The position numbers and the translations under genes were made by a program. 64,000 nucleotides of DNA from Bacteroidales bacterium. Its GTDB lineage: Bacteria; Bacteroidota; Bacteroidia; Bacteroidales; UBA932. This document shows, piece after piece, positions 1 through 64,000 of the stretch (positions are counted from its first letter, which is position 1; each line of letters begins with the position of its first letter). The DNA lies in contig SUYP01000002.1 in NCBI GenBank assembly GCA_015060395.1, positions 87,074 through 151,073 of the forward strand, in the 5' to 3' direction. A model generated the notes under the pieces. The model did no database searches and was not told where the DNA came from. It was given only the letters and a program-made list of their open reading frames with translations.

Positions 1-225
1 GGAAATATGGCCTGCATAATGAATGCAGCCAATGAAGCGGCCGTAGCGGCATTCCTCAGAGAGGAGATCGGCTTCTATGAGATCACCGACATAGTCGGTC
101 AGTGTATGAATGGTGCGGATTTTGCAGCCGACCCTGATCTTGAAACCATTTTCGAAACAAACGAGACCATCCTTGCCAGAGCTTCCGAACTGATCGGAAA
201 AATCTCGGGCAGGAAATCATTCTAA
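1..225 (+). CDS. dxr: 1-deoxy-D-xylulose-5-phosphate reductoisomerase, C-terminal fragment (5' truncated by window)
   Basis: Open frame from base 1 (GNMACIMNAANEAAVAAFL...), typical DXR C-terminal NAANE motif; directly upstream of rseP as is common. Confidence 0.85.
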   Translation, partial: GNMACIMNAANEAAVAAFLREEIGFYEITDIVGQCMNGADFAADPDLETIFETNETILARASELIGKISGRKSF

Positions 226-237
226 ACCAGCCTGTAA

Positions 238-1575
238 ATGATCGTAATCATAAAGACACTTCAAGTAATACTTGCTCTTGCCATACTCATACTCGTCCAC
301 GAATTCGGGCACTTCATCTTTGCAAAGGCATTCGGCATAAGGGTTGACAAATTCTTCCTGTTCTTCGATGCCGGAAACACAAAGCTCTTGAGCACAAAGA
401 CCGGCTGGTTCGCCCGGCTGTTCCCGAAAGCCGCAGGATGGGAGACAGAATACGGCATCGGATGGCTTCCTCTCGGAGGCTACTGCAAGATTGCCGGTAT
501 GATCGACGAATCTATGGACACAGAACATCTCAAGACCGAGCCTCAGCCTTGGGAATACCGTGCAAAGCCGGCCTGGCAGCGTCTCTTCGTCATCGCCGGA
601 GGCGTGATGTTCAACTTCATATTCGCCATTCTGATGTATTCAGTCATCCTTGACATCTGGGGAGAGAGCTACCTCCCTAACAAGGGCAACAAGATATATG
701 TCAACGAACTGGCATACGAGATGGGCTTCCGCAACGGAGACGAGATCCTGAGCTTCGATGACTATATACCGGAGGATTTCGGTATGCTTCAGGCAGACCT
801 CGCAAGGCAGACCGCCAGCAAGGCAAAGGTGCTGAGGGACGGAGACACAGTCAATATATATATAGACTACAGTATGATAGGTCAGGTGCTCAACACTCCG
901 GGAATGTTCGACCTGGCTCTGCCGTTCAAGGTCCAGTCTGTCTCCGAAACATCACCTAACGCCGGTCTTGACGTCAGGAAGGGTGATATGGTCATAACAG
1001 TTGCCGGAGAAGAGGTGAATTATGTCCAGGAAGCCTGGCCGATCCTCGAAAAACATCCGGGAGAAGAGATTGCTGTGGCATTTCTCCGCGACGCGGATAC
1101 GGTAACATTGGATATGGCCGTTGACACGACCGGACGCCTCGGAGTCCTGCTGATGCAGCCGGACATACTCTCAAGGGAATATACATTCCTCTCGTCGATC
1201 CCGGCAGGCTTCAGAAAGACTTTCAGCACGATAGGAGGATATATCCAGGACCTGAAGCTCGTGGCTACGCCAAGCACAGAAGCCTACAAATCTGTCGGCA
1301 GTTTCATAGCCATAGGCCAGATATTCCCGGCCAGCTGGGACTGGTACAGCTTCCTGAGCATCCTGGCTCTCCTGTCCATTATGCTCGGCGTGATGAACCT
1401 TCTGCCGATCCCGGCTCTGGACGGAGGCCATATAGTGTTCACCATATATGAAATGATAACAGGCCGTAAGCCTAGCGACAATTTCCTGTATGCGATGCAG
1501 ATCATAGGAATGATATTGGTATTCGGACTTATGATTCTCGCCTTCGGGAACGACATAGCACGATTATTCAGATAA
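238..1575 (+). CDS. rseP: RIP metalloprotease RseP (site-2 protease family)
   Basis: HEFGH motif near N-terminus, PDZ-like middle, NLLPIPALDGGH C-terminal motif. Confidence 0.93.
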   Translation: MIVIIKTLQVILALAILILVHEFGHFIFAKAFGIRVDKFFLFFDAGNTKLLSTKTGWFARLFPKAAGWETEYGIGWLPLGGYCKIAGMIDESMDTEHLKTEPQPWEYRAKPAWQRLFVIAGGVMFNFIFAILMYSVILDIWGESYLPNKGNKIYVNELAYEMGFRNGDEILSFDDYIPEDFGMLQADLARQTASKAKVLRDGDTVNIYIDYSMIGQVLNTPGMFDLALPFKVQSVSETSPNAGLDVRKGDMVITVAGEEVNYVQEAWPILEKHPGEEIAVAFLRDADTVTLDMAVDTTGRLGVLLMQPDILSREYTFLSSIPAGFRKTFSTIGGYIQDLKLVATPSTEAYKSVGSFIAIGQIFPASWDWYSFLSILALLSIMLGVMNLLPIPALDGGHIVFTIYEMITGRKPSDNFLYAMQIIGMILVFGLMILAFGNDIARLFR

Positions 1576-1587
1576 AAAACACAAAAT

Positions 1588-2613
1588 ATGAAAAGATTCC
1601 TTACATATCTGGTGGTGGCTGTGACAGCAGTCCTTACCATAGCTTCCTGCAGCGAAGATAAGCGCAAGAAAGCCCTCCTCCCGAACATCAGCGGAAAGGC
1701 CGGCGAAGTAATCGTCGTGATTGACAAGGGTCTGTGGGAAGGTGCAGTGGGCACAGTGCTCCGCGACACACTCACAGCAGACTGTCCTTTCCTTCCGCAG
1801 CGCGAGCCTCTCTACAACCTCGTCGATGTGGCTCCAAGCGGATTCAACAATATGTTCCAGATACACAGGAACATCATTCTCGTGAACATTGACAGCAAGG
1901 TGACCGAGCCGGGAATAGTCATCAGGAAAGATGTATGGGCGGCTCCTCAGTGCGTCATCAACATCAACGCCAACGATGCCGAGACTGCCGTGACACTCAT
2001 CAAGGAGAACAGCCAGAAGCTGATAACCACTCTCGAGCAGGCTGAGCGCGACCGCGTGATCGCCAATGCGAAGAGATACGAGGAAAGGGCACTCGCCCCT
2101 GCGACAGCAGAAGTCATCGGAGGGTCCCCACACTACCCGTCAGGCTACCAGCTCAAGATGAAGACATCAGACTTCGTATGGATAACATACGCGCCACAGG
2201 GCACCCAGCAGAGCATTCTGGCCTTCAAATACCCTGTAGTGGAAGGTGAGGATATGATGAGCAGGACTTCCCTCATAGACAACATCAAGGCTATGCTTCA
2301 GAAGAATGTACCCGGTATGTTCGAGAATACATATATGACCATCGCCCCTGTCATAGATCCGTCAGTGAAGTACCTCAATTACAAAGGACACGCATTCGCT
2401 GAGATCAGAGGCCTTTGGGATGTTCACAACGATTATATGGGAGGTCCTTTTGTAGCACACGCATTCTACAGCCAGGACGGAAAGGATATGATCGTTCTCC
2501 TTGCTTTCGTTTATGCTCCGAAATACGATAAGAGACAGTATCTCAGACAGGTAGAATCAGTTCTCTATTCTTTCGAGTGGTCAAAAACTGAAAATGATGC
2601 AATAAAAGAATAA
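1588..2613 (+). CDS. DUF4837 family lipoprotein
   Basis: Lipobox-like TIASC near N-terminus; sequence resembles the Bacteroidota DUF4837 family. Confidence 0.7.
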   Translation: MKRFLTYLVVAVTAVLTIASCSEDKRKKALLPNISGKAGEVIVVIDKGLWEGAVGTVLRDTLTADCPFLPQREPLYNLVDVAPSGFNNMFQIHRNIILVNIDSKVTEPGIVIRKDVWAAPQCVININANDAETAVTLIKENSQKLITTLEQAERDRVIANAKRYEERALAPATAEVIGGSPHYPSGYQLKMKTSDFVWITYAPQGTQQSILAFKYPVVEGEDMMSRTSLIDNIKAMLQKNVPGMFENTYMTIAPVIDPSVKYLNYKGHAFAEIRGLWDVHNDYMGGPFVAHAFYSQDGKDMIVLLAFVYAPKYDKRQYLRQVESVLYSFEWSKTENDAIKE

Positions 2614-2619
2614 AATTAT

Positions 2620-2650
2620 TTTGTATTTTACAAATTAATTCATACCTTTG
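2620..2650 (+). promoter_or_regulatory. Bacteroidota-type promoter for tRNA-Glu/rpsT (TTTG -33, TACCTTTG -7, 19-bp spacer)
   Basis: TTTG at 2620-2623 and TACCTTTG at 2643-2650 match the TTTG/TAnnTTTG consensus. Confidence 0.75.
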
Positions 2651-2679
2651 CACTCCCATTTGTAAAAAATGGTCAGTTT

Positions 2680-2751
2680 GGTCGGTTCGTCTATCGGTTA
2701 GGACTCAAGATTTTCATTCTTGCAAGAGGGGTTCGATTCCCCTACCGACTA
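2680..2751 (+). tRNA. tRNA-Glu (anticodon TTC)
   Basis: GGTCGGT...ACCGACTA acceptor pairing, anticodon stem CAAGA/TCTTG with TTTTCAT loop, T-arm GGGGTTCGATTCCCC. Confidence 0.95.
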
Positions 2752-2775
2752 CAAGAAATATAAAAAATAAAAATA

Positions 2776-3030
2776 ATGGCAAATCACGCATCAGCAGACA
2801 AGCGCTATCGCCAGAGCGAAAGGCGCAGATTGCATAATAAGTATTATGCAAAGACTACAAGAAACGCAATCCGTGCGATTCGTAACACAACCGACAAGGC
2901 AGCAGCCGAGGCTAACGCTCCAAAGGTCTATGCAATGATCGACAAGCTCGCAAAGATCGGTGTTATCCACAAGAACAAAGCTGCAAACCTCAAGAGCGGT
3001 ATCGCAGTTTATATCAATAAACTTTCATAA
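2776..3030 (+). CDS. rpsT: 30S ribosomal protein S20
   Basis: [26 protein letters not shown]..., small basic S20. Confidence 0.95.
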
Positions 3031-3069
3031 AGAAAGGTTCCCTTTTAAGGGTTTTTCTTATAGCTGGAG

Positions 3070-3096
3070 AGCGGTGGTCAATGACTGCCGCTTTTT
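3070..3096 (+). terminator. Rho-independent terminator candidate after rpsT
   Basis: AGCGGTGGTC-AAT-GACTGCCGCT (with G-U pairs) followed by TTTTT. Confidence 0.6.
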
Positions 3097-3136
3097 CATT
3101 TCCAGCAGGGCAGATATCACATTACGCCGACAAAGC

Positions 3137-3171
3137 AAGCGGTCGGTTCCTTCACAGGGACCGGCCGCTTT
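3137..3171. terminator. Bidirectional terminator-like hairpin between convergent rpsT and PorV-like gene
   Basis: AAGCGGTCGGTTCC-TTCACA-GGGACCGGCCGCTT, 14-bp stem with wobble. Confidence 0.7.
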
Positions 3172-3215
3172 CAATATTTATGTAAATAACCAGAAGGTTC
3201 AGGTAGTATTCCAGA

Positions 3216-4106
3216 TCAGAACCTGACCCCTATTGTGGCACACAGGGTGCCTGATACAGGGCCGGAAGCTATCAGATAAGCCGCCGACAACGAAATCATA
3301 GATATGTCGAAACCCAAGCCCGCCGACATATATGAAGGTGCAGCTTTGACATCGGTAGAATAATGGTATCCGGCCCTCAGTGAGAACATATCGAACATTC
3401 TGAAGTCCGCTCCGGCATCCACTACTACAGCCTTGTTCGGTGACTGCGCAAGGTAACCGGCTCCAAGACCTATCTGAAGACCGAATTTCTCTCCAAATGC
3501 AAAGTCATTCTGGACACCTGCCTTGATAAGCATAGGGAGAGGAGCACTTGATGAGGAGTAGTTCAGCTTGGTTCCGAGGTTTGCGGCAAGAAGTCCCACT
3601 TTGAGACTCTTCACGGCATACACCACATTGACATCAGCACAGAAGGCTGACGCCTTGGCTTCCGGAGCAAGGCCGGAACCCACATATTTAGCCAATACAG
3701 ACACTGCAAGACCATCAATGATGGAATATGCCGCGCCAAGCCCTATCGACTGTTCCAGAGGCTTATATGAGCCCGTCACGACACCTGAAGCATCACTCAT
3801 CGGATAAGAACCGTATGTATTGAACCTTGCCTGTGCAAGTATTGCGACCTTATTGAAACGATAACTGACATCAGCATCGATAATGTTGCTTCCGACTCCC
3901 TTCGGGCTCCAGCTGAAATACGACACCGATGCGTCCACTACTGTCGTATCTATAGCCCTTGCGGCATCACCTACAGCCTTGATACCGCCTGTAGCCATAT
4001 CACGTGCATCATCAGGAAGATTAAGGAAAGAGGCCGTCTGAGCGTTCATCGACAAGAAAGGGATTGCCGACATCACACATAATATCAAAAATCTTTTTCT
4101 CATCAT
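3216..4106 (-). CDS. PorV/PorQ-like outer membrane beta-barrel protein (T9SS-associated family)
   Basis: Signal peptide, ASFLNLPDDARDMATGG N-terminus typical of PorV/PorQ family; beta-barrel pattern with terminal F; 4-nt overlap with upstream protease. Confidence 0.65.
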   Translation of the reverse strand: MMRKRFLILCVMSAIPFLSMNAQTASFLNLPDDARDMATGGIKAVGDAARAIDTTVVDASVSYFSWSPKGVGSNIIDADVSYRFNKVAILAQARFNTYGSYPMSDASGVVTGSYKPLEQSIGLGAAYSIIDGLAVSVLAKYVGSGLAPEAKASAFCADVNVVYAVKSLKVGLLAANLGTKLNYSSSSAPLPMLIKAGVQNDFAFGEKFGLQIGLGAGYLAQSPNKAVVVDAGADFRMFDMFSLRAGYHYSTDVKAAPSYMSAGLGFDISMISLSAAYLIASGPVSGTLCATIGVRF

Positions 4107-6661
4107 AGCTTGACAACATTTTGAGAGAATGACTTGCCGGACTTGGAAGTCACCTTTACATTATACACTCCAGAAGTAATACCGGTAAGATCCACAACCG
4201 CTGGGTTAAATGGGTCAGGGTTCACCTTCCCGTCAAACACAACAGTTCCGGAAGCTCCTGAAATCACGACATCCACCTCATCAGCCTGGGCACCTCTGAC
4301 ATAAAGTCTGCCGTCTGTGATCGGATTAGGATAGAGGTCGTATGCATTCGAACCGTCCCTCACCACTACGTTGAAAACAGCAGAAGCAGTCTTGCCGAGG
4401 GCATCGGACGCTGTGACAGTTATCTGGGCCATACCATATCCTATGGAAGTCAGAGTGAGGACATCTTTGGCGACCGAGCCTTTTGCTACGGACTCGGCAG
4501 AAGATTGGATCGAATACTTCAAGGTCTCGCCATCCTCATCTGTGAAATGATCAGACAGGGTAACCGTCTTGGTCTTGGTTTTAGAATTGAAAAGAACGTT
4601 TTCAATCGGCTGCGATGCTGCAGGAGCATTGTTTTCTTCCACTGTGAAAGTAATCTCACACTCCGCCTCGACGCCATATACATCGGAAGCGACAATACGG
4701 GACTTATATGTTCCTGCAGGAATTTTCTGAGCGTCAATATCTATGCGATAGATTCCATCCTCGATATAGAATGTCTCGAATGCGGTCGCCTCTTCATAGC
4801 GGACCTCGCCAAGTTCATTCTCCGGATCGCTGATATTGAACTGAAGTCTCGGCTGCATAAACTGCTTGAAAGTGTGCTCTGTGCCGTCAAGTGCCTGAAT
4901 GACAGGAGGCAGGTTATCGAGGGTACGGAGGGTTATATTCTCCGTAAGAGCAGAAGCATTGCCAAAGACATCATAACCTACTGCTGAGCAATAGTATGTT
5001 GAATTGAGGGCCAGTTTATCAAGCATTACCGAAAGAGTATCTCCGACAGCCACCTTGGAAACGGTGATCGGAATCCTCTGGAGAGAAGTGGTGATTTCGG
5101 TAAACGGTTCTGAACTGTAGAGAAGCTCGGCAGATCTGCATTCAACGCCCTCATTGTCTGCCGGCATAATGAATTTGATATTGAAAGATGAGCCTGAAGT
5201 CAATTCAGCCTTCGCGAATTCCGGTGCCGGTGGGAGGACTTCGCCATAATGAGCGACTGCAGCCGAAGCATCTACCAATCCTGCACCCATAAGTTCCGGC
5301 TGCAACGCAATGTCTCTGGCCGTCTTAAGAAGACGCTCTATGAGCTGGTCGCGGGTAAATCCAGGGCCTCCGAATTCAGAAAGAATAAGGGCAGCCACAC
5401 CGCTGACGTGAGGACAGGCCATAGAAGTTCCCTGATATCCGTCGTATGAATTGCCCGGTACCGTACTGAGAACCAGATGCATTTTGCTCGATTCTCCACC
5501 TGGAGCCGCTATATCGACCCATTTGCCGTGATTGGTATAAGATGCAGCCTTGAAATCACCGGCTATGGAAGAGACGGCTATACAGCCCTCGTATGAAGCT
5601 GGGTATCCGTACGGTTTTGACTCATTACCGGCAGCAAAGACGACGATACCACCCTTCATCGGACTGTCCGGGAGCTGATTACCATTCTCATCGCATCCGG
5701 CGAACTCATTGAAATAGTCAATAGCATCCTTAACATACCTAGGGGTATCTCCAATATCAGATCCGTCTTCGGTCAGATAGCCCCAACTGTTCTGGGCTAT
5801 GACAGCTCCATTGTTTGCAGCCCATACAAAGGCATCCGCCTCATTACCGCCGTTATCCCCTGCCATTGTCTGACAGGACATAATGCGGACACCCTTTATT
5901 CCTTTGGACGCGTCACCTCCTGCAATACCGCTTATACCGATCGCATTATTATTGACCGCTGCAATGGTTCCGGCGACGTGCGTTCCGTGATCCTCAGGAA
6001 TGATGTTATAATTGCCCATAACGAAATTATATCCGTTAATAGGGTTGCCGTCCGGATCCGTTCCCTGCCAGATATTGTCTTTAAGGTCTTCGTGGTTTAC
6101 ATCGACACCGTGGTCAAGCACAGCAACGACGACATTTTCAGATCCTACCACTCCGCGTTCCCAGGCCGGCCTGACATTTATATCACAGCCCGCCACAAGA
6201 CCTGTAAGTGGGTTTCCGGCATTTGTATAATGCCACTGCTTCCTCAGATCCGGGTCATTGAAGAAATGTGAGGATTCAGAAGAGCGTACGACAGGAACAT
6301 ATTCCACCATCTCGATTCCCGGAATGCCCATCAGGGACTCGCCTGCCTTAGTCAAAGGAGTAGAAGAATCAAATTCGACATCATACCACAGATGAAGCCC
6401 GGACCTGCGCATCCTTTCTTCAAATCGGCCTCCGTGAGAGAAAGTTCTTTTAAGAACTCCGACCTCTGCCAGACCGGCCGGCTCCTCACCTGCCTCAAGT
6501 CTCTGAGAAAGTTCTTCTGTAACCTTGATGCAGGCCTTTCCCGGTATGTAGAAATGCTGGTCCACAGGATCAGGAGCTGCAACGTCATAGACTTCGCTAC
6601 GCTGGCAGGATACCACAAGAGCGATAGCCAGCAAAAGTAGGGTATGATACGGTCGTTTCAT
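4103..6661 (-). CDS. Secreted S8 (subtilisin-like) serine peptidase with C-terminal T9SS sorting domain
   Basis: VAVLDHGVDVNHEDL (Asp), DHGTHVAGTIAA (His), GTSMACPHVSG (Ser); C-terminus DLYPNPITDGRLYV...GVYNVKV resembles type A sorting domain. Confidence 0.9.
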   Translation of the reverse strand: MKRPYHTLLLLAIALVVSCQRSEVYDVAAPDPVDQHFYIPGKACIKVTEELSQRLEAGEEPAGLAEVGVLKRTFSHGGRFEERMRRSGLHLWYDVEFDSSTPLTKAGESLMGIPGIEMVEYVPVVRSSESSHFFNDPDLRKQWHYTNAGNPLTGLVAGCDINVRPAWERGVVGSENVVVAVLDHGVDVNHEDLKDNIWQGTDPDGNPINGYNFVMGNYNIIPEDHGTHVAGTIAAVNNNAIGISGIAGGDASKGIKGVRIMSCQTMAGDNGGNEADAFVWAANNGAVIAQNSWGYLTEDGSDIGDTPRYVKDAIDYFNEFAGCDENGNQLPDSPMKGGIVVFAAGNESKPYGYPASYEGCIAVSSIAGDFKAASYTNHGKWVDIAAPGGESSKMHLVLSTVPGNSYDGYQGTSMACPHVSGVAALILSEFGGPGFTRDQLIERLLKTARDIALQPELMGAGLVDASAAVAHYGEVLPPAPEFAKAELTSGSSFNIKFIMPADNEGVECRSAELLYSSEPFTEITTSLQRIPITVSKVAVGDTLSVMLDKLALNSTYYCSAVGYDVFGNASALTENITLRTLDNLPPVIQALDGTEHTFKQFMQPRLQFNISDPENELGEVRYEEATAFETFYIEDGIYRIDIDAQKIPAGTYKSRIVASDVYGVEAECEITFTVEENNAPAASQPIENVLFNSKTKTKTVTLSDHFTDEDGETLKYSIQSSAESVAKGSVAKDVLTLTSIGYGMAQITVTASDALGKTASAVFNVVVRDGSNAYDLYPNPITDGRLYVRGAQADEVDVVISGASGTVVFDGKVNPDPFNPAVVDLTGITSGVYNVKVTSKSGKSFSQNVVKL

Positions 6662-6719
6662 AGAATAAGAGAAAAAATAAGGGCGTATGTCTTAAATACG
6701 CCCTTATCATATCAAGTTA

Positions 6720-7613
6720 TTAGAGTTCCAACAATTCTGCAAGATCAGGGCCGCCTGGGAATGAGATGTAAGCCTGAGATGTTACACCCCACCAGCTGAA
6801 TGCTCCGTTGTTGTAATTGAGAATAGGATACCATACGAACTGTGCCACATTCTCCATTACCATCTTGTTCTGTGCAACGCTTGCCTCATCCTTTCTAGCA
6901 GACGGATGGAGGAGATGGACAGTCATACCCTGCATCCTGAAACCAAGATTGATCATAGAAGCGTATGAAATAGAACCGTCCTCGTTGATTACGAACTCGA
7001 TGTAAGGGATCTCGTTCACGAACTCCATTCCGATTCTCTCAACGGTTGCCTTGTCGTAAGGATTAAGGAGTCTGTAAGTCTCGGTTCCATCCGGTGCCTT
7101 GATAAGCTGCTTCTCAGTAATAAAGAGACCATCGGCATCCTTATACCACCAGGTATCACAGTACTGTGCTATTCCAAGGTTCTGCCAAGCCTTCTTGCAG
7201 GTGAGCGGGAGAGCCGTTGCAGTATATTCTGAAAATTCACCGGAAGTAAGGCTTACAATGATGCTGTATTCGATGTCAGGAATGAGAGCATCGTATGAAT
7301 AAGATAGTGCCGCAGTTGCAGTAGCCTCACCAGCTGCGAAAGACACTGTTGAATTCTTGAGAGTGAACAGTCCTGATGTATCGGTAAGAGCGACTGTCAC
7401 ATCAAGAGCACCTGATGTATTGGTTCTTACAAACGGAACAAGAATGTCAGCTCCGTCAATATCAAGATTTCTAGGTGCTGTTTCGTCAGCCCTTACGTAT
7501 GTCTTGGACGCATCTTCCTGCGGTGCAGGAACGTATGCTTCTTCTGTACAAGCCGCGAAAGCTATGCTCAGAAAAGCGCCAAGAACGACCTTTGATAATA
7601 TATTTGTCTTCAT
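6720..7613 (-). CDS. Putative surface lipoprotein of SusC/D locus, unknown function
   Basis: Lipobox AFAAC; placed between SusD and protease on the same strand. Confidence 0.6.
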   Translation of the reverse strand: MKTNILSKVVLGAFLSIAFAACTEEAYVPAPQEDASKTYVRADETAPRNLDIDGADILVPFVRTNTSGALDVTVALTDTSGLFTLKNSTVSFAAGEATATAALSYSYDALIPDIEYSIIVSLTSGEFSEYTATALPLTCKKAWQNLGIAQYCDTWWYKDADGLFITEKQLIKAPDGTETYRLLNPYDKATVERIGMEFVNEIPYIEFVINEDGSISYASMINLGFRMQGMTVHLLHPSARKDEASVAQNKMVMENVAQFVWYPILNYNNGAFSWWGVTSQAYISFPGGPDLAELLEL

Positions 7614-7629
7614 TTCTTTACCGTCTTAA

Positions 7630-9336
7630 TTAAAACTGTGTTGTAGAATTCTCAACTGAAGAAGTTGGGTTAGGGTTGTTGAGAGTAGTCATAACTCCGT
7701 CAATCTCGCTAGGTACGCCTGTCTCGTCGAGGATATAGTCGTTGTTCTCGATCTCGTTAAGCGGAATAAGGAGGTTCCAGTATGGGCTCACTTCCTCAAT
7801 GTCATACTTAAGAGTTGAGTGGATTACGTTAGATCCCTTGTACCAGGTCTTGACACCAGGTCTGATACGCTTAGCATCGAAGAAACCGACACCTTCGCCC
7901 CAGAACTCTACTCGCTTCTGATAAAGCACCTCCTCCTGGAAGTTCTTTACGAAACCTTCGCCGAAAGTCGAAGAAGCGATAGTATAAGAATAATTAGGGT
8001 CACGGTACTCCTTCATAAATGCCTCAAGCTTAGCTGCACCAGCTGCCTCACCTTCAGTCATTCCGATAGCCTCAGCCTCGATGAGGTACATTTCCTCAAC
8101 ACGCATCATAGGCCAGTCAACAGCACCACCGATTGAATATGTCTCCCAATCGCCACCCTTGCAACGTATCTTGAGTGACTTATAGTCAGGAAGGCTTTCA
8201 AACGGATAAGCCGCGAGATAGTTTGTAGCGTCAGCCCATTCATAGTATGATGCAGGATATGTCTCTCTGTCTGGATCGATGAATGACCTCTTACGGAAGT
8301 CTGTTCTGTTCATACGGTCATACAGCCATCTCTGGATAGCCAACTGGGTAAGAGAGTTGTATCCCCAGTCTGACTCACCTGCGAGGAATCCTGTAGGGTT
8401 ACAAAGGTTACCCATATTGTTTCCTGAGATATTATAGTACCACATCCAAGAGTTGTTGCCGGCTGCATCGCAGAATGCAGTTGCAGGATCGTGCCACTGA
8501 GCCTCTGTCAATGGGGTCTTGCCTGAAGCATCGATAGCCATACGTGCATACTTTGCAGCGTTTGCATAATCCTCCATAGCCAGATACATACGTGCCTTCA
8601 GACCGTAAACAACTGGAAGGCCTGGATATCTTCCTGTAGGAGGAGTATAGTCAGCAAGGAGCTGCTCAGCCTTGTCAAGGTCAGCGAGAACGAATGCAGA
8701 CATAGCCTCCTTAGGAGCACGTGCAGTCTTGTACTCTGTCTCCTGCTCTGCGCTTGAAACGATGATCGGACCTGTAAGACCGAGCACCTTCGAGCAGTCA
8801 GTATATTTGTTCTGAGCAGGGAGGTAGATGTTATAGATATCGTGGTACATCAATGCTCTGTAAACGTAAGCGATACCGAGGTATGCCTTCTGGTCAGCAT
8901 TCATTTCCTCAAGCTGGGCAAGAGGTCCGATGATGTCGTTTGCAGACTTGATGATCTTATAGAGAGTCATAAAAGGAATCACCATACGATAAGTGTTGTC
9001 CTTCATTGAATATCCGTAAGATCCGGCATATCCGGTCCACCAGTCATATCCCTCAGTCGATGAGTTATTTACAACATCGTTCAGCATACGAGCGTATGTG
9101 ATGAGAATTCCAGAGTAAGACATATCGAACTCCTGCTGTACGGATGAACCGTAGAAGTAATATGGCTGATACATCTGTGCAACCAATCCGTCCACAGACG
9201 CCGCCATACCGGCAGCTGACTGGGCAAGCTGGTTAGAAGTTGCCGCTCCCTCAAGAGGGAAAGTTTCCTTGATACATCCGGTAAGCAGAGAAACTGAAGC
9301 AACAGTGACAAGTATAGTCTTAAAAATATTTTTCAT
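7630..9336 (-). CDS. SusD/RagB family nutrient-binding outer membrane lipoprotein
   Basis: Lipobox LLTGC; YLGIAYVYRALMYHDIYN and GLKARMYLAMEDYANAAKYA helices; C-terminal RVEFWGEGVGFFDAKR typical of SusD. Confidence 0.9.
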   Translation of the reverse strand: MKNIFKTILVTVASVSLLTGCIKETFPLEGAATSNQLAQSAAGMAASVDGLVAQMYQPYYFYGSSVQQEFDMSYSGILITYARMLNDVVNNSSTEGYDWWTGYAGSYGYSMKDNTYRMVIPFMTLYKIIKSANDIIGPLAQLEEMNADQKAYLGIAYVYRALMYHDIYNIYLPAQNKYTDCSKVLGLTGPIIVSSAEQETEYKTARAPKEAMSAFVLADLDKAEQLLADYTPPTGRYPGLPVVYGLKARMYLAMEDYANAAKYARMAIDASGKTPLTEAQWHDPATAFCDAAGNNSWMWYYNISGNNMGNLCNPTGFLAGESDWGYNSLTQLAIQRWLYDRMNRTDFRKRSFIDPDRETYPASYYEWADATNYLAAYPFESLPDYKSLKIRCKGGDWETYSIGGAVDWPMMRVEEMYLIEAEAIGMTEGEAAGAAKLEAFMKEYRDPNYSYTIASSTFGEGFVKNFQEEVLYQKRVEFWGEGVGFFDAKRIRPGVKTWYKGSNVIHSTLKYDIEEVSPYWNLLIPLNEIENNDYILDETGVPSEIDGVMTTLNNPNPTSSVENSTTQF

Positions 9337-9354
9337 TGTTCTATCCTCCCTTAA

Positions 9355-12300
9355 TTAGAATTTAAGTGTAATACCGCCAGATACAGTTCTCATAGGAGAG
9401 TATCTTGTAGCAGTTGTTGAAGATGAGAAGCTCTGACGTGGGTCGAATCCCTTACGAGCAGACCAGTAGTAGAGGTTCTCTGCAGAAACATACACCCTCA
9501 TTGAGCTTACCAGGAACTTCTTGGTAAACTTCGCAGGAAGAGTATAACCGAAGTTGACATTCTGAAGGTTCAGATATGAAGCTGATGTCAAGAACCTTGT
9601 AGATGTCGCGTTATTGTAGGTCTCAGCATACTGGAAACGTGGGATATCCGATGTAGGATTCTCTGGAGTCCAGGAGTTGAGGAGGTCCTTATGATAGTTG
9701 AAACCTGTGCTCTGTGATGTTGGAGAGTACATAAATGTAGCGTATGAACCATCCAGCTGACGACCGCCTACCTGATAAGTGAAGTTGATTGAGAAATCAA
9801 ATCCATAAGCGCTGATCGATGTTCCGAAACCACCGAAGAGAGGTGCAAGAGTTGACTTGCCTGTAAGATACTTGGTAGCCTTTGAATAGTCATCAGTTGT
9901 TTCTCTTTCGCCTGTTGGATTTCCTTCATCGTCGAGGATGTTCTTCCACCAGAGGGACTTACCGGTCGCATCATCTACACCTGCATATTCGTATGTGTAC
10001 CAGGTGTACATTGAAGCGCCTTCTGCTACGAAGAATGAACCGTTTGCGAAACCGTCATACTGATTGCCGTTGGCATCGTATGCCTTTGCATCCTTTACAT
10101 TGTCAGCCAATGATACGACTCTGTTCTTGAGATATGAAGCGTTGAGATTGAAATCCCACTGAACGTTCTTGTTGTTGAGGAGAACGAAGTGGAAGTCACC
10201 CTCGACACCGTAGTTGTTCATATCACCGACGTTCTTGTAAAGCGAAGTATAACCCTGTGAAGGAGCTACCGGAGTCGGGAAGAGCATATCTGTAGTCATA
10301 CGGTTGAAGTACTCGATACCTCCGGAAATGCGACCGTTAAGGAATGCGAATTCAACACCGGCGTTGAAGTTTGTATTGGTCTCCCAAGTGATGTCTGGAT
10401 TACCCTTTGAAGCGAAGATTGTAGAAATCTTTCCGTCAGAAGGAACGATAGAGAATACATCTGTATATCTGTATGAACCGATAGAGTCGTTACCCTGGCT
10501 ACCGATAGAAGCCTTGAGCTTGAGTTCGTTCATCCAACCTACGTTATACCAATTCTCCTTGCTGAGGATCCAGGCTGCACCGGCACTCCAGAAGTTACCC
10601 CAACGATATGAAGGGTGGAATCTAGAAGAAGCATCTCTACGGAATGATCCTGAAACGAAGTAACGCTCCATATAATCATACTGTGCACGTGCGAAGAAAC
10701 CCTCGTTGTTGTATCTGGTCTGGTATGAAGTCGAGCTCTGGCCGTCAACTACAGCACCGTCGAGTTCCTTATTGTCCTGTGAGAACATCTGGCTCTTTGA
10801 ACCGCCTACATAGTAGCCTCTGTTGTCGTAATACTCGTGACCGAGGAGGATACCTACGTTGTGGTTGCCGAACTTCCTTGAATAGTTGAGGAGCTGCTGG
10901 GTGTTCCAAGCATAGCTGCGGCTGTGTCCTACTGAAACTGTACCACCTGTAGAACGGAACTGTCCGTAATATGGGTTATAAACGTAGTTTGATCGAGTCT
11001 CGTCGAGAGTTGCAGAAGCGTTTACAGTGAATGTAAGGCCCTTGCAGATGTCGATATCGATATAACCCTGAGCCGAGAGTGCGTTACCCTCTGCGTGGTT
11101 TGTATTGTAGAGGTTCGCAAGAACAGGGTTCGCGTCAGTGATGAACGGACGTGATGTACCTGGGATACCACCATTACCGATGTTACCGTTACCGTGGTCA
11201 AGGAGTGCGATACCGTTTACATCATAATACTGAGTTCCGTCAAGATTTCTGATGTAGAGAGGGTAAATAGGAGCGATCTGAGATGTGAACGCCCAGATGT
11301 TCGCTGTAGAACCGTCGTTACCGTTATTTCCGAGAGAGTTGAAGCCGAACTTTGTGTAAGACATATTTGCACCGATCTTCAACCAGTTCTTAGCCTTGTA
11401 GTCAGCCTTGAGACGTGCAGAAAGACGCTGGTGGTCAGACTTGTCAGTGATACCCTTGTTATCAAGGTAGCTCAAAGATGAGTAGAAAGACATTCTTTCC
11501 TGAGCACCTGAAACAGAGAGTGTGTATTCCTGACGGACACCGTTGCGATATACATTGTCAGCCCAGTTATCCGGCTTTACAAGGAAGTCACCCATTGCAT
11601 AACCCTCTGTTGCAGCAGGGTTGAAGCGGCCGTTACGTCCGATTGCATACTGTCCTTCAGGAACGGTATATGTCTGATAACCGAGACCGCCTGAAGCTGC
11701 ATCGAACAGGTTCTCATTAGCCCTCATATATGCTTCCTCTGAAGAAAGTCCGAGACCATCCTCTGAAACATAGTAGTTATAGAGAGCCTTGTAGTGCTGC
11801 TCATAATATGCGCGTGGGTCATCGATAGTCTCATATCTCTGGAGAGCGTTTGTATTGACACCGACCTTTGCATCGAATGATACGACAGCCTGTCCCGACT
11901 TTCCTCTCTTGGTGGTGATCATAATCACACCATTGGCACCACGGGCACCGTAGAGAGCATTCGAAGCAGCGTCCTTGAGGACTGTCATACTTTCGATATC
12001 ACTTGGAGCGATGTTGTTCATATTGCCGTCGAACGGAGCACCGTCCACGATGATGAGTGGGTCATTTCCTGCATTGATTGAAGAAATACCACGTACACGG
12101 ATTGTTGCAGAAGAACCAGGGGCACCGTTTGAAGAAACGAGCTGCACACCGGCTACCTGACCTGCGAGAGCATTTGTGACGTTAGATACCTGCGACTGAG
12201 CAAGCTTCTCGTCATCAAGGACTTTCGCAGAACCCGTGAAGGCCTCCTTGGTTGATGTACCGAACGCGACAACGATAGTCTCGTTCAAAGTCTCGGTATC

Positions 12301-12591
12301 CGGATCGAGAGTCACGTGAAGAGTCTTGCGGCCATCCACTGGAATCTCAAGTGTGTGGTATCCGAGAGAAGAGAATACCAAGATACCGTTTGCTGGTACT
12401 GTCATAGAGAACAAACCATCAGCATCTGTGCTGGCTCCTGTCATTGTGCCTTTCAGCTGAATGGATGCGAAAGGCACATACTCATCTGTTGCTGAATCCT
12501 TTACACTTCCGGTTACAGTTACATCCTGTGCAAATGCCGCATAACCGATCAGAACAGCCAACACTGTGAAAAATAGTTTCATTTTTCTCAT
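9355..12591 (-). CDS. SusC/RagA family TonB-dependent transporter
   Basis: CarboxypepD_reg-like N-terminus, plug (NALAGQVAGVQLVSSNGAPGSSATIRVRGISSINAGNDPLIIVDG), beta-barrel ending in ITLKF. Confidence 0.95.
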   Translation of the reverse strand: MRKMKLFFTVLAVLIGYAAFAQDVTVTGSVKDSATDEYVPFASIQLKGTMTGASTDADGLFSMTVPANGILVFSSLGYHTLEIPVDGRKTLHVTLDPDTETLNETIVVAFGTSTKEAFTGSAKVLDDEKLAQSQVSNVTNALAGQVAGVQLVSSNGAPGSSATIRVRGISSINAGNDPLIIVDGAPFDGNMNNIAPSDIESMTVLKDAASNALYGARGANGVIMITTKRGKSGQAVVSFDAKVGVNTNALQRYETIDDPRAYYEQHYKALYNYYVSEDGLGLSSEEAYMRANENLFDAASGGLGYQTYTVPEGQYAIGRNGRFNPAATEGYAMGDFLVKPDNWADNVYRNGVRQEYTLSVSGAQERMSFYSSLSYLDNKGITDKSDHQRLSARLKADYKAKNWLKIGANMSYTKFGFNSLGNNGNDGSTANIWAFTSQIAPIYPLYIRNLDGTQYYDVNGIALLDHGNGNIGNGGIPGTSRPFITDANPVLANLYNTNHAEGNALSAQGYIDIDICKGLTFTVNASATLDETRSNYVYNPYYGQFRSTGGTVSVGHSRSYAWNTQQLLNYSRKFGNHNVGILLGHEYYDNRGYYVGGSKSQMFSQDNKELDGAVVDGQSSTSYQTRYNNEGFFARAQYDYMERYFVSGSFRRDASSRFHPSYRWGNFWSAGAAWILSKENWYNVGWMNELKLKASIGSQGNDSIGSYRYTDVFSIVPSDGKISTIFASKGNPDITWETNTNFNAGVEFAFLNGRISGGIEYFNRMTTDMLFPTPVAPSQGYTSLYKNVGDMNNYGVEGDFHFVLLNNKNVQWDFNLNASYLKNRVVSLADNVKDAKAYDANGNQYDGFANGSFFVAEGASMYTWYTYEYAGVDDATGKSLWWKNILDDEGNPTGERETTDDYSKATKYLTGKSTLAPLFGGFGTSISAYGFDFSINFTYQVGGRQLDGSYATFMYSPTSQSTGFNYHKDLLNSWTPENPTSDIPRFQYAETYNNATSTRFLTSASYLNLQNVNFGYTLPAKFTKKFLVSSMRVYVSAENLYYWSARKGFDPRQSFSSSTTATRYSPMRTVSGGITLKF

Positions 12592-12696
12592 AGTTGTTAC
12601 TTTTAGTTGTTAAACATAAATATTGATACTTCGTGTACACTACACTAAAAAACCAATTGCACTAATAATAGGTGGTTTTTATAGCACCATTTCCTA

Positions 12697-12728
12697 CAAA
12701 GTTAACTAATGTTTTTTTAATTTTCAAA
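12697..12728 (-). promoter_or_regulatory. Promoter candidate of the SusC operon (TTTG -33 / TAACTTTG -7)
   Basis: Minus strand TTTG (12725-12728) then 20 bp then TAACTTTG (12697-12704). Confidence 0.65.
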
Positions 12729-12982
12729 CATTCTTAAATCAATTATTTATGGCGATTGTTAAGTTTTTGTTACATAAAGCCAAAAAAACTATAAGACACG
12801 GGCCACCTAACACCTTACAATTCACTTCCGTGCACGGTCTCAAATTTACGATTTATAAGTTAAATTTATTTTGCTTTTTTTATCGATATGACGAAAAAGT
12901 CCTGTTTAAAGGGTGATTTTCGCCCAATATTCATAGAAAAACAGCGTTTTGAAACCGCAAAGGTTACAATTCTGAACCACAA

Positions 12983-13016
12983 AAGCGGCCGATTCCAGCA
13001 AAGGAACCGGCCGCTT
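12983..13016 (-). terminator. groESL operon terminator hairpin
   Basis: Plus-strand AAGCGGCCGATTCC-AGCAAA-GGAACCGGCCGCTT; on the minus strand followed by TTTT. Confidence 0.75.
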
Positions 13017-13041
13017 CTATATTATATAGGTATAAATAAGG

Positions 13042-14676
<1,635 letters not shown>

Positions 14677-14684
14677 TTACTTTC

Positions 14685-14747
14685 TGTCATATTGAACGAA
14701 GCGGAACATCTCTACCTGAAAGATCCTTCGCTAAGCTCGGGATGACA
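14685..14747. repeat. Degenerate palindromic repeat in the groES-groEL intercistronic gap
   Basis: 27-nt arms TGTCATATTGAACGAAGCGGAACATCT / AGATCCTTCGCTAAGCTCGGGATGACA separated by 9 nt; 18/27 complementary. Confidence 0.7.
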
Positions 14748-14753
14748 ACATTA

Positions 14754-15020
14754 TTAAAGAATTGCCAATATGTCAGACTGCTTCATAATGAGGTAGTCCT
14801 TTCCTTCCACTGAAACCTCGGTACCTGCGTACTTGCCATAAATGACTACGTCGCCCACCTGCACCTCCATAGGCTCATCCTTCTTGCCAGGGCCTGCCGC
14901 TACGACTGTTCCCTGCTGTGGTTTCTCCTTTGCTGTATCAGGAATAAAAAGTCCTGAAGCTGTCTGTGTCTCAGCCGCTTTCGGCTCGATCACAACTCTG
15001 TCTGCTAATGGTCTGATCAT
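14754..15020 (-). CDS. groS: 10 kDa co-chaperonin GroES
   Basis: [37 protein letters not shown]...; the supplied ORF starts too far upstream. Confidence 0.95.
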
Positions 15021-15221
15021 TGTTATTGAATTTAAAACGTTTTCTTTCAGTGTCTCCGACTCATCCGGAATATATCCGGAGGATACTGGATACGGACAAA
15101 TATATCGGCAAAAGAAGTGCCAGCCGCGCCCGACTGACATTTTGTCACTTTGCGCATAATTTTTGTATCAATTTACAGATAAAGACGTATATTTACAGAC
15201 AACGACCAATCCACCCCTGTT

Positions 15222-18200
15222 ATGACTAGAATCCTAAGACTCTTCAATGCGGCTCTGATTTCAGCGATCATCTGCCTTTCATCCACTTCCTGCAAGGAAA
15301 ACAAGCGTCAGACAAATGACCCTTCAACAGAATTCGCCACCTATATCAAGGCATACACCGGCAACCTCATAAATGCCGGCACCCCTGTCAAGGTCGAGTT
15401 CACCACACAGCCGGGCAATCCCGACATAACGGATCTATTCTCTTTTTCTCCTTCGATAAAGGGAGAAACGAGATGGACCTCCGCGACAACGGTGGAATTC
15501 ATCCCGGACGAAGGCGCTATGAAGCCAGGAAAATCCTACAAGGCAGTCTTAGCACTCCACAAAATCTATGACATCAAGGACAGCGGGCTGAAGGAGTTCC
15601 GCTTCGGCTTCGTCACCGCTGCAAGGGAAGCCAGAATATCTGTCGAAGGCGTTACACTGACCGAAGCACAGAGCGGAAGCGCAAGCGTCAAGGGACACCT
15701 GGCTCTGAGCGAGCCTCTGGAAAAGGAAAAGGCCCAGCAGATGCTTTCGGTACATTATCCGGCCGGCAAGGCAGAGATAGCGCTCGAAGGAGAAGGAACT
15801 TCATACACATTTACAGTCACAGGACTTGAGCAGGCGGCATCAGACAGAGATCTCGAGATCAGACTGGACGGGAAGAAAGCCGGTTTCTCTTCAGAATCCA
15901 GACAGACTGTCGTCATCCCCGGCACAGGAGAATTCAAAGTGCTGGGAGCCAGGATTATGGAAGGAGAAGATCCATACGTCGAGATACGCTTTTCCGAGCC
16001 ATTGGATCCTACGGCCGATTACACAGGATTCTTCACTCTCATCGGAGCCGGACGCCAGCATATAGACATACAGGACAACATCGTGAAGGTCTATTTCGAG
16101 AGGATAGAAGGGGAAGAGACCGCAATTCTGGTCAGCGCCGGCACAAAGAGCATAAATGCCAACAAGACCGGCAGCGACTGGTCCTATAACTTCGGAGCAT
16201 CTTCGCCGAAACCGGCCGTGGAAGTGCCTCTGGAGGGCACGATACTTCCTGACGCCGCATCCCTCACGATACCTTTCAGGGCGGTGAACCTCGCTGCCGT
16301 TGACCTCAGCATAATCCGGATATATGAAGACAACGTCCTGATGTTCCTTCAGGACAATACCCTTTCCAGCGGGTCACAGATCAGGCGTTCCGGAAGGCTT
16401 GCCTACAGAAAGACCATCAGACTTGACTCTGACCGTGACAAAGACCTGAGCAAATGGCAGAATTTCTCGGTCGATCTTAGCGGCATCATCAAGCACGAAC
16501 CTGGAGCCATATACAGGGTACGCATCTCATTCAAGCAAGAGTATTCTCTCTACGGCAAGGATGCCGCAAGCATCCTCGCCGACAATGCGATGATAAGTCT
16601 CACCTCCGGCGACCTGACAGAAAAGGATATGGCCGTCTGGGACGCTCCGTTCCCATATTATTACGAAAGCGCATACGACTGGAGCAGATACGACTGGAAG
16701 GACAGGGACAACCCTATGACTCCTTCATATTATATGGAGTCGGAAAGATTCCCTGAATTCAACCTTCTTTCCAGCAACATCGGCATCATCGCCAAATCCG
16801 CAGATTCCGGACATTTCTGGGTGAATGTCAACGACATACTCACCACTGCACCTATGGCAGGAGTGAAGGTGAGCGCATATAACTTCCAGCTTCAGAAGGT
16901 AGGTTCTGCAGAGACCGACGGCGAAGGATCCGCAAAGATGAAGGTAAGCGGCAAGCCTTTCGTCATCGTGGCTGAGAAAGGCCGCACCAGATCATATCTG
17001 AAGGTGACTGACGGAAACGAGAATTCCCTCAGCCGCTTCGACACCGGCGGAAAGAAGCTCGAAAAAGGGCTCAAGGGCTTCGTCTATGGAGAACGCGGGG
17101 TATGGAGGCCGGGAGACACCCTGCACCTTACACTGATAATCGATGACATCGAGAAGAGGATTCCGGCGAATCATCCTGCGACAGTGGAAATATATACCCC
17201 TCAGGGCCAGTTCTACAGCAAGAAGGTATGCTCTGAAAACATCAACGGATTCTACAGATTCGACATAGCTACGGCTGCAGACGACCCTACAGGCACCTGG
17301 AACGCATATTTCAAGATAGGAGGCGCTACATTCCACAAGGGCCTGCCAGTGGAGACCATCAAGCCTAACCGCCTGAAGATCAGCACCGACATAAGGACCG
17401 GCATCCTCGTCGGAGGGGAACCGGCATTTGTAGAAATCGCTTCATCCTGGCTCACAGGACCGGCGGCTGCAGGCCTGAAAGCCACTGCGGAAATGTCACT
17501 GCGTCCTCAGAGCGGCACTTTCAAAGGATTTGAAGGCTATACATTCAGAAACCCTTCTGCTGAATTTTCATCAAAGGCACAGCAGATCTTCGACATTACG
17601 CTGGATGCCCAGGGAAAGGCCCGGATGAATGTGACAATGCCTGCCGCAGCCAATGCACCAGGTATGCTTACGGCAGACATCGTGACAAGGGTGACAGAAC
17701 CGGGAGGCGACATCAGCATCACGTCACAGTCTATGCCATTCTCCCCTTTCAAGGGATATGTAGGCATCAAGATGCCTCAGACCGAAAACTGGTATGAGAC
17801 AGACACTTACCACGACTTCAACATAGCTACCGTGGATATGCACGGCAAGCGCATCAGCGGACATAACATCGAATATGTAATATACAAGGTCGGCTGGAAC
17901 TGGTGGTGGGATTCGGACGGAGCTTCCTTCGATTCATACGTCAACAGCAGCAATGCCAAGGTGCATACTTCCGCAAGATATGTCTCCGGTGCGAGGGACG
18001 AGATCGTCAGATTCAGGCTCGACTACCCGGACTGGGGCAGATTCTATCTCTACGTAAAGGATCTCGACAGCGGGCACTCGACCGGAACCTTCTTCACCGT
18101 TGACTGGCCGATGTGGAGAGGAAGGGCCGACCGCACTGATCCTGAGGCAATTACAATGCTCACATTCACCACAGACAAGAAGGAATACGAAGTCGGAGAG

Positions 18201-20726
18201 CAAGCAACGGCATATATCCCTGCCGCCAAGGGAGGCCGTGCGCTTGTCAGCATCGAGAACGGAAGGACCGTCATATCCAGGACCTGGGTGCAGACAAAGG
18301 AGGAAGGTGACACGCCTTTCCGATTCACCGTCACCAAGGATATGGCTCCTAACTTCTACATTCATATAACCCTCCTGCAGCCTCACAAGCAGACAGCCAA
18401 CGACCTGCCTATCAGGATGTACGGAGTGCAGCCTGTGACCGTAAGCAACAAGGCATCGGCACTTCATCCAGTCATAGAGGCTCCTGAGGTCATACGTCCG
18501 CAGGAATCTTTCAAGATAAAGATCAAGGAAAAGAACGGCAGGGCGATGACCTACACCCTTGCGATTGTGGACGAAGGACTTCTGGACATCACAGGATTCA
18601 AGACTCCTGACCCTTGGAAGGCTATGTATGCAAGAGAAGCCCTCGGCATAAGGACCTGGGACATCTACGACGATGTGGCCGGAGCATTCGGCGGAAACTT
18701 CCCGGCAATGTTCAGCATCGGAGGTGACGAATATATGATCAAAGGCGACAAGAGGGACAACAGATTCAACCCTGTCGTGAAATTCCTCGGTCCTTTCAAG
18801 TGCAACGGAAGCGCCACACACACCATCACCCTCCCGATGTACGTCGGTTCGGTGCGCATAATGGTGATTGCAGGGCAGGACGGAGCATACGGATCGGCAG
18901 AGAAGGCCGTGCCGGTACGCTCCCCTCTTATGATCCTCCCGACAGCTCCGCGCGTACTGGGCATCGGTGAGACCGTGGCCCTGCCTGTCAATGTATTCGC
19001 TATGGAAAAAGACGTCAGGAACGTCAAGCTGACAATCAGCGCTGAAGGCCCTGTCAGGATCACATCCGAAGCAGTGCAGAACATTGAGTTCCAGGAAGTT
19101 GGGGACAAACTAGCAAGATTCACCATACAGTCTGAAGGAGAGGGCGCCGTCAAGCTGACCGTCAAGGCCGAGGCCCAGGGCTTCAAGGCTCAGGAAACCA
19201 TACATCTCGAAAGCCGCAACCCTGATCCTGGCAGACTCAGAATAGAAAGAAAAGTCATCAACGCAGGTGAAGAGGCTGTCTTCAGATGGGACAAGGGCGA
19301 TGGTCTCAGCTTCGAATGGGCAAGAGCAGAAGCTGCAGGCTTCCCGGCAATCGACTTCAACGGTCTGTTCAGCTATGTTTACGGCTACAGACACAACTGC
19401 ACCGAACAGCTCAGCGCCAGAGGCATCAGCCTGCTCAACATTATGGATATGCTCGACGAAACCAACAGGCAGAAGGCTAAGGCTATGGTAGAATCGATCC
19501 TTCAGCAGCTCTACTCAAGGCAGCTTCCGGACGGAGGATTCAGATACTGGCCGGGCTCTCGCTCCGCTGACGGCTGGGTGACTTCAATGGCGGGGCATTT
19601 TATGACAGAAGCCGCCGCTAACGGATACAGCGTCAGCAAGAGCGTCCTGAACAGCTGGAAGAAATACCAGAACAAGGCTGTCAAGGAATACAGACATACA
19701 GGCAGATATGACCACAACGACCTCGGTCAGGCCTACAGGCTCTACACCCTTGCCCTGGCAGGAAGCCCGGACAACGGAGCTATGAACCGCCTGAGAGAAA
19801 GCATCTCCTGCTCCGACCAGGCGAAATGGATGCTTGCCTCGGCATACGCCCTGAGCGGCAAGAAGAGCATAGCCTCCCAGATGATATCCGGCACATCATC
19901 CGACATCTCCAGCTATCCTGAGACCGACAACACATACGGATCGGCCACCCGCGACAAGGCGATTGCCCTCGAAGCCTTCATCCTCGCCGACGACATCACA
20001 AAGGCTATGGATATCGCCGAGGAAACAGCCGCCGACCTCAATGCTGCCGGCTTCACGACCCAGACTGCCGCATTCGCAGCCATTGCTATGAACAGGCTCA
20101 ACAAGAAGATCAGCGACAAGTCAATAGACATCGACATCATCCAGAACGAGACCTTCAAGGCCAGGAGCGCCAAGGCTTCAGCATCCTGGGATCTGGACGC
20201 AGCACAGGGCAACGTGACGATAAGGAACAACGCTGACGAGCCTATATACATCAGCGTCTCGTCATACGGCAGGCCTGCATACGGAACGGAAATGCCGGCC
20301 GAGGCTTCAGGACTTATGCTGCAGGTGACATACAAGGACTTATCAGGCAATGTCATTTCTCCATACAGCATAGCTCAGGGAACAGATTTCATCGCAGAAA
20401 TGACGGTTGCAAACACCTCGTCCGTCAACGACTGCCGCGACCTGGCACTGACTATGGCCATACCTTCAGGATGGGAGATATTCAACGAAAGGCTCTTCGG
20501 CGGGGCTGCGGAAGCCGAGGAGGCGTCATACGCATACAACGACATACGCGACGACAGCACCTCATATTATTTCGACCTCCCGAAGGGACACCGCAAGACC
20601 TTCCGCACAAGACTCACTGCCGTATATGAAGGAACATATATCCTTCCGTCGGTCAAGTGCGAGGCTATGTACGACAACAAGACATTTGCATACACAGCTT
20701 CCGGGCATACATCCGTGACAAGATAG
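15222..20726 (+). CDS. Bacterial alpha-2-macroglobulin family protein (MG/thioester)
   Basis: 1834 aa, lipobox-like SSTSC, FVYGERGVWRPGDTLHLTLI, thioester motif CTEQ in YRHNCTEQLSARG. Confidence 0.9.
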   Translation: MTRILRLFNAALISAIICLSSTSCKENKRQTNDPSTEFATYIKAYTGNLINAGTPVKVEFTTQPGNPDITDLFSFSPSIKGETRWTSATTVEFIPDEGAMKPGKSYKAVLALHKIYDIKDSGLKEFRFGFVTAAREARISVEGVTLTEAQSGSASVKGHLALSEPLEKEKAQQMLSVHYPAGKAEIALEGEGTSYTFTVTGLEQAASDRDLEIRLDGKKAGFSSESRQTVVIPGTGEFKVLGARIMEGEDPYVEIRFSEPLDPTADYTGFFTLIGAGRQHIDIQDNIVKVYFERIEGEETAILVSAGTKSINANKTGSDWSYNFGASSPKPAVEVPLEGTILPDAASLTIPFRAVNLAAVDLSIIRIYEDNVLMFLQDNTLSSGSQIRRSGRLAYRKTIRLDSDRDKDLSKWQNFSVDLSGIIKHEPGAIYRVRISFKQEYSLYGKDAASILADNAMISLTSGDLTEKDMAVWDAPFPYYYESAYDWSRYDWKDRDNPMTPSYYMESERFPEFNLLSSNIGIIAKSADSGHFWVNVNDILTTAPMAGVKVSAYNFQLQKVGSAETDGEGSAKMKVSGKPFVIVAEKGRTRSYLKVTDGNENSLSRFDTGGKKLEKGLKGFVYGERGVWRPGDTLHLTLIIDDIEKRIPANHPATVEIYTPQGQFYSKKVCSENINGFYRFDIATAADDPTGTWNAYFKIGGATFHKGLPVETIKPNRLKISTDIRTGILVGGEPAFVEIASSWLTGPAAAGLKATAEMSLRPQSGTFKGFEGYTFRNPSAEFSSKAQQIFDITLDAQGKARMNVTMPAAANAPGMLTADIVTRVTEPGGDISITSQSMPFSPFKGYVGIKMPQTENWYETDTYHDFNIATVDMHGKRISGHNIEYVIYKVGWNWWWDSDGASFDSYVNSSNAKVHTSARYVSGARDEIVRFRLDYPDWGRFYLYVKDLDSGHSTGTFFTVDWPMWRGRADRTDPEAITMLTFTTDKKEYEVGEQATAYIPAAKGGRALVSIENGRTVISRTWVQTKEEGDTPFRFTVTKDMAPNFYIHITLLQPHKQTANDLPIRMYGVQPVTVSNKASALHPVIEAPEVIRPQESFKIKIKEKNGRAMTYTLAIVDEGLLDITGFKTPDPWKAMYAREALGIRTWDIYDDVAGAFGGNFPAMFSIGGDEYMIKGDKRDNRFNPVVKFLGPFKCNGSATHTITLPMYVGSVRIMVIAGQDGAYGSAEKAVPVRSPLMILPTAPRVLGIGETVALPVNVFAMEKDVRNVKLTISAEGPVRITSEAVQNIEFQEVGDKLARFTIQSEGEGAVKLTVKAEAQGFKAQETIHLESRNPDPGRLRIERKVINAGEEAVFRWDKGDGLSFEWARAEAAGFPAIDFNGLFSYVYGYRHNCTEQLSARGISLLNIMDMLDETNRQKAKAMVESILQQLYSRQLPDGGFRYWPGSRSADGWVTSMAGHFMTEAAANGYSVSKSVLNSWKKYQNKAVKEYRHTGRYDHNDLGQAYRLYTLALAGSPDNGAMNRLRESISCSDQAKWMLASAYALSGKKSIASQMISGTSSDISSYPETDNTYGSATRDKAIALEAFILADDITKAMDIAEETAADLNAAGFTTQTAAFAAIAMNRLNKKISDKSIDIDIIQNETFKARSAKASASWDLDAAQGNVTIRNNADEPIYISVSSYGRPAYGTEMPAEASGLMLQVTYKDLSGNVISPYSIAQGTDFIAEMTVANTSSVNDCRDLALTMAIPSGWEIFNERLFGGAAEAEEASYAYNDIRDDSTSYYFDLPKGHRKTFRTRLTAVYEGTYILPSVKCEAMYDNKTFAYTASGHTSVTR

Positions 20727-20727
20727 G

Positions 20728-23037
20728 ATGACGCTCAGGTCTGTCATAGAGTATATCAAGGCCCACAGGATCAAGACATTATGTCTGACGGTCCTGTGCG
20801 TCTTGTCTGCAGCCTATATCTTCTGTCTGCCGGCCGACCTGTTCGAAGGCACCAGCTTTTCCACAGTGGTAACCAGCCGGGAAGGAGAGCTGCTGGGAGC
20901 AAGGATTGCCGATGACGGGCAGTGGCGTTTCCCTCCGTCGGACACGGTGCCGGAAAGATTATCCCGATGCCTCATCGAGTTCGAAGACAGATATTTCCGT
21001 CTCCATCCCGGAGTCAATCCCGTATCCGCAGTACGCGCATTGAAGGAAAACATCCGGTCAGGAAGGATAGTCAGCGGAGCCAGCACCATCACGATGCAGG
21101 TGATCAGGATGTCGCGAGGGAAGGAAAGGAACATAAGGCAGAAACTGACGGAAGCAGTCCTTGCGACAAGACTCGAGCTCAGGTGCAGCAAGGACGAGAT
21201 TCTGGCCTTATATGCAGGCCACGCCCCCTTCGGAGGCAATGTCGTGGGTCTCGAAGCGGCATCCTGGAGATATTTCGGAAGATCGCCGGAAGACCTGTCC
21301 TGGGGAGAGGCGGCCGCCCTTGCCGTGCTCCCGAACGCTCCGGCAGCCATACACCCCGGCAGGAACAGGGATGCGCTCAAAGCCAAGAGAGACCGGCTTC
21401 TGAAGAAACTTTACGACAGGGGACATATAGACTCCACGACCTTCGTCCTGTCACAGGAGGAGCCCCTGCCGGACGCTCCCCTTCCGCTGCCTGACTATGC
21501 ATTCCACACCGTTCAGAACATACACCGCACAGCTCCGGGGAAGAGAACAGCTACAGACATAGACTTCAGCCTTCAGAACGATGTCGAGCAGATCGTGGAA
21601 CGGTGGAATGCCGATTTCCAGTCGAAAGGGATCAAGGACCTGGCCGCCGTCATAATCGACGTCCGCACCGGCAGGACCGTAGCATACGTCGGAAACGCAT
21701 CCCCGGAATCCGGCCGTCCCGGCAGCAAGGTGGACATAGCATCATCCCCTCGCAGCACCGGAAGCGTACTGAAACCTATTCTCTACTGCGCACTTATGCA
21801 GGAGGGAACGATACTTCCATATACCCTTCTTCCCGATATACCGGTGAATATCAACGGATTCTCCCCGCAGAACTTCGACCAGAAGTTCGCCGGCGCCGTA
21901 CCGGCCTCCGAGGCTCTCGCACGAAGTCTCAACGTCCCTTCCGTATTTATGCTCCGCAAATACGGAGTGCCGAGATTCAAGGAACTTCTCATCCGCAGCG
22001 GTATGACGACCCTGACCAGAGACGCATCCCACTACGGACTGTCCCTCATCCTCGGAGGTGCCGAAGGAAGGCTTGACGATATGACCAGGATGTATGCGGC
22101 AATGAGTGCATTCTATCAGGACAGCACATTCTCCGGATGGGACAGGAAGCCAGAGGACTGGCCCCTGACCGACCGTATGGCCCTGCATTACACCTTTGAC
22201 GCCCTGAAGGAGGTCAACCGTCCGGACGAAATGGACTGGAGGATGATCTCATCGGTGAGGAAGGTGGCCTGGAAGACCGGCACAAGCTATGGATTCAGAG
22301 ACGGCTGGGCAATAGGAGTGACCCCGGACTATGCTGTCGGCGTATGGGCAGGGAATGCATACGGAGAAGGCAGCCCGGGACTTACGGGAGCCAGAACTGC
22401 CGGGCCGGTAATGTTCGACATATTCAATCTTCTGGACAGCGGGGAATGGTTCGGATTCCCTCTCTACAACGACTGGATCGAGGCAGAAGTATGCACTGCC
22501 TCCGGACATCTGAAGGGCATACACTGTACGGAATGCGATACGCTCTATCTGCCTAAAAACGCTCTCAGAAGCGATTCCTGCCCATATCACCGTGTAGTCA
22601 GCATCACCGAAGACGGGCGCTGGCGCACGAACACTCCGGAAGCCGGCACCAGGCTTCAGACAATGTTCCTCCTTCCTCCTGGAATGGAATGGTTCTACCG
22701 CCGTCATCATCCCGAATATACTCCCCTGCCTCCTTTGAAGCCGGGCGGCAATACAGGCGAGGGATATTCCCCGATGGAATTCATATATCCTGAAAACGGC
22801 AGCGAGATAAGCATACCGAGGATGCTGGACGGTTCGCCGGGAGAAATAGTGTTCAACCTTGCCCACAGCAATCCCGAGACGGAAGTGTTCTGGCATCTCG
22901 ACCAGAACTTCATCAGCAGCACCAGACATCTCCACCAGCTCTCTGTAAGGCCGGAAGACGGTTTCCATACTATGACAGCTGTGGATGAAGAAGGATATAC
23001 AGTGTCGGTTTCTTTCACCACGCGCTTTTCTTTATGA
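20728..23037 (+). CDS. pbpC: Penicillin-binding protein 1C
   Basis: GT51 motifs (FEDRYFRLHPGVNPVSAVRA, GASTITMQVIRM), transpeptidase SPRSTGSVLKPILYCAL and KTGTS, PBP1C C-terminal domain. Confidence 0.93.
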   Translation: MTLRSVIEYIKAHRIKTLCLTVLCVLSAAYIFCLPADLFEGTSFSTVVTSREGELLGARIADDGQWRFPPSDTVPERLSRCLIEFEDRYFRLHPGVNPVSAVRALKENIRSGRIVSGASTITMQVIRMSRGKERNIRQKLTEAVLATRLELRCSKDEILALYAGHAPFGGNVVGLEAASWRYFGRSPEDLSWGEAAALAVLPNAPAAIHPGRNRDALKAKRDRLLKKLYDRGHIDSTTFVLSQEEPLPDAPLPLPDYAFHTVQNIHRTAPGKRTATDIDFSLQNDVEQIVERWNADFQSKGIKDLAAVIIDVRTGRTVAYVGNASPESGRPGSKVDIASSPRSTGSVLKPILYCALMQEGTILPYTLLPDIPVNINGFSPQNFDQKFAGAVPASEALARSLNVPSVFMLRKYGVPRFKELLIRSGMTTLTRDASHYGLSLILGGAEGRLDDMTRMYAAMSAFYQDSTFSGWDRKPEDWPLTDRMALHYTFDALKEVNRPDEMDWRMISSVRKVAWKTGTSYGFRDGWAIGVTPDYAVGVWAGNAYGEGSPGLTGARTAGPVMFDIFNLLDSGEWFGFPLYNDWIEAEVCTASGHLKGIHCTECDTLYLPKNALRSDSCPYHRVVSITEDGRWRTNTPEAGTRLQTMFLLPPGMEWFYRRHHPEYTPLPPLKPGGNTGEGYSPMEFIYPENGSEISIPRMLDGSPGEIVFNLAHSNPETEVFWHLDQNFISSTRHLHQLSVRPEDGFHTMTAVDEEGYTVSVSFTTRFSL

Positions 23038-23047
23038 TTTTTTGTGA

Positions 23048-23055
23048 TAACTTTG
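23048..23055 (+). promoter_or_regulatory. -7-like TAACTTTG upstream of the DUF819 gene
   Basis: TAACTTTG 24 bp upstream of the start codon; -33 not clear. Confidence 0.4.
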
Positions 23056-23078
23056 TCATTGTCTGAAACCTTTACGCT

Positions 23079-24245
23079 ATGCATATACTGAACATCATCC
23101 TGCTGGCAGCGAGCTTCTGCCTGATTCCCGCAGGAGTCCTATGGCTCTGCCGCCGTCTGCCCTGGCTCGGCAAGATAGGCCCGGTCTTCACCTTATATAT
23201 CATCGGCATCATCATCGGCAACATCGGCCTGATGCCCGGACAGATGCCTCTGGTGCAGGATATACTGTCGAACGCGATGGTACCCCTTGCCATACCTCTG
23301 ATGCTCTTCGGATGCACTTTCAAGCTCAGCGGGGCACGCTCGCAGCTGCTTGCACTCATCACGGGAATGATTTCCGTGGCGACGGCAGTAATCATAGGCT
23401 ATCTGATCTTCGGGAAAGACCTTCCGGAAGGAGCCAAGATCGGCGGAATGCTCACGGGCGTATATACCGGAGGCACGATCAACCTCGCCGCACTCAAGAC
23501 TATGCTCGGAGTGGATGAAGAGACATATATCCTTGTCAATTCCTACGACATTCTGGTCAGCTTCCTCTACCTCTCGTTCCTGCTGGCATTCGGCATAAAG
23601 CTGTTCAGGAAATTCCTTCCGAACCAGTCCGGAGCCTATTCGAAGGAAGACGAAGCCGCCATACAGAAGGAAATGGACAGGAATTCCGAGAATCCTTACA
23701 AGGGGCTGTTCACAAAGAAGGGGATGATTCAGGCCGGAAAGCTGCTCGGGCTCACCCTCCTGATTGTCGGCCTGTCAGCCGGAGTGGCTCTTCTGCTTCC
23801 GGAATCTATGTTTATGACCGTGTTCATCCTGCTTCTCACCACTTCCGGCATAGCCTGTTCGTTCATCAGACCGGTGAGGGAAATGAAGCAGAGCTACGAC
23901 ATCGGAATGTATTTCATCTACATATTCTGCATCACAGTGGCCTCTATGGCCGATCTAAGCAAGCTCGACCTGGCCGGAGGCCTCGGCCTTATGGGCTATC
24001 TGCTCGTCGCCGTATTCGGCTCGCTGATGCTCCAGGTGATATTCGCAAAGATATTCAGGATAGACTCGGATATGATGGTCATCGCATCCGTGACCTATAT
24101 AAACTCACCGCCTTTCGTACCTATGATGGCGGCCGCTATGAAGAACAAGGACGTGCTCATCCCCGGCCTTACGATAGGTGTCATCGGATATGCCGCAGGA
24201 AACTACCTCGGCTTCCTTATGTCCCAGCTGCTGGGACTTCTTTAG
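23079..24245 (+). CDS. DUF819 family integral membrane protein
   Basis: Multiple TM segments; GGMLTGVYTGGTINLAALK, typical of DUF819. Confidence 0.75.
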   Translation: MHILNIILLAASFCLIPAGVLWLCRRLPWLGKIGPVFTLYIIGIIIGNIGLMPGQMPLVQDILSNAMVPLAIPLMLFGCTFKLSGARSQLLALITGMISVATAVIIGYLIFGKDLPEGAKIGGMLTGVYTGGTINLAALKTMLGVDEETYILVNSYDILVSFLYLSFLLAFGIKLFRKFLPNQSGAYSKEDEAAIQKEMDRNSENPYKGLFTKKGMIQAGKLLGLTLLIVGLSAGVALLLPESMFMTVFILLLTTSGIACSFIRPVREMKQSYDIGMYFIYIFCITVASMADLSKLDLAGGLGLMGYLLVAVFGSLMLQVIFAKIFRIDSDMMVIASVTYINSPPFVPMMAAAMKNKDVLIPGLTIGVIGYAAGNYLGFLMSQLLGLL

Positions 24246-24252
24246 AAACTGT

Positions 24253-24783
24253 TTAAGAAAAGAGGCGAAAGTGCCAGAGGATCACGCCCACGCTTACGGA
24301 GACATTCAGGGAGTGCTTTGTGCCGAACTGAGGGATCTCCAGGCACATATCGGCTGCATCTACGACATCCTGCCGCACTCCGGCCACCTCATTTCCGAAC
24401 ACCACGGCATATCTTCGCCCCGGCTCGGGACGGAACTTGTCCAGCATCACCGAACCCACCGTCTGTTCGGCGCAGACGACAGTATATCCAGCCTCTTTCA
24501 GACGACGTACCGCATCCATCGTATCATCCGTATGCTCCCACTCCACGCTGTCCTCCGCTCCGAGGGCTGATTTGTGGATTTCGGCCGAAGGGGGAACGGC
24601 ACAGATTCCGCAAAGCCACACCTTGTCGATCTTGAATGAATCTGCAGTGCGGAAGGCAGACCCGACATTATGGGCGCTGCGGATATTGTCCAGGACTACA
24701 ACAATGCCTGAATCAGGCAGTTCCTTATATTCTTCAGCAGAGACCCTGCCGAGTTCGATGTTCAAAAGTTTGCGGTTTGCCAT
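24253..24783 (-). CDS. TrmH/SpoU family RNA 2'-O-methyltransferase
   Basis: VVVLDNIRSAHNVGSAFRTAD, YAVVFGNEVAGV, LEIPQFGTKHSLNVSVSVGV motifs; start set at MANRKLL. Confidence 0.88.
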   Translation of the reverse strand: MANRKLLNIELGRVSAEEYKELPDSGIVVVLDNIRSAHNVGSAFRTADSFKIDKVWLCGICAVPPSAEIHKSALGAEDSVEWEHTDDTMDAVRRLKEAGYTVVCAEQTVGSVMLDKFRPEPGRRYAVVFGNEVAGVRQDVVDAADMCLEIPQFGTKHSLNVSVSVGVILWHFRLFS

Positions 24784-24806
24784 AGAAATCCAAAAAGTTT
24801 TCAACA

Positions 24807-24814
24807 CAAAGGTA
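24807..24814 (-). promoter_or_regulatory. -7 element TACCTTTG for the trmH-like gene
   Basis: CAAAGGTA on plus strand just upstream of the 24783 start. Confidence 0.5.
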
Positions 24815-24833
24815 GTAAAAATAAAAAAATGAG

Positions 24834-24841
24834 TATTTTTG
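24834..24841 (+). promoter_or_regulatory. -7 element TATTTTTG for glyA
   Basis: TATTTTTG overlapping the spurious 5' extension of the glyA ORF; supports start at 24863. Confidence 0.5.
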
Positions 24842-24862
24842 TATCCGCTTAAAACCAGAAAT

Positions 24863-26191
24863 ATGAAACAGGATCTACAGATTTTCAATCTCATCAAGAA
24901 GGAAGAGGACAGACAGACCTCCGGAATCGAGCTCATCGCTTCGGAAAACTATGTAAGCGAGCAGGTGCTGACAGCTCTTGGCTCCATCTGCACTAACAAA
25001 TATGCAGAGGGCTATCCTGGAGCAAGATATTACGGAGGATGTGAGGTTGTCGATCAGATCGAGCAGCTCGCAATCGACCGTCTCTGTGAAATATATGAAG
25101 CAGAATATGCCAATGTGCAGCCTCACTCGGGAGCACAGGCAAATATGGCCGTTATGATGGCCTGCCTCAAGCCGGGCGAGACATTTATGGGTCTTGACCT
25201 TGCACACGGAGGACACCTTACCCACGGTTCTCCTGTAAATATGTCCGGCATTCTCTACAACGCCGTCGCATACGGCCTCAGCGAGGCTACAGGTATGATC
25301 GATTACGACCAGATGGAGCAGAGAGCCCTCGAGTTCAAGCCGAAGCTCATCATCGGAGGTGCATCGGCATATTCAAGGGAATGGGACTATGCACGTATGC
25401 GCGAGATCGCAGACAAGGTAGGAGCCATCCTCTGGATCGATATGGCCCACACAGCGGGACTCATCGCAGCCGGTCTCCTCAGCAATCCTGTGAAATATGC
25501 ACATATTGTGACATCGACCACTCACAAGACCCTCCGCGGACCTCGCGGCGGTATCATCCTCCTGGGAAAGGACTTCGACAATCCTTGGGGCCTCAAGACT
25601 CCTAAGGGAGTGGTGAAGAAGATGTCCCAGATCCTCAATTCAAGCGTATTCCCAGGCGTTCAGGGCGGTCCGCTCGAGCACTGCATCGCAGCAAAGGCAG
25701 TTTCGTTCTACGAAGCTCTCCAGCCTGAATTCAAGGAATATCAGAAGCAGGTCGTCGCTAATGCCCAGGCAATGGCAGAAGCCTTTGCATCAAGAGGTTA
25801 TAAGATCGTTTCAGGCGGTACAGACAATCACCTTATGCTCATTGACCTCCGCACCAAGTTCCCTGAACTCACAGGAAAGGTGGCAGAGAAGGAGCTCGGA
25901 AAGGCAGACATCACCGTCAACAAGAATATGGTTCCGTTCGACTCACGCACTCCGTTCCAGACTTCCGGCATCCGTGTAGGTACTCCGGCAATCACATCAC
26001 GCGGATTCGTTGAGAAGGATATGGAATTCATCGTAAAGCTCATCGACCAGGTGCTCGCCAATGCAGTCGCCAACCTCGACCTCATCGCAGGCAAGACAGA
26101 GGAAGGACGAGAAGCATACGAAGCTGTCATCGAGAAGGTGAAGAAGCAGGTACGTATGAAGACCAACGGAATGCCTCTGAACAGATACTAG
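24863..26191 (+). CDS. glyA: Serine hydroxymethyltransferase
   Basis: [46 protein letters not shown]. Confidence 0.97.
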
Positions 26192-26192
26192 A

Positions 26193-27446
26193 TCAGAGAT
26201 TTTCAAGCAACTGAAGCATAACCTTGCGTGCCTGGATCGTATCGATCCGGGCACGACATTTTTGTGCCTGTTCCTCGAATGCGGCACGATGCTCCTCACG
26301 GAGAGGCTCTGCCGGAGGAGAGTCCATCTTGAGCGGGTTGATAGGAGTGCCGTTCTTCCACACACGGAAGTCAAGATGAGGGCCGGTAGAACGGCCTGTA
26401 GAGCCCACATATCCGATCACCTCTCCCTGACGCACACGCTGTCCGGCCTTCAGGCCCTTAGCATACTTCGAAAGATGGAGATAGGCGGTGGAATACACCG
26501 AATTATGTCTGATCCTGACGGTATTTCCGCCGGCTCCTTCATATTTGACGCTCGTCACCACACCGTCACCTATGGTCATCACCGGAGTGCCCTTAGGAGC
26601 CGCATAATCGACTCCGGTATGAGGCTGCACCCTGCGCGTTACCGGATGCCTTCTGGCGTATGAGAAGCCGGAGCTTATGCGGGAATACTGCAGAGGAGCC
26701 TTCAGGAAGGCCTTACGCATACTCTCTCCCTTGTCGTTCCACCAGATATTTCCGCTGTCACGCTGGTTATACATAATCATAGGAAGATCCTCGCCACCGT
26801 GCGAGAAGACGGCATATCTCACCGTATCGACAGCCAGAACTTCCCCGTCACACATCTTCTCGTCATACAGGACTCTGAAGCGGTCCCCTTTCTGAAGGCC
26901 GAAGAAGTCGATTGTCCAGGCATAGATGTCCGAAAGACTGAGGATCAGCAAAGGAGAGACATCGGCTGCAAGCATATCGTTCCACAGCGAAGTGTTGATG
27001 GTGACATCCGCATAGCGGCTCTCCACCGTCACAGGCTTCGTATAGACCCAGGCCTCATACGGAGGACGGCATCTGAACACGATGCTGCTGGCCCTGTCCC
27101 TCTCATATACAAGATATTCAAGCGAAGAGGAACTATAGGCCTTATAGGAATTTCCCACCCTCAAGGTCTTGACATCAAAGACAGAATCGCAGGCCATAGT
27201 AAGGTCGTAAGCATCCTTCTGACTCATACCGAGTTCGGCAAGAAGGGTCGAAAAGAACTGTCCGCTGCGCACCTTTCCTTCCTTCACGTCCAATGAATCA
27301 GGGCAGAAGCCCAGCACCTGAGAAGCAGAATCCGCTGCCGCAGTCACCTGTCCCTCATCAGCGGCGACATCCTTTTCATCCGAAGAACCGCAGGAAGCCG
27401 CAAAGAGACAACATATTGATAATAAAACACTTATATTTCTTCTCAT
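26193..27446 (-). CDS. M23 family metallopeptidase, lipoprotein
   Basis: Lipobox FAASC; HTGVDYAAPKGTPVMTIGDG and GSTGRSTGPHLDFRVWKNG. Confidence 0.9.
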   Translation of the reverse strand: MRRNISVLLSICCLFAASCGSSDEKDVAADEGQVTAAADSASQVLGFCPDSLDVKEGKVRSGQFFSTLLAELGMSQKDAYDLTMACDSVFDVKTLRVGNSYKAYSSSSLEYLVYERDRASSIVFRCRPPYEAWVYTKPVTVESRYADVTINTSLWNDMLAADVSPLLILSLSDIYAWTIDFFGLQKGDRFRVLYDEKMCDGEVLAVDTVRYAVFSHGGEDLPMIMYNQRDSGNIWWNDKGESMRKAFLKAPLQYSRISSGFSYARRHPVTRRVQPHTGVDYAAPKGTPVMTIGDGVVTSVKYEGAGGNTVRIRHNSVYSTAYLHLSKYAKGLKAGQRVRQGEVIGYVGSTGRSTGPHLDFRVWKNGTPINPLKMDSPPAEPLREEHRAAFEEQAQKCRARIDTIQARKVMLQLLENL

Positions 27447-27467
27447 AATCTCAGTCAAATAGCATCG

Positions 27468-27475
27468 CAAAGTTA
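27468..27475 (-). promoter_or_regulatory. -7 element TAACTTTG for the M23 peptidase gene
   Basis: CAAAGTTA on plus strand upstream of 27446. Confidence 0.45.
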
Positions 27476-27568
27476 TGAATTTTAAGAAAAAACAAAAAGG
27501 ATTGGTTTAGATAAATATTTTGTCTAACTTGCGGAATTGTCTGAAACTAACTACATAAACATACAACT

Positions 27569-28993
27569 ATGATCAGAAGAGATTTCCTCAAAAGATGCGG
27601 CCTCATCGCAACAGGAGTCGCATTGACAGATCCTATGGCAATGGCCTCAGAAATGCTTGGCGGCACATCACCTGCAGAAGCCGCAGATCTCGCATTTGAC
27701 GACGGCCAGATCAAAGCCAACATCCGTTCGCTCACTCCAAGCACCAACAAGCAGATCACCGCAATAGTGATCGGCGCCGGCAACCGTGGAAGACTGTACG
27801 CAAGCTACGCGGAAAGATTCCCGGATCACCTCAAGATCGTGGGAGTATCCGATATCCTCGAAAGCAGAAAGAATGCAATGGGTGACAAGCACGGAATCCC
27901 GCAGGAGCATCGATTCGGACATTATCGCGAAGTTTTCGAAGTTCCTAAATTCGCAGACGTCGTGATCATCTCCACACCGGACGACAAGCACATCGAGCCT
28001 TGTCTCAAGGCTATGGAATTCGGATATGACGTCCTCCTCGAGAAGCCTGCCGCACAGACAGAAGCAGAGTGCCGTCAGATCCTCGCCCACACAAAGAAAT
28101 ACAACCGTATCGTGGCCATCTGCCACGTCCTCAGATATGCCCCTTACTTCATCGCGCTCAAGCACGCTGTCGCTACAGGAGAGATCGGAGAGCTCGTAAA
28201 CATCCAGCATATGGAGCCTATCCAGTATGCGCATATGGCCCACTCATACGTAAGAGGCAACTGGAGAAGCGAGAAGGCCACCACACCTATCATCCTTGCC
28301 AAGTCCTGCCACGACCTCGACATCATCAGATGGATCGTTGACAAGCCTTGCCTCACCATCGCGGCAGACGGATCTCTCCACCTCTTCAAGAAGGAGAACG
28401 CTCCGGAAGGCGCTCCGCTCAGATGTACAGACGGATGCCCTCACGAGAGCACCTGCCCTTATTCTGCAATCGACATCTATGTGAACAGAAAGCAGCACCT
28501 CGGAGTATTCGACCTCAAGGACAGGAAGGACGAGAACGAGATTATGGAGAAGATCAAGACCACAGGCTACGGAAGATGCGTATATCACTGCGACAACGAC
28601 CAGCCTGACCACTACGTATCCCAGATGACATTCGAAGACGGCAAGACCGCTTCATTCACAATGGACGCATTCACCCCTTGGGGAGGCCGCAGGACCAGGA
28701 TTATGGGTACGACAGGCTTCATCGAGGGCGACGGAAAGACATTCACCGTATATGACTTCCGCTCCAACAAGAAGAAGGTCTGGAATATGGACGTAGTTGA
28801 CGCCGAAGAGTACAAGGGTTCAGGTCACGGTGGCGGCGACTTCGCCCTCGTGAGAGACTTCATCGAGGCAGTAGCCACACAGGACAGCTCACGTCTGAGC
28901 AGCACCATCGAAGCATCCATCGAAAGCCACATTATGGGCTTCGCGGCAGAGAAGAGCCGCAAGTCGGACAAGAAGGCCAAGGTGAAGCTTTAA
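27569..28993 (+). CDS. Gfo/Idh/MocA family oxidoreductase with Tat-like signal
   Basis: RRDFLKRCG N-terminus; IVIGAGNRGRLYASYAERFP Rossmann motif; EKPAA motif. Confidence 0.88.
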   Translation: MIRRDFLKRCGLIATGVALTDPMAMASEMLGGTSPAEAADLAFDDGQIKANIRSLTPSTNKQITAIVIGAGNRGRLYASYAERFPDHLKIVGVSDILESRKNAMGDKHGIPQEHRFGHYREVFEVPKFADVVIISTPDDKHIEPCLKAMEFGYDVLLEKPAAQTEAECRQILAHTKKYNRIVAICHVLRYAPYFIALKHAVATGEIGELVNIQHMEPIQYAHMAHSYVRGNWRSEKATTPIILAKSCHDLDIIRWIVDKPCLTIAADGSLHLFKKENAPEGAPLRCTDGCPHESTCPYSAIDIYVNRKQHLGVFDLKDRKDENEIMEKIKTTGYGRCVYHCDNDQPDHYVSQMTFEDGKTASFTMDAFTPWGGRRTRIMGTTGFIEGDGKTFTVYDFRSNKKKVWNMDVVDAEEYKGSGHGGGDFALVRDFIEAVATQDSSRLSSTIEASIESHIMGFAAEKSRKSDKKAKVKL

Positions 28994-29017
28994 GATACTG
29001 AAATACATATTGAATAC

Positions 29018-29059
29018 CATCCGGGAAGCCTCGTCAATGAGGCTGCCCGGATGCGTTTT
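29018..29059 (+). terminator. Rho-independent terminator before the dcw cluster
   Basis: CATCCGGGAAGCCTC-GTCAAT-GAGGCTGCCCGGATG then CGTTTTA. Confidence 0.8.
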
Positions 29060-29085
29060 ATTGCACTGCGGTGGCCTTGTTGAAA

Positions 29086-29143
29086 AAAGTGTGGAAAATT
29101 TTGGAAGAAAGTGTAAGAAAGTGGAAAATTATTCTTACTTTTG
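29086..29143 (+). promoter_or_regulatory. Probable MraZ operator (10-bp phased repeats) plus -7 TACTTTTG
   Basis: GTGGAAAATT/TTGGAAGAAA/GTGTAAGAAA/GTGGAAAATT at 29091-29130 followed by TACTTTTG at 29136-29143. Confidence 0.6.
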
Positions 29144-29166
29144 CATCGATTAGCGTGTGAAAGACT

Positions 29167-29619
29167 ATGATCAAATTCATCGGCGAATATAATGTTAAGG
29201 TTGACGACAAGGGAAGAGTGATTTTCCCTGCCGCCTTCAAGGGCATTATGCCTGCCGACGGAGATATGAGATTCGTGGTCAGGAAGGATGTTTTCGAGAA
29301 GTGTCTCGAGATGTACACCTTCGCCGAGTGGGAGCGCCAGTCGGAGCTCGTGAGGTCGAAGCTGAACATCACATTCAATGAGAAGCACGCAAGATTCTGG
29401 AGAGCATATATGCACAACAGCGCCATAGTGGAGCCGGACGCGAAGCTCGGACGCATCTCCATACCAAAGAAACTCTTGGAACTGATCGGTGTGACCAAGG
29501 AGGTAGTCTTCTCGGGCAACGACCATAAGATTGAAATCTGGGCCAAAGAGAACTTTGAGTCCGGAATCATTTCAAACGAAGAGTTCACTGCCATCGCCAA
29601 TATGCTTTCTGATCTTTAA
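29167..29619 (+). CDS. mraZ: Transcriptional regulator/division protein MraZ
   Basis: GEYNVKVDDKGRVIFPAAFK, DAKLGRISIPKKLLELIG; first gene of dcw. Confidence 0.95.
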   Translation: MIKFIGEYNVKVDDKGRVIFPAAFKGIMPADGDMRFVVRKDVFEKCLEMYTFAEWERQSELVRSKLNITFNEKHARFWRAYMHNSAIVEPDAKLGRISIPKKLLELIGVTKEVVFSGNDHKIEIWAKENFESGIISNEEFTAIANMLSDL

Positions 29620-29634
29620 GAGGAGGGCCGGACG

Positions 29635-30549
29635 ATGTCAGAATATCACACTTCAGTACTGCTTGATGAAAGCGTTTCAGCTTTGATCGGCTCAGCATCA
29701 GGAATTTACGCAGACGCCACTTTCGGCGGAGGAGGACACACCTCGGAGATTCTCAGGAGACTTTCTCCCGAGGGAAGGGTCATTGCCTTCGACCGTGACA
29801 GCGACGCCATAGCCAACAGGCCGGACGACAGCCGCCTGACCCTCATCAGAAGCGACTTCCGATGGATCCACAACCATATCCTTCATCAGGGCTATGCGGA
29901 AGGGATCGACGGAGTCCTCGCCGATCTCGGAGTATCGTCCCATCAGTTCGACACGGCCGAAAGAGGATTCTCATTCCGATATGAGGCTCCCCTGGATATG
30001 AGGATGAACCAGGAGGCATCGCTCAATGCGGCCGACATAGTGAACACATACAGCCAGGAGGATCTCGAGAAGATCCTGAGGCTCTACGGAGAGGTTGACA
30101 ACAGCCGCAGGATAGCCCAGATGATATGCAAGGCGAGGGATCTGTCCGCGATAGCGACCACCACCGACCTGGACAAGGCCATAGAAGCGGCTCTGCCTAA
30201 GTTCGCCGAGCACAAGTTCCTTGCGAAGGTCTATCAGGCACTCAGAATCGAGGTCAATCAGGAGATGAAGTCGCTTGAGAAGTTCCTCAGCGGAGCCACG
30301 AAGTCGCTCAGACCGGGAGGAAAGCTGGTCGTGATCACCTACCACTCCCTCGAGGACAGGATGGTGAAGAACTTCATCAAGTCGGGCAATATCGAAGGAA
30401 AGGTGGAGAAGGACTTCTACGGCAATGCCACAGCTCCTCTCAAGGCTGTCAACAGGAAGCCTATCCTCCCTCAGGAAAGCGAGATTGCAGCCAACACAAG
30501 GGCAAGAAGTGCCAAACTCAGGATAGCGGAGAAGGAGGAGGGACGATGA
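29635..30549 (+). CDS. rsmH: 16S rRNA (cytosine1402-N4)-methyltransferase
   Basis: YHTSVLLDESV, DATFGGGGHT, VLADLGVSSHQFD, TYHSLEDRMVKNF. Confidence 0.97.
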   Translation: MSEYHTSVLLDESVSALIGSASGIYADATFGGGGHTSEILRRLSPEGRVIAFDRDSDAIANRPDDSRLTLIRSDFRWIHNHILHQGYAEGIDGVLADLGVSSHQFDTAERGFSFRYEAPLDMRMNQEASLNAADIVNTYSQEDLEKILRLYGEVDNSRRIAQMICKARDLSAIATTTDLDKAIEAALPKFAEHKFLAKVYQALRIEVNQEMKSLEKFLSGATKSLRPGGKLVVITYHSLEDRMVKNFIKSGNIEGKVEKDFYGNATAPLKAVNRKPILPQESEIAANTRARSAKLRIAEKEEGR

Positions 30550-30875
30550 AGGAGAAGATGTCGGTAGTAAAGGTGCTCAAGTCCATCATAAGCGGAGACA
30601 TTCTGCTCGTGATGGGCGTGCACAGGCTGTTTCCATACATCCTGTACGCATTCATCCTGGGCTGGGTGAGCATCTGGATGAGCTACAAGGCCGAACAGAC
30701 TATGACTCTGGTGGAGGCCAACAAGAAGGAACTTGAGACACTCAAGATACATCACGCGCAGAAGACCTGCGAATATGTAGGGCTGGACAGGATCAGCACG
30801 ATCGAGGAGATGCTGACCGAGAAAGGTTCGGAAGTGAGGGCGCCGGAAAAGCCGGCAGACATTATAAAGAAGTAA
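30546..30875 (+). CDS. ftsL: FtsL-like cell division protein
   Basis: Small bitopic protein between rsmH and ftsI in canonical dcw position. Confidence 0.75.
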   Translation: MKEKMSVVKVLKSIISGDILLVMGVHRLFPYILYAFILGWVSIWMSYKAEQTMTLVEANKKELETLKIHHAQKTCEYVGLDRISTIEEMLTEKGSEVRAPEKPADIIKK

Positions 30876-30884
30876 CGGCAGGAT

Positions 30885-32999
30885 ATGAAGAACAAGGAAG
30901 ATAAGGAGATAAGGAGGGCCAGCAATGTGCTGAGCGCTTTCCACGTCGTGTTCCTGATCATCGCCATAGCCGCCGTGACCAAGATCGTCATCACTCAGTA
31001 TTTCTGGGAGCCCGATCCTGAATATCTCCACTATTTCCAGCCGAGGAAGAAGAAGATGGACATAGATCCGGACAGAGGAGCCATCATCGACCACAACGGC
31101 AACCTGCTGGCGATGTCCACTCCGATGTATAATATATATATGGACTGCTATGTCCTGAAGGAGGCCCACGACGCCGACACCAGGAACGGCGCCAAGAACG
31201 AGGAAGAATGGGTAGAAAAGGCGAAGAAGCTGGCGGCTATGCTTCCACGGGTGCTGAAGGAGGAAGGCAAGGACGAGGCATATTATAGCACTCTGATATT
31301 CAACGGAAGAAGGAACAAGCGCAGATATGTTCCGATAGCTAAGAACATCGATTATGACGTCCTGACAGAGCTCAAGAAGCTCCCGCTCTACAATGAGAAG
31401 CAGCACAAGGGCGGTCTCATAGTGGAGAAGGTGGAGACAAGGCAGTATCCTTACGACGAGCTTGCGAGGAGGGTCATCGGATATGTGAAGCACAACAACG
31501 ACACTCTGTCCAGACATATCGGCATCGAGGGCAAATACGACTACATTCTTCACGGAAAGAAGGGTGCGGAGTGGAAGAAGATCACCGACAAGAAGAAGAT
31601 GATCAAGGATGTGGACAGCAGCATCGTGGATGTGGAGCACGGATACGACATCAGGACGACCCTCGATATCAACATCCAGGACATAGCTGACAGAGCCCTG
31701 AGAAGGAATATGAGCAGCGAGGAGAACCTTGTGGGCGGCTGCGTGGTGGTTATGGACGTAGAGACCGGCGCCGTGAGGGCTATGGTCAATCTCCAGAAGG
31801 ACAAGAAGGGAGAGTACAGGGAGATATTCAATATGGCCGCAGGAACTCCTGCAGAGCCGGGTTCGGTATTCAAGGCTGTGACTCTGACAACCCTTCTCGA
31901 AGACGGATATGTGGAGCTGGAAGACAAGCTTCCTACCAACCACGGACGTATGAGCGATATGCCTAAGATAAACCAGGACACTTATATCACCACATACGAG
32001 AGCAGGAACAAGACTGACGAGATCCCGGTGATCGACGGTTTCAAGATTTCGTCGAACTATGTGTTCCGCAGGCTTGTGAAGGATCACTACGGCGAGAATC
32101 CGGAAGAGTTCATCAACCGTCTGCACGCATATAACTTCGGAGAGGCATACGAATTCGACCTCACGGAAAGCGGAAGCTCGAAGCCGAGGATTCCGGATCC
32201 TGCAAGCAAGGGATGGACAATATATGACCTCGTATCGGTGGCTATCGGATATTCGGCAAGGGTGACTCCGCTTCAGGTGGCGACATTCTACAACGCCATA
32301 GCCAATGACGGCAAGATGATGAAGCCATACGTCGTGGAGAGCATCGAGCACAACGGAAAGGTGGAGAAGCAGTTCAAGCCGGAGATCCTCAACGGATCCA
32401 TCTGTTCAAAGGCTACGGCTGACACCCTGACCAGGGCTCTGAAGATGGTGACGCTCGAAGGAACCGCCAGCAAGCTGAAGAACGCGAAATGCGTCGTGGC
32501 AGGAAAGACAGGAACATCGAGGATACACCTTACAGCCGAGGAAAGACAGGGAAGCAAGGATCCATATTCCGACAAGGACGGCCGCAAGAAGCATCAGGCC
32601 ACATTCGTGGGCTTCTTCCCGGCAGACGAGCCTCAATATACGGCTATCGTGGTGGTCTATACCGACCTGATCAGTCACAACGTGTATGGAGGAAGCATCC
32701 CTGCCCTGACATTCAAGGAGATAGCGGACGAGCTCTGGGCATATAGTCCCGGCTGGGGAAAGGAGCTGAAGAAGAGAGGCGAGGTGCCGCAGATGCTTGC
32801 AGACCACATCGCCACAAGCACATCTCCCGACAGTCCGGTGCCTGATCTGAAGGGACTGGGTCTGAAGGATGCGCTCTACGCGATTGAGAACAACGGCTAC
32901 AGATGCAGCCACAGCGGCACAGGACACGTCGCGAGCCAGCATCCGGCAGCCGGAACCAGATTGAAGAAAGGAGAAACGATTACCATAAAGTTGCGATGA
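30885..32999 (+). CDS. ftsI: Division-specific penicillin-binding protein with C-terminal PASTA domain
   Basis: DPDRGAIIDHNGNLLA, PGSVFKAVT (SxxK), KTGTS, PASTA-like VPDLKGLGLKDALYAIENNGYRC. Confidence 0.94.
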   Translation: MKNKEDKEIRRASNVLSAFHVVFLIIAIAAVTKIVITQYFWEPDPEYLHYFQPRKKKMDIDPDRGAIIDHNGNLLAMSTPMYNIYMDCYVLKEAHDADTRNGAKNEEEWVEKAKKLAAMLPRVLKEEGKDEAYYSTLIFNGRRNKRRYVPIAKNIDYDVLTELKKLPLYNEKQHKGGLIVEKVETRQYPYDELARRVIGYVKHNNDTLSRHIGIEGKYDYILHGKKGAEWKKITDKKKMIKDVDSSIVDVEHGYDIRTTLDINIQDIADRALRRNMSSEENLVGGCVVVMDVETGAVRAMVNLQKDKKGEYREIFNMAAGTPAEPGSVFKAVTLTTLLEDGYVELEDKLPTNHGRMSDMPKINQDTYITTYESRNKTDEIPVIDGFKISSNYVFRRLVKDHYGENPEEFINRLHAYNFGEAYEFDLTESGSSKPRIPDPASKGWTIYDLVSVAIGYSARVTPLQVATFYNAIANDGKMMKPYVVESIEHNGKVEKQFKPEILNGSICSKATADTLTRALKMVTLEGTASKLKNAKCVVAGKTGTSRIHLTAEERQGSKDPYSDKDGRKKHQATFVGFFPADEPQYTAIVVVYTDLISHNVYGGSIPALTFKEIADELWAYSPGWGKELKKRGEVPQMLADHIATSTSPDSPVPDLKGLGLKDALYAIENNGYRCSHSGTGHVASQHPAAGTRLKKGETITIKLR

Positions 33000-34468
33000 A
33001 GCTTGACAGTATAATAAAGGACAGCGGCAGCGTCATCACCTCCGGAAACGGAAGCATTGAGATCAGCGCCATCTGCTGCGATTCGAGGAAGGCAGTCCCC
33101 GGATCGCTTTTCGTGGCTGTAAAGGGATTTGCAAGCGACGGACACGACTTCATCGCCGGAGCCATCGACAAAGGTGCGGCCGCTATCGTCTATGGAGACC
33201 AGGAAGCAGCTGAAAGACAGGTGATTGCTTCAGGCAAGGACGGAATCGTGATGATCAAGGCGGAATCGGCAAGATACGCGCTTGCGATTATGGCCGCCAA
33301 CTTCTATGACAATCCTTCACGCAAGCTTACCCTCGTGGGCATCACCGGCACAAACGGCAAGACCACGACCGTAACCCTCCTTCACAGGATGTTCACGGCA
33401 ATGGGATACAGCTGCGGACTGCTTTCGACCATAGCAAACTATGTGGGAACAAAGGGAACGGAAGCGATCAACACGACTTCCGACCCTCTGACCATCAACT
33501 CGCTTCTCGACGAGATGGTGCAGGCAGGCTGCGGATACTGCTTTATGGAAGTCAGTTCGATAGGCGTGGAGCAGGAAAGGATAGCTGGTCTGGAGTTCAA
33601 GGTGGGAATATTCTCCAACCTCACCCACGACCACCTCGACTATCACAAGACTTTCGCCGAGTATCTCAGGTGCAAGAAGCTGTTCTTCGACAACCTCAGT
33701 CCAGAGGCATACGCCATCACCAACATTGACGACCGCAACGGAATGGTGATGATGCAGAACACAAAGGCACAGGTGGTCACATATTCCTGCAGGAAGATAG
33801 CCGATCACACCTGCCGCATCATCGAGCAGAGCTTTGAGGGAATGCTTCTGAGGATCGACGACAGAGAGAGCTGGAGCTGCCTCATCGGTATGCACAACGC
33901 CTACAACCTGCTTGCGATATACACTACAGCCGTCACTCTCGGAGCGGATCCGCAGGAAGCCCTGATCGCTCTGAGCAGCCTCAGACCTGCACCGGGACGT
34001 CTGGAGAACATAAGAGGTCCGAGGGATATTTCCGTGATCATCGATTACGCACACACCCCTGACGCTCTCGAAAACGTGCTCAGGACGCTACGTGAGATTG
34101 CTCCCGACCACGAGCTTATATGTCTTTTCGGATGTGGAGGCGACAGGGACAAGACCAAGAGGCCGGAGATGGCGGCAATAGCCCAGAAGCTTGCAGACAG
34201 GATAATCGTGACATCAGACAACAGCCGCACAGAAAGGACAGCCGACATAATGGCCGACATCAAGGCCGGTATGGACACCGCGGGAAGAGCAAAGTCGCTG
34301 TTCATCGAAGACCGGGAAGAGGCAATAAGGACCGCTATTATGATTGCCGGACAGGGAGCGACGATACTGCTTGCCGGAAAAGGCCACGAGACCTACCAGA
34401 TCATCGGAACAGAAAAGAGACATTTTGACGAGAGAGAGATCGTCACAGGAATTTTTGAAACACTTTAG
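32996..34468 (+). CDS. murE: UDP-MurNAc-tripeptide synthetase
   Basis: CDSRKAVPGSLFVAVKGFASDGHDF, GITGTNGKTTT; start MKLDSII overlaps the ftsI stop. Confidence 0.95.
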   Translation: MKLDSIIKDSGSVITSGNGSIEISAICCDSRKAVPGSLFVAVKGFASDGHDFIAGAIDKGAAAIVYGDQEAAERQVIASGKDGIVMIKAESARYALAIMAANFYDNPSRKLTLVGITGTNGKTTTVTLLHRMFTAMGYSCGLLSTIANYVGTKGTEAINTTSDPLTINSLLDEMVQAGCGYCFMEVSSIGVEQERIAGLEFKVGIFSNLTHDHLDYHKTFAEYLRCKKLFFDNLSPEAYAITNIDDRNGMVMMQNTKAQVVTYSCRKIADHTCRIIEQSFEGMLLRIDDRESWSCLIGMHNAYNLLAIYTTAVTLGADPQEALIALSSLRPAPGRLENIRGPRDISVIIDYAHTPDALENVLRTLREIAPDHELICLFGCGGDRDKTKRPEMAAIAQKLADRIIVTSDNSRTERTADIMADIKAGMDTAGRAKSLFIEDREEAIRTAIMIAGQGATILLAGKGHETYQIIGTEKRHFDEREIVTGIFETL

Positions 34469-34471
34469 AAA

Positions 34472-35773
34472 ATGATATACCACCTTATAGAATACCTCAA
34501 GGAGATCGGGATAGACATTCCGGGACAGGGTCTCTTCGGCTATCTGTCCTTCAGAGCCATCATATCTTTCACCACTGCCCTGCTGATATCCATATTCGCC
34601 GGAAGGCGCATCATCAGATGGATCCAGAGGAAGCAGATCGGTGAAGAGATCAGAGACCTCGGGCTCGAAGGCCAGATGCAAAAGAAAGGCACCCCTACAA
34701 TGGGAGGCATAATCATATTCCTCTCCATCATCGTGCCTGTACTCCTGTTCGCCGACCTCACGAACATCTATACCATCCTCCTGATTGTCAGCACAATATG
34801 GTTCTTCATCATCGGATTCGCCGACGATTACATCAAGGTATTCAAGAAGAACAAGGAGGGTATGAGCGAGAAGGGCAAGCTGATCGCGCAGGGTGTTCTC
34901 GGACTGGTCATAGCACTGGCTGTATGCTTCAGCGATGACATAGTGGTGAGAGAGAAGGTGAACCTTCAGGACAACATAGCCATCGAGGCTACCAGCGACA
35001 GCACTTCGATCACAGCTGCAGCCGGCATCGCCGGAGTTGTCGAGAACCACGACGTGATCAAGAGCACCAAGACGACAATTCCGTTCATAAAGAGCCACGA
35101 GTTCGACTACAAATGGCTGTCACCTTTCAAGGGCAAGTTCGGATGGTACTGCAAATGGGCCATCTATATGCTGATGATCATCATCGTCATCACAGCCTGC
35201 TCGAACGGTGTGAACCTCACAGACGGTATGGACGGCCTCGCGACCGGAACATCCGCTATCGTGGGAGTGGTGCTTGGAATATTCGCCTGGCTCTCCGGAA
35301 ATATCCTGAATGCGGAATACCTCAACATTATGTATATACCTGGAAGCGGTGAGATTGCGGTGTTTATGTCCGCATTCGTGGGAGCGCTGATAGGATTCCT
35401 GTGGTACAATTCATTCCCAGCACAGGTGTTTATGGGAGACACCGGAAGCCTTATGCTCGGAGGTATCATCGGAGTATGTGCCGTATTGATCAGAAAGGAG
35501 CTTCTTCTGCCGATCCTCTGCGGAATCTTCTTCGTGGAGAGCCTGTCGGTGATTATGCAGAGATTCTATTTCAAATATACAAAGAAGAAATATGGTGAAG
35601 GCAGGAGGATATTCAGGATGGCTCCTCTGCATCACCACTACCAGAAGGAAGGCGTACAGGCACTGATACAGTGGCCTAAGAAGGCACTTCCCGAGGCAAA
35701 GATCGTGACAAGGTTCTGGATCTGCGGAATGATCCTCGCCGTCATAACAATCGCATTGTTGAAGATAAGATAA
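34472..35773 (+). CDS. mraY: Phospho-MurNAc-pentapeptide transferase
   Basis: [35 protein letters not shown]. Confidence 0.96.
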
Positions 35774-35788
35774 AGCACACATATATTT

Positions 35789-37123
35789 ATGTCCAGATTA
35801 GTAGTACTTGGTGGAGGCGAGAGCGGAGTAGGTTCCGCAGTGCTCGCGAAGGTTAAAGGTTATGATGTATTCCTCTCCGATATGGGTCAGATAGCGGAGA
35901 AATACACAGCTGTGCTCGACGAGTGGGAGATCCCGTACGAGCAGGGAAAGCATTCGGAAGACCTCATCCTCAATGCGGACGAGGTGGTGAAGAGCCCGGG
36001 AATACCTCCGAAGGCTCCGATGGTGCAGAAGATATCCGACAGCGGCATCAACATCATCTCGGAGATCGAATTCGCAGGGCGATATGACAATGCGAAGAAG
36101 GTGTGCATCACCGGAAGCAACGGAAAGACCACTACCACATCGCTGATCTATCACCTTCTGGTGCAGGCCGGTCTGAATGTAGGACTCGGAGGCAACATCG
36201 GAAAGAGCTACGCCTATCAGGTGGCGACAGAAAAGCACGACATCTATGTACTGGAGCTCAGCAGCTTCCAGCTGGACAACGTATATGACTTCAAGGCCGA
36301 CATAGCCATAATCACCAACATCACGCCGGACCATCTGGACAGGTACGACTACAAGATGGAGAACTATGTCAAGTCGAAGTTCCGCATCACACGCAATATG
36401 TCGAATGACGACTGCTTTATCTTCTGCTCTGACGACGAGATCACCATCAGGCACCTCGACCAGATCGTTATGAAGGCACAGAAGCTTCCGTTCTCTCAGA
36501 AGGAGGAAGTGGAGCAGGGTGCATTCGTGAAGGACGACAGGATGATCGTCCGCTACAAGGAAGACGAGTGCGATATGTACCTTCAGGAGCTGGCTCTCGG
36601 AGGAAAGCACAATGTATATAACTCTATGGCGGCGGCAATCGCAGCCAAGGCTATGGACATCGACAACGAAGTCATCAGAAACGGACTTGCGACATTCCAG
36701 GCAGTCGAGCATCGCCTCGAGAAAGTGCTGAGCATCAGGGATGTGCTCTACATCAACGACTCCAAGGCTACAAACGTGGATGCAGCGTGGTATGCTCTCG
36801 AATGCCAGACAAGGCCTGTGGTGTGGATCGTAGGCGGTACCGACAAAGGAAACGACTACAGCAGCCTCCTGCCGCTTGCCAAGGAGAAATGCAAGGCTAT
36901 GATATGTATGGGTCTGGACAATGCGAAGTTCCACGAATCGTTCGAGGGCGTTGTACCTGAGATCCACGACGTGACTTCGGCGAAGGATGCAGTTCAGCTC
37001 GCAAGCAGACTCGCAGCGTCAGGTGACGTTGTCCTGCTCTCGCCTTGCTGCGCAAGTTTCGACCTTTTCAAGAATTACGAAGACAGAGGCCGCCAGTTCA
37101 AGGAAGCCGTAAGAAACCTCTAG
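35789..37123 (+). CDS. murD: UDP-MurNAc-L-alanine:D-glutamate ligase
   Basis: ITGSNGKTTTTSLI, ELSSFQLD, NDSKATN. Confidence 0.96.
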   Translation: MSRLVVLGGGESGVGSAVLAKVKGYDVFLSDMGQIAEKYTAVLDEWEIPYEQGKHSEDLILNADEVVKSPGIPPKAPMVQKISDSGINIISEIEFAGRYDNAKKVCITGSNGKTTTTSLIYHLLVQAGLNVGLGGNIGKSYAYQVATEKHDIYVLELSSFQLDNVYDFKADIAIITNITPDHLDRYDYKMENYVKSKFRITRNMSNDDCFIFCSDDEITIRHLDQIVMKAQKLPFSQKEEVEQGAFVKDDRMIVRYKEDECDMYLQELALGGKHNVYNSMAAAIAAKAMDIDNEVIRNGLATFQAVEHRLEKVLSIRDVLYINDSKATNVDAAWYALECQTRPVVWIVGGTDKGNDYSSLLPLAKEKCKAMICMGLDNAKFHESFEGVVPEIHDVTSAKDAVQLASRLAASGDVVLLSPCCASFDLFKNYEDRGRQFKEAVRNL

Positions 37124-37126
37124 GTA

Positions 37127-38533
37127 ATGGAAGACAAGGACTACAGAGAGCCGGAGACCGAAAAGAAAGGCCTCTGGCGCATAATAGACAGTATCGAAGG
37201 AGACAAGGTGATATGGATCATCGTTCTCCTTCTGATTCTTATATCGGTACTGGCGATCTTCTCATCGACCCCGCTTCTCTCCCAGGAGAGCAGGATCGAG
37301 ATTATGAAGAGCCACGGCAAGGTCGCCATAGCAGGCCTGGCCCTGATTTTCGTTCTGTACAAGTTCGTGACCAAGATAGGCATATACAGATTCTTCTCAC
37401 AGTTCGGTTTCTTTGTATCACTGGTTCTGCTCATCCTGCTTGACGGGCACTGCAAGCTGGGCTTCATAAATGCTCAGTATCTGAACGGAGCCTGGAGAAC
37501 CCTGTCTCTGATGGGAGTGCAGATACACGTGTTCGAAGTCGTGAAAGTGGCGATGGTTATGTACCTGGCCTGGGCGCTGCACGCCCTCAAACAGGACAGG
37601 GAAGCTCTGGAAAGGGGCGAGAAAAGCCCTACCTTCTGGTTAGCCAACAGTCTTGCCGAGAAGAAGGGATTTGAATTTATGGCGAAGCCGTTCGCAAAAA
37701 GATCCCTGTATATCTATCTGCCGTCACTTCTTGTGTGCGGACTCGTTATGCCAGGAAGTAACTCCAGCGCCATATTCATAGCACTCATCCTCATCGGAAC
37801 TATGCTGATAGGAGGCATCCCTTTCAAGGAGCTTCTCGCAGCAGGAGCGGCGATGATGGTGATGGCAGGCATCCTTTTCGGGATATACAAAGCGTCTGAC
37901 GGCCAGCAGATGAGACGTATGGCCACATTAGAAAGCCGTATGAAGGCAAACTATGACACGGAAATCCTCGAAAAGTACAGGAAGGAAAGCCCGGAATTCT
38001 ACCACGCCCTGGACTCGATCAGACAGCCATACGGCGCAAGAGTGGCCGTCCACGAAGGCAAGCTCATCGGAAAGGGCATCGGCAACAGCACGCAGAAATA
38101 TTCTGTCACACACATTTATTCCGACTATATGTTCAGCTTCATCATCGAGGAGTACGGACTGCTGGGAGGAATATTCATCATCATCCTGTATCTGAGCCTG
38201 CTGGCCAGAAGTTCGATGACTATAAGGCTGTGCAGCAACGAATTCGCGAAGATAGCCATAGGAGGGCTCGCCTTCCTGATCACCGGACAGGCCTTCCTCC
38301 ACATTATGGTGAATTCCGGTATAATCCCGATGACGGGACAGACCCTGCCTCTGCTAAGTGACGGTGCGAGTGCATTCCTGACTTCCTGCCTTGCATTCGG
38401 TATCATATTGTCAGTGAGCCGAATGGCAAAGAAAAAGACCAGGAGCGTCGAGGAGGCTCAGTTCAAGAGCAGCGATGACATCCAGGCAAGACTCAGCATA
38501 CTTGAACAGATTGACGACGAACAACAGCTGTAA
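37127..38533 (+). CDS. ftsW: FtsW SEDS peptidoglycan polymerase
   Basis: SEDS membrane topology, IEEYGLLGG, IPMTGQTLPLLSDG; dcw position. Confidence 0.93.
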   Translation: MEDKDYREPETEKKGLWRIIDSIEGDKVIWIIVLLLILISVLAIFSSTPLLSQESRIEIMKSHGKVAIAGLALIFVLYKFVTKIGIYRFFSQFGFFVSLVLLILLDGHCKLGFINAQYLNGAWRTLSLMGVQIHVFEVVKVAMVMYLAWALHALKQDREALERGEKSPTFWLANSLAEKKGFEFMAKPFAKRSLYIYLPSLLVCGLVMPGSNSSAIFIALILIGTMLIGGIPFKELLAAGAAMMVMAGILFGIYKASDGQQMRRMATLESRMKANYDTEILEKYRKESPEFYHALDSIRQPYGARVAVHEGKLIGKGIGNSTQKYSVTHIYSDYMFSFIIEEYGLLGGIFIIILYLSLLARSSMTIRLCSNEFAKIAIGGLAFLITGQAFLHIMVNSGIIPMTGQTLPLLSDGASAFLTSCLAFGIILSVSRMAKKKTRSVEEAQFKSSDDIQARLSILEQIDDEQQL

Positions 38534-38537
38534 AGAA

Positions 38538-39680
38538 ATGGGAAAATATAGAAAGATAAAGGCGATAATAAGCGGAGGCGGCACAGGAGGTCACATCTTC
38601 CCTGCCCTTTCGATTGCGGACAAGCTCAAGGAACTTAACCCCGAGACAGAAATCCTGTTCGTGGGAGCAGAAGGCAGAATGGAGATGGACAGGGTACCGG
38701 CAGCAGGCTACGAGATCATAGGCCTGCCAGTGGCCGGTCTTCAGAGGAAGCTCACGCTGTCGAATCTTGCCCTTCCGTTCAAGGTGATCAGAAGTGTCAA
38801 TATGGCAAAGAAGGTCATCAGGGAATTCCGTCCTGACATCGCCATCGGAGTCGGAGGATATGCCAGTGCTCCCCTTCTATGGGCGGCGGAGCGTATGGGA
38901 GTGCCCGTACTCATCCAGGAACAGAACGGATTCGCAGGCCTCACCAACAAGATCCTCGGAAAGAAGGCAAAGGCTATATGCGTGGCGTACGAGGGTATGG
39001 AACGATTCTTCCCTGCCGACAGGATAGTCCTTACAGGCAACCCTATCAGAAAGGAGATCGTCCCTGCAACGGCACAGATGAAGGAGGAGGCGATCAGGTT
39101 CTATGGTCTTGACCCTGAGAAGAAGCACATATTCATAGTCGGAGGAAGCCTCGGAAGCGGCACATTGAACAACGCTATGAAAAAATGGATCACCGACGGA
39201 TGCCCGGGAGGCGAAGGTCTGGAGGTGATATGGCAGTGCGGAAGATACTACAAGCCTGGCACTGACGCATTTATGAAGGAGGCTCAGGAGAATGGGCTTG
39301 GAGGAGGTTGCCTTGGATATATCCATCACAGCGATTTCATAAAGAGGATGGATCTGGCTTACGCTGCAGCCGACATAGTTATCTCGAGATCGGGAGCAAG
39401 TTCGATCTCGGAGCTCTGCGCGGCGCATAAGGCAGCGATCTTCGTACCGTCTCCTAACGTGACCGAGGATCATCAGACCCACAATGCGATGGCTCTGGTA
39501 CGCAAGGATGCGGCTATGATCGTAAAGGACAGCGAGGCGGTGGAAAAACTTATGGAAACAGCCTGCTCGCTGATAGAAGATCCTGAAAAGATTGCTCTTA
39601 TTGAAAGAAATGCGGCCGCTATGGCAAAGACCGATGCGGCTCAGACCATCGCGGACGAAGTTTATAAAATAATCGGATGA
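38538..39680 (+). CDS. murG: UDP-GlcNAc:MurNAc-(pentapeptide) GlcNAc transferase
   Basis: ISGGGTGGHIFPALSIAD, VGGYASAPLLWAA, LIQEQNGFAG. Confidence 0.96.
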   Translation: MGKYRKIKAIISGGGTGGHIFPALSIADKLKELNPETEILFVGAEGRMEMDRVPAAGYEIIGLPVAGLQRKLTLSNLALPFKVIRSVNMAKKVIREFRPDIAIGVGGYASAPLLWAAERMGVPVLIQEQNGFAGLTNKILGKKAKAICVAYEGMERFFPADRIVLTGNPIRKEIVPATAQMKEEAIRFYGLDPEKKHIFIVGGSLGSGTLNNAMKKWITDGCPGGEGLEVIWQCGRYYKPGTDAFMKEAQENGLGGGCLGYIHHSDFIKRMDLAYAAADIVISRSGASSISELCAAHKAAIFVPSPNVTEDHQTHNAMALVRKDAAMIVKDSEAVEKLMETACSLIEDPEKIALIERNAAAMAKTDAAQTIADEVYKIIG

Positions 39681-41041
39681 TGTACACCAATATATATTTC
39701 ATAGGTATCGGCGGAATCGGAATGAGTGCGATCGCCCGCTACTATCATTACAAAGGCCTGAAGGTGAGCGGATATGACAAGACGCCTTCAGAGCTGACTG
39801 CCGCTCTGGAAAGCGAGGGGATCGAAGTCCATTACGAGGACAACATCGGTTTCATCCCGAAGGATGTGGAGAATACGCTTGTGGTATATACCCCTGCCAT
39901 TCCTGCCGATATGGGAGAGCTCGTATATGTGCAGGAACACGGCTACCGCGTCATCAAAAGATCCAGGACGTTGGGTGAAATCGCCCAGGGACAGAAATGT
40001 CTCGCAGTGGCCGGCACACACGGGAAAACGACCACCAGCACACTTCTGGCCCATATTTTCCAGAACAGCGGAGAAGGATGTTCAGCCTTTCTCGGAGGTA
40101 TTTCGAAGAATTACGACACGAATCTTCTGGTCAGCCGCAATCCTGTGATAGTAGCCGAGGCAGACGAATTCGACCGTTCGTTCCTCCAGCTCTTCCCTGA
40201 GATTGCCGTGATAACATCGATGGATGCCGACCACCTTGACATATATTCAGACATCAGCAATATGCACGATGCCTTCAAGGCATTCGCTTCGCAGGTAAAC
40301 GGCACGGTGATCGCGAAATACGGTCTTCCGATAGAACAGAAAGACACCAAGGCGCAGATCCTCAGATATGCCTACGACAATGCTGGAGCGGATTTCTATG
40401 CCAGCGGCATCAAGGTCGATGAATGCGGATATTTCACCTTCGACCTCAACTGGCCGGGCGGTACGGTCAAGGACTGCAAAGTGGGAATACCGGGCTGGAT
40501 AAATGTCGAGAACGCCGTAGCGGCATCCGCAATAGCACTGACATACGGTCTTGACCCTGAGAAAGTTAAGAAGGCACTTTCTTCATTCCAGGGAGTGAAA
40601 AGACGCTTCGACATCCACCTCAACACACCGGGATGCGCATATATAGACGACTATGCCCACCATCCTAAGGAGATATCGGCGGCCATAAGCTCTATGAGGG
40701 ACATCTTCCCGGGCAGAAGGCTCACAGCGATATTCCAGCCTCATCTCTATACGAGGACTAGGGACTTCGCTGATGAATTCGCCGAGGCCCTGAGCGGAGT
40801 GGACAAGCTCATACTCCTGGACATCTATCCTGCTAGGGAAGAACCGATACCGGGAGTGACATCAGAAATCATATTCGAGAAGGTGACGGCTCCTGAAAAA
40901 GTGATTATGAAGAAAGAGGAGCTGATGGAATATCTTCAGAATGAGCCGGTTGACACCCTCATCACCTTCGGAGCAGGAAACATAGACAGATTTATCAGAC
41001 CTATAACTGAAATGCTATGTCAAAGACAGCAAGACATATAA
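39677..41041 (+). CDS. murC: UDP-MurNAc-L-alanine ligase
   Basis: YFIGIGGIGMSAIAR, AGTHGKTTTSTLLAHIF, DDYAHHPKEI. Confidence 0.96.
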   Translation: MMYTNIYFIGIGGIGMSAIARYYHYKGLKVSGYDKTPSELTAALESEGIEVHYEDNIGFIPKDVENTLVVYTPAIPADMGELVYVQEHGYRVIKRSRTLGEIAQGQKCLAVAGTHGKTTTSTLLAHIFQNSGEGCSAFLGGISKNYDTNLLVSRNPVIVAEADEFDRSFLQLFPEIAVITSMDADHLDIYSDISNMHDAFKAFASQVNGTVIAKYGLPIEQKDTKAQILRYAYDNAGADFYASGIKVDECGYFTFDLNWPGGTVKDCKVGIPGWINVENAVAASAIALTYGLDPEKVKKALSSFQGVKRRFDIHLNTPGCAYIDDYAHHPKEISAAISSMRDIFPGRRLTAIFQPHLYTRTRDFADEFAEALSGVDKLILLDIYPAREEPIPGVTSEIIFEKVTAPEKVIMKKEELMEYLQNEPVDTLITFGAGNIDRFIRPITEMLCQRQQDI

Positions 41042-41796
41042 TAAACATAGTATCGGCAGTTCTGCTGACCGCCGTCCTGACGGCCGGATATATAAGCGGA
41101 GTGTCCTGCAGGGCACCTCTGAAATGTACCGGTCTGAACGTGGTGATCAAGGACAGCTCGGCCAACCGCTTCGTCACAAAGGCTGACATCGAGAGATTCC
41201 TCAACAGAGAATACGGGGAATATGCCGGAAAGCCTCTTGACAGCCTGGATCTTACAAAGGTGGAGAAGATCGTGGATTCCAGAAGCGCGGTGTATAAGAG
41301 CGAGGCCTTCACGACAAGGGACGGAAAGCTGAACATCACCGTGACCCAGAGGACTCCGGTCGTACGTTTCCAGAAAAGCGACGGTGGCTTCTATGCCGAT
41401 GCAGAAGGCTTCCTCTTCCCTCTTCAGAGCAGCTATGCCTCAAGGGTGCAGGTCATCGACGGCGATATACCTCTCAAGGCCAACAGCGGCTATAAGGGAG
41501 AGCTCAGCGACCCTAAGGAAAAGGAATGGCTTATGAAAGTGCTGAATGTCGTGAACTATATGGAAAGCAGCAAGTTATGGAGAGACAAGATCGTCCAGAT
41601 AACGGTTTCTGACGGAGGAGAGCTTTCCCTGGTGCCGAGGATAGGTCAGGAGGTCTTCCTCTTCGGGCAACCGGACGACATAGAGGACAAGTTCCGCAAG
41701 ATGGAGATGTACTACAGGAACATCGTTCCGGAAAAAGGGGCCTCTCATTACACAAGGGTGAGCGTGGAGTACGAAGGACAGATAGTATGCAGATAG
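41017..41796 (+). CDS. ftsQ: FtsQ-like cell division protein
   Basis: Single N-terminal TM; position between murC and ftsA. Confidence 0.85.
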   Translation: MSKTARHIINIVSAVLLTAVLTAGYISGVSCRAPLKCTGLNVVIKDSSANRFVTKADIERFLNREYGEYAGKPLDSLDLTKVEKIVDSRSAVYKSEAFTTRDGKLNITVTQRTPVVRFQKSDGGFYADAEGFLFPLQSSYASRVQVIDGDIPLKANSGYKGELSDPKEKEWLMKVLNVVNYMESSKLWRDKIVQITVSDGGELSLVPRIGQEVFLFGQPDDIEDKFRKMEMYYRNIVPEKGASHYTRVSVEYEGQIVCR

Positions 41797-41815
41797 AAAA
41801 CAAAAGATAACATAT

Positions 41816-43261
41816 ATGGAAGAAAAGAATATAGTGGCGATAGATCTGGGTACATCCAAGATCGCTCTGACAGTCGCCAAGGTGAACGGAAACGACGTGC
41901 AGATCGCATACTACAAGGAAATGCCATCTGCCGGAATAAAGTACAGCAGCGTCTGGAACATCAACCAGGCCACAGATCCTCTCTCAAGGATAATCCGCGA
42001 CGCTGAAGAGGCTCTTGACATCAAGATCACCCAGGCTGTGATCGGTATGCCTAAATATCCCGTACGTCAGGAGAGCAACAGCGCCATCGTCAAGGACAGA
42101 GGAGAGGACACTGACATCACGGCAGAAGACATAGCGGACCTCAAGAGCTACGCCGAGGATTCATATCCGCTCGATGATCCTGCAAAGGAGGCGATCTATG
42201 GCGCCGTGGCTCAGTCATTCTCGGACGGAGAATATTTCCAGATCATCGAGAACGACATCATCGGTATGGCAAGCGATACGCTTGAAGGCAATTTCAAGAT
42301 CTTCATCGGCAAGAAGAGCGACCTCAAGAAGATCGACTCCGTGATGACGAAGACCGGAATCGCGGCAAGGAAGAAATATTTCACAGCAGACACCACAGCC
42401 AAGGCCGTACTCACCGACGCAGAGATGGAGAATGGAGTCGCACTGATCGACTTCGGCGGCGGCAGCACATCCGTATCCATCTATCACGGCAACATTATGC
42501 GCCACTATGCTTCTATCCCGTTCGGAGGAAAGAACATCACCGACGACATCAAGAGCGAATGCCAGATTTCAGAAAGGCTCGCAGAGAACATAAAGCTCGC
42601 GTATGGAGCCTGTATGCCTGAAAAGCTGCAGAGTCTCAGCGAGAAGGTGCTGCAGATCAGAAGCAACAACACCGAACCTGACAAGCAGGTTACAGTCAAA
42701 TATCTTTCCGAAATCATCACGGCAAGAATCGAAGAGATCATTATGGCAATGCTCTACGAGATCAATGAGAGCGGATTTGCAGATATGCTCAGAAGCGGCA
42801 TCGTGATCACAGGAGGCGCGGCACAGACAGCCAATCTCGGTAATTTCATTTATGAGCTCTCCGGCTACAGGGTAAGGACCGGATATCCGAAGCAGCATTT
42901 CTCGAATGCAGGCTGTGACGGTCTGAAGGACACTACGGCAGCTACTTCCATAGGTCTTATCCTCGCTGCAAAAGACGAACTCGGAGTCAACTGCGCATAT
43001 AATGACGAGCAGGGCGGAAGCAGCGTGATCATCGAAAACGGGGAAGAGGACGTGGAAGTGGAAGCTCCTGCTGAAGTCCAGACAGAGCCGGCAGAAACCG
43101 ATCCGGCACCTCAGTCAAACGGCAAGCTTTTCTCTGACGACGAGATAGAGGTGGTGGAGAAGCCAAAGAAGAAAAAGAAGAGCGACATCTTCGCGACTTG
43201 GAGAAAGGCCAAGCAGAAAGTGGAGGAAGCACTTGACAAACTCAGTGAAGAACAGGTATGA
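41816..43261 (+). CDS. ftsA: Cell division protein FtsA
   Basis: IVAIDLGTSKIALTVAK, ALIDFGGGSTSVSIYHG, GIVITGGAAQ. Confidence 0.95.
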   Translation: MEEKNIVAIDLGTSKIALTVAKVNGNDVQIAYYKEMPSAGIKYSSVWNINQATDPLSRIIRDAEEALDIKITQAVIGMPKYPVRQESNSAIVKDRGEDTDITAEDIADLKSYAEDSYPLDDPAKEAIYGAVAQSFSDGEYFQIIENDIIGMASDTLEGNFKIFIGKKSDLKKIDSVMTKTGIAARKKYFTADTTAKAVLTDAEMENGVALIDFGGGSTSVSIYHGNIMRHYASIPFGGKNITDDIKSECQISERLAENIKLAYGACMPEKLQSLSEKVLQIRSNNTEPDKQVTVKYLSEIITARIEEIIMAMLYEINESGFADMLRSGIVITGGAAQTANLGNFIYELSGYRVRTGYPKQHFSNAGCDGLKDTTAATSIGLILAAKDELGVNCAYNDEQGGSSVIIENGEEDVEVEAPAEVQTEPAETDPAPQSNGKLFSDDEIEVVEKPKKKKKSDIFATWRKAKQKVEEALDKLSEEQV

Positions 43262-43282
43262 AACGAATAACAGGAGAACGCT

Positions 43283-44542
43283 ATGACTGATTTTATTGAA
43301 ACCAACGATATAATGCCAAACGACTGGATACCCGAGAATTCCATTATCAAGGTGATCGGAGTCGGTGGCGGCGGATGCAATGCCGTCAACTATATGTACC
43401 ATCAGCGCATCGAGGGATGTACATTCATCGTCTGCAACACTGATGCACAGGCACTTGAAAGCTGCGACGTACCTGTAAAGATACAGCTCGGCGAAGGCCT
43501 CGGAGCAGGCTGCAACCCGACAGAAGGTCGTAATGCGGCCCTGAATTCGCAGGACGAGATTGCCGAGAAGGTCATAAACAACAACACCGATATGCTTTTC
43601 ATCACAGCCGGTATGGGAGGTGGTACAGGTACCGGAGCGGCTCCTGTCATCGCTGCGATGGCAAAGAAGAAAGGCATCCTCACAGTCGGAGTCGTGACCA
43701 TCCCGTTCAAGAGCGAAGGCAATGAGTCTATGTCCAAGGCAATCGACGGCATCAACGAACTCGAGAAGAATGTTGACAGCCTCATCATCATCAACAACGA
43801 AAAGCTCTACAAGGAATATGGCGACCTGCTTATCCGTGACGCATTCCCTAAGGCTGACGAAGTGCTTGCTACCGCTGTCAGGGGCATTACCGAAATCATA
43901 AAGAAGAAGGGCTTCATCAACGTTGACTTCAAGGATGTGAAGGCTATGATGACAGGAAGCGGAATGGCTCTGATGGGCTGCGGAACAGGAAGCGGCAAGA
44001 ACAGGCTTCAGGATGCCGTGAAGATGGCTATGGACTCCCCTCTCCTCAACGACTTCGATATCAAGACAGCCAAGAATGTCCTGATAAACATCACATCAGG
44101 CTCAAGCAAGGACGGCCTTATGATGAAGCAGCTTGACGAGATCGACAAGATGATCAAGGAATATACCGGCAACGCCAACAACTTCAAGAGAGGCATCGTC
44201 TTCGATGATGACCCTGATTTCGGCGACAAGGTAAGCATCACCGTGATTGCGACAGGCTTCAAGATGGCCAGGATAATCGAGATCACTGAAGGAAATCTCG
44301 GCAATATCATACAGATCGACAGCAACTTCGTTTACAAGAAGAACGAGAGCGCCACAGACGAGGGAATCGAGCTTCCGGAGGTCAGAAGCCAGAAGATCGG
44401 CTATAACAACACAGCCATCAGGAAAAGGATCTCATTCGAGGAAGGCAGAAAGCCGGCCCTTCTGATCAGGGAAGGTGAGGACAAAAGCGAGCTCGAAAAC
44501 ACTCCTGCCATCAAGAGAGTGGCAGGAAGAGGCAAGGAATAG
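43283..44542 (+). CDS. ftsZ: Cell division GTPase FtsZ
   Basis: IKVIGVGGGGCNAVNYM, GMGGGTGTGAAPVIA tubulin signature. Confidence 0.98.
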   Translation: MTDFIETNDIMPNDWIPENSIIKVIGVGGGGCNAVNYMYHQRIEGCTFIVCNTDAQALESCDVPVKIQLGEGLGAGCNPTEGRNAALNSQDEIAEKVINNNTDMLFITAGMGGGTGTGAAPVIAAMAKKKGILTVGVVTIPFKSEGNESMSKAIDGINELEKNVDSLIIINNEKLYKEYGDLLIRDAFPKADEVLATAVRGITEIIKKKGFINVDFKDVKAMMTGSGMALMGCGTGSGKNRLQDAVKMAMDSPLLNDFDIKTAKNVLINITSGSSKDGLMMKQLDEIDKMIKEYTGNANNFKRGIVFDDDPDFGDKVSITVIATGFKMARIIEITEGNLGNIIQIDSNFVYKKNESATDEGIELPEVRSQKIGYNNTAIRKRISFEEGRKPALLIREGEDKSELENTPAIKRVAGRGKE

Positions 44543-44553
44543 GATTTTTTTAT

Positions 44554-44561
44554 TATTTTTG
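44554..44561 (+). promoter_or_regulatory. -7 element TATTTTTG for gltX
   Basis: TATTTTTG 23 bp upstream of the gltX start. Confidence 0.45.
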
Positions 44562-44583
44562 CGCCCGATTAAAACTTAAGGAT

Positions 44584-46173
44584 ATGGAACGCAAGACAAG
44601 GGTCAGATTCGCACCCTCTCCGACAGGACCTCTCCATATGGGTGGAGTGAGGACTGCACTTTACAACTATCTCTTCGCCAAACAGCGCGGAGGTGATTTC
44701 ATAATAAGGATTGAAGACACTGACTCTCAGAGATTTGTCCCTGGAGCAGAGAAATATATCATCGAAGCACTCAACTGGTGCGGCATCGTGCCTGACGAAG
44801 GAGTGGACGCTTCCGGAAATGTCGTGGAGACCGCTTCCGAGCGTCATCCGCACGCTCCGTACAGGCAGAGCCAGAGAAAGCCGATATACCGCAAGTATGC
44901 AGAGGAACTCGTTGCAAACGGGTTCGCATACTACGCATTCGATACAGCCGAAGAGCTTGGTGCAAAGCGTGCCGAGATGGAGGCTGCCGGTCAGACATTC
45001 ATCTACAACCAGACCACACGCCTGGGTCTCCGCAACTCCCTCTCCCTCCCTGAGGCAGAATGGAAGGAGCTTCTCGAGACACGTACCGACTGGACCATCC
45101 GTTTCAGGATGCCTGAGAACAGGATCGTCAAGATGGACGATCTCATCCGTGGCCACGTGGAGGTCAATACTGACACACTCGACGACAAGGTGCTCTGGAA
45201 AAGGGCCGACGAGCTCCCTACATACCATCTTGCAAACATCGTGGATGACCACCTGATGGAAATCACCGAGGTGATCCGTGGTGAGGAGTGGCTGCCTTCG
45301 CTTCCACTCCACTATCTGCTTTACGAAGCATTCGGATGGACTGAGACCCAGCCAAGATTCGCTCATCTCTCGCTTCTTCTGAAGCCTGACGGAAAGGGCA
45401 AGCTCAGCAAGCGTGACGGTGACCGTCTCGGTTTCCCTGTATTCCCGCTCAAGTGGGTCAATGCTGAGGGTGAGGTTTCACGAGGATACCGTGAGGACGG
45501 ATATTTCCCTGAAGCATTCGTGAATCTTCTCGCAATGCTCGGCTGGAATCCGGGCAACGACCAGGAGATCTTCTCACTTGAAGAGCTCGTACAGGCATTC
45601 TCGCTCGAAAGAGTCGTGAAATCGGGAGCCCGCTTCAATGCCGACAAGGCGAAATGGTACAATAAGGAATATCTCCGTACCAAGAGCGTTTCGGAGCTTA
45701 CCGACCTTTATATCCCTGTGCTTGAAGAAAAGGGCATCACTGTCAGCGGGGAGTCTGTGGACTTTGCCGGCAGGACTTTCCCACGCCAGTATGTAGAGAG
45801 GATCGTAGCGCTTATCCAGGAAAGAGCTACCTTCGTGGCAGACTTCTGGGATATAGCATCATACCTCTTCATAGCTCCTGAGACATTCGTCGAGAAGGAT
45901 GCCGCAAAGTTCTGGAAGGAAGAGAATTACACTCTGGCACTCCAGGTGGCGGACTTCATTCTCGGTTTCGAGGGTGAATTCACAAAGGAGTCTCTCGAAG
46001 GACCGCTCGAGGAGTATATCCGCGGCAACGAATGGCCTATGGGCAAGGTAATGAACTGCCTCCGTCTGGCACTCGTGGGAGCATCCAGCGGACTCGGTAT
46101 CGCCGACATCGTCACCCTCATCGGAAAAGAAGAGTTTGCCAAGAGGATCGGATATATAAAGGCAACGCTTTAA
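44584..46173 (+). CDS. gltX: Glutamate--tRNA ligase
   Basis: RFAPSPTGPLHMGGVRTALYNYLFA, KLSKRDGDRLGFPV. Confidence 0.97.
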   Translation: MERKTRVRFAPSPTGPLHMGGVRTALYNYLFAKQRGGDFIIRIEDTDSQRFVPGAEKYIIEALNWCGIVPDEGVDASGNVVETASERHPHAPYRQSQRKPIYRKYAEELVANGFAYYAFDTAEELGAKRAEMEAAGQTFIYNQTTRLGLRNSLSLPEAEWKELLETRTDWTIRFRMPENRIVKMDDLIRGHVEVNTDTLDDKVLWKRADELPTYHLANIVDDHLMEITEVIRGEEWLPSLPLHYLLYEAFGWTETQPRFAHLSLLLKPDGKGKLSKRDGDRLGFPVFPLKWVNAEGEVSRGYREDGYFPEAFVNLLAMLGWNPGNDQEIFSLEELVQAFSLERVVKSGARFNADKAKWYNKEYLRTKSVSELTDLYIPVLEEKGITVSGESVDFAGRTFPRQYVERIVALIQERATFVADFWDIASYLFIAPETFVEKDAAKFWKEENYTLALQVADFILGFEGEFTKESLEGPLEEYIRGNEWPMGKVMNCLRLALVGASSGLGIADIVTLIGKEEFAKRIGYIKATL

Positions 46174-46190
46174 AACTGTTTCTTGATATT

Positions 46191-46625
46191 ATGAAGATCG
46201 GTATATGCAACGACCACGCTGGTGTGGACTATAAATTCCGCCTGTCGGAATATCTGGAATCAAAGGGATATGAGATGGTGAATTTCGGCACCGACACAAC
46301 CGACAGTATGGACTATCCGGATGTAGCGCATCCTCTCGCGACAGCAGTTGAGAATGGCGACGTAGATCTGGGTATCGCATTCTGCGGCACAGGAAACGGC
46401 ATCGGAATGACCTTGAACAAACATCAGGGCATACGCGCAGGCCTCTGCTGGAATGCAGAGATAGGAAAGCTGATCAAGCAGCATAACAATGCAAACGTCC
46501 TGGTTATGCCGGCACGATTCGTTTCTTTCGAGACCGTTCTGGAAATCACTGACGCCTGGCTCGGAGAGACATTTGAAGGCGGACGCCACCAGAAGCGCAT
46601 CGACAAGATACCTTATAATAAATAG
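46191..46625 (+). CDS. rpiB: Ribose-5-phosphate isomerase B
   Basis: MKIGICNDHAGVDYKFRL, GIAFCGTGNGIGMTLNKHQGIRAGLCW; start set at MKIGI. Confidence 0.92.
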   Translation: MKIGICNDHAGVDYKFRLSEYLESKGYEMVNFGTDTTDSMDYPDVAHPLATAVENGDVDLGIAFCGTGNGIGMTLNKHQGIRAGLCWNAEIGKLIKQHNNANVLVMPARFVSFETVLEITDAWLGETFEGGRHQKRIDKIPYNK

Positions 46626-47579
46626 ATGGAAATAAGCGCAAAGATACTGACTCCGGAAGACGAAGTCCTTTCAAGGGACATCAACGACTATCCGGAAGGG
46701 ATAATAATCCCGATAGACAAGCCATACAGATGGACATCGGCGGACGTGATCAGAAAGGTCAAGTTCGCCGCTATCCGTCATTTCGGCAAGAAGAACCTGA
46801 AAGTAGGTCACGCAGGCACCCTCGACCCGCTCGCCACCGGCATCCTCCTCGTATGCATCGGGAAAGCGACCAAGCTGGCCGAACAGCTCCAGGCCCACCA
46901 TAAGGAGTATATAGCCGGAGTGACATTCGGTGCCACAACCCCGTCGTACGACCTTGAGAAGGACATCGACAGATTCTTCCCGTACGAGCATATAACCTCA
47001 GAGTCTGTAGCCTCGGCATTGCCTTCATTCATCGGTGAGCAGGATCAGATCGCTCCCCTTTTCTCAGCCAAATCAGTCGATGGCGTACGCGCATACGAGC
47101 TTGCCAGAAAGCTTCATAAAGAGGGCAAGACTCTTGACGAAGCTGCGGAAGAGCTGATACGAGTATCCAGAATCAATATTACGGAGTTGAAACTGTTGAA
47201 GTTTGAAGGTCGAGATGAGGAAATCGAGGACCGTGCCACCCGCGGCACGGAAGCGGGGGGACCACGAGCGAAGCGAAGTGGTGGGGTGAGCGAAGCGAAC
47301 GTCCAAGATTCCTCATCCGACCTTCAAACATCGGATGCCTCCAGCCGAATCAACGTGACTGACAATTCGGAACTTGGCCTCCCGCGCGCAGTCATCAGAA
47401 TTTCCTGCAGCAAGGGAACATACGTCCGCGCATTTGCCCGTGATCTGGGCGAGGCACTCGGCAGCGGAGCCCATCTGGACAGCCTGCAGCGCAGCCGCAG
47501 CGGACTATTCCGGATAGAAAACGCATTAACGGTCGATCAGACCATAAACCTGCTCACAGCGTGGCAGGCAAACCAGTGA
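46626..47579 (+). CDS. truB: tRNA pseudouridine55 synthase TruB carrying an in-frame insertion
   Basis: IDKPYRWTSADVIRKVK, VGHAGTLDPLATGILLVCIG, SCSKGTYVRAFARDLGEALGSGAHL; extra segment between LLKFEG and LPRAVIRIS. Confidence 0.95.
   Translation: MEISAKILTPEDEVLSRDINDYPEGIIIPIDKPYRWTSADVIRKVKFAAIRHFGKKNLKVGHAGTLDPLATGILLVCIGKATKLAEQLQAHHKEYIAGVTFGATTPSYDLEKDIDRFFPYEHITSESVASALPSFIGEQDQIAPLFSAKSVDGVRAYELARKLHKEGKTLDEAAEELIRVSRINITELKLLKFEGRDEEIEDRATRGTEAGGPRAKRSGGVSEANVQDSSSDLQTSDASSRINVTDNSELGLPRAVIRISCSKGTYVRAFARDLGEALGSGAHLDSLQRSRSGLFRIENALTVDQTINLLTAWQANQ
47201..47329. repeat. In-frame palindromic element inside truB (outer inverted repeat plus two internal hairpins)
   Basis: GTTTGAAGGTCGAGATGAGGAAATC (47201-47225) vs reverse complement of 47307-47329 (GTTTGAAGGTCGGATGAGGAATC): identical except two 1-nt indels; internal CCGTGCC/GGCACGG and ACCAC/GTGGT hairpins; duplicated GAGCGAAGCGAA. 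Confidence 0.85.
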
Positions 47580-47673
47580 ATCACAAGCATTTAGCTGCAC
47601 ATTATAGGTCAAATCAGCCATATAGCCAACACATAAAACACTAAGTATCAGGCAAATAAGTGCCACACCGAAA

Positions 47674-49014
47674 ATGACAAAGACAACAGGTACATACTCA
47701 TACAGGAATATCTGGAAGGTAGCCTACCCAATTCTGATAAGCCTTGTGATGGAACAGATGATCGGCCTCACCGACACGGCATTCCTCGGAAGAGTCGGCG
47801 AGATAGAGCTGGGTGCATCTGCCATTGCCATTGTCTATTATATGGTGCTGTTTATGATCGGCTTCGGATTCAGCATCGGAGCACAGATCATAATAGGACG
47901 ACGTAACGGTGAAGGCAGGTTCAGGGAGACCGGAAAGGTATTCTGGACCGGCCTGTATTTCGTGCTGGGACTGTCGGGAGTGATAATACTGCTTTCAGAA
48001 CTTTTCACTCCGTGGATGATGAAATATATGGTATCATCTGCGGCCATATATGATGCGGCCCTGAGCTATGTACGTTGGAGGCTTCCCGGTATGATCTTCG
48101 CGTTCATCACCGCTATGTTCAGAGCATTCTACGTCGGCACCACACAGACCAAGACGCTGACACTCAACTCGATAGTGATGGTGGCCTCCAACATCCTGTT
48201 CAACTGGATCCTGATCTTCGGTAAAATGGGATGTCCTGCTCTTGGCATTACCGGAGCTGCAATAGGCTCGAGTCTGGCGGAACTTGTCTCACTGATATTC
48301 TTCATCGTATATACAGCCCTCAGATGTGACCGTACCAAATACGGTCTCGACAAAGCGGCGAGATTCGACAAGGACGAACTCAAGGGAATGATGCCGGTGT
48401 GCATCTGGACAATGATCCAGCATACCATATCCATATCGACCTGGCTGATCTTCTTTCTCTATATCGAGCATCTCGGAGAAAGGGCCCTGGCGATTTCAAA
48501 TATCACCAGAGGAGTATCCGGACTGATATGGGTAGTCCTCCAGGCATTTTCATCCACCTGCAGCACTTTGGTCAGCAATATGATAGGCGAGGGACATCAG
48601 GATAAGGTGATGTCACTGGTGAAAAGAATCCTGAAGCTGTCGTACGGCATAGTCAGCGCACTGATACTGGTCATCTGCCTGTGCCCCGAGACTATAGCAA
48701 GGATATATACGGACATACCTGATCTCATCACGGCATCACTTCCGGCGATGGTCGTGATGGCATCCTCATACTTCGTAAATGTCGGTGGACAGGTACTCTT
48801 CCTTGCTGTATCAGGAACAGGAAGCACCAAGACCGCATTCAGGCTGGAACTCGTGGCGCTTGCAGTGTATATGGTCTATTGCACCGTAATCATCGGATGG
48901 CTGAAGCTGGACGTGGCCGTATGCTGGACAGCCGAACACGTCTATGCCGGTATGCTCCTGATATGCAGCTGGTGGTATATGCGAAGCGGACGCTGGAAGA
49001 ACCGCAAGATCTGA
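47674..49014 (+). CDS. MATE family efflux transporter
   Basis: 12-TM protein, PILISLVMEQMIGLTDTAFLGRVGEIELGASAIA. Confidence 0.9.
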   Translation: MTKTTGTYSYRNIWKVAYPILISLVMEQMIGLTDTAFLGRVGEIELGASAIAIVYYMVLFMIGFGFSIGAQIIIGRRNGEGRFRETGKVFWTGLYFVLGLSGVIILLSELFTPWMMKYMVSSAAIYDAALSYVRWRLPGMIFAFITAMFRAFYVGTTQTKTLTLNSIVMVASNILFNWILIFGKMGCPALGITGAAIGSSLAELVSLIFFIVYTALRCDRTKYGLDKAARFDKDELKGMMPVCIWTMIQHTISISTWLIFFLYIEHLGERALAISNITRGVSGLIWVVLQAFSSTCSTLVSNMIGEGHQDKVMSLVKRILKLSYGIVSALILVICLCPETIARIYTDIPDLITASLPAMVVMASSYFVNVGGQVLFLAVSGTGSTKTAFRLELVALAVYMVYCTVIIGWLKLDVAVCWTAEHVYAGMLLICSWWYMRSGRWKNRKI

Positions 49015-49047
49015 CCGATGGCATCCAATCCCCTATCTATCAGTAAC

Positions 49048-49093
49048 TTATGCGAGATGCCTGCTGTCAAAGTACAGCAGGCATCTCGCATAA
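49048..49093. terminator. Perfect 20-bp hairpin, bidirectional terminator candidate between convergent genes
   Basis: TTATGCGAGATGCCTGCTGT-CAAAGT-ACAGCAGGCATCTCGCATAA. Confidence 0.65.
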
Positions 49094-49125
49094 AGCATTA
49101 TCAATCAGGCGATTAGGCGCCATCA

Positions 49126-49803
49126 CTATACCAGAGGAAATTGCTTGATTGCGCGAGTGATGGTATAATCCAACGGATATCGCGCCTTTGAGGTTGCCCC
49201 TTTACGCGCGATCTCCACCGCCAGAGCCCGGTCACCTTCAGAAACGGGCATATCTCCGGACATCAGTTTCAGAATATGGTCTGTAAGGACGTGCTCCAGA
49301 AGCAGATGGAAGGCCTGGCCGTGATTCTGATGCCTCAGATGGCAGAGTTCGTGCAGAAGCACATAATCCTGGAAGATACGCGGAAGACGTACGATATTGA
49401 GGTTGAGATTTATATTTCCCTTTGAGGAACAGCTGCCCCAGTTGGTAGCATTGTGCTTGATTGTCACATTGTTATATGCAAAGCCATATCTGAGTGCCAG
49501 TTCACGGAGCCGCGGCGGTAGTTCGGCCTTGGCCTGACGGCGGAGGGCCTCAATTTCGGCTGACGACGGAACCGGAACATCCTTGTACTTCTCACTCTGC
49601 CGGGCGATGGTCCGGATGACCCAGTCACGTCTGGCCTGGAAAAAGAGCTGGGCAGCGGCATAAGGGACAATGTACGGCACTGTCACTGTGACACCTTTGA
49701 CCGGATGTACCCTGATGCTCATACGGCTGCTTGCGGCGCTTTTGCGGAGCGTCACCTCCCCGATCTGCGGGTCAATGAATTTCTTTGATGAGGTCTTTGG
49801 CAT
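49126..49803 (-). CDS. YgjP-like/M48-type metallopeptidase
   Basis: WGSCSSKGNINLNLNIVRLP and LLHELCHLRHQNHGQAF (HExxH). Confidence 0.85.
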   Translation of the reverse strand: MPKTSSKKFIDPQIGEVTLRKSAASSRMSIRVHPVKGVTVTVPYIVPYAAAQLFFQARRDWVIRTIARQSEKYKDVPVPSSAEIEALRRQAKAELPPRLRELALRYGFAYNNVTIKHNATNWGSCSSKGNINLNLNIVRLPRIFQDYVLLHELCHLRHQNHGQAFHLLLEHVLTDHILKLMSGDMPVSEGDRALAVEIARKGATSKARYPLDYTITRAIKQFPLV

Positions 49804-49851
49804 TTCGATGGACGAAGGTACAAATTATATGGAAAATTTTATTGCATCGGG

Positions 49852-49881
49852 TTGTTTTCTTGGAATTTATGCGTATCTTTG
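49852..49881 (+). promoter_or_regulatory. Promoter candidate for rpsO (TTG / TATCTTTG, 19-bp spacer)
   Basis: TTG 49852-49854 and TATCTTTG 49874-49881. Confidence 0.65.
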
Positions 49882-49951
49882 CGCCCGCTTAATCCCTAAA
49901 GTCGGGTGCGGGCACGAAAATTTATTAATTAACCTCTAATTTTTTCAAAAG

Positions 49952-50227
49952 ATGGCTGAATATTTGGCACCAGAGAAAAAACAGGAGCTTTTCGAGAAGT
50001 ACGGAAAGTCTAATACTGACACAGGTTCTCCAGAGAGCCAGGTGGCTTTATTTTCCTACCGTATCGCTCACCTTACCGAGCATCTTAAGAGCAACAAGCA
50101 CGACTATGTGACTCGTCGTTCACTTCTTAAGCTTGTAGGTAAGCGTCGTCGTGTACTTGATTATCTCAAGGCAATTGACATTGAGAGATACAGAGCTATC
50201 GTCAAGGAGCTTGGTCTCCGTCGATAA
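49952..50227 (+). CDS. rpsO: 30S ribosomal protein S15
   Basis: [50 protein letters not shown]. Confidence 0.97.
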
Positions 50228-50251
50228 GCTACATCATAGTAGGAACCGGCG

Positions 50252-50289
50252 AAGGGGGAATTCCCAAAAGATGGGACTCCCCCTTTTTT
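50252..50289 (+). terminator. Rho-independent terminator after rpsO
   Basis: GGGGGAATTCCC-AAAAGAT-GGGACTCCCCC then TTTTTT. Confidence 0.85.
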
Positions 50290-50373
50290 CACGCAAAGAC
50301 GCTTCCAAGGCGCTAACACATCAACCTGCGGCGCCGATGGAGCAGAACAATATATAATACGTAACTGTATGTA

Positions 50374-50440
50374 GGAGCTTGGAAATAAGCTCCGTATGGG
50401 CGGAAAATGACAATTTGTATAATGACTCCCATAGGGGGAG
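50374..50440 (+). promoter_or_regulatory. Structured pnp 5' leader (hairpin plus mutually exclusive helices)
   Basis: GGAGCTT/AAGCTCC hairpin 50374-50393; TATGGG(50395-50400)/CCCATA(50428-50433) competes with CTCCC(50426-50430)/GGGAG(50436-50440). Confidence 0.4.
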
Positions 50441-50459
50441 GCAGGTTGAAAACGGAAAA

Positions 50460-52784
50460 ATGAATATCGTAAAAAAGACAATCGAATTATCCGACGGAAG
50501 GATAATTGAAATCGAAACCGGTAAGCTTGCAAAGCAGGCTGACGGCTCTGTAGTCGTAAAGATGGGCGGTACAATGCTCCTCGCGACAGTTACTTGCGCA
50601 AAAGACGCAAAGGAGGACGTTGACTTTATGCCGCTTCAGGTGGACTACAAGGAGAAATATGCTTCTGCGGGACGTTTCCCGGGAGGTTTTATGAAGCGTG
50701 AAGGAAAGGCTTCCGATTATGAAATTCTTATCGCACGTCTTGTTGACCGTGCCCTCAGACCTCTTTTCCCAGAGGATTTCCACGCTGAGGTGTTCGTAAA
50801 TGTAAATCTCATCTCAGCTGAGAAGGACATCCAGCCGGATGCATTGGCAGGTCTTGCTGCATCATCAGCTCTTGCTGTCAGCGACATTCCTTTCGAGGGT
50901 CCTATCTCTGAGGTACGTGTTGCAAGAATCGGCGGCGAGTTCAAGATCAACCCTAACTTCAGCGAAATGGCTGATGCAGACCTCGACATTATGGTTGCCG
51001 CTACATACGACAACATTATGATGGTGGAGGGTGAGATGAACGAGGTAAGCGAGCACGATATGCTTGAGGCCATCAAGTTCGCTCACGAGGAGATCAAGAA
51101 GCACTGCAAGGTGCAGATGGAGCTTACAGAGGCTGTAGGCAAGACCGAGAAGAGAGCTTACTGCCACGAGGAGAACGACGAGGATCTCCGCAAGGCTATC
51201 CAGGAATTCTGCTACGACAGATGCTACGCCATCGCCAAGTCAGGCTCGGCAAAGCACGAGCGTTCTGACGCATTCGAGGCACTCAAGGAGGAGTTCTATG
51301 CAACTCTCCCAGAGGAAGAGCAGGAGGAGAAGAGGATGATGATCGAGAGATATTATCACGCAGTCGAGAAGGCAGCGATGAGAAATATGATCCTCGACGA
51401 GGGTGTACGTCTCGACGGCCGTGACACCACTACAGTCCGTCCTATCTGGTGCGAGACAGACTATCTCCCTTGCGCACACGGTTCAGCGATATTCACCCGC
51501 GGTGAGACTCAGTCACTTTCGACTGTAACCCTCGGTACAAAGCTCGATATGAAGGAGCGCGACGAGGTTCTCATCCAGGACACAGACCAGTTTGTACTCC
51601 ACTATAACTTCCCTCCTTTCTCAACAGGTGAGGCTCGTCCTCAGCGCGGTGTAGGCCGTCGTGAGATCGGACACGGAAACCTTGCATACAGGGCACTCAA
51701 GCCTATGATCCCTATGGCTCCGGAGAATCCATACGCAGTTCGCGTAGTATCTGACATCCTCGAGTCAAACGGTTCATCTTCAATGGCTACAGTATGTGCA
51801 GGCTGCCTCGCCCTTATGGACGCAGGTGTGAAGATCAAGAAGCCTGTTGCCGGAGTTGCAATGGGTCTTATCACAGACAAGGACAATCCTAACGAGCGCT
51901 ACGCCATCCTTACCGATATCCTCGGTGACGAGGACCACCTCGGAGATATGGACTTCAAGGTGACCGGTACAAAGGACGGTATCACAGCCACTCAGATGGA
52001 CATCAAGGTGGACGGTCTTTCATACGACGTTCTCGAGAAGGCTCTCGAGCAGGCACGTCAGGGCCGTATGCACATTATGGGCGAGATGATGAAGACCATC
52101 AGCGAGCCACGTGCAGACTACAAGGAGTTCGTTCCTCGTATGATCCAGATCCGTGTTGCAGGTGAATTCATCGGTGCAATCATCGGAAAGGGCGGCGAGA
52201 CAATCCAGCGTATCCAGCGTGAGACCGGCACAACAATCACCATCACCGAAGAGCAGATCGACGGTGTATCACAGGGCGTTGTTGACATCTTCGGTCAGGA
52301 CAAGGAAGCTATGGACAAGGCTCTGAACTGGATCAACGGCATCACCGCAGTTCCTGAAGTAGGTACCGTATATCACGGAAAGATCGTTTCAATCCTTGAG
52401 TTCGGTGCTTTCGTTGAGATTCTCCCTGGCAAGGAAGGCCTTCTCCACGTATCAGAGATCGACTGGAAGAAGACCGAGAAGGTAGAGGATGTACTTCACG
52501 TAGGCGACGAGGTGGATGTAAAGCTCCTCGAGATCGACGAGAAGACCGGCAAGATGAGACTTTCACGCAAGGCTCTTATCGAGAAACCTGAGGGTTATGT
52601 AGAGCCAGAGCGCAAGCCAAGAGGCGACAGAGGCCCACGCCGTGACAACGACCGTCGCGACAACCGCGGACCACGTCGTGATGACAACCGTGGCCCACGC
52701 CGCGATGACAGAGGTCCAAGAGGTCCACGTCGTGAGCGTCCGGCTGAGGCTCCAGAGCAGAACAACGAGCCTGAGATGTTCTAA
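50460..52784 (+). CDS. pnp: Polyribonucleotide nucleotidyltransferase (PNPase) with Arg/Gly/Asp-rich tail
   Basis: RNase PH domains, KH ([24 protein letters not shown]), S1 domain; start set at MNIVKKTIE. Confidence 0.97.
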
Positions 52785-52802
52785 TCTATTGACATACAGA
52801 AA

Positions 52803-52834
52803 AAAGGAGGCTGACTTTCGGGTCGGCCTCCTTT
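52803..52834 (+). terminator. Rho-independent terminator after pnp
   Basis: AAAGGAGGCTGAC-TTTCGG-GTCGGCCTCCTTT. Confidence 0.8.
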
Positions 52835-52856
52835 CGTATATGGCACAGTGGTGAAA

Positions 52857-53699
52857 CTACCTTGTAAATCTGCACGGCAATGTAAGAAGCTGGTAATACA
52901 GGCACTCGGCGATACGCCTGTGACCGTCCGTATCGGGATGGAGCCAGTCGTTTCCTCCCGGGAAGAACTCAGCCTGTTCCTTATGCATAGGAAAGAGACC
53001 GCTCAAGGAATAGAGATCGATGACAGGAACCGACCATAAGGAAGACGCTTCATTGATTGACTCGATATATGCATCAATATACTCGCCGCAACTGTTCTGA
53101 TAGCTTTCATCCGGCTGTATATTATAGTCACTGAACCGGGCGAATGCCCTATGTACAGGAGTCAGCAAGACGATCTGCTTGGATGGATATGTCCTTTTAA
53201 GACTGTCCAGAGCGAAATTTATCCTTCCCCTGAACGTACTCAGGTCAAAGACAGGCGTCCTACGTACACGCTCCACCATCTTTCCGTCAGCATTGACCTG
53301 CACGGTTTCCTCCGAGAACCATTCTCCGATCGGAACTCCTGCATTGAAATCGTTAGTTCCCAGGAAGATGATTATGGCATCGAAACTGTCTCCGTGTTCT
53401 TTGGTCAGCCTTGCAGCCTGACCAAGGAGCTGATGCCACTGATGCCCGCCTTTACCATAGACCAGCGGGGTGATGTCCAGCCATTCCTGAAGGTAATTCC
53501 AATAGATGGGTGTTTCTCCCAACGTACCGGGATCCGTAATCGAATCGCCTAGGTATGCAACCCGGACTCCGTACCAGGGATGAGACACATAGAGAGTGTC
53601 TTTCCGGGTCTCTTCTGGCTCAGCGGCCTGAAGATGCTGTACAGGAATGCCTGCAAACGCAACGGCAATCAGAAATCTGAATAATATACGATGTTTCAT
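52857..53699 (-). CDS. Secreted SGNH/GDSL hydrolase family protein
   Basis: Signal peptide; VAYLGDSITDPG, IIIFLGTNDFNAG, WLHPDTDGHRRIAE. Confidence 0.85.
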   Translation of the reverse strand: MKHRILFRFLIAVAFAGIPVQHLQAAEPEETRKDTLYVSHPWYGVRVAYLGDSITDPGTLGETPIYWNYLQEWLDITPLVYGKGGHQWHQLLGQAARLTKEHGDSFDAIIIFLGTNDFNAGVPIGEWFSEETVQVNADGKMVERVRRTPVFDLSTFRGRINFALDSLKRTYPSKQIVLLTPVHRAFARFSDYNIQPDESYQNSCGEYIDAYIESINEASSLWSVPVIDLYSLSGLFPMHKEQAEFFPGGNDWLHPDTDGHRRIAECLYYQLLTLPCRFTR

Positions 53700-54066
53700 A
53701 CCTCAAAGCTACAAAAAAAATCCAGACGGACAAAAAAGCGGAAACTAACGTGGCAGACAAGCTATTATAGCTCAGGCAGTTACGTCTTGCCTATCGGGCA
53801 TTTCAGCCCTGCAACAAAAGCATAACTAACTATCAACCAGAGCATTAGATGCCACGAGAATTCTCCTCGGTCATCAGGACAGATCTGGAGAGAAGCAAAA
53901 ATAGAGACTCGAACGCGGAAAGGACTTAAGAAAAAGAAAAACAGGACATAAGAAAAACACAAAAAGGATAAAAAAGCGAAAAATCGGACAAGTGGGTGGT
54001 TTATTGAAGGAAAAAATCTAACTTTAAAGGTTAATTTGAAAATTCATAAAACTTATAACCTTATAT

Positions 54067-55770
54067 ATGGAAAGAATCATCGAGTGCGTGCCTAATTTCA
54101 GTGAAGGCCGCAATATGGAAGTCATTGACGCGATTGTCGCATCTATCGAGAAATCAGGAGGTGTAAAGGTACTGGATGTGGATCCGGGTGAGGCTACGAA
54201 CCGTACCGTGGTAACTTTTGTCGGAAGTCCTGAGGCTGTCACAGAGGCTGCCTTCCAGGGAGTGAAGAAAGCAGGAGAACTGATCGATATGCGCCAGCAT
54301 CACGGAGCGCATCCACGTTCAGGTGCCACAGACGTGCTTCCGCTAATTCCGATTTCAGGAATTACCCTTCAGGAGTGTGCCGAACTTGCACGCAAGCTCG
54401 CAGAGCGTATCTACAATGAGCTTGAGATTCCTTGCTACTGCTATGAGGCTGCGGCTCAGAAGCCTGAGAGAAAGAATCTGGCCGTATGCCGTGCAGGTGA
54501 GTATGAGGCGCTTCCTGAGAAGATGGGTGACCCTGACCGTCAGCCTGATTTCGGACCGGGGAAATATACCGAGCGTGCGGCACAGGCTGGTGCCACCAAT
54601 GTAGGAGCACGCGACTTCCTGATCGCCGTCAACTACAACCTCAACACGACATCTACACGCCGTGCCAACGCGATTGCATTCGATGTACGAGAAAAAGGCC
54701 GTCCTAAGAGAGAGGGCAACCCTATCACCGGCAAGATCGTGAAGGATGAGAACGGTAAGAACGTGATGATTCCTGGTACGCTGAAAGGTTGCAAGGCAAT
54801 CGGATGGTTCATAGATGAATACGGCATAGCCCAGGTGTCGATGAATATCACCGACATAAACACTACCCCGCTCCACGTGGCATTTGACGAGGTCTGCAGG
54901 GCAGCCCAGGCCAGAGGTTTGAGAGTCACAGGCACCGAGATAGTCGGTCTTGTGCCGAAGCGTACTCTGATCGAGGCCGGACGCTATTTCCTCGAAAAGC
55001 AGCAGCGTTCTACCGGTATAGCTGAGGAAGAGATTATGAAGATTGCGGTGAAGTCTATGGGTCTTGACGACCTGAAGCCGTTCAACCCTGCAGAGAAGGT
55101 GATCGAATATCTCATTCAGGATGAGAAGGAAGCTGCAGCTCGCGAAAGACTGGTCAGAATGACCTGCAAAGGCTTTGCACACGAGACAGCATCAGAATCA
55201 CCTGCACCGGGTGGCGGATCCATATCAGCTTATATGGGAGCCCTCGGAGCTGCACTCGGCACTATGGTGGCCAACCTTTCATCACACAAGGCCGGCTGGG
55301 ATGCACGCTGGAAAGAGTTCTCTGACTGGGCAGACCAGGGACAGGTGCTGATGTCAAGGCTCCTGGCACTCGTAGATGAAGACACTGCAGCATTCGACAG
55401 GATTATGGCCGCAATCGGTATGCCTAAGGGATCCGATGAGGAGAAGAAAGCACGTGCAGAGGCTCTCGAAGCCGCTACCCTTTATGCTACTGAGGTTCCG
55501 CTCAAGACTATGAAGGCTGCCCTGGAGGTATTCCCTATCGTACGTGCAATGGCTTCTGAAGGCAATCCGGCTTCTGTATCTGATGCCGGAGTTGGGGCAT
55601 TGGCAGCCCGCTCAGCTGTTCTCGGAGCCCAGCTGAATGTACGCATCAACGCCGCAGGCCTGAACGACCGCGAAGCAGCAGAAAGGCTTTGCGCAGAAGC
55701 TGCAGAGATCGCTGCTAAGGCCATAGCTGAAGAGGCAGAGGTTCTCGCAATCGTAAACGAAAAGATATAG
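54067..55770 (+). CDS. ftcD: Bifunctional glutamate formimidoyltransferase / formimidoyltetrahydrofolate cyclodeaminase
   Basis: RIIECVPNFSEGRNMEVIDAI N-terminus; C-terminal SPAPGGGSISAYMGALGAAL cyclodeaminase domain. Confidence 0.93.
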   Translation: MERIIECVPNFSEGRNMEVIDAIVASIEKSGGVKVLDVDPGEATNRTVVTFVGSPEAVTEAAFQGVKKAGELIDMRQHHGAHPRSGATDVLPLIPISGITLQECAELARKLAERIYNELEIPCYCYEAAAQKPERKNLAVCRAGEYEALPEKMGDPDRQPDFGPGKYTERAAQAGATNVGARDFLIAVNYNLNTTSTRRANAIAFDVREKGRPKREGNPITGKIVKDENGKNVMIPGTLKGCKAIGWFIDEYGIAQVSMNITDINTTPLHVAFDEVCRAAQARGLRVTGTEIVGLVPKRTLIEAGRYFLEKQQRSTGIAEEEIMKIAVKSMGLDDLKPFNPAEKVIEYLIQDEKEAAARERLVRMTCKGFAHETASESPAPGGGSISAYMGALGAALGTMVANLSSHKAGWDARWKEFSDWADQGQVLMSRLLALVDEDTAAFDRIMAAIGMPKGSDEEKKARAEALEAATLYATEVPLKTMKAALEVFPIVRAMASEGNPASVSDAGVGALAARSAVLGAQLNVRINAAGLNDREAAERLCAEAAEIAAKAIAEEAEVLAIVNEKI

Positions 55771-55887
55771 CAGAAGGCTGGCACACAGCAGCCTGACACT
55801 CAACGGCTTACGCCGGACGCCTGCTGCAAAAGGGACGCAGGCATCTAAAACAAACGATTGGTTTTCAAACAGTTACTTGACAGAGAT

Positions 55888-57906
55888 ATGAACAGATTCA
55901 AAGAAGATATATTGGCGGGCATACCGGCGGTGCTTCCGGAGCCGAAGCCATACTCGACAGAGGTGAACCACGCGCCGAAGCGCAAGGAGATTCTCAGCGC
56001 AGAGGAGAAGGTGCTGGCGATAAAGAACGCCCTGCGATATTTCCCTGAGGAGCATCACGCGACGCTTGCCGCAGAGTTCGCTCAGGAACTTAAGGACTAC
56101 GGACGCATATATATGTACCGTTTCCGCCCGGATTATGAAATGTACGCACGTCCTATCGACGAGTATCCGGCACAGTCAAGGCAGGCAGCTGCCATTATGG
56201 CTATGATCCAGAACAATCTGGACTACCGCGTGGCGCAGCATCCGCACGAGCTTATCACATACGGAGGCAATGGAGCCGTGTTCCAGAACTGGGCCCAGTA
56301 CCGCCTCGTGATGCAGTATCTGGCAACTATGACGGACGAGCAGACCCTCGTGATGTATTCCGGACATCCGCTCGGACTCTTCCCTAGCCACAAGGATGCG
56401 CCACGCGTGATCGTGACCAACGGAATGGTTATTCCGAATTATTCGAAGCCTGACCACTGGGAAAAGTTCAATGCTCTCGGAGTGTCGCAGTACGGCCAGA
56501 TGACAGCAGGATCATATATGTATATAGGTCCTCAGGGCATCGTGCACGGAACGACCATAACAGTGATGAATGCAGCACGCAAACAGCTCAAGGCCAGAGG
56601 CATAGCAGCTACTGAGGATAATATGAAGGGTATGCTGTTCGTGACCGCCGGGCTCGGAGGAATGTCAGGAGCACAGCCTAAGGCCGGAGTCATTTCAGGC
56701 GTTGTAAGCGTATGCGCCGAGGTCAATCCTCACGCCGCACACAAGAGGCACAGCCAGGGATGGGTGGATGAGATCCACGAAGATCTCGACGAGCTCATTC
56801 CTCGTATCCGCAAGGCGGTTGCAGACAAGGAAGTCGTATCGATAGCATATCAGGGCAATGTGGTGGACCTCTGGGAGAGGCTCGCAGATGAAGATATACA
56901 GGTGGATCTGGGCTCAGACCAGACATCGCTTCACAATCCTTGGGCCGGAGGATATTATCCGGTGGGATACAGCTACGAAGAGTCGAACAGGATGATGGCA
57001 GAAGAGCCGGAGAAGTTCAAGGAATGCGTCCGTGAATCGCTCCGCAGACACGCTGCGGCAGTCAACCGCCTGGCTGACAGGGGAATGTATTTCTTCGACT
57101 ATGGAAACGCCTTCCTCCTCGAGGCATCAAGAGCAGGCGCAGACGTGCTTAAGGAAGACGGACGCTTCCGCTATCCATCTTACGTTCAGGACATTATGGG
57201 CCCTCTTTTCTTCGACTACGGATTCGGTCCGTTCAGATGGGTATGTATGTCGGAAAAGCCGGAAGATCTCGCAAAATCGGATGCATTGGCGGCTAAGGTG
57301 CTGAGGGAGATTATGGTCGAGGCACCGGAGGAGATCCAGGGCCAGATGATGGACAACATCAGATGGATCGAAGAGGCCGGAAGGAACAACCTCGTGGTAG
57401 GCTCGCAGGCACGTATCCTTTATGCCGATTGCGAAGGACGTACAAAGATCGCCCTCGCCTTCAATGAAGCCATCCGAAAGGGCGAAATCACAGCTCCGAT
57501 TGTCCTTGGACGCGATCATCACGACGTATCAGGAACAGACTCGCCTTTCCGCGAGACATCAAATATCTACGACGGATCGCAGTTCTGCGCGGATATGGCC
57601 GTGCATAACGTGATCGGCGACGGATTCCGAGGAGCGACCTGGGTATCCATCCACAACGGCGGCGGAGTCGGCTGGGGCGAGGTTATGAACGGTGGATTCG
57701 GTATGGTGATCGACGGATCGGAGGATTCTGACCGACACATCAGGGAAATGCTTCTGTGGGATGTGAACAATGGCATCGCACGGCGAAGCTGGGCGCGTAA
57801 CGAAGGCGCTATGCACGCGATCAGACGTGAAATGGAGCGCACACCGGGCCTGAAGGTTACCCTGCCTAACATAGCCGATGAGGATATGATCAGGAAACTG
57901 TTCTAA
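55888..57906 (+). CDS. hutU: Urocanate hydratase
   Basis: YGGNGAVFQNWAQYRLVMQYL, MYSGHPLGLFPSH, TAGLGGMSGAQPKA; start set at MNRFKED. Confidence 0.93.
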   Translation: MNRFKEDILAGIPAVLPEPKPYSTEVNHAPKRKEILSAEEKVLAIKNALRYFPEEHHATLAAEFAQELKDYGRIYMYRFRPDYEMYARPIDEYPAQSRQAAAIMAMIQNNLDYRVAQHPHELITYGGNGAVFQNWAQYRLVMQYLATMTDEQTLVMYSGHPLGLFPSHKDAPRVIVTNGMVIPNYSKPDHWEKFNALGVSQYGQMTAGSYMYIGPQGIVHGTTITVMNAARKQLKARGIAATEDNMKGMLFVTAGLGGMSGAQPKAGVISGVVSVCAEVNPHAAHKRHSQGWVDEIHEDLDELIPRIRKAVADKEVVSIAYQGNVVDLWERLADEDIQVDLGSDQTSLHNPWAGGYYPVGYSYEESNRMMAEEPEKFKECVRESLRRHAAAVNRLADRGMYFFDYGNAFLLEASRAGADVLKEDGRFRYPSYVQDIMGPLFFDYGFGPFRWVCMSEKPEDLAKSDALAAKVLREIMVEAPEEIQGQMMDNIRWIEEAGRNNLVVGSQARILYADCEGRTKIALAFNEAIRKGEITAPIVLGRDHHDVSGTDSPFRETSNIYDGSQFCADMAVHNVIGDGFRGATWVSIHNGGGVGWGEVMNGGFGMVIDGSEDSDRHIREMLLWDVNNGIARRSWARNEGAMHAIRREMERTPGLKVTLPNIADEDMIRKLF

Positions 57907-59426
57907 GGTCTCCGGAAAGATCCGCCATAAAGGACCCGGAGGCTGAGGCCGGCGCTGTTGCGATAGACCTTGCCGAAATCGCCGTAGGCTCCGATGGCGA
58001 AAGTCAAGGGAATATTCGTCACTTGTTCTCCAAGTTCCACTTCGAGGGCAAGTGACAATTGTTTAGGGCGTGAGGCGAAGAAACTGTCGTCCTTATCTGA
58101 ATATCTTCCCCAGTTGCTGCTGAATGTAGCTCGAAACGAATACGGAACAGGGCCGGCGAGTCCCTTTATGCCGAAATGATGGGCCCTGACACGGTTGCAG
58201 ATCAAACCCATAGTGACCCCCTTGTCATCCGGAGCGAAAGGTATCATCAGAGGCAGTCCCATTGCACGTCCGAAATATGTCCAGCCCGAACGATATTCAC
58301 CATTGTTGAAATAATTGTCAAGTCCTCCCTGTACGAATCTGCCATAATAATGATGATCCGGATCCTGCCAATAGACATATTTGCCGTAATCCTTTGTCAT
58401 TTCCTCTTCAGTAGCAGGCCTATCGTGAACAGGACCCGATTGCCAGGTCGTGTGTATATATTCATATAGGACGTCCGTAACAAATGACGTCCTGTCATTG
58501 AAGGAAAACTTCAATGTATATACGCCGTCAGGGATAGGCTCGTTCTTTATGATCTGACCTCCGTCATCGAAAGGCATATCGTATTGAAAATTCATTGTAA
58601 ATGCAGAGGCTCTCCAGGTAATACGTATATATTCCCTGCCAAGGTGATTGCCCAAGGCATTAAGCTGATCGGAAAGGGTAGCTCCAGCACCACCTCGCTG
58701 CGCCAGAATTACCCTGATATAGTCCCTGAATGATGAAGGGCGCACCCCTGTCTCAGGCGAGGTACCGCCCCACTGGACCCAATGATCCAGGCCGGCCTCG
58801 AAGTCAACCTTCCTGCCTAGAGCGACCTTGAAAGCCAGGGACTTGTTGTGTATCATCGTGCCGCGGACATAGCGGTTGTCAAGAGTCTGATAATGAGCGA
58901 AATTGCCCCTGACGCCGAACCAATGTCCCTTTTCGAAATAGATCCAGTCGGACCAGGCGTTGATTCCGGGCATATTCCGGGCGTTTCCGGTAAACATTAT
59001 ATTTCCTCCGGTGACGGATAGGTCGCCGAATTCTCTGATTCTGGGCTTCATTCCGATATCAAGATGGAGCATCTTCCAGCTTCCGGATATATATAGCCTG
59101 TCAACGAAGCCTTTAACTCCCCTGCTGTTCCAGGGACCTGCCGTGATAGCCTGGCCTACGAGGTTTGCTCCGGCATCCATACGGATTCCGTTCACGGATT
59201 CATATCTGAAATCAGCTCCGGCCGACAAGATTGCAGCAGATGTATATGGCATAATTCCGTCATATCCGGTTCTTTGCCAGAAAGGCAGATAATCCCCGGT
59301 CCCGCCGTTCATATACAGATCTGCATTCCAGTCCACCTTCCATCCCGGCTGGGCATTAGTAAGGACACAGAGCAGCAGAGATGTCAGAAACGATGATATA
59401 TGCAATAGGCAATTATTTCCATTCAT
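57903..59426 (-). CDS. Capsule assembly Wzi-type outer membrane beta-barrel protein
   Basis: Signal peptide MNGNNCLLHISSFLTSLLLCVLTNAQ; NADLYMNGGTGDYLPFW...; Wzi-like barrel pattern. Confidence 0.75.
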   Translation of the reverse strand: MNGNNCLLHISSFLTSLLLCVLTNAQPGWKVDWNADLYMNGGTGDYLPFWQRTGYDGIMPYTSAAILSAGADFRYESVNGIRMDAGANLVGQAITAGPWNSRGVKGFVDRLYISGSWKMLHLDIGMKPRIREFGDLSVTGGNIMFTGNARNMPGINAWSDWIYFEKGHWFGVRGNFAHYQTLDNRYVRGTMIHNKSLAFKVALGRKVDFEAGLDHWVQWGGTSPETGVRPSSFRDYIRVILAQRGGAGATLSDQLNALGNHLGREYIRITWRASAFTMNFQYDMPFDDGGQIIKNEPIPDGVYTLKFSFNDRTSFVTDVLYEYIHTTWQSGPVHDRPATEEEMTKDYGKYVYWQDPDHHYYGRFVQGGLDNYFNNGEYRSGWTYFGRAMGLPLMIPFAPDDKGVTMGLICNRVRAHHFGIKGLAGPVPYSFRATFSSNWGRYSDKDDSFFASRPKQLSLALEVELGEQVTNIPLTFAIGAYGDFGKVYRNSAGLSLRVLYGGSFRRP

Positions 59427-59452
59427 ACCGGCAAATATAACCATATATTTCA

Positions 59453-59460
59453 TATCTTTG
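59453..59460 (+). promoter_or_regulatory. -7 element TATCTTTG for hutH
   Basis: TATCTTTG 26 bp upstream of the hutH start. Confidence 0.5.
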
Positions 59461-59486
59461 TGTGATTTAATAACATCTGAGACAAT

Positions 59487-60968
59487 ATGGACCATATAAT
59501 TTCGCACAAGAAACTCACTATCGACTATGTAAAGACACTTATTGACGGGAATGCTCGTCTGGAGCTCGGAAAGGAAGCTGAGGCTGCTATCGTAAAATGC
59601 CGTAAGTTCCTGGACACCAAGATGGAAGACATCGGAAGGCCCGTATATGGAGTGACTACCGGATTCGGCTCGTTATGCAATATATCCATTCCTGCCGAAG
59701 ACCTATCCCAGCTGCAGCACAACCTCGTGATGTCACACGCCTGCGGCACCGGTGAGACAGTTCGTCCTGAGATCGTGAAGCTTATGCTTCTCCTTAAGAT
59801 CCAGTCGCTTTCGTACGGATATTCAGGCGTACAGCTTGTGACTGTCCAGCGTCTTATCGATATGTTCAACAACGACATTCTGCCTGTGGTGTATCAGCAG
59901 GGTTCTCTCGGAGCATCCGGCGACCTCGCTCCGCTCGCCCACCTCTGTCTGCCGCTTATCGGTATGGGAGAAGTGAACTACAAGGGAGAAGTCCGTCAGG
60001 CTGCAGAACTCTGGAAGGAGCTGGGCTGGGAGCCGATCAGACTCCAGTCGAAGGAGGGTCTGGCCCTTCTGAACGGCACGCAGTTTATGAGCGCGCACGC
60101 AGTGTGGTCGCTGATCCAGGCGGAGAGGCTTTCTGACTGGGCCGACAAGATTGGAGCTATGTCACTTGATGCATACGACGGCCGTATAGAGCCGTTCTAC
60201 CCTCAGGTACACGAGGTGAGGGCACACAAGGGCCAGATAGAGACCGCCGCACGCATCAGAGAGCTCCTCGAGGGCAGCGAGATCATCAAGCAGAAGAAGG
60301 TGCACGTACAGGATCCATATTCTTTCCGCTGCATTCCTCAGGTGCACGGAGCCAGCAAGGATACCATCAGATATGTCAAGTCTGTCATCGAGATCGAAAT
60401 CAACAGCGCGACCGACAATCCTACCGTTTTCCCTGACGAGGATATGATCATTTCTGCCGGAAATTTCCACGGACAGCCTATAGCCATTCCGATGGATATG
60501 CTCACCCTAGCGCTTTCAGAGCTTTCCAATATTTCGGAGAGACGTATATATAAGCTCATATCGGGCCAGAGAGGCCTTCCTAACTTCCTCGTGGCGAAGC
60601 CGGGTCTGAACAGCGGATTTATGATTCCGCAATATACTGCTGCATCTATCGTCAGCCAGAGCAAGGGTCTGTGTATGCCTGCGTCGGCTGATTCTATTCC
60701 GTCTTCTCAGGGTCAGGAGGATCACGTGAGTATGGGTGCGAATGCGGCTACCAAGCTTGTGCGCGTGGTGGAGAATACGGAGCGTGTGCTTGCCATCGAG
60801 CTTTTCAATGCGGCTCAGGCTCTGGAGTTCCGCAGGCCGCTGAGGTCATCGTGGAGCATCGAGAAGATATTTGCGGGCTATCGAAAGGTGGTTCCTTTCA
60901 TCGATGATGACCGTTATATGCATCCGCTCATTGAAGCATCGGTAGAGTTCTTGAAGTATTCTAAATAA
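59487..60968 (+). CDS. hutH: Histidine ammonia-lyase
   Basis: YGVTTGFGSLCN, GSLGASGDLAPLAHL (MIO-forming ASG), GNFHGQPIAI. Confidence 0.97.
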   Translation: MDHIISHKKLTIDYVKTLIDGNARLELGKEAEAAIVKCRKFLDTKMEDIGRPVYGVTTGFGSLCNISIPAEDLSQLQHNLVMSHACGTGETVRPEIVKLMLLLKIQSLSYGYSGVQLVTVQRLIDMFNNDILPVVYQQGSLGASGDLAPLAHLCLPLIGMGEVNYKGEVRQAAELWKELGWEPIRLQSKEGLALLNGTQFMSAHAVWSLIQAERLSDWADKIGAMSLDAYDGRIEPFYPQVHEVRAHKGQIETAARIRELLEGSEIIKQKKVHVQDPYSFRCIPQVHGASKDTIRYVKSVIEIEINSATDNPTVFPDEDMIISAGNFHGQPIAIPMDMLTLALSELSNISERRIYKLISGQRGLPNFLVAKPGLNSGFMIPQYTAASIVSQSKGLCMPASADSIPSSQGQEDHVSMGANAATKLVRVVENTERVLAIELFNAAQALEFRRPLRSSWSIEKIFAGYRKVVPFIDDDRYMHPLIEASVEFLKYSK

Positions 60969-60984
60969 TTAACTAATAGCGAGT

Positions 60985-61029
60985 TATCCGTTCTACGTGC
61001 CTCACTTTAGGGAGCACGTAGAACGGGTA
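60985..61029 (+). repeat. Long hairpin between hutH and hutI
   Basis: TATCCGTTCTACGTGC (60985-61000) vs GCACGTAGAACGGGTA (61014-61029): 16-bp stem with one G-T wobble, 13-nt loop. Confidence 0.75.
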
Positions 61030-61069
61030 GAGTGCTGATATACAGCAGATTAACTTTCTTCGGGGCTAT

Positions 61070-62386
61070 ATGAAGACAATAATATACAATATAGGGACAT
61101 TGGCGGGGATACTGCCGGAGGGAGTCCTGAAGCTGGAGGGCGAGGAGATGAAGCAGGTGGAGTGCATCGAGGATGCGTATCTGGTGATCGAGGATGGGGT
61201 TATCTCCGAATTCGGGGAGGCTTCCGGACACTGTTGTACCGGAGACAACCCCTCCCGCTTCGCGGGTCCCTCCCCCTGCGGCCAGGGGGGTAGCACGGTC
61301 TCCGGTACAACAGTGTCCGGAAGCTGCGAGCCAAAGATTGAGTATATAGACGCGAAGGGAGGATTTGTGCTGCCTTGTTTCTGCGACAGCCATACGCATA
61401 TAGTTTATGCCGGATGCCGTGACGGAGAGTTCCGAGACAAGATTGCAGGACTGAGCTATGAAGAGATTGCGGCACGAGGAGGCGGAATCCTGAATTCGGC
61501 CGATCTTCTTCACAACACTTCAGAGGATGAGCTTTACAGGCAGTCGATGGAGAGAGTGAACGAGATTATGGCTATGGGTACCGGAGCTGTGGAGATCAAG
61601 AGCGGCTACGGACTGACCGTCGAAGATGAGCTGAAGATGCTCAGAGTCATAAAGAGGATCAAGGAGACAGCACCAATCACCGTGAAGGCGAATTTCCTTG
61701 GCGCGCACGCTGTAGGCAGGGCATATAGAGGACGTCAGAGCGAGTATGTAGATCTGGTCTGCGACGAAATGCTCCCGAAAGTGGCAGAAGAAGGCCTTGC
61801 AGACTTCGTTGACGTGTTCTGCGACACTGGGTTCTTCACAGTGGAAGAAACGGCCAGAATCCTCGAAAAAGCAGCAAAATACGGCATTCGTCCGAAGATC
61901 CACGCAAACGAGCTGGAGGTTTCCGGCGGAGTGCAGGTGGGAGTGAAATATGACGCGCTTTCCGTGGACCATCTGGAGAAGACTACGGATGCCGAGATAG
62001 AGGCTCTGCGTGGAAGCGGCACAATGCCTACGATGCTTCCGGGATGCTCGTTCTTCCTCGGACTGCCATACGGAAGGGCAAAGGATTATATCGAGGCCGG
62101 ACTTCCTGTGGCACTGGCATCAGACTACAACCCAGGATCAAGCCCTAGCGGAAATATGCGCTTCGTGATGGCTCTGGGATGCATCAAGATGCGTCTCACA
62201 CCAGAGCAGTCCCTCAATGCCTGCACCATCAACTCCGCATACGCAATGGGAGTCAGCGACATCCTTGGCTCGATTACGGTCGGCAAGAAAGCCAACCTCA
62301 TCATCACAAAGCCGGTTCCGTCTCTAGCCTTCATTCCTTACAGCCACCAGACACCGGTGATTGAGAGGGTTATCATCTCAGAATAA
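61070..62386 (+). CDS. hutI: Imidazolonepropionase carrying an in-frame 35-codon insertion
   Basis: CDSHTHIVYAGCRDGEF, GAVEIKSGYGLT, FLGAHAV, IHANELEVSGGV, ASDYNPGSSPSGNM; extra residues ASGHCCTGDNPSRFAGPSPCGQGGSTVSGTTVSGS near residue 50. Confidence 0.95.
   Translation: MKTIIYNIGTLAGILPEGVLKLEGEEMKQVECIEDAYLVIEDGVISEFGEASGHCCTGDNPSRFAGPSPCGQGGSTVSGTTVSGSCEPKIEYIDAKGGFVLPCFCDSHTHIVYAGCRDGEFRDKIAGLSYEEIAARGGGILNSADLLHNTSEDELYRQSMERVNEIMAMGTGAVEIKSGYGLTVEDELKMLRVIKRIKETAPITVKANFLGAHAVGRAYRGRQSEYVDLVCDEMLPKVAEEGLADFVDVFCDTGFFTVEETARILEKAAKYGIRPKIHANELEVSGGVQVGVKYDALSVDHLEKTTDAEIEALRGSGTMPTMLPGCSFFLGLPYGRAKDYIEAGLPVALASDYNPGSSPSGNMRFVMALGCIKMRLTPEQSLNACTINSAYAMGVSDILGSITVGKKANLIITKPVPSLAFIPYSHQTPVIERVIISE
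61220..61324. repeat. In-frame palindromic element inside hutI (perfect 27-bp inverted repeat plus two internal hairpins)
   Basis: GCTTCCGGACACTGTTGTACCGGAGAC (61220-61246) and its exact reverse complement (61298-61324); internal CCCGC-TTC-GCGGG (61254-61266) and CCCCCT-GCGGCC-AGGGGG (61272-61289). 105 nt = 35 codons, aligned to codon boundary. Confidence 0.95.
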
Positions 62387-62424
62387 AGGGCCCGCTGCTC
62401 TGATCCGTGGAAAATGTATGGATT

Positions 62425-62460
62425 CCGGATGAGGTCGGCAGCATTGCTGACTTCATCCGG
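62425..62460. repeat. Hairpin downstream of hutI
   Basis: CCGGATGAGGTCGGCA-GCAT-TGCTGACTTCATCCGG, 16-bp stem with two G-T wobbles. Confidence 0.7.
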
Positions 62461-62564
62461 GATTTCATTAAATTCTAAGGATGAGGTTCATTTTTTCCAG
62501 AGCAGAAGAACTGATTTCGATTTTTTCTTCTATATTTGTCAATCATAGGACTATTCTGGTTCGC

Positions 62565-62581
62565 CATCCACGATCAAATGG
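62565..62581 (+). repeat. Direct repeat copy 1 flanking HUH transposase region
   Basis: CATCCACGATCAAATGG; partner at 63817-63833 with one mismatch. Confidence 0.6.
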
Positions 62582-62604
62582 CAAGGACTTATAAACATTT
62601 GATT

Positions 62605-62820
62605 ATGGACAAGTTATATCTTAACGTCAAGGCTGTACCTGCCTTTGATACGGAATTCCTGCAGGAACATACCGCATTCACCGTATTCCACTACAACGGG
62701 AAAAATCTTCAGACAGCATCCGGATGGACCCTGAAAGATGCAATAGAGCTATTCTCCAAGCTATATTCCTATCATAGGGAGGACCTTGGGGTCAAACGGC
62801 CTTTCGCCTCACAACACTGA
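62605..62820 (+). CDS. Small hypothetical protein (72 aa)
   Basis: ORF with start MDKLYLNVKAVPAFDTEFL; between direct repeat and transposase-like gene; no recognised family. Confidence 0.4.
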   Translation: MDKLYLNVKAVPAFDTEFLQEHTAFTVFHYNGKNLQTASGWTLKDAIELFSKLYSYHREDLGVKRPFASQH

Positions 62821-62868
62821 TTTGTAATCCTGAGAAACATCTGTATTCACGGATAACACTATCACAAT

Positions 62869-63804
62869 ATGAGCGACATCAAAATTCTGACTTTCTTTGA
62901 CAAAGAAAGGATATGTGAAGAGAGATTTCGGAGGGCAGGCCAGTTCTGGCACCTATATTCTGACGGGACAGTTATGGAGAACATCTTCTTGAATGATACT
63001 GAAATGAAGGCAGGCCTATCAATCTTGGCGGCTTCGGTACAGATGGTCAAACCAGATATAAGACTGGTGACTTTCGCCTTGATGAAGAATCACATTCACC
63101 TTATACTATGCGGGCATCGCGAAAAATGTCTGCAGTTGTTCGACATCTTTAAAGACAAGATGAGAAGGATATTCAGGAAAACAATCAGAGGTATCGATTG
63201 GAAAAGATTCAACGCCAAGATTCTTCCTATAGATTCGCTCAAGGCATTGAGGAATGAAATCATCTATGTGCATCGTAATCCATTTGTCGCGAATCCTGAC
63301 CAAACTCCTTACGGTTATCCTTGGAGCGGGGGATGTGCATACTTCAATCCCCTGATATACGATATCGGAACGGACGACATCCGTTCATTCAGTTTCGACA
63401 GACAGAGAAAGCTGACATACAGCCGGAACATCAGTCCTATGGGCGGATTGAAATTCGCGGGGGATAAGGTTTTCATTCCGTCATTCTGCGACATAGGTCT
63501 GGGAGAAGGGATGTTCACAGATGCCCGAAGCTACTTCCTGCTTCTCACGCGAAATGCAGAGGCATATAGCCAGATTGCGACAAGGCTGGAAGATAAGATA
63601 TTCCTTACTGACGATGAGATGTTCATTACAGCGGTACATCTTGCTGAAAAAGCATACCATACAAGCAAGATCACTACTCTGTCCCCAGAGCAGAAAGTCA
63701 AGCTGGCCAAAGACCTTCATTTCAAATACAAGGCATCCAAACAGCAGGTGAGAAGGATTCTGAGACTTGAAAATACGGTTCTGGACGAACTGTTTCCGAT
63801 ATAG
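62869..63804 (+). mobile_element. IS200-like / REP-associated tyrosine (RAYT-type) HUH transposase family protein
   Basis: ALMKNHIHLILCG (HUH) and RNEIIYVHRNPFVANPDQTPYGYPWSG (Y1 tyrosine region with the RAYT-like YxHxNP...Y.WSG pattern). Confidence 0.8.
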
Positions 63805-63816
63805 GGCCTGCCTCAA

Positions 63817-63833
63817 CATCCACGATCAGATGG
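63817..63833 (+). repeat. Direct repeat copy 2 flanking HUH transposase region
   Basis: CATCCACGATCAGATGG; 16/17 identical to 62565-62581. Confidence 0.6.
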
Positions 63834-63858
63834 GAGCGCACTGGGGAATAATATGTAA

Positions 63859-64000
63859 TCATCCGGAGGAACTGTCGATTTCCCGGACGAGGTCGGCGAA
63901 TTGGTCCAGGTCGTCCGGATAATGGCAGGATATCCCGGATCGCTTACTGAGTGCCGGCAGAACCCATCCATCAAGAGTGTACATCTCTTCAGGAGAGAGT
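63859..64000 (-). CDS. C-terminal end of an unidentified protein running off the window
   Basis: Minus-strand open frame ...LSPEEMYTLDGWVLPALSKRSGISCHYPDDLDQFADLVREIDSSSG* not in the ORF track. Confidence 0.55.
   Translation of the reverse strand, partial: LSPEEMYTLDGWVLPALSKRSGISCHYPDDLDQFADLVREIDSSSG

Follow-up and report, generated by a model that had tools for sequence, protein, structure and literature searches.

A palindromic repeat in hutI and other core genes of gut Bacteroidales, with arms that change together and a core that inverts

Rickettsia palindromic elements (RPEs) are palindromes of ~100-150 bp found in frame in metabolic genes that are unrelated to one another, and their translation is predicted (PMC10969869, PMC3733652); those of R. 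conorii carry a terminal CGTC tag (PMC3733652). Template switching homogenises arms and inverts spacers within coding genes (PMC8604942), and it also creates and maintains hairpins (PMC8794818). Nematomorpha mitochondria have long perfect inverted repeats in coding sequence, for the upkeep of which template switching is proposed (PMC6649704). The window, a stretch of 64,000 nucleotides from a Bacteroidales bacterium, contains a palindrome inside the hutI gene.

The palindrome in hutI and its family

The element, its host gene and a gene downstream of it have the following coordinates in the window.

61070..62386, + strand: hutI ORF, imidazolonepropionase, 438 aa, of which the element is residues 51-85
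61220..61246, + strand: 5' arm of the palindrome, 27 nt, GCTTCCGGACACTGTTGTACCGGAGAC; locus-specific, with an orthologous arm that has compensated differences in locus L141
61247..61297, - strand: core, 51 bp, conserved from locus to locus and, here, in standard orientation (CGTGCTACCCC...GGGGTT) when read on the - strand
61254..61266, no strand assigned: first small core hairpin, CCCGCTTCGCGGG, whose stem varies among copies with complementary changes
61272..61289, no strand assigned: second core hairpin, CCCCCTGCGGCCAGGGGG, followed by GTAG at 61290-61293
61298..61324, + strand: 3' arm of the palindrome, 27 nt, exact reverse complement of 61220-61246
62869-63804, + strand: RAYT-like HUH protein ORF with an NHIHLIL motif (NF047646, E 0.0033, below cut-off)

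HutI is identified by NCBIfam TIGR01224 (E 2.9e-118), in a match that begins at residue 88. The element starts on a codon boundary 150 nt past the hutI ATG and is 35 codons long, without a stop in the hutI frame; read in six frames, it has TAG in one. When the whole window is modelled by 15 order-1 Markov surrogates, chance gives a longest perfect arm of 11-13 nt. A sequence-only reading had described a perfect 27-bp inverted repeat round a 51-bp GC-rich core with two small hairpins, in a stop-free 105-nt unit of 35 codons in the hutI frame, and this is borne out by the exact complementarity of the arms, by surrogates that do not exceed 13 nt, by both hairpins and by the ORF at 61070-62386. 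An assembly artefact, which that reading had raised as an objection, is a very unlikely source of the inverted repeat on sequence comparison, because the element occupies one and the same position in independent MAGs, where its arm differences are compensated. Elsewhere in the window, a perfect inverted repeat at 49048-49093, with 20-bp arms and a 6-nt loop, is terminator-like.

Structural modelling had been proposed to see whether the insert is a loop. AlphaFold models of 21 HutI sequences have segments with pLDDT <50 at residues 54-86 only, and the insert falls in this predicted disordered stretch, as expected if HutI keeps an intact fold with a disordered loop beside it. The peptide, whose translation is predicted, would be a disordered surface loop tolerated by the enzyme. 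This suggests that repeat DNA which does no more than stay open may be a source of disordered loops in enzymes.

When 85,462 species genomes are scanned with GTGCTACCNNNCTGGCCGCAG, 112 stretches match; almost all come from herbivore-gut Bacteroidales MAGs, and none of the loci is from Rickettsia. Removal of duplicates and chance matches leaves ~105 distinct copies. The search pattern fixes part of the core, including CTGGCCGCAG, the invariant middle of the second hairpin, so that the conservation of this part is partly by construction and diverged copies are under-counted. The window's own genome has five copies including that of hutI, and the four others match it in the core only, each with its own inverted repeat, which is unrelated to the others and decayed in L002/L007. 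In the own genus, 27 of 300 genomes have a match, with 1 to 7 copies each. Another genus of the same family has three genomes with 4-5 copies each; in the other genus (g13), four copies have arm sequence in common and their flanks also look alike. The earlier reading had likened the in-frame palindrome of hutI to the Rickettsia elements, and the ~105 copies speak for a dispersed repeat of that sort, in hutI as well as in other core genes. It had also suggested a search of the host genome and other Bacteroidales for the unit, in which the core, not the arms, proves to recur.

The conserved layout of the core is GTGCTACCCC-hairpin-hairpin-GGGGTT, with two subtypes, CCCCT...GAGG...GGGATT and CCCCC...GGGG...GGGGTT. 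Extended cores of ~85-104 nt also occur, many of them with a third hairpin, such as GTGAGCATCCAGTGGATGCTCAC between TCGTGAGCG and GCGAGCAGCC. ORFs stay open for at least 60 nt past both element ends in 77 of 108 copies, in several reading frames, although some short ORFs among the 77 may be chance. The clear host genes are hutI, lpxB, aroE, miaA, truB, tilS, folC, aroK and an M20 peptidase gene, named from their own sequence, with only HutI matched to a family library; copies are also found in intergenic DNA. Core lengths divisible by three are found in 52 of 61 coding copies vs 12 of 27 noncoding ones. Strong selection of the core for open frames is rejected, the excess being modest (459 vs 418 of 600 frames).

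Rfam gives two matches only, both far below gathering scores, and the element is not a known RNA family. The open literature, as searched, contains no description of the element family, and prior description elsewhere is possible. A phage origin is rejected, with no phage match and two viral contig matches that look like chance, having neither arms nor core. A plasmid origin is likewise rejected, the plasmid match being a 25-nt GC-rich stretch in Azospirillum. These Azospirillum plasmids (L334-L336) have GC-rich hairpin repeats with 25 nt identical to the core (CCCTCCCGCTTCGCGGGTCCCTCC).

Arms, core orientation and insertion sites

The arms are ~25-28 bp long and perfect or near-perfect at each site; their pairing is ~78-97% over the 25 positions beside the core and reaches the chance level by position 31. 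Their sequence differs between sites and between orthologues, and what they have in common is slight: RAAA[CG] adjoins the core, and GG tends to occur at positions 11/12 and 20/21. Among orthologous hutI genes the mean arm identity is 52% (minimum 29%) and 97% of arm positions pair. Arm differences between these orthologues are compensated at 91% vs 11% with 3' arms shuffled, and the corresponding values are 70 vs 11 for aroE, 78 vs 12 for M20 and 78 vs 14 for lpxB, in pairwise counts that are not phylogenetically independent. The miaA arms follow the same pattern, and compensation is seen at six gene loci, of which truB is represented by four copies only.

Both halves of the behaviour of template-switch-maintained repeats are found here: the arms are homogenised at these six loci, and the spacer is inverted within intact arms. 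In L141, the window's arms, with their differences compensated, surround a flipped core, which is 48/51 identical to the window's when inverted and 17/51 directly; the core orientation in the window's hutI is thus opposite to that in L141. Both orientations occur at five of the six gene loci (hutI, lpxB, aroE, M20 and truB), and they are mixed within the filled clade of the hutI tree. Each locus has a constant base pair closing the arms; the single exception, in aroE, is a shifted arm boundary. Core changes within the arms are also possible, because the M20 copies of G379 and G274 have similar arms and cores of unlike size (57 vs 99). A fixed repeat with conserved terminal repeats is rejected, since arm sequence changes from site to site.

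The hutI tree places every filled copy in one clade (100/99), and 17 of 17 rows outside that clade are empty. Same-genus outgroups are without the insert. The objection that HutI orthologues might carry a homologous segment lacking the palindrome does not hold. Sites without the core also occur within the carrier clade, and partial remnants of the element are found in several relatives. The tree fits a single insertion in hutI, followed by repeated inversions and losses. The hutI loop of relatives is length-variable, and a few relatives carry other insert-like sequence. The same loops elsewhere read through other repeat-looking inserts, in L147 and L167 (hutI), L047 (tilS) and L238 and L239 (M20), examples being SFADAQDD, RHSGLDPES, HCEERSDVAI and VIPDLIGDP. 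In L227 (lpxB of G042), three successive ~35-aa units, each starting with the 3' arm (LKTSIDTYADD...), adjoin the element.

The net gain in HutI is probably the core plus one arm, ~26 residues and not all 35, because the native loop measures 12-17 aa in relatives, and the filled loop has 6-9 aa once the element is subtracted. Addition of one arm to these 6-9 aa gives 13-18 aa in most copies, which matches the native 12-17. For aroE, 5 of 7 copies have 12-16 aa of loop outside the element and 21-25 with one arm added, and this sum matches the short empty loops of 19-26 aa; the outgroup search at this gene delimited almost no loops with the motif used. In the closest aroE pair, the filled L060/L257 and the empty L269/L280 are 89% identical downstream, and the empty aroE retains the 5' arm (GACGAGTCATCTGACGAGGCGCAAAG versus GCCGAGTCATCTGACGAGGCTAAAAG) without core and 3' arm. 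Since other species have a filled aroE, the empty state here may be due to deletion, and it is the loop-length argument that suggests a native 5' arm. Together, hutI and aroE suggest that one arm may be native host sequence and the other its inverted copy. At lpxB, M20 and miaA, the outside part alone is mostly at or above the native loop length. The proposal of 35 extra, foreign residues therefore stands as to an extra insert in HutI and is otherwise too simple, since the arms are locus-specific and co-evolving, the core flips and one hutI arm is probably native. The palindromic unit likewise remains a repeat, though not one with arms of fixed sequence.

Explanations for the paired arms and the inverting core

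With a probability of roughly 0.6, the element is a predicted translated palindromic repeat, selfish or near-neutral, whose arms and core orientation would be rewritten by replication template switching. It would reside in protein loops and at gene borders, and persist in genes where it is in frame. At the replication fork, the nascent strand would switch template between the arms and rewrite one from the other, which would keep the arms perfect, and the same switch would sometimes turn the spacer round; template switching would thus account for both the concerted arms and the core inversion. Spacer inversions published for this process span a few bases, whereas ~50-100 would be turned here. 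Insertion is less sure. Starting from AAAAC or AAAAG, a 3' end might copy a donor core, after which the strand would fold back and copy its own flank, so that one arm would be host sequence; aroE and hutI agree with this scheme, and lpxB, M20 and miaA have both arms extra.

A related and more tentative explanation is that a mobile core makes its own inverted repeat at each target, with ~26 nt of adjacent host DNA copied in reverse as an inverted target duplication, and that replication then maintains and flips the palindrome. If true, the target would be duplicated in a way that differs from the direct duplications of transposons. It is supported at two genes, aroE and hutI, and not at lpxB, M20 and miaA, where both arms appear to be gained, so a universal inverted target duplication is not supported.

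It is possible, though doubtful, that the element is of REP/MITE type; its movement would then depend in trans on a RAYT-like HUH transposase, for which ORF 62869-63804 is a candidate, and the arms would be diverged terminal repeats. The RAYT-like gene is ~1.5 kb downstream of the element, its subfamily (~46-54% identity) is commoner in carriers, being among the matches listed for 17 of the 25 own-genus carriers searched and for the coreless G188, GTAG adjoins a core hairpin and the g13 copies have arms in common. Eight carriers, however, are without that subfamily at the listed level, some of their genomes being incomplete, and the association is confounded by descent, because the carriers form one clade. 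Within ~500 bp of RAYT-like genes at six loci there is no core, apart from one 8-10 nt core-like match in L341, and a different conserved flank is present there. A conserved stretch, TTCTGGTTCGCCATCCACGATCAAATGGCA, is upstream of the RAYT-like gene of the window and also beside related genes in L338, L340 and L342. GTAG-tagged REPs have an unpaired terminal GTAG beside a short stem, and the GTAG at 61290-61293 is inside the palindrome, 3' of the hairpin. MITEs have conserved terminal inverted repeats and the arms here are locus-specific; the direct target duplication of MITEs is not apparent in the closest filled/empty pair.

Compensated arm changes could also be explained by selection on a hairpin. 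Natural selection, and not a mutational process, would then keep the arms complementary in mRNA or DNA for RNA stability, ribosome pausing or a protein-binding site. The strength of the compensation agrees with this, as do the complementary changes in the internal core hairpin stem and the weak common positions 1-5, 11/12 and 20/21, ~one helical turn apart. Such selection is nonetheless unlikely as the explanation: the pattern spans unrelated genes, intergenic DNA and both core orientations, which leaves no common function, decayed arms or cores (L007, L049, L065) are found in genes that are still open, and core inversion is unexplained by selection alone.

Repeated independent insertions into the same permissive loops in each species, as opposed to one old insertion per gene with arm co-evolution, are less probable still. 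Coreless sites inside the carrier clade and the miaA of G173, with one full copy and one remnant, would agree with them. Against them are the arm-closing base pair fixed per locus, the restriction of filled hutI copies to one clade, the orthologous arms common to the window and L141 and the partial remnants in several relatives. At the G173 locus (L313), the loop with the full copy also holds what is left of another element (GAAAAGCGTGCTACCCCTGTTCTTTTC), a near-complete deletion remnant.

The core could also be an inverton on whose arms a site-specific recombinase acts, and which serves regulation or protein diversification, but this is very unlikely. Inverted repeats do bound an invertible segment here, and invertons are common in Bacteroidales (PMC11892184). 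Against this reading, the core is open in either orientation in hutI, lpxB, aroE and M20, and one recombinase would find little common sequence to recognise, because the arms are unlike at each site.

Comparison with known systems

Translated palindromic insertions, best known from Rickettsia, would be extended by these sequences to gut Bacteroidales. With ~100 copies, many of which lie in core metabolic genes, nature has replicated arm homogenisation and core inversion, which makes the template-switch model of palindrome upkeep directly testable. Since the arms change together and the centre flips, the element is a natural test of how mirror repeats stay perfect.

Among described systems, template-switch quasi-palindromes of yeast genes, rRNA and microRNA share arm homogenisation and spacer inversion in coding sequence (PMC8604942, PMC8794818). 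While these are ordinary local sequences with few-base spacers, the spacer here is a dispersed conserved core of ~50-100 bp. In Nematomorpha palindromes, both arms encode conserved residues, and no common mobile core is described in the accessible part of that source (PMC6649704). GTAG-/CGTC-tagged REPs with RAYTs share short hairpins, a GTAG motif, some intragenic copies and a RAYT-like gene in the genome (PMC3733652); unlike them, the element has long private arms and few copies per genome, and is not found flanking RAYT genes. Like RPEs, it is an in-frame palindromic repeat in protein genes, predicted to be translated, with truB as a host in both. Unlike RPEs, its cores start with CGTGCTACC and end with GGG[AG]T[TC], with no conserved CGTC at either end, and it probably also differs in arms that vary between copies and co-evolve and in a core that inverts. 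The element acts like Rickettsia palindromic elements but appears not to be one, and it is best classed with in-frame palindromic repeats, as a new variant.
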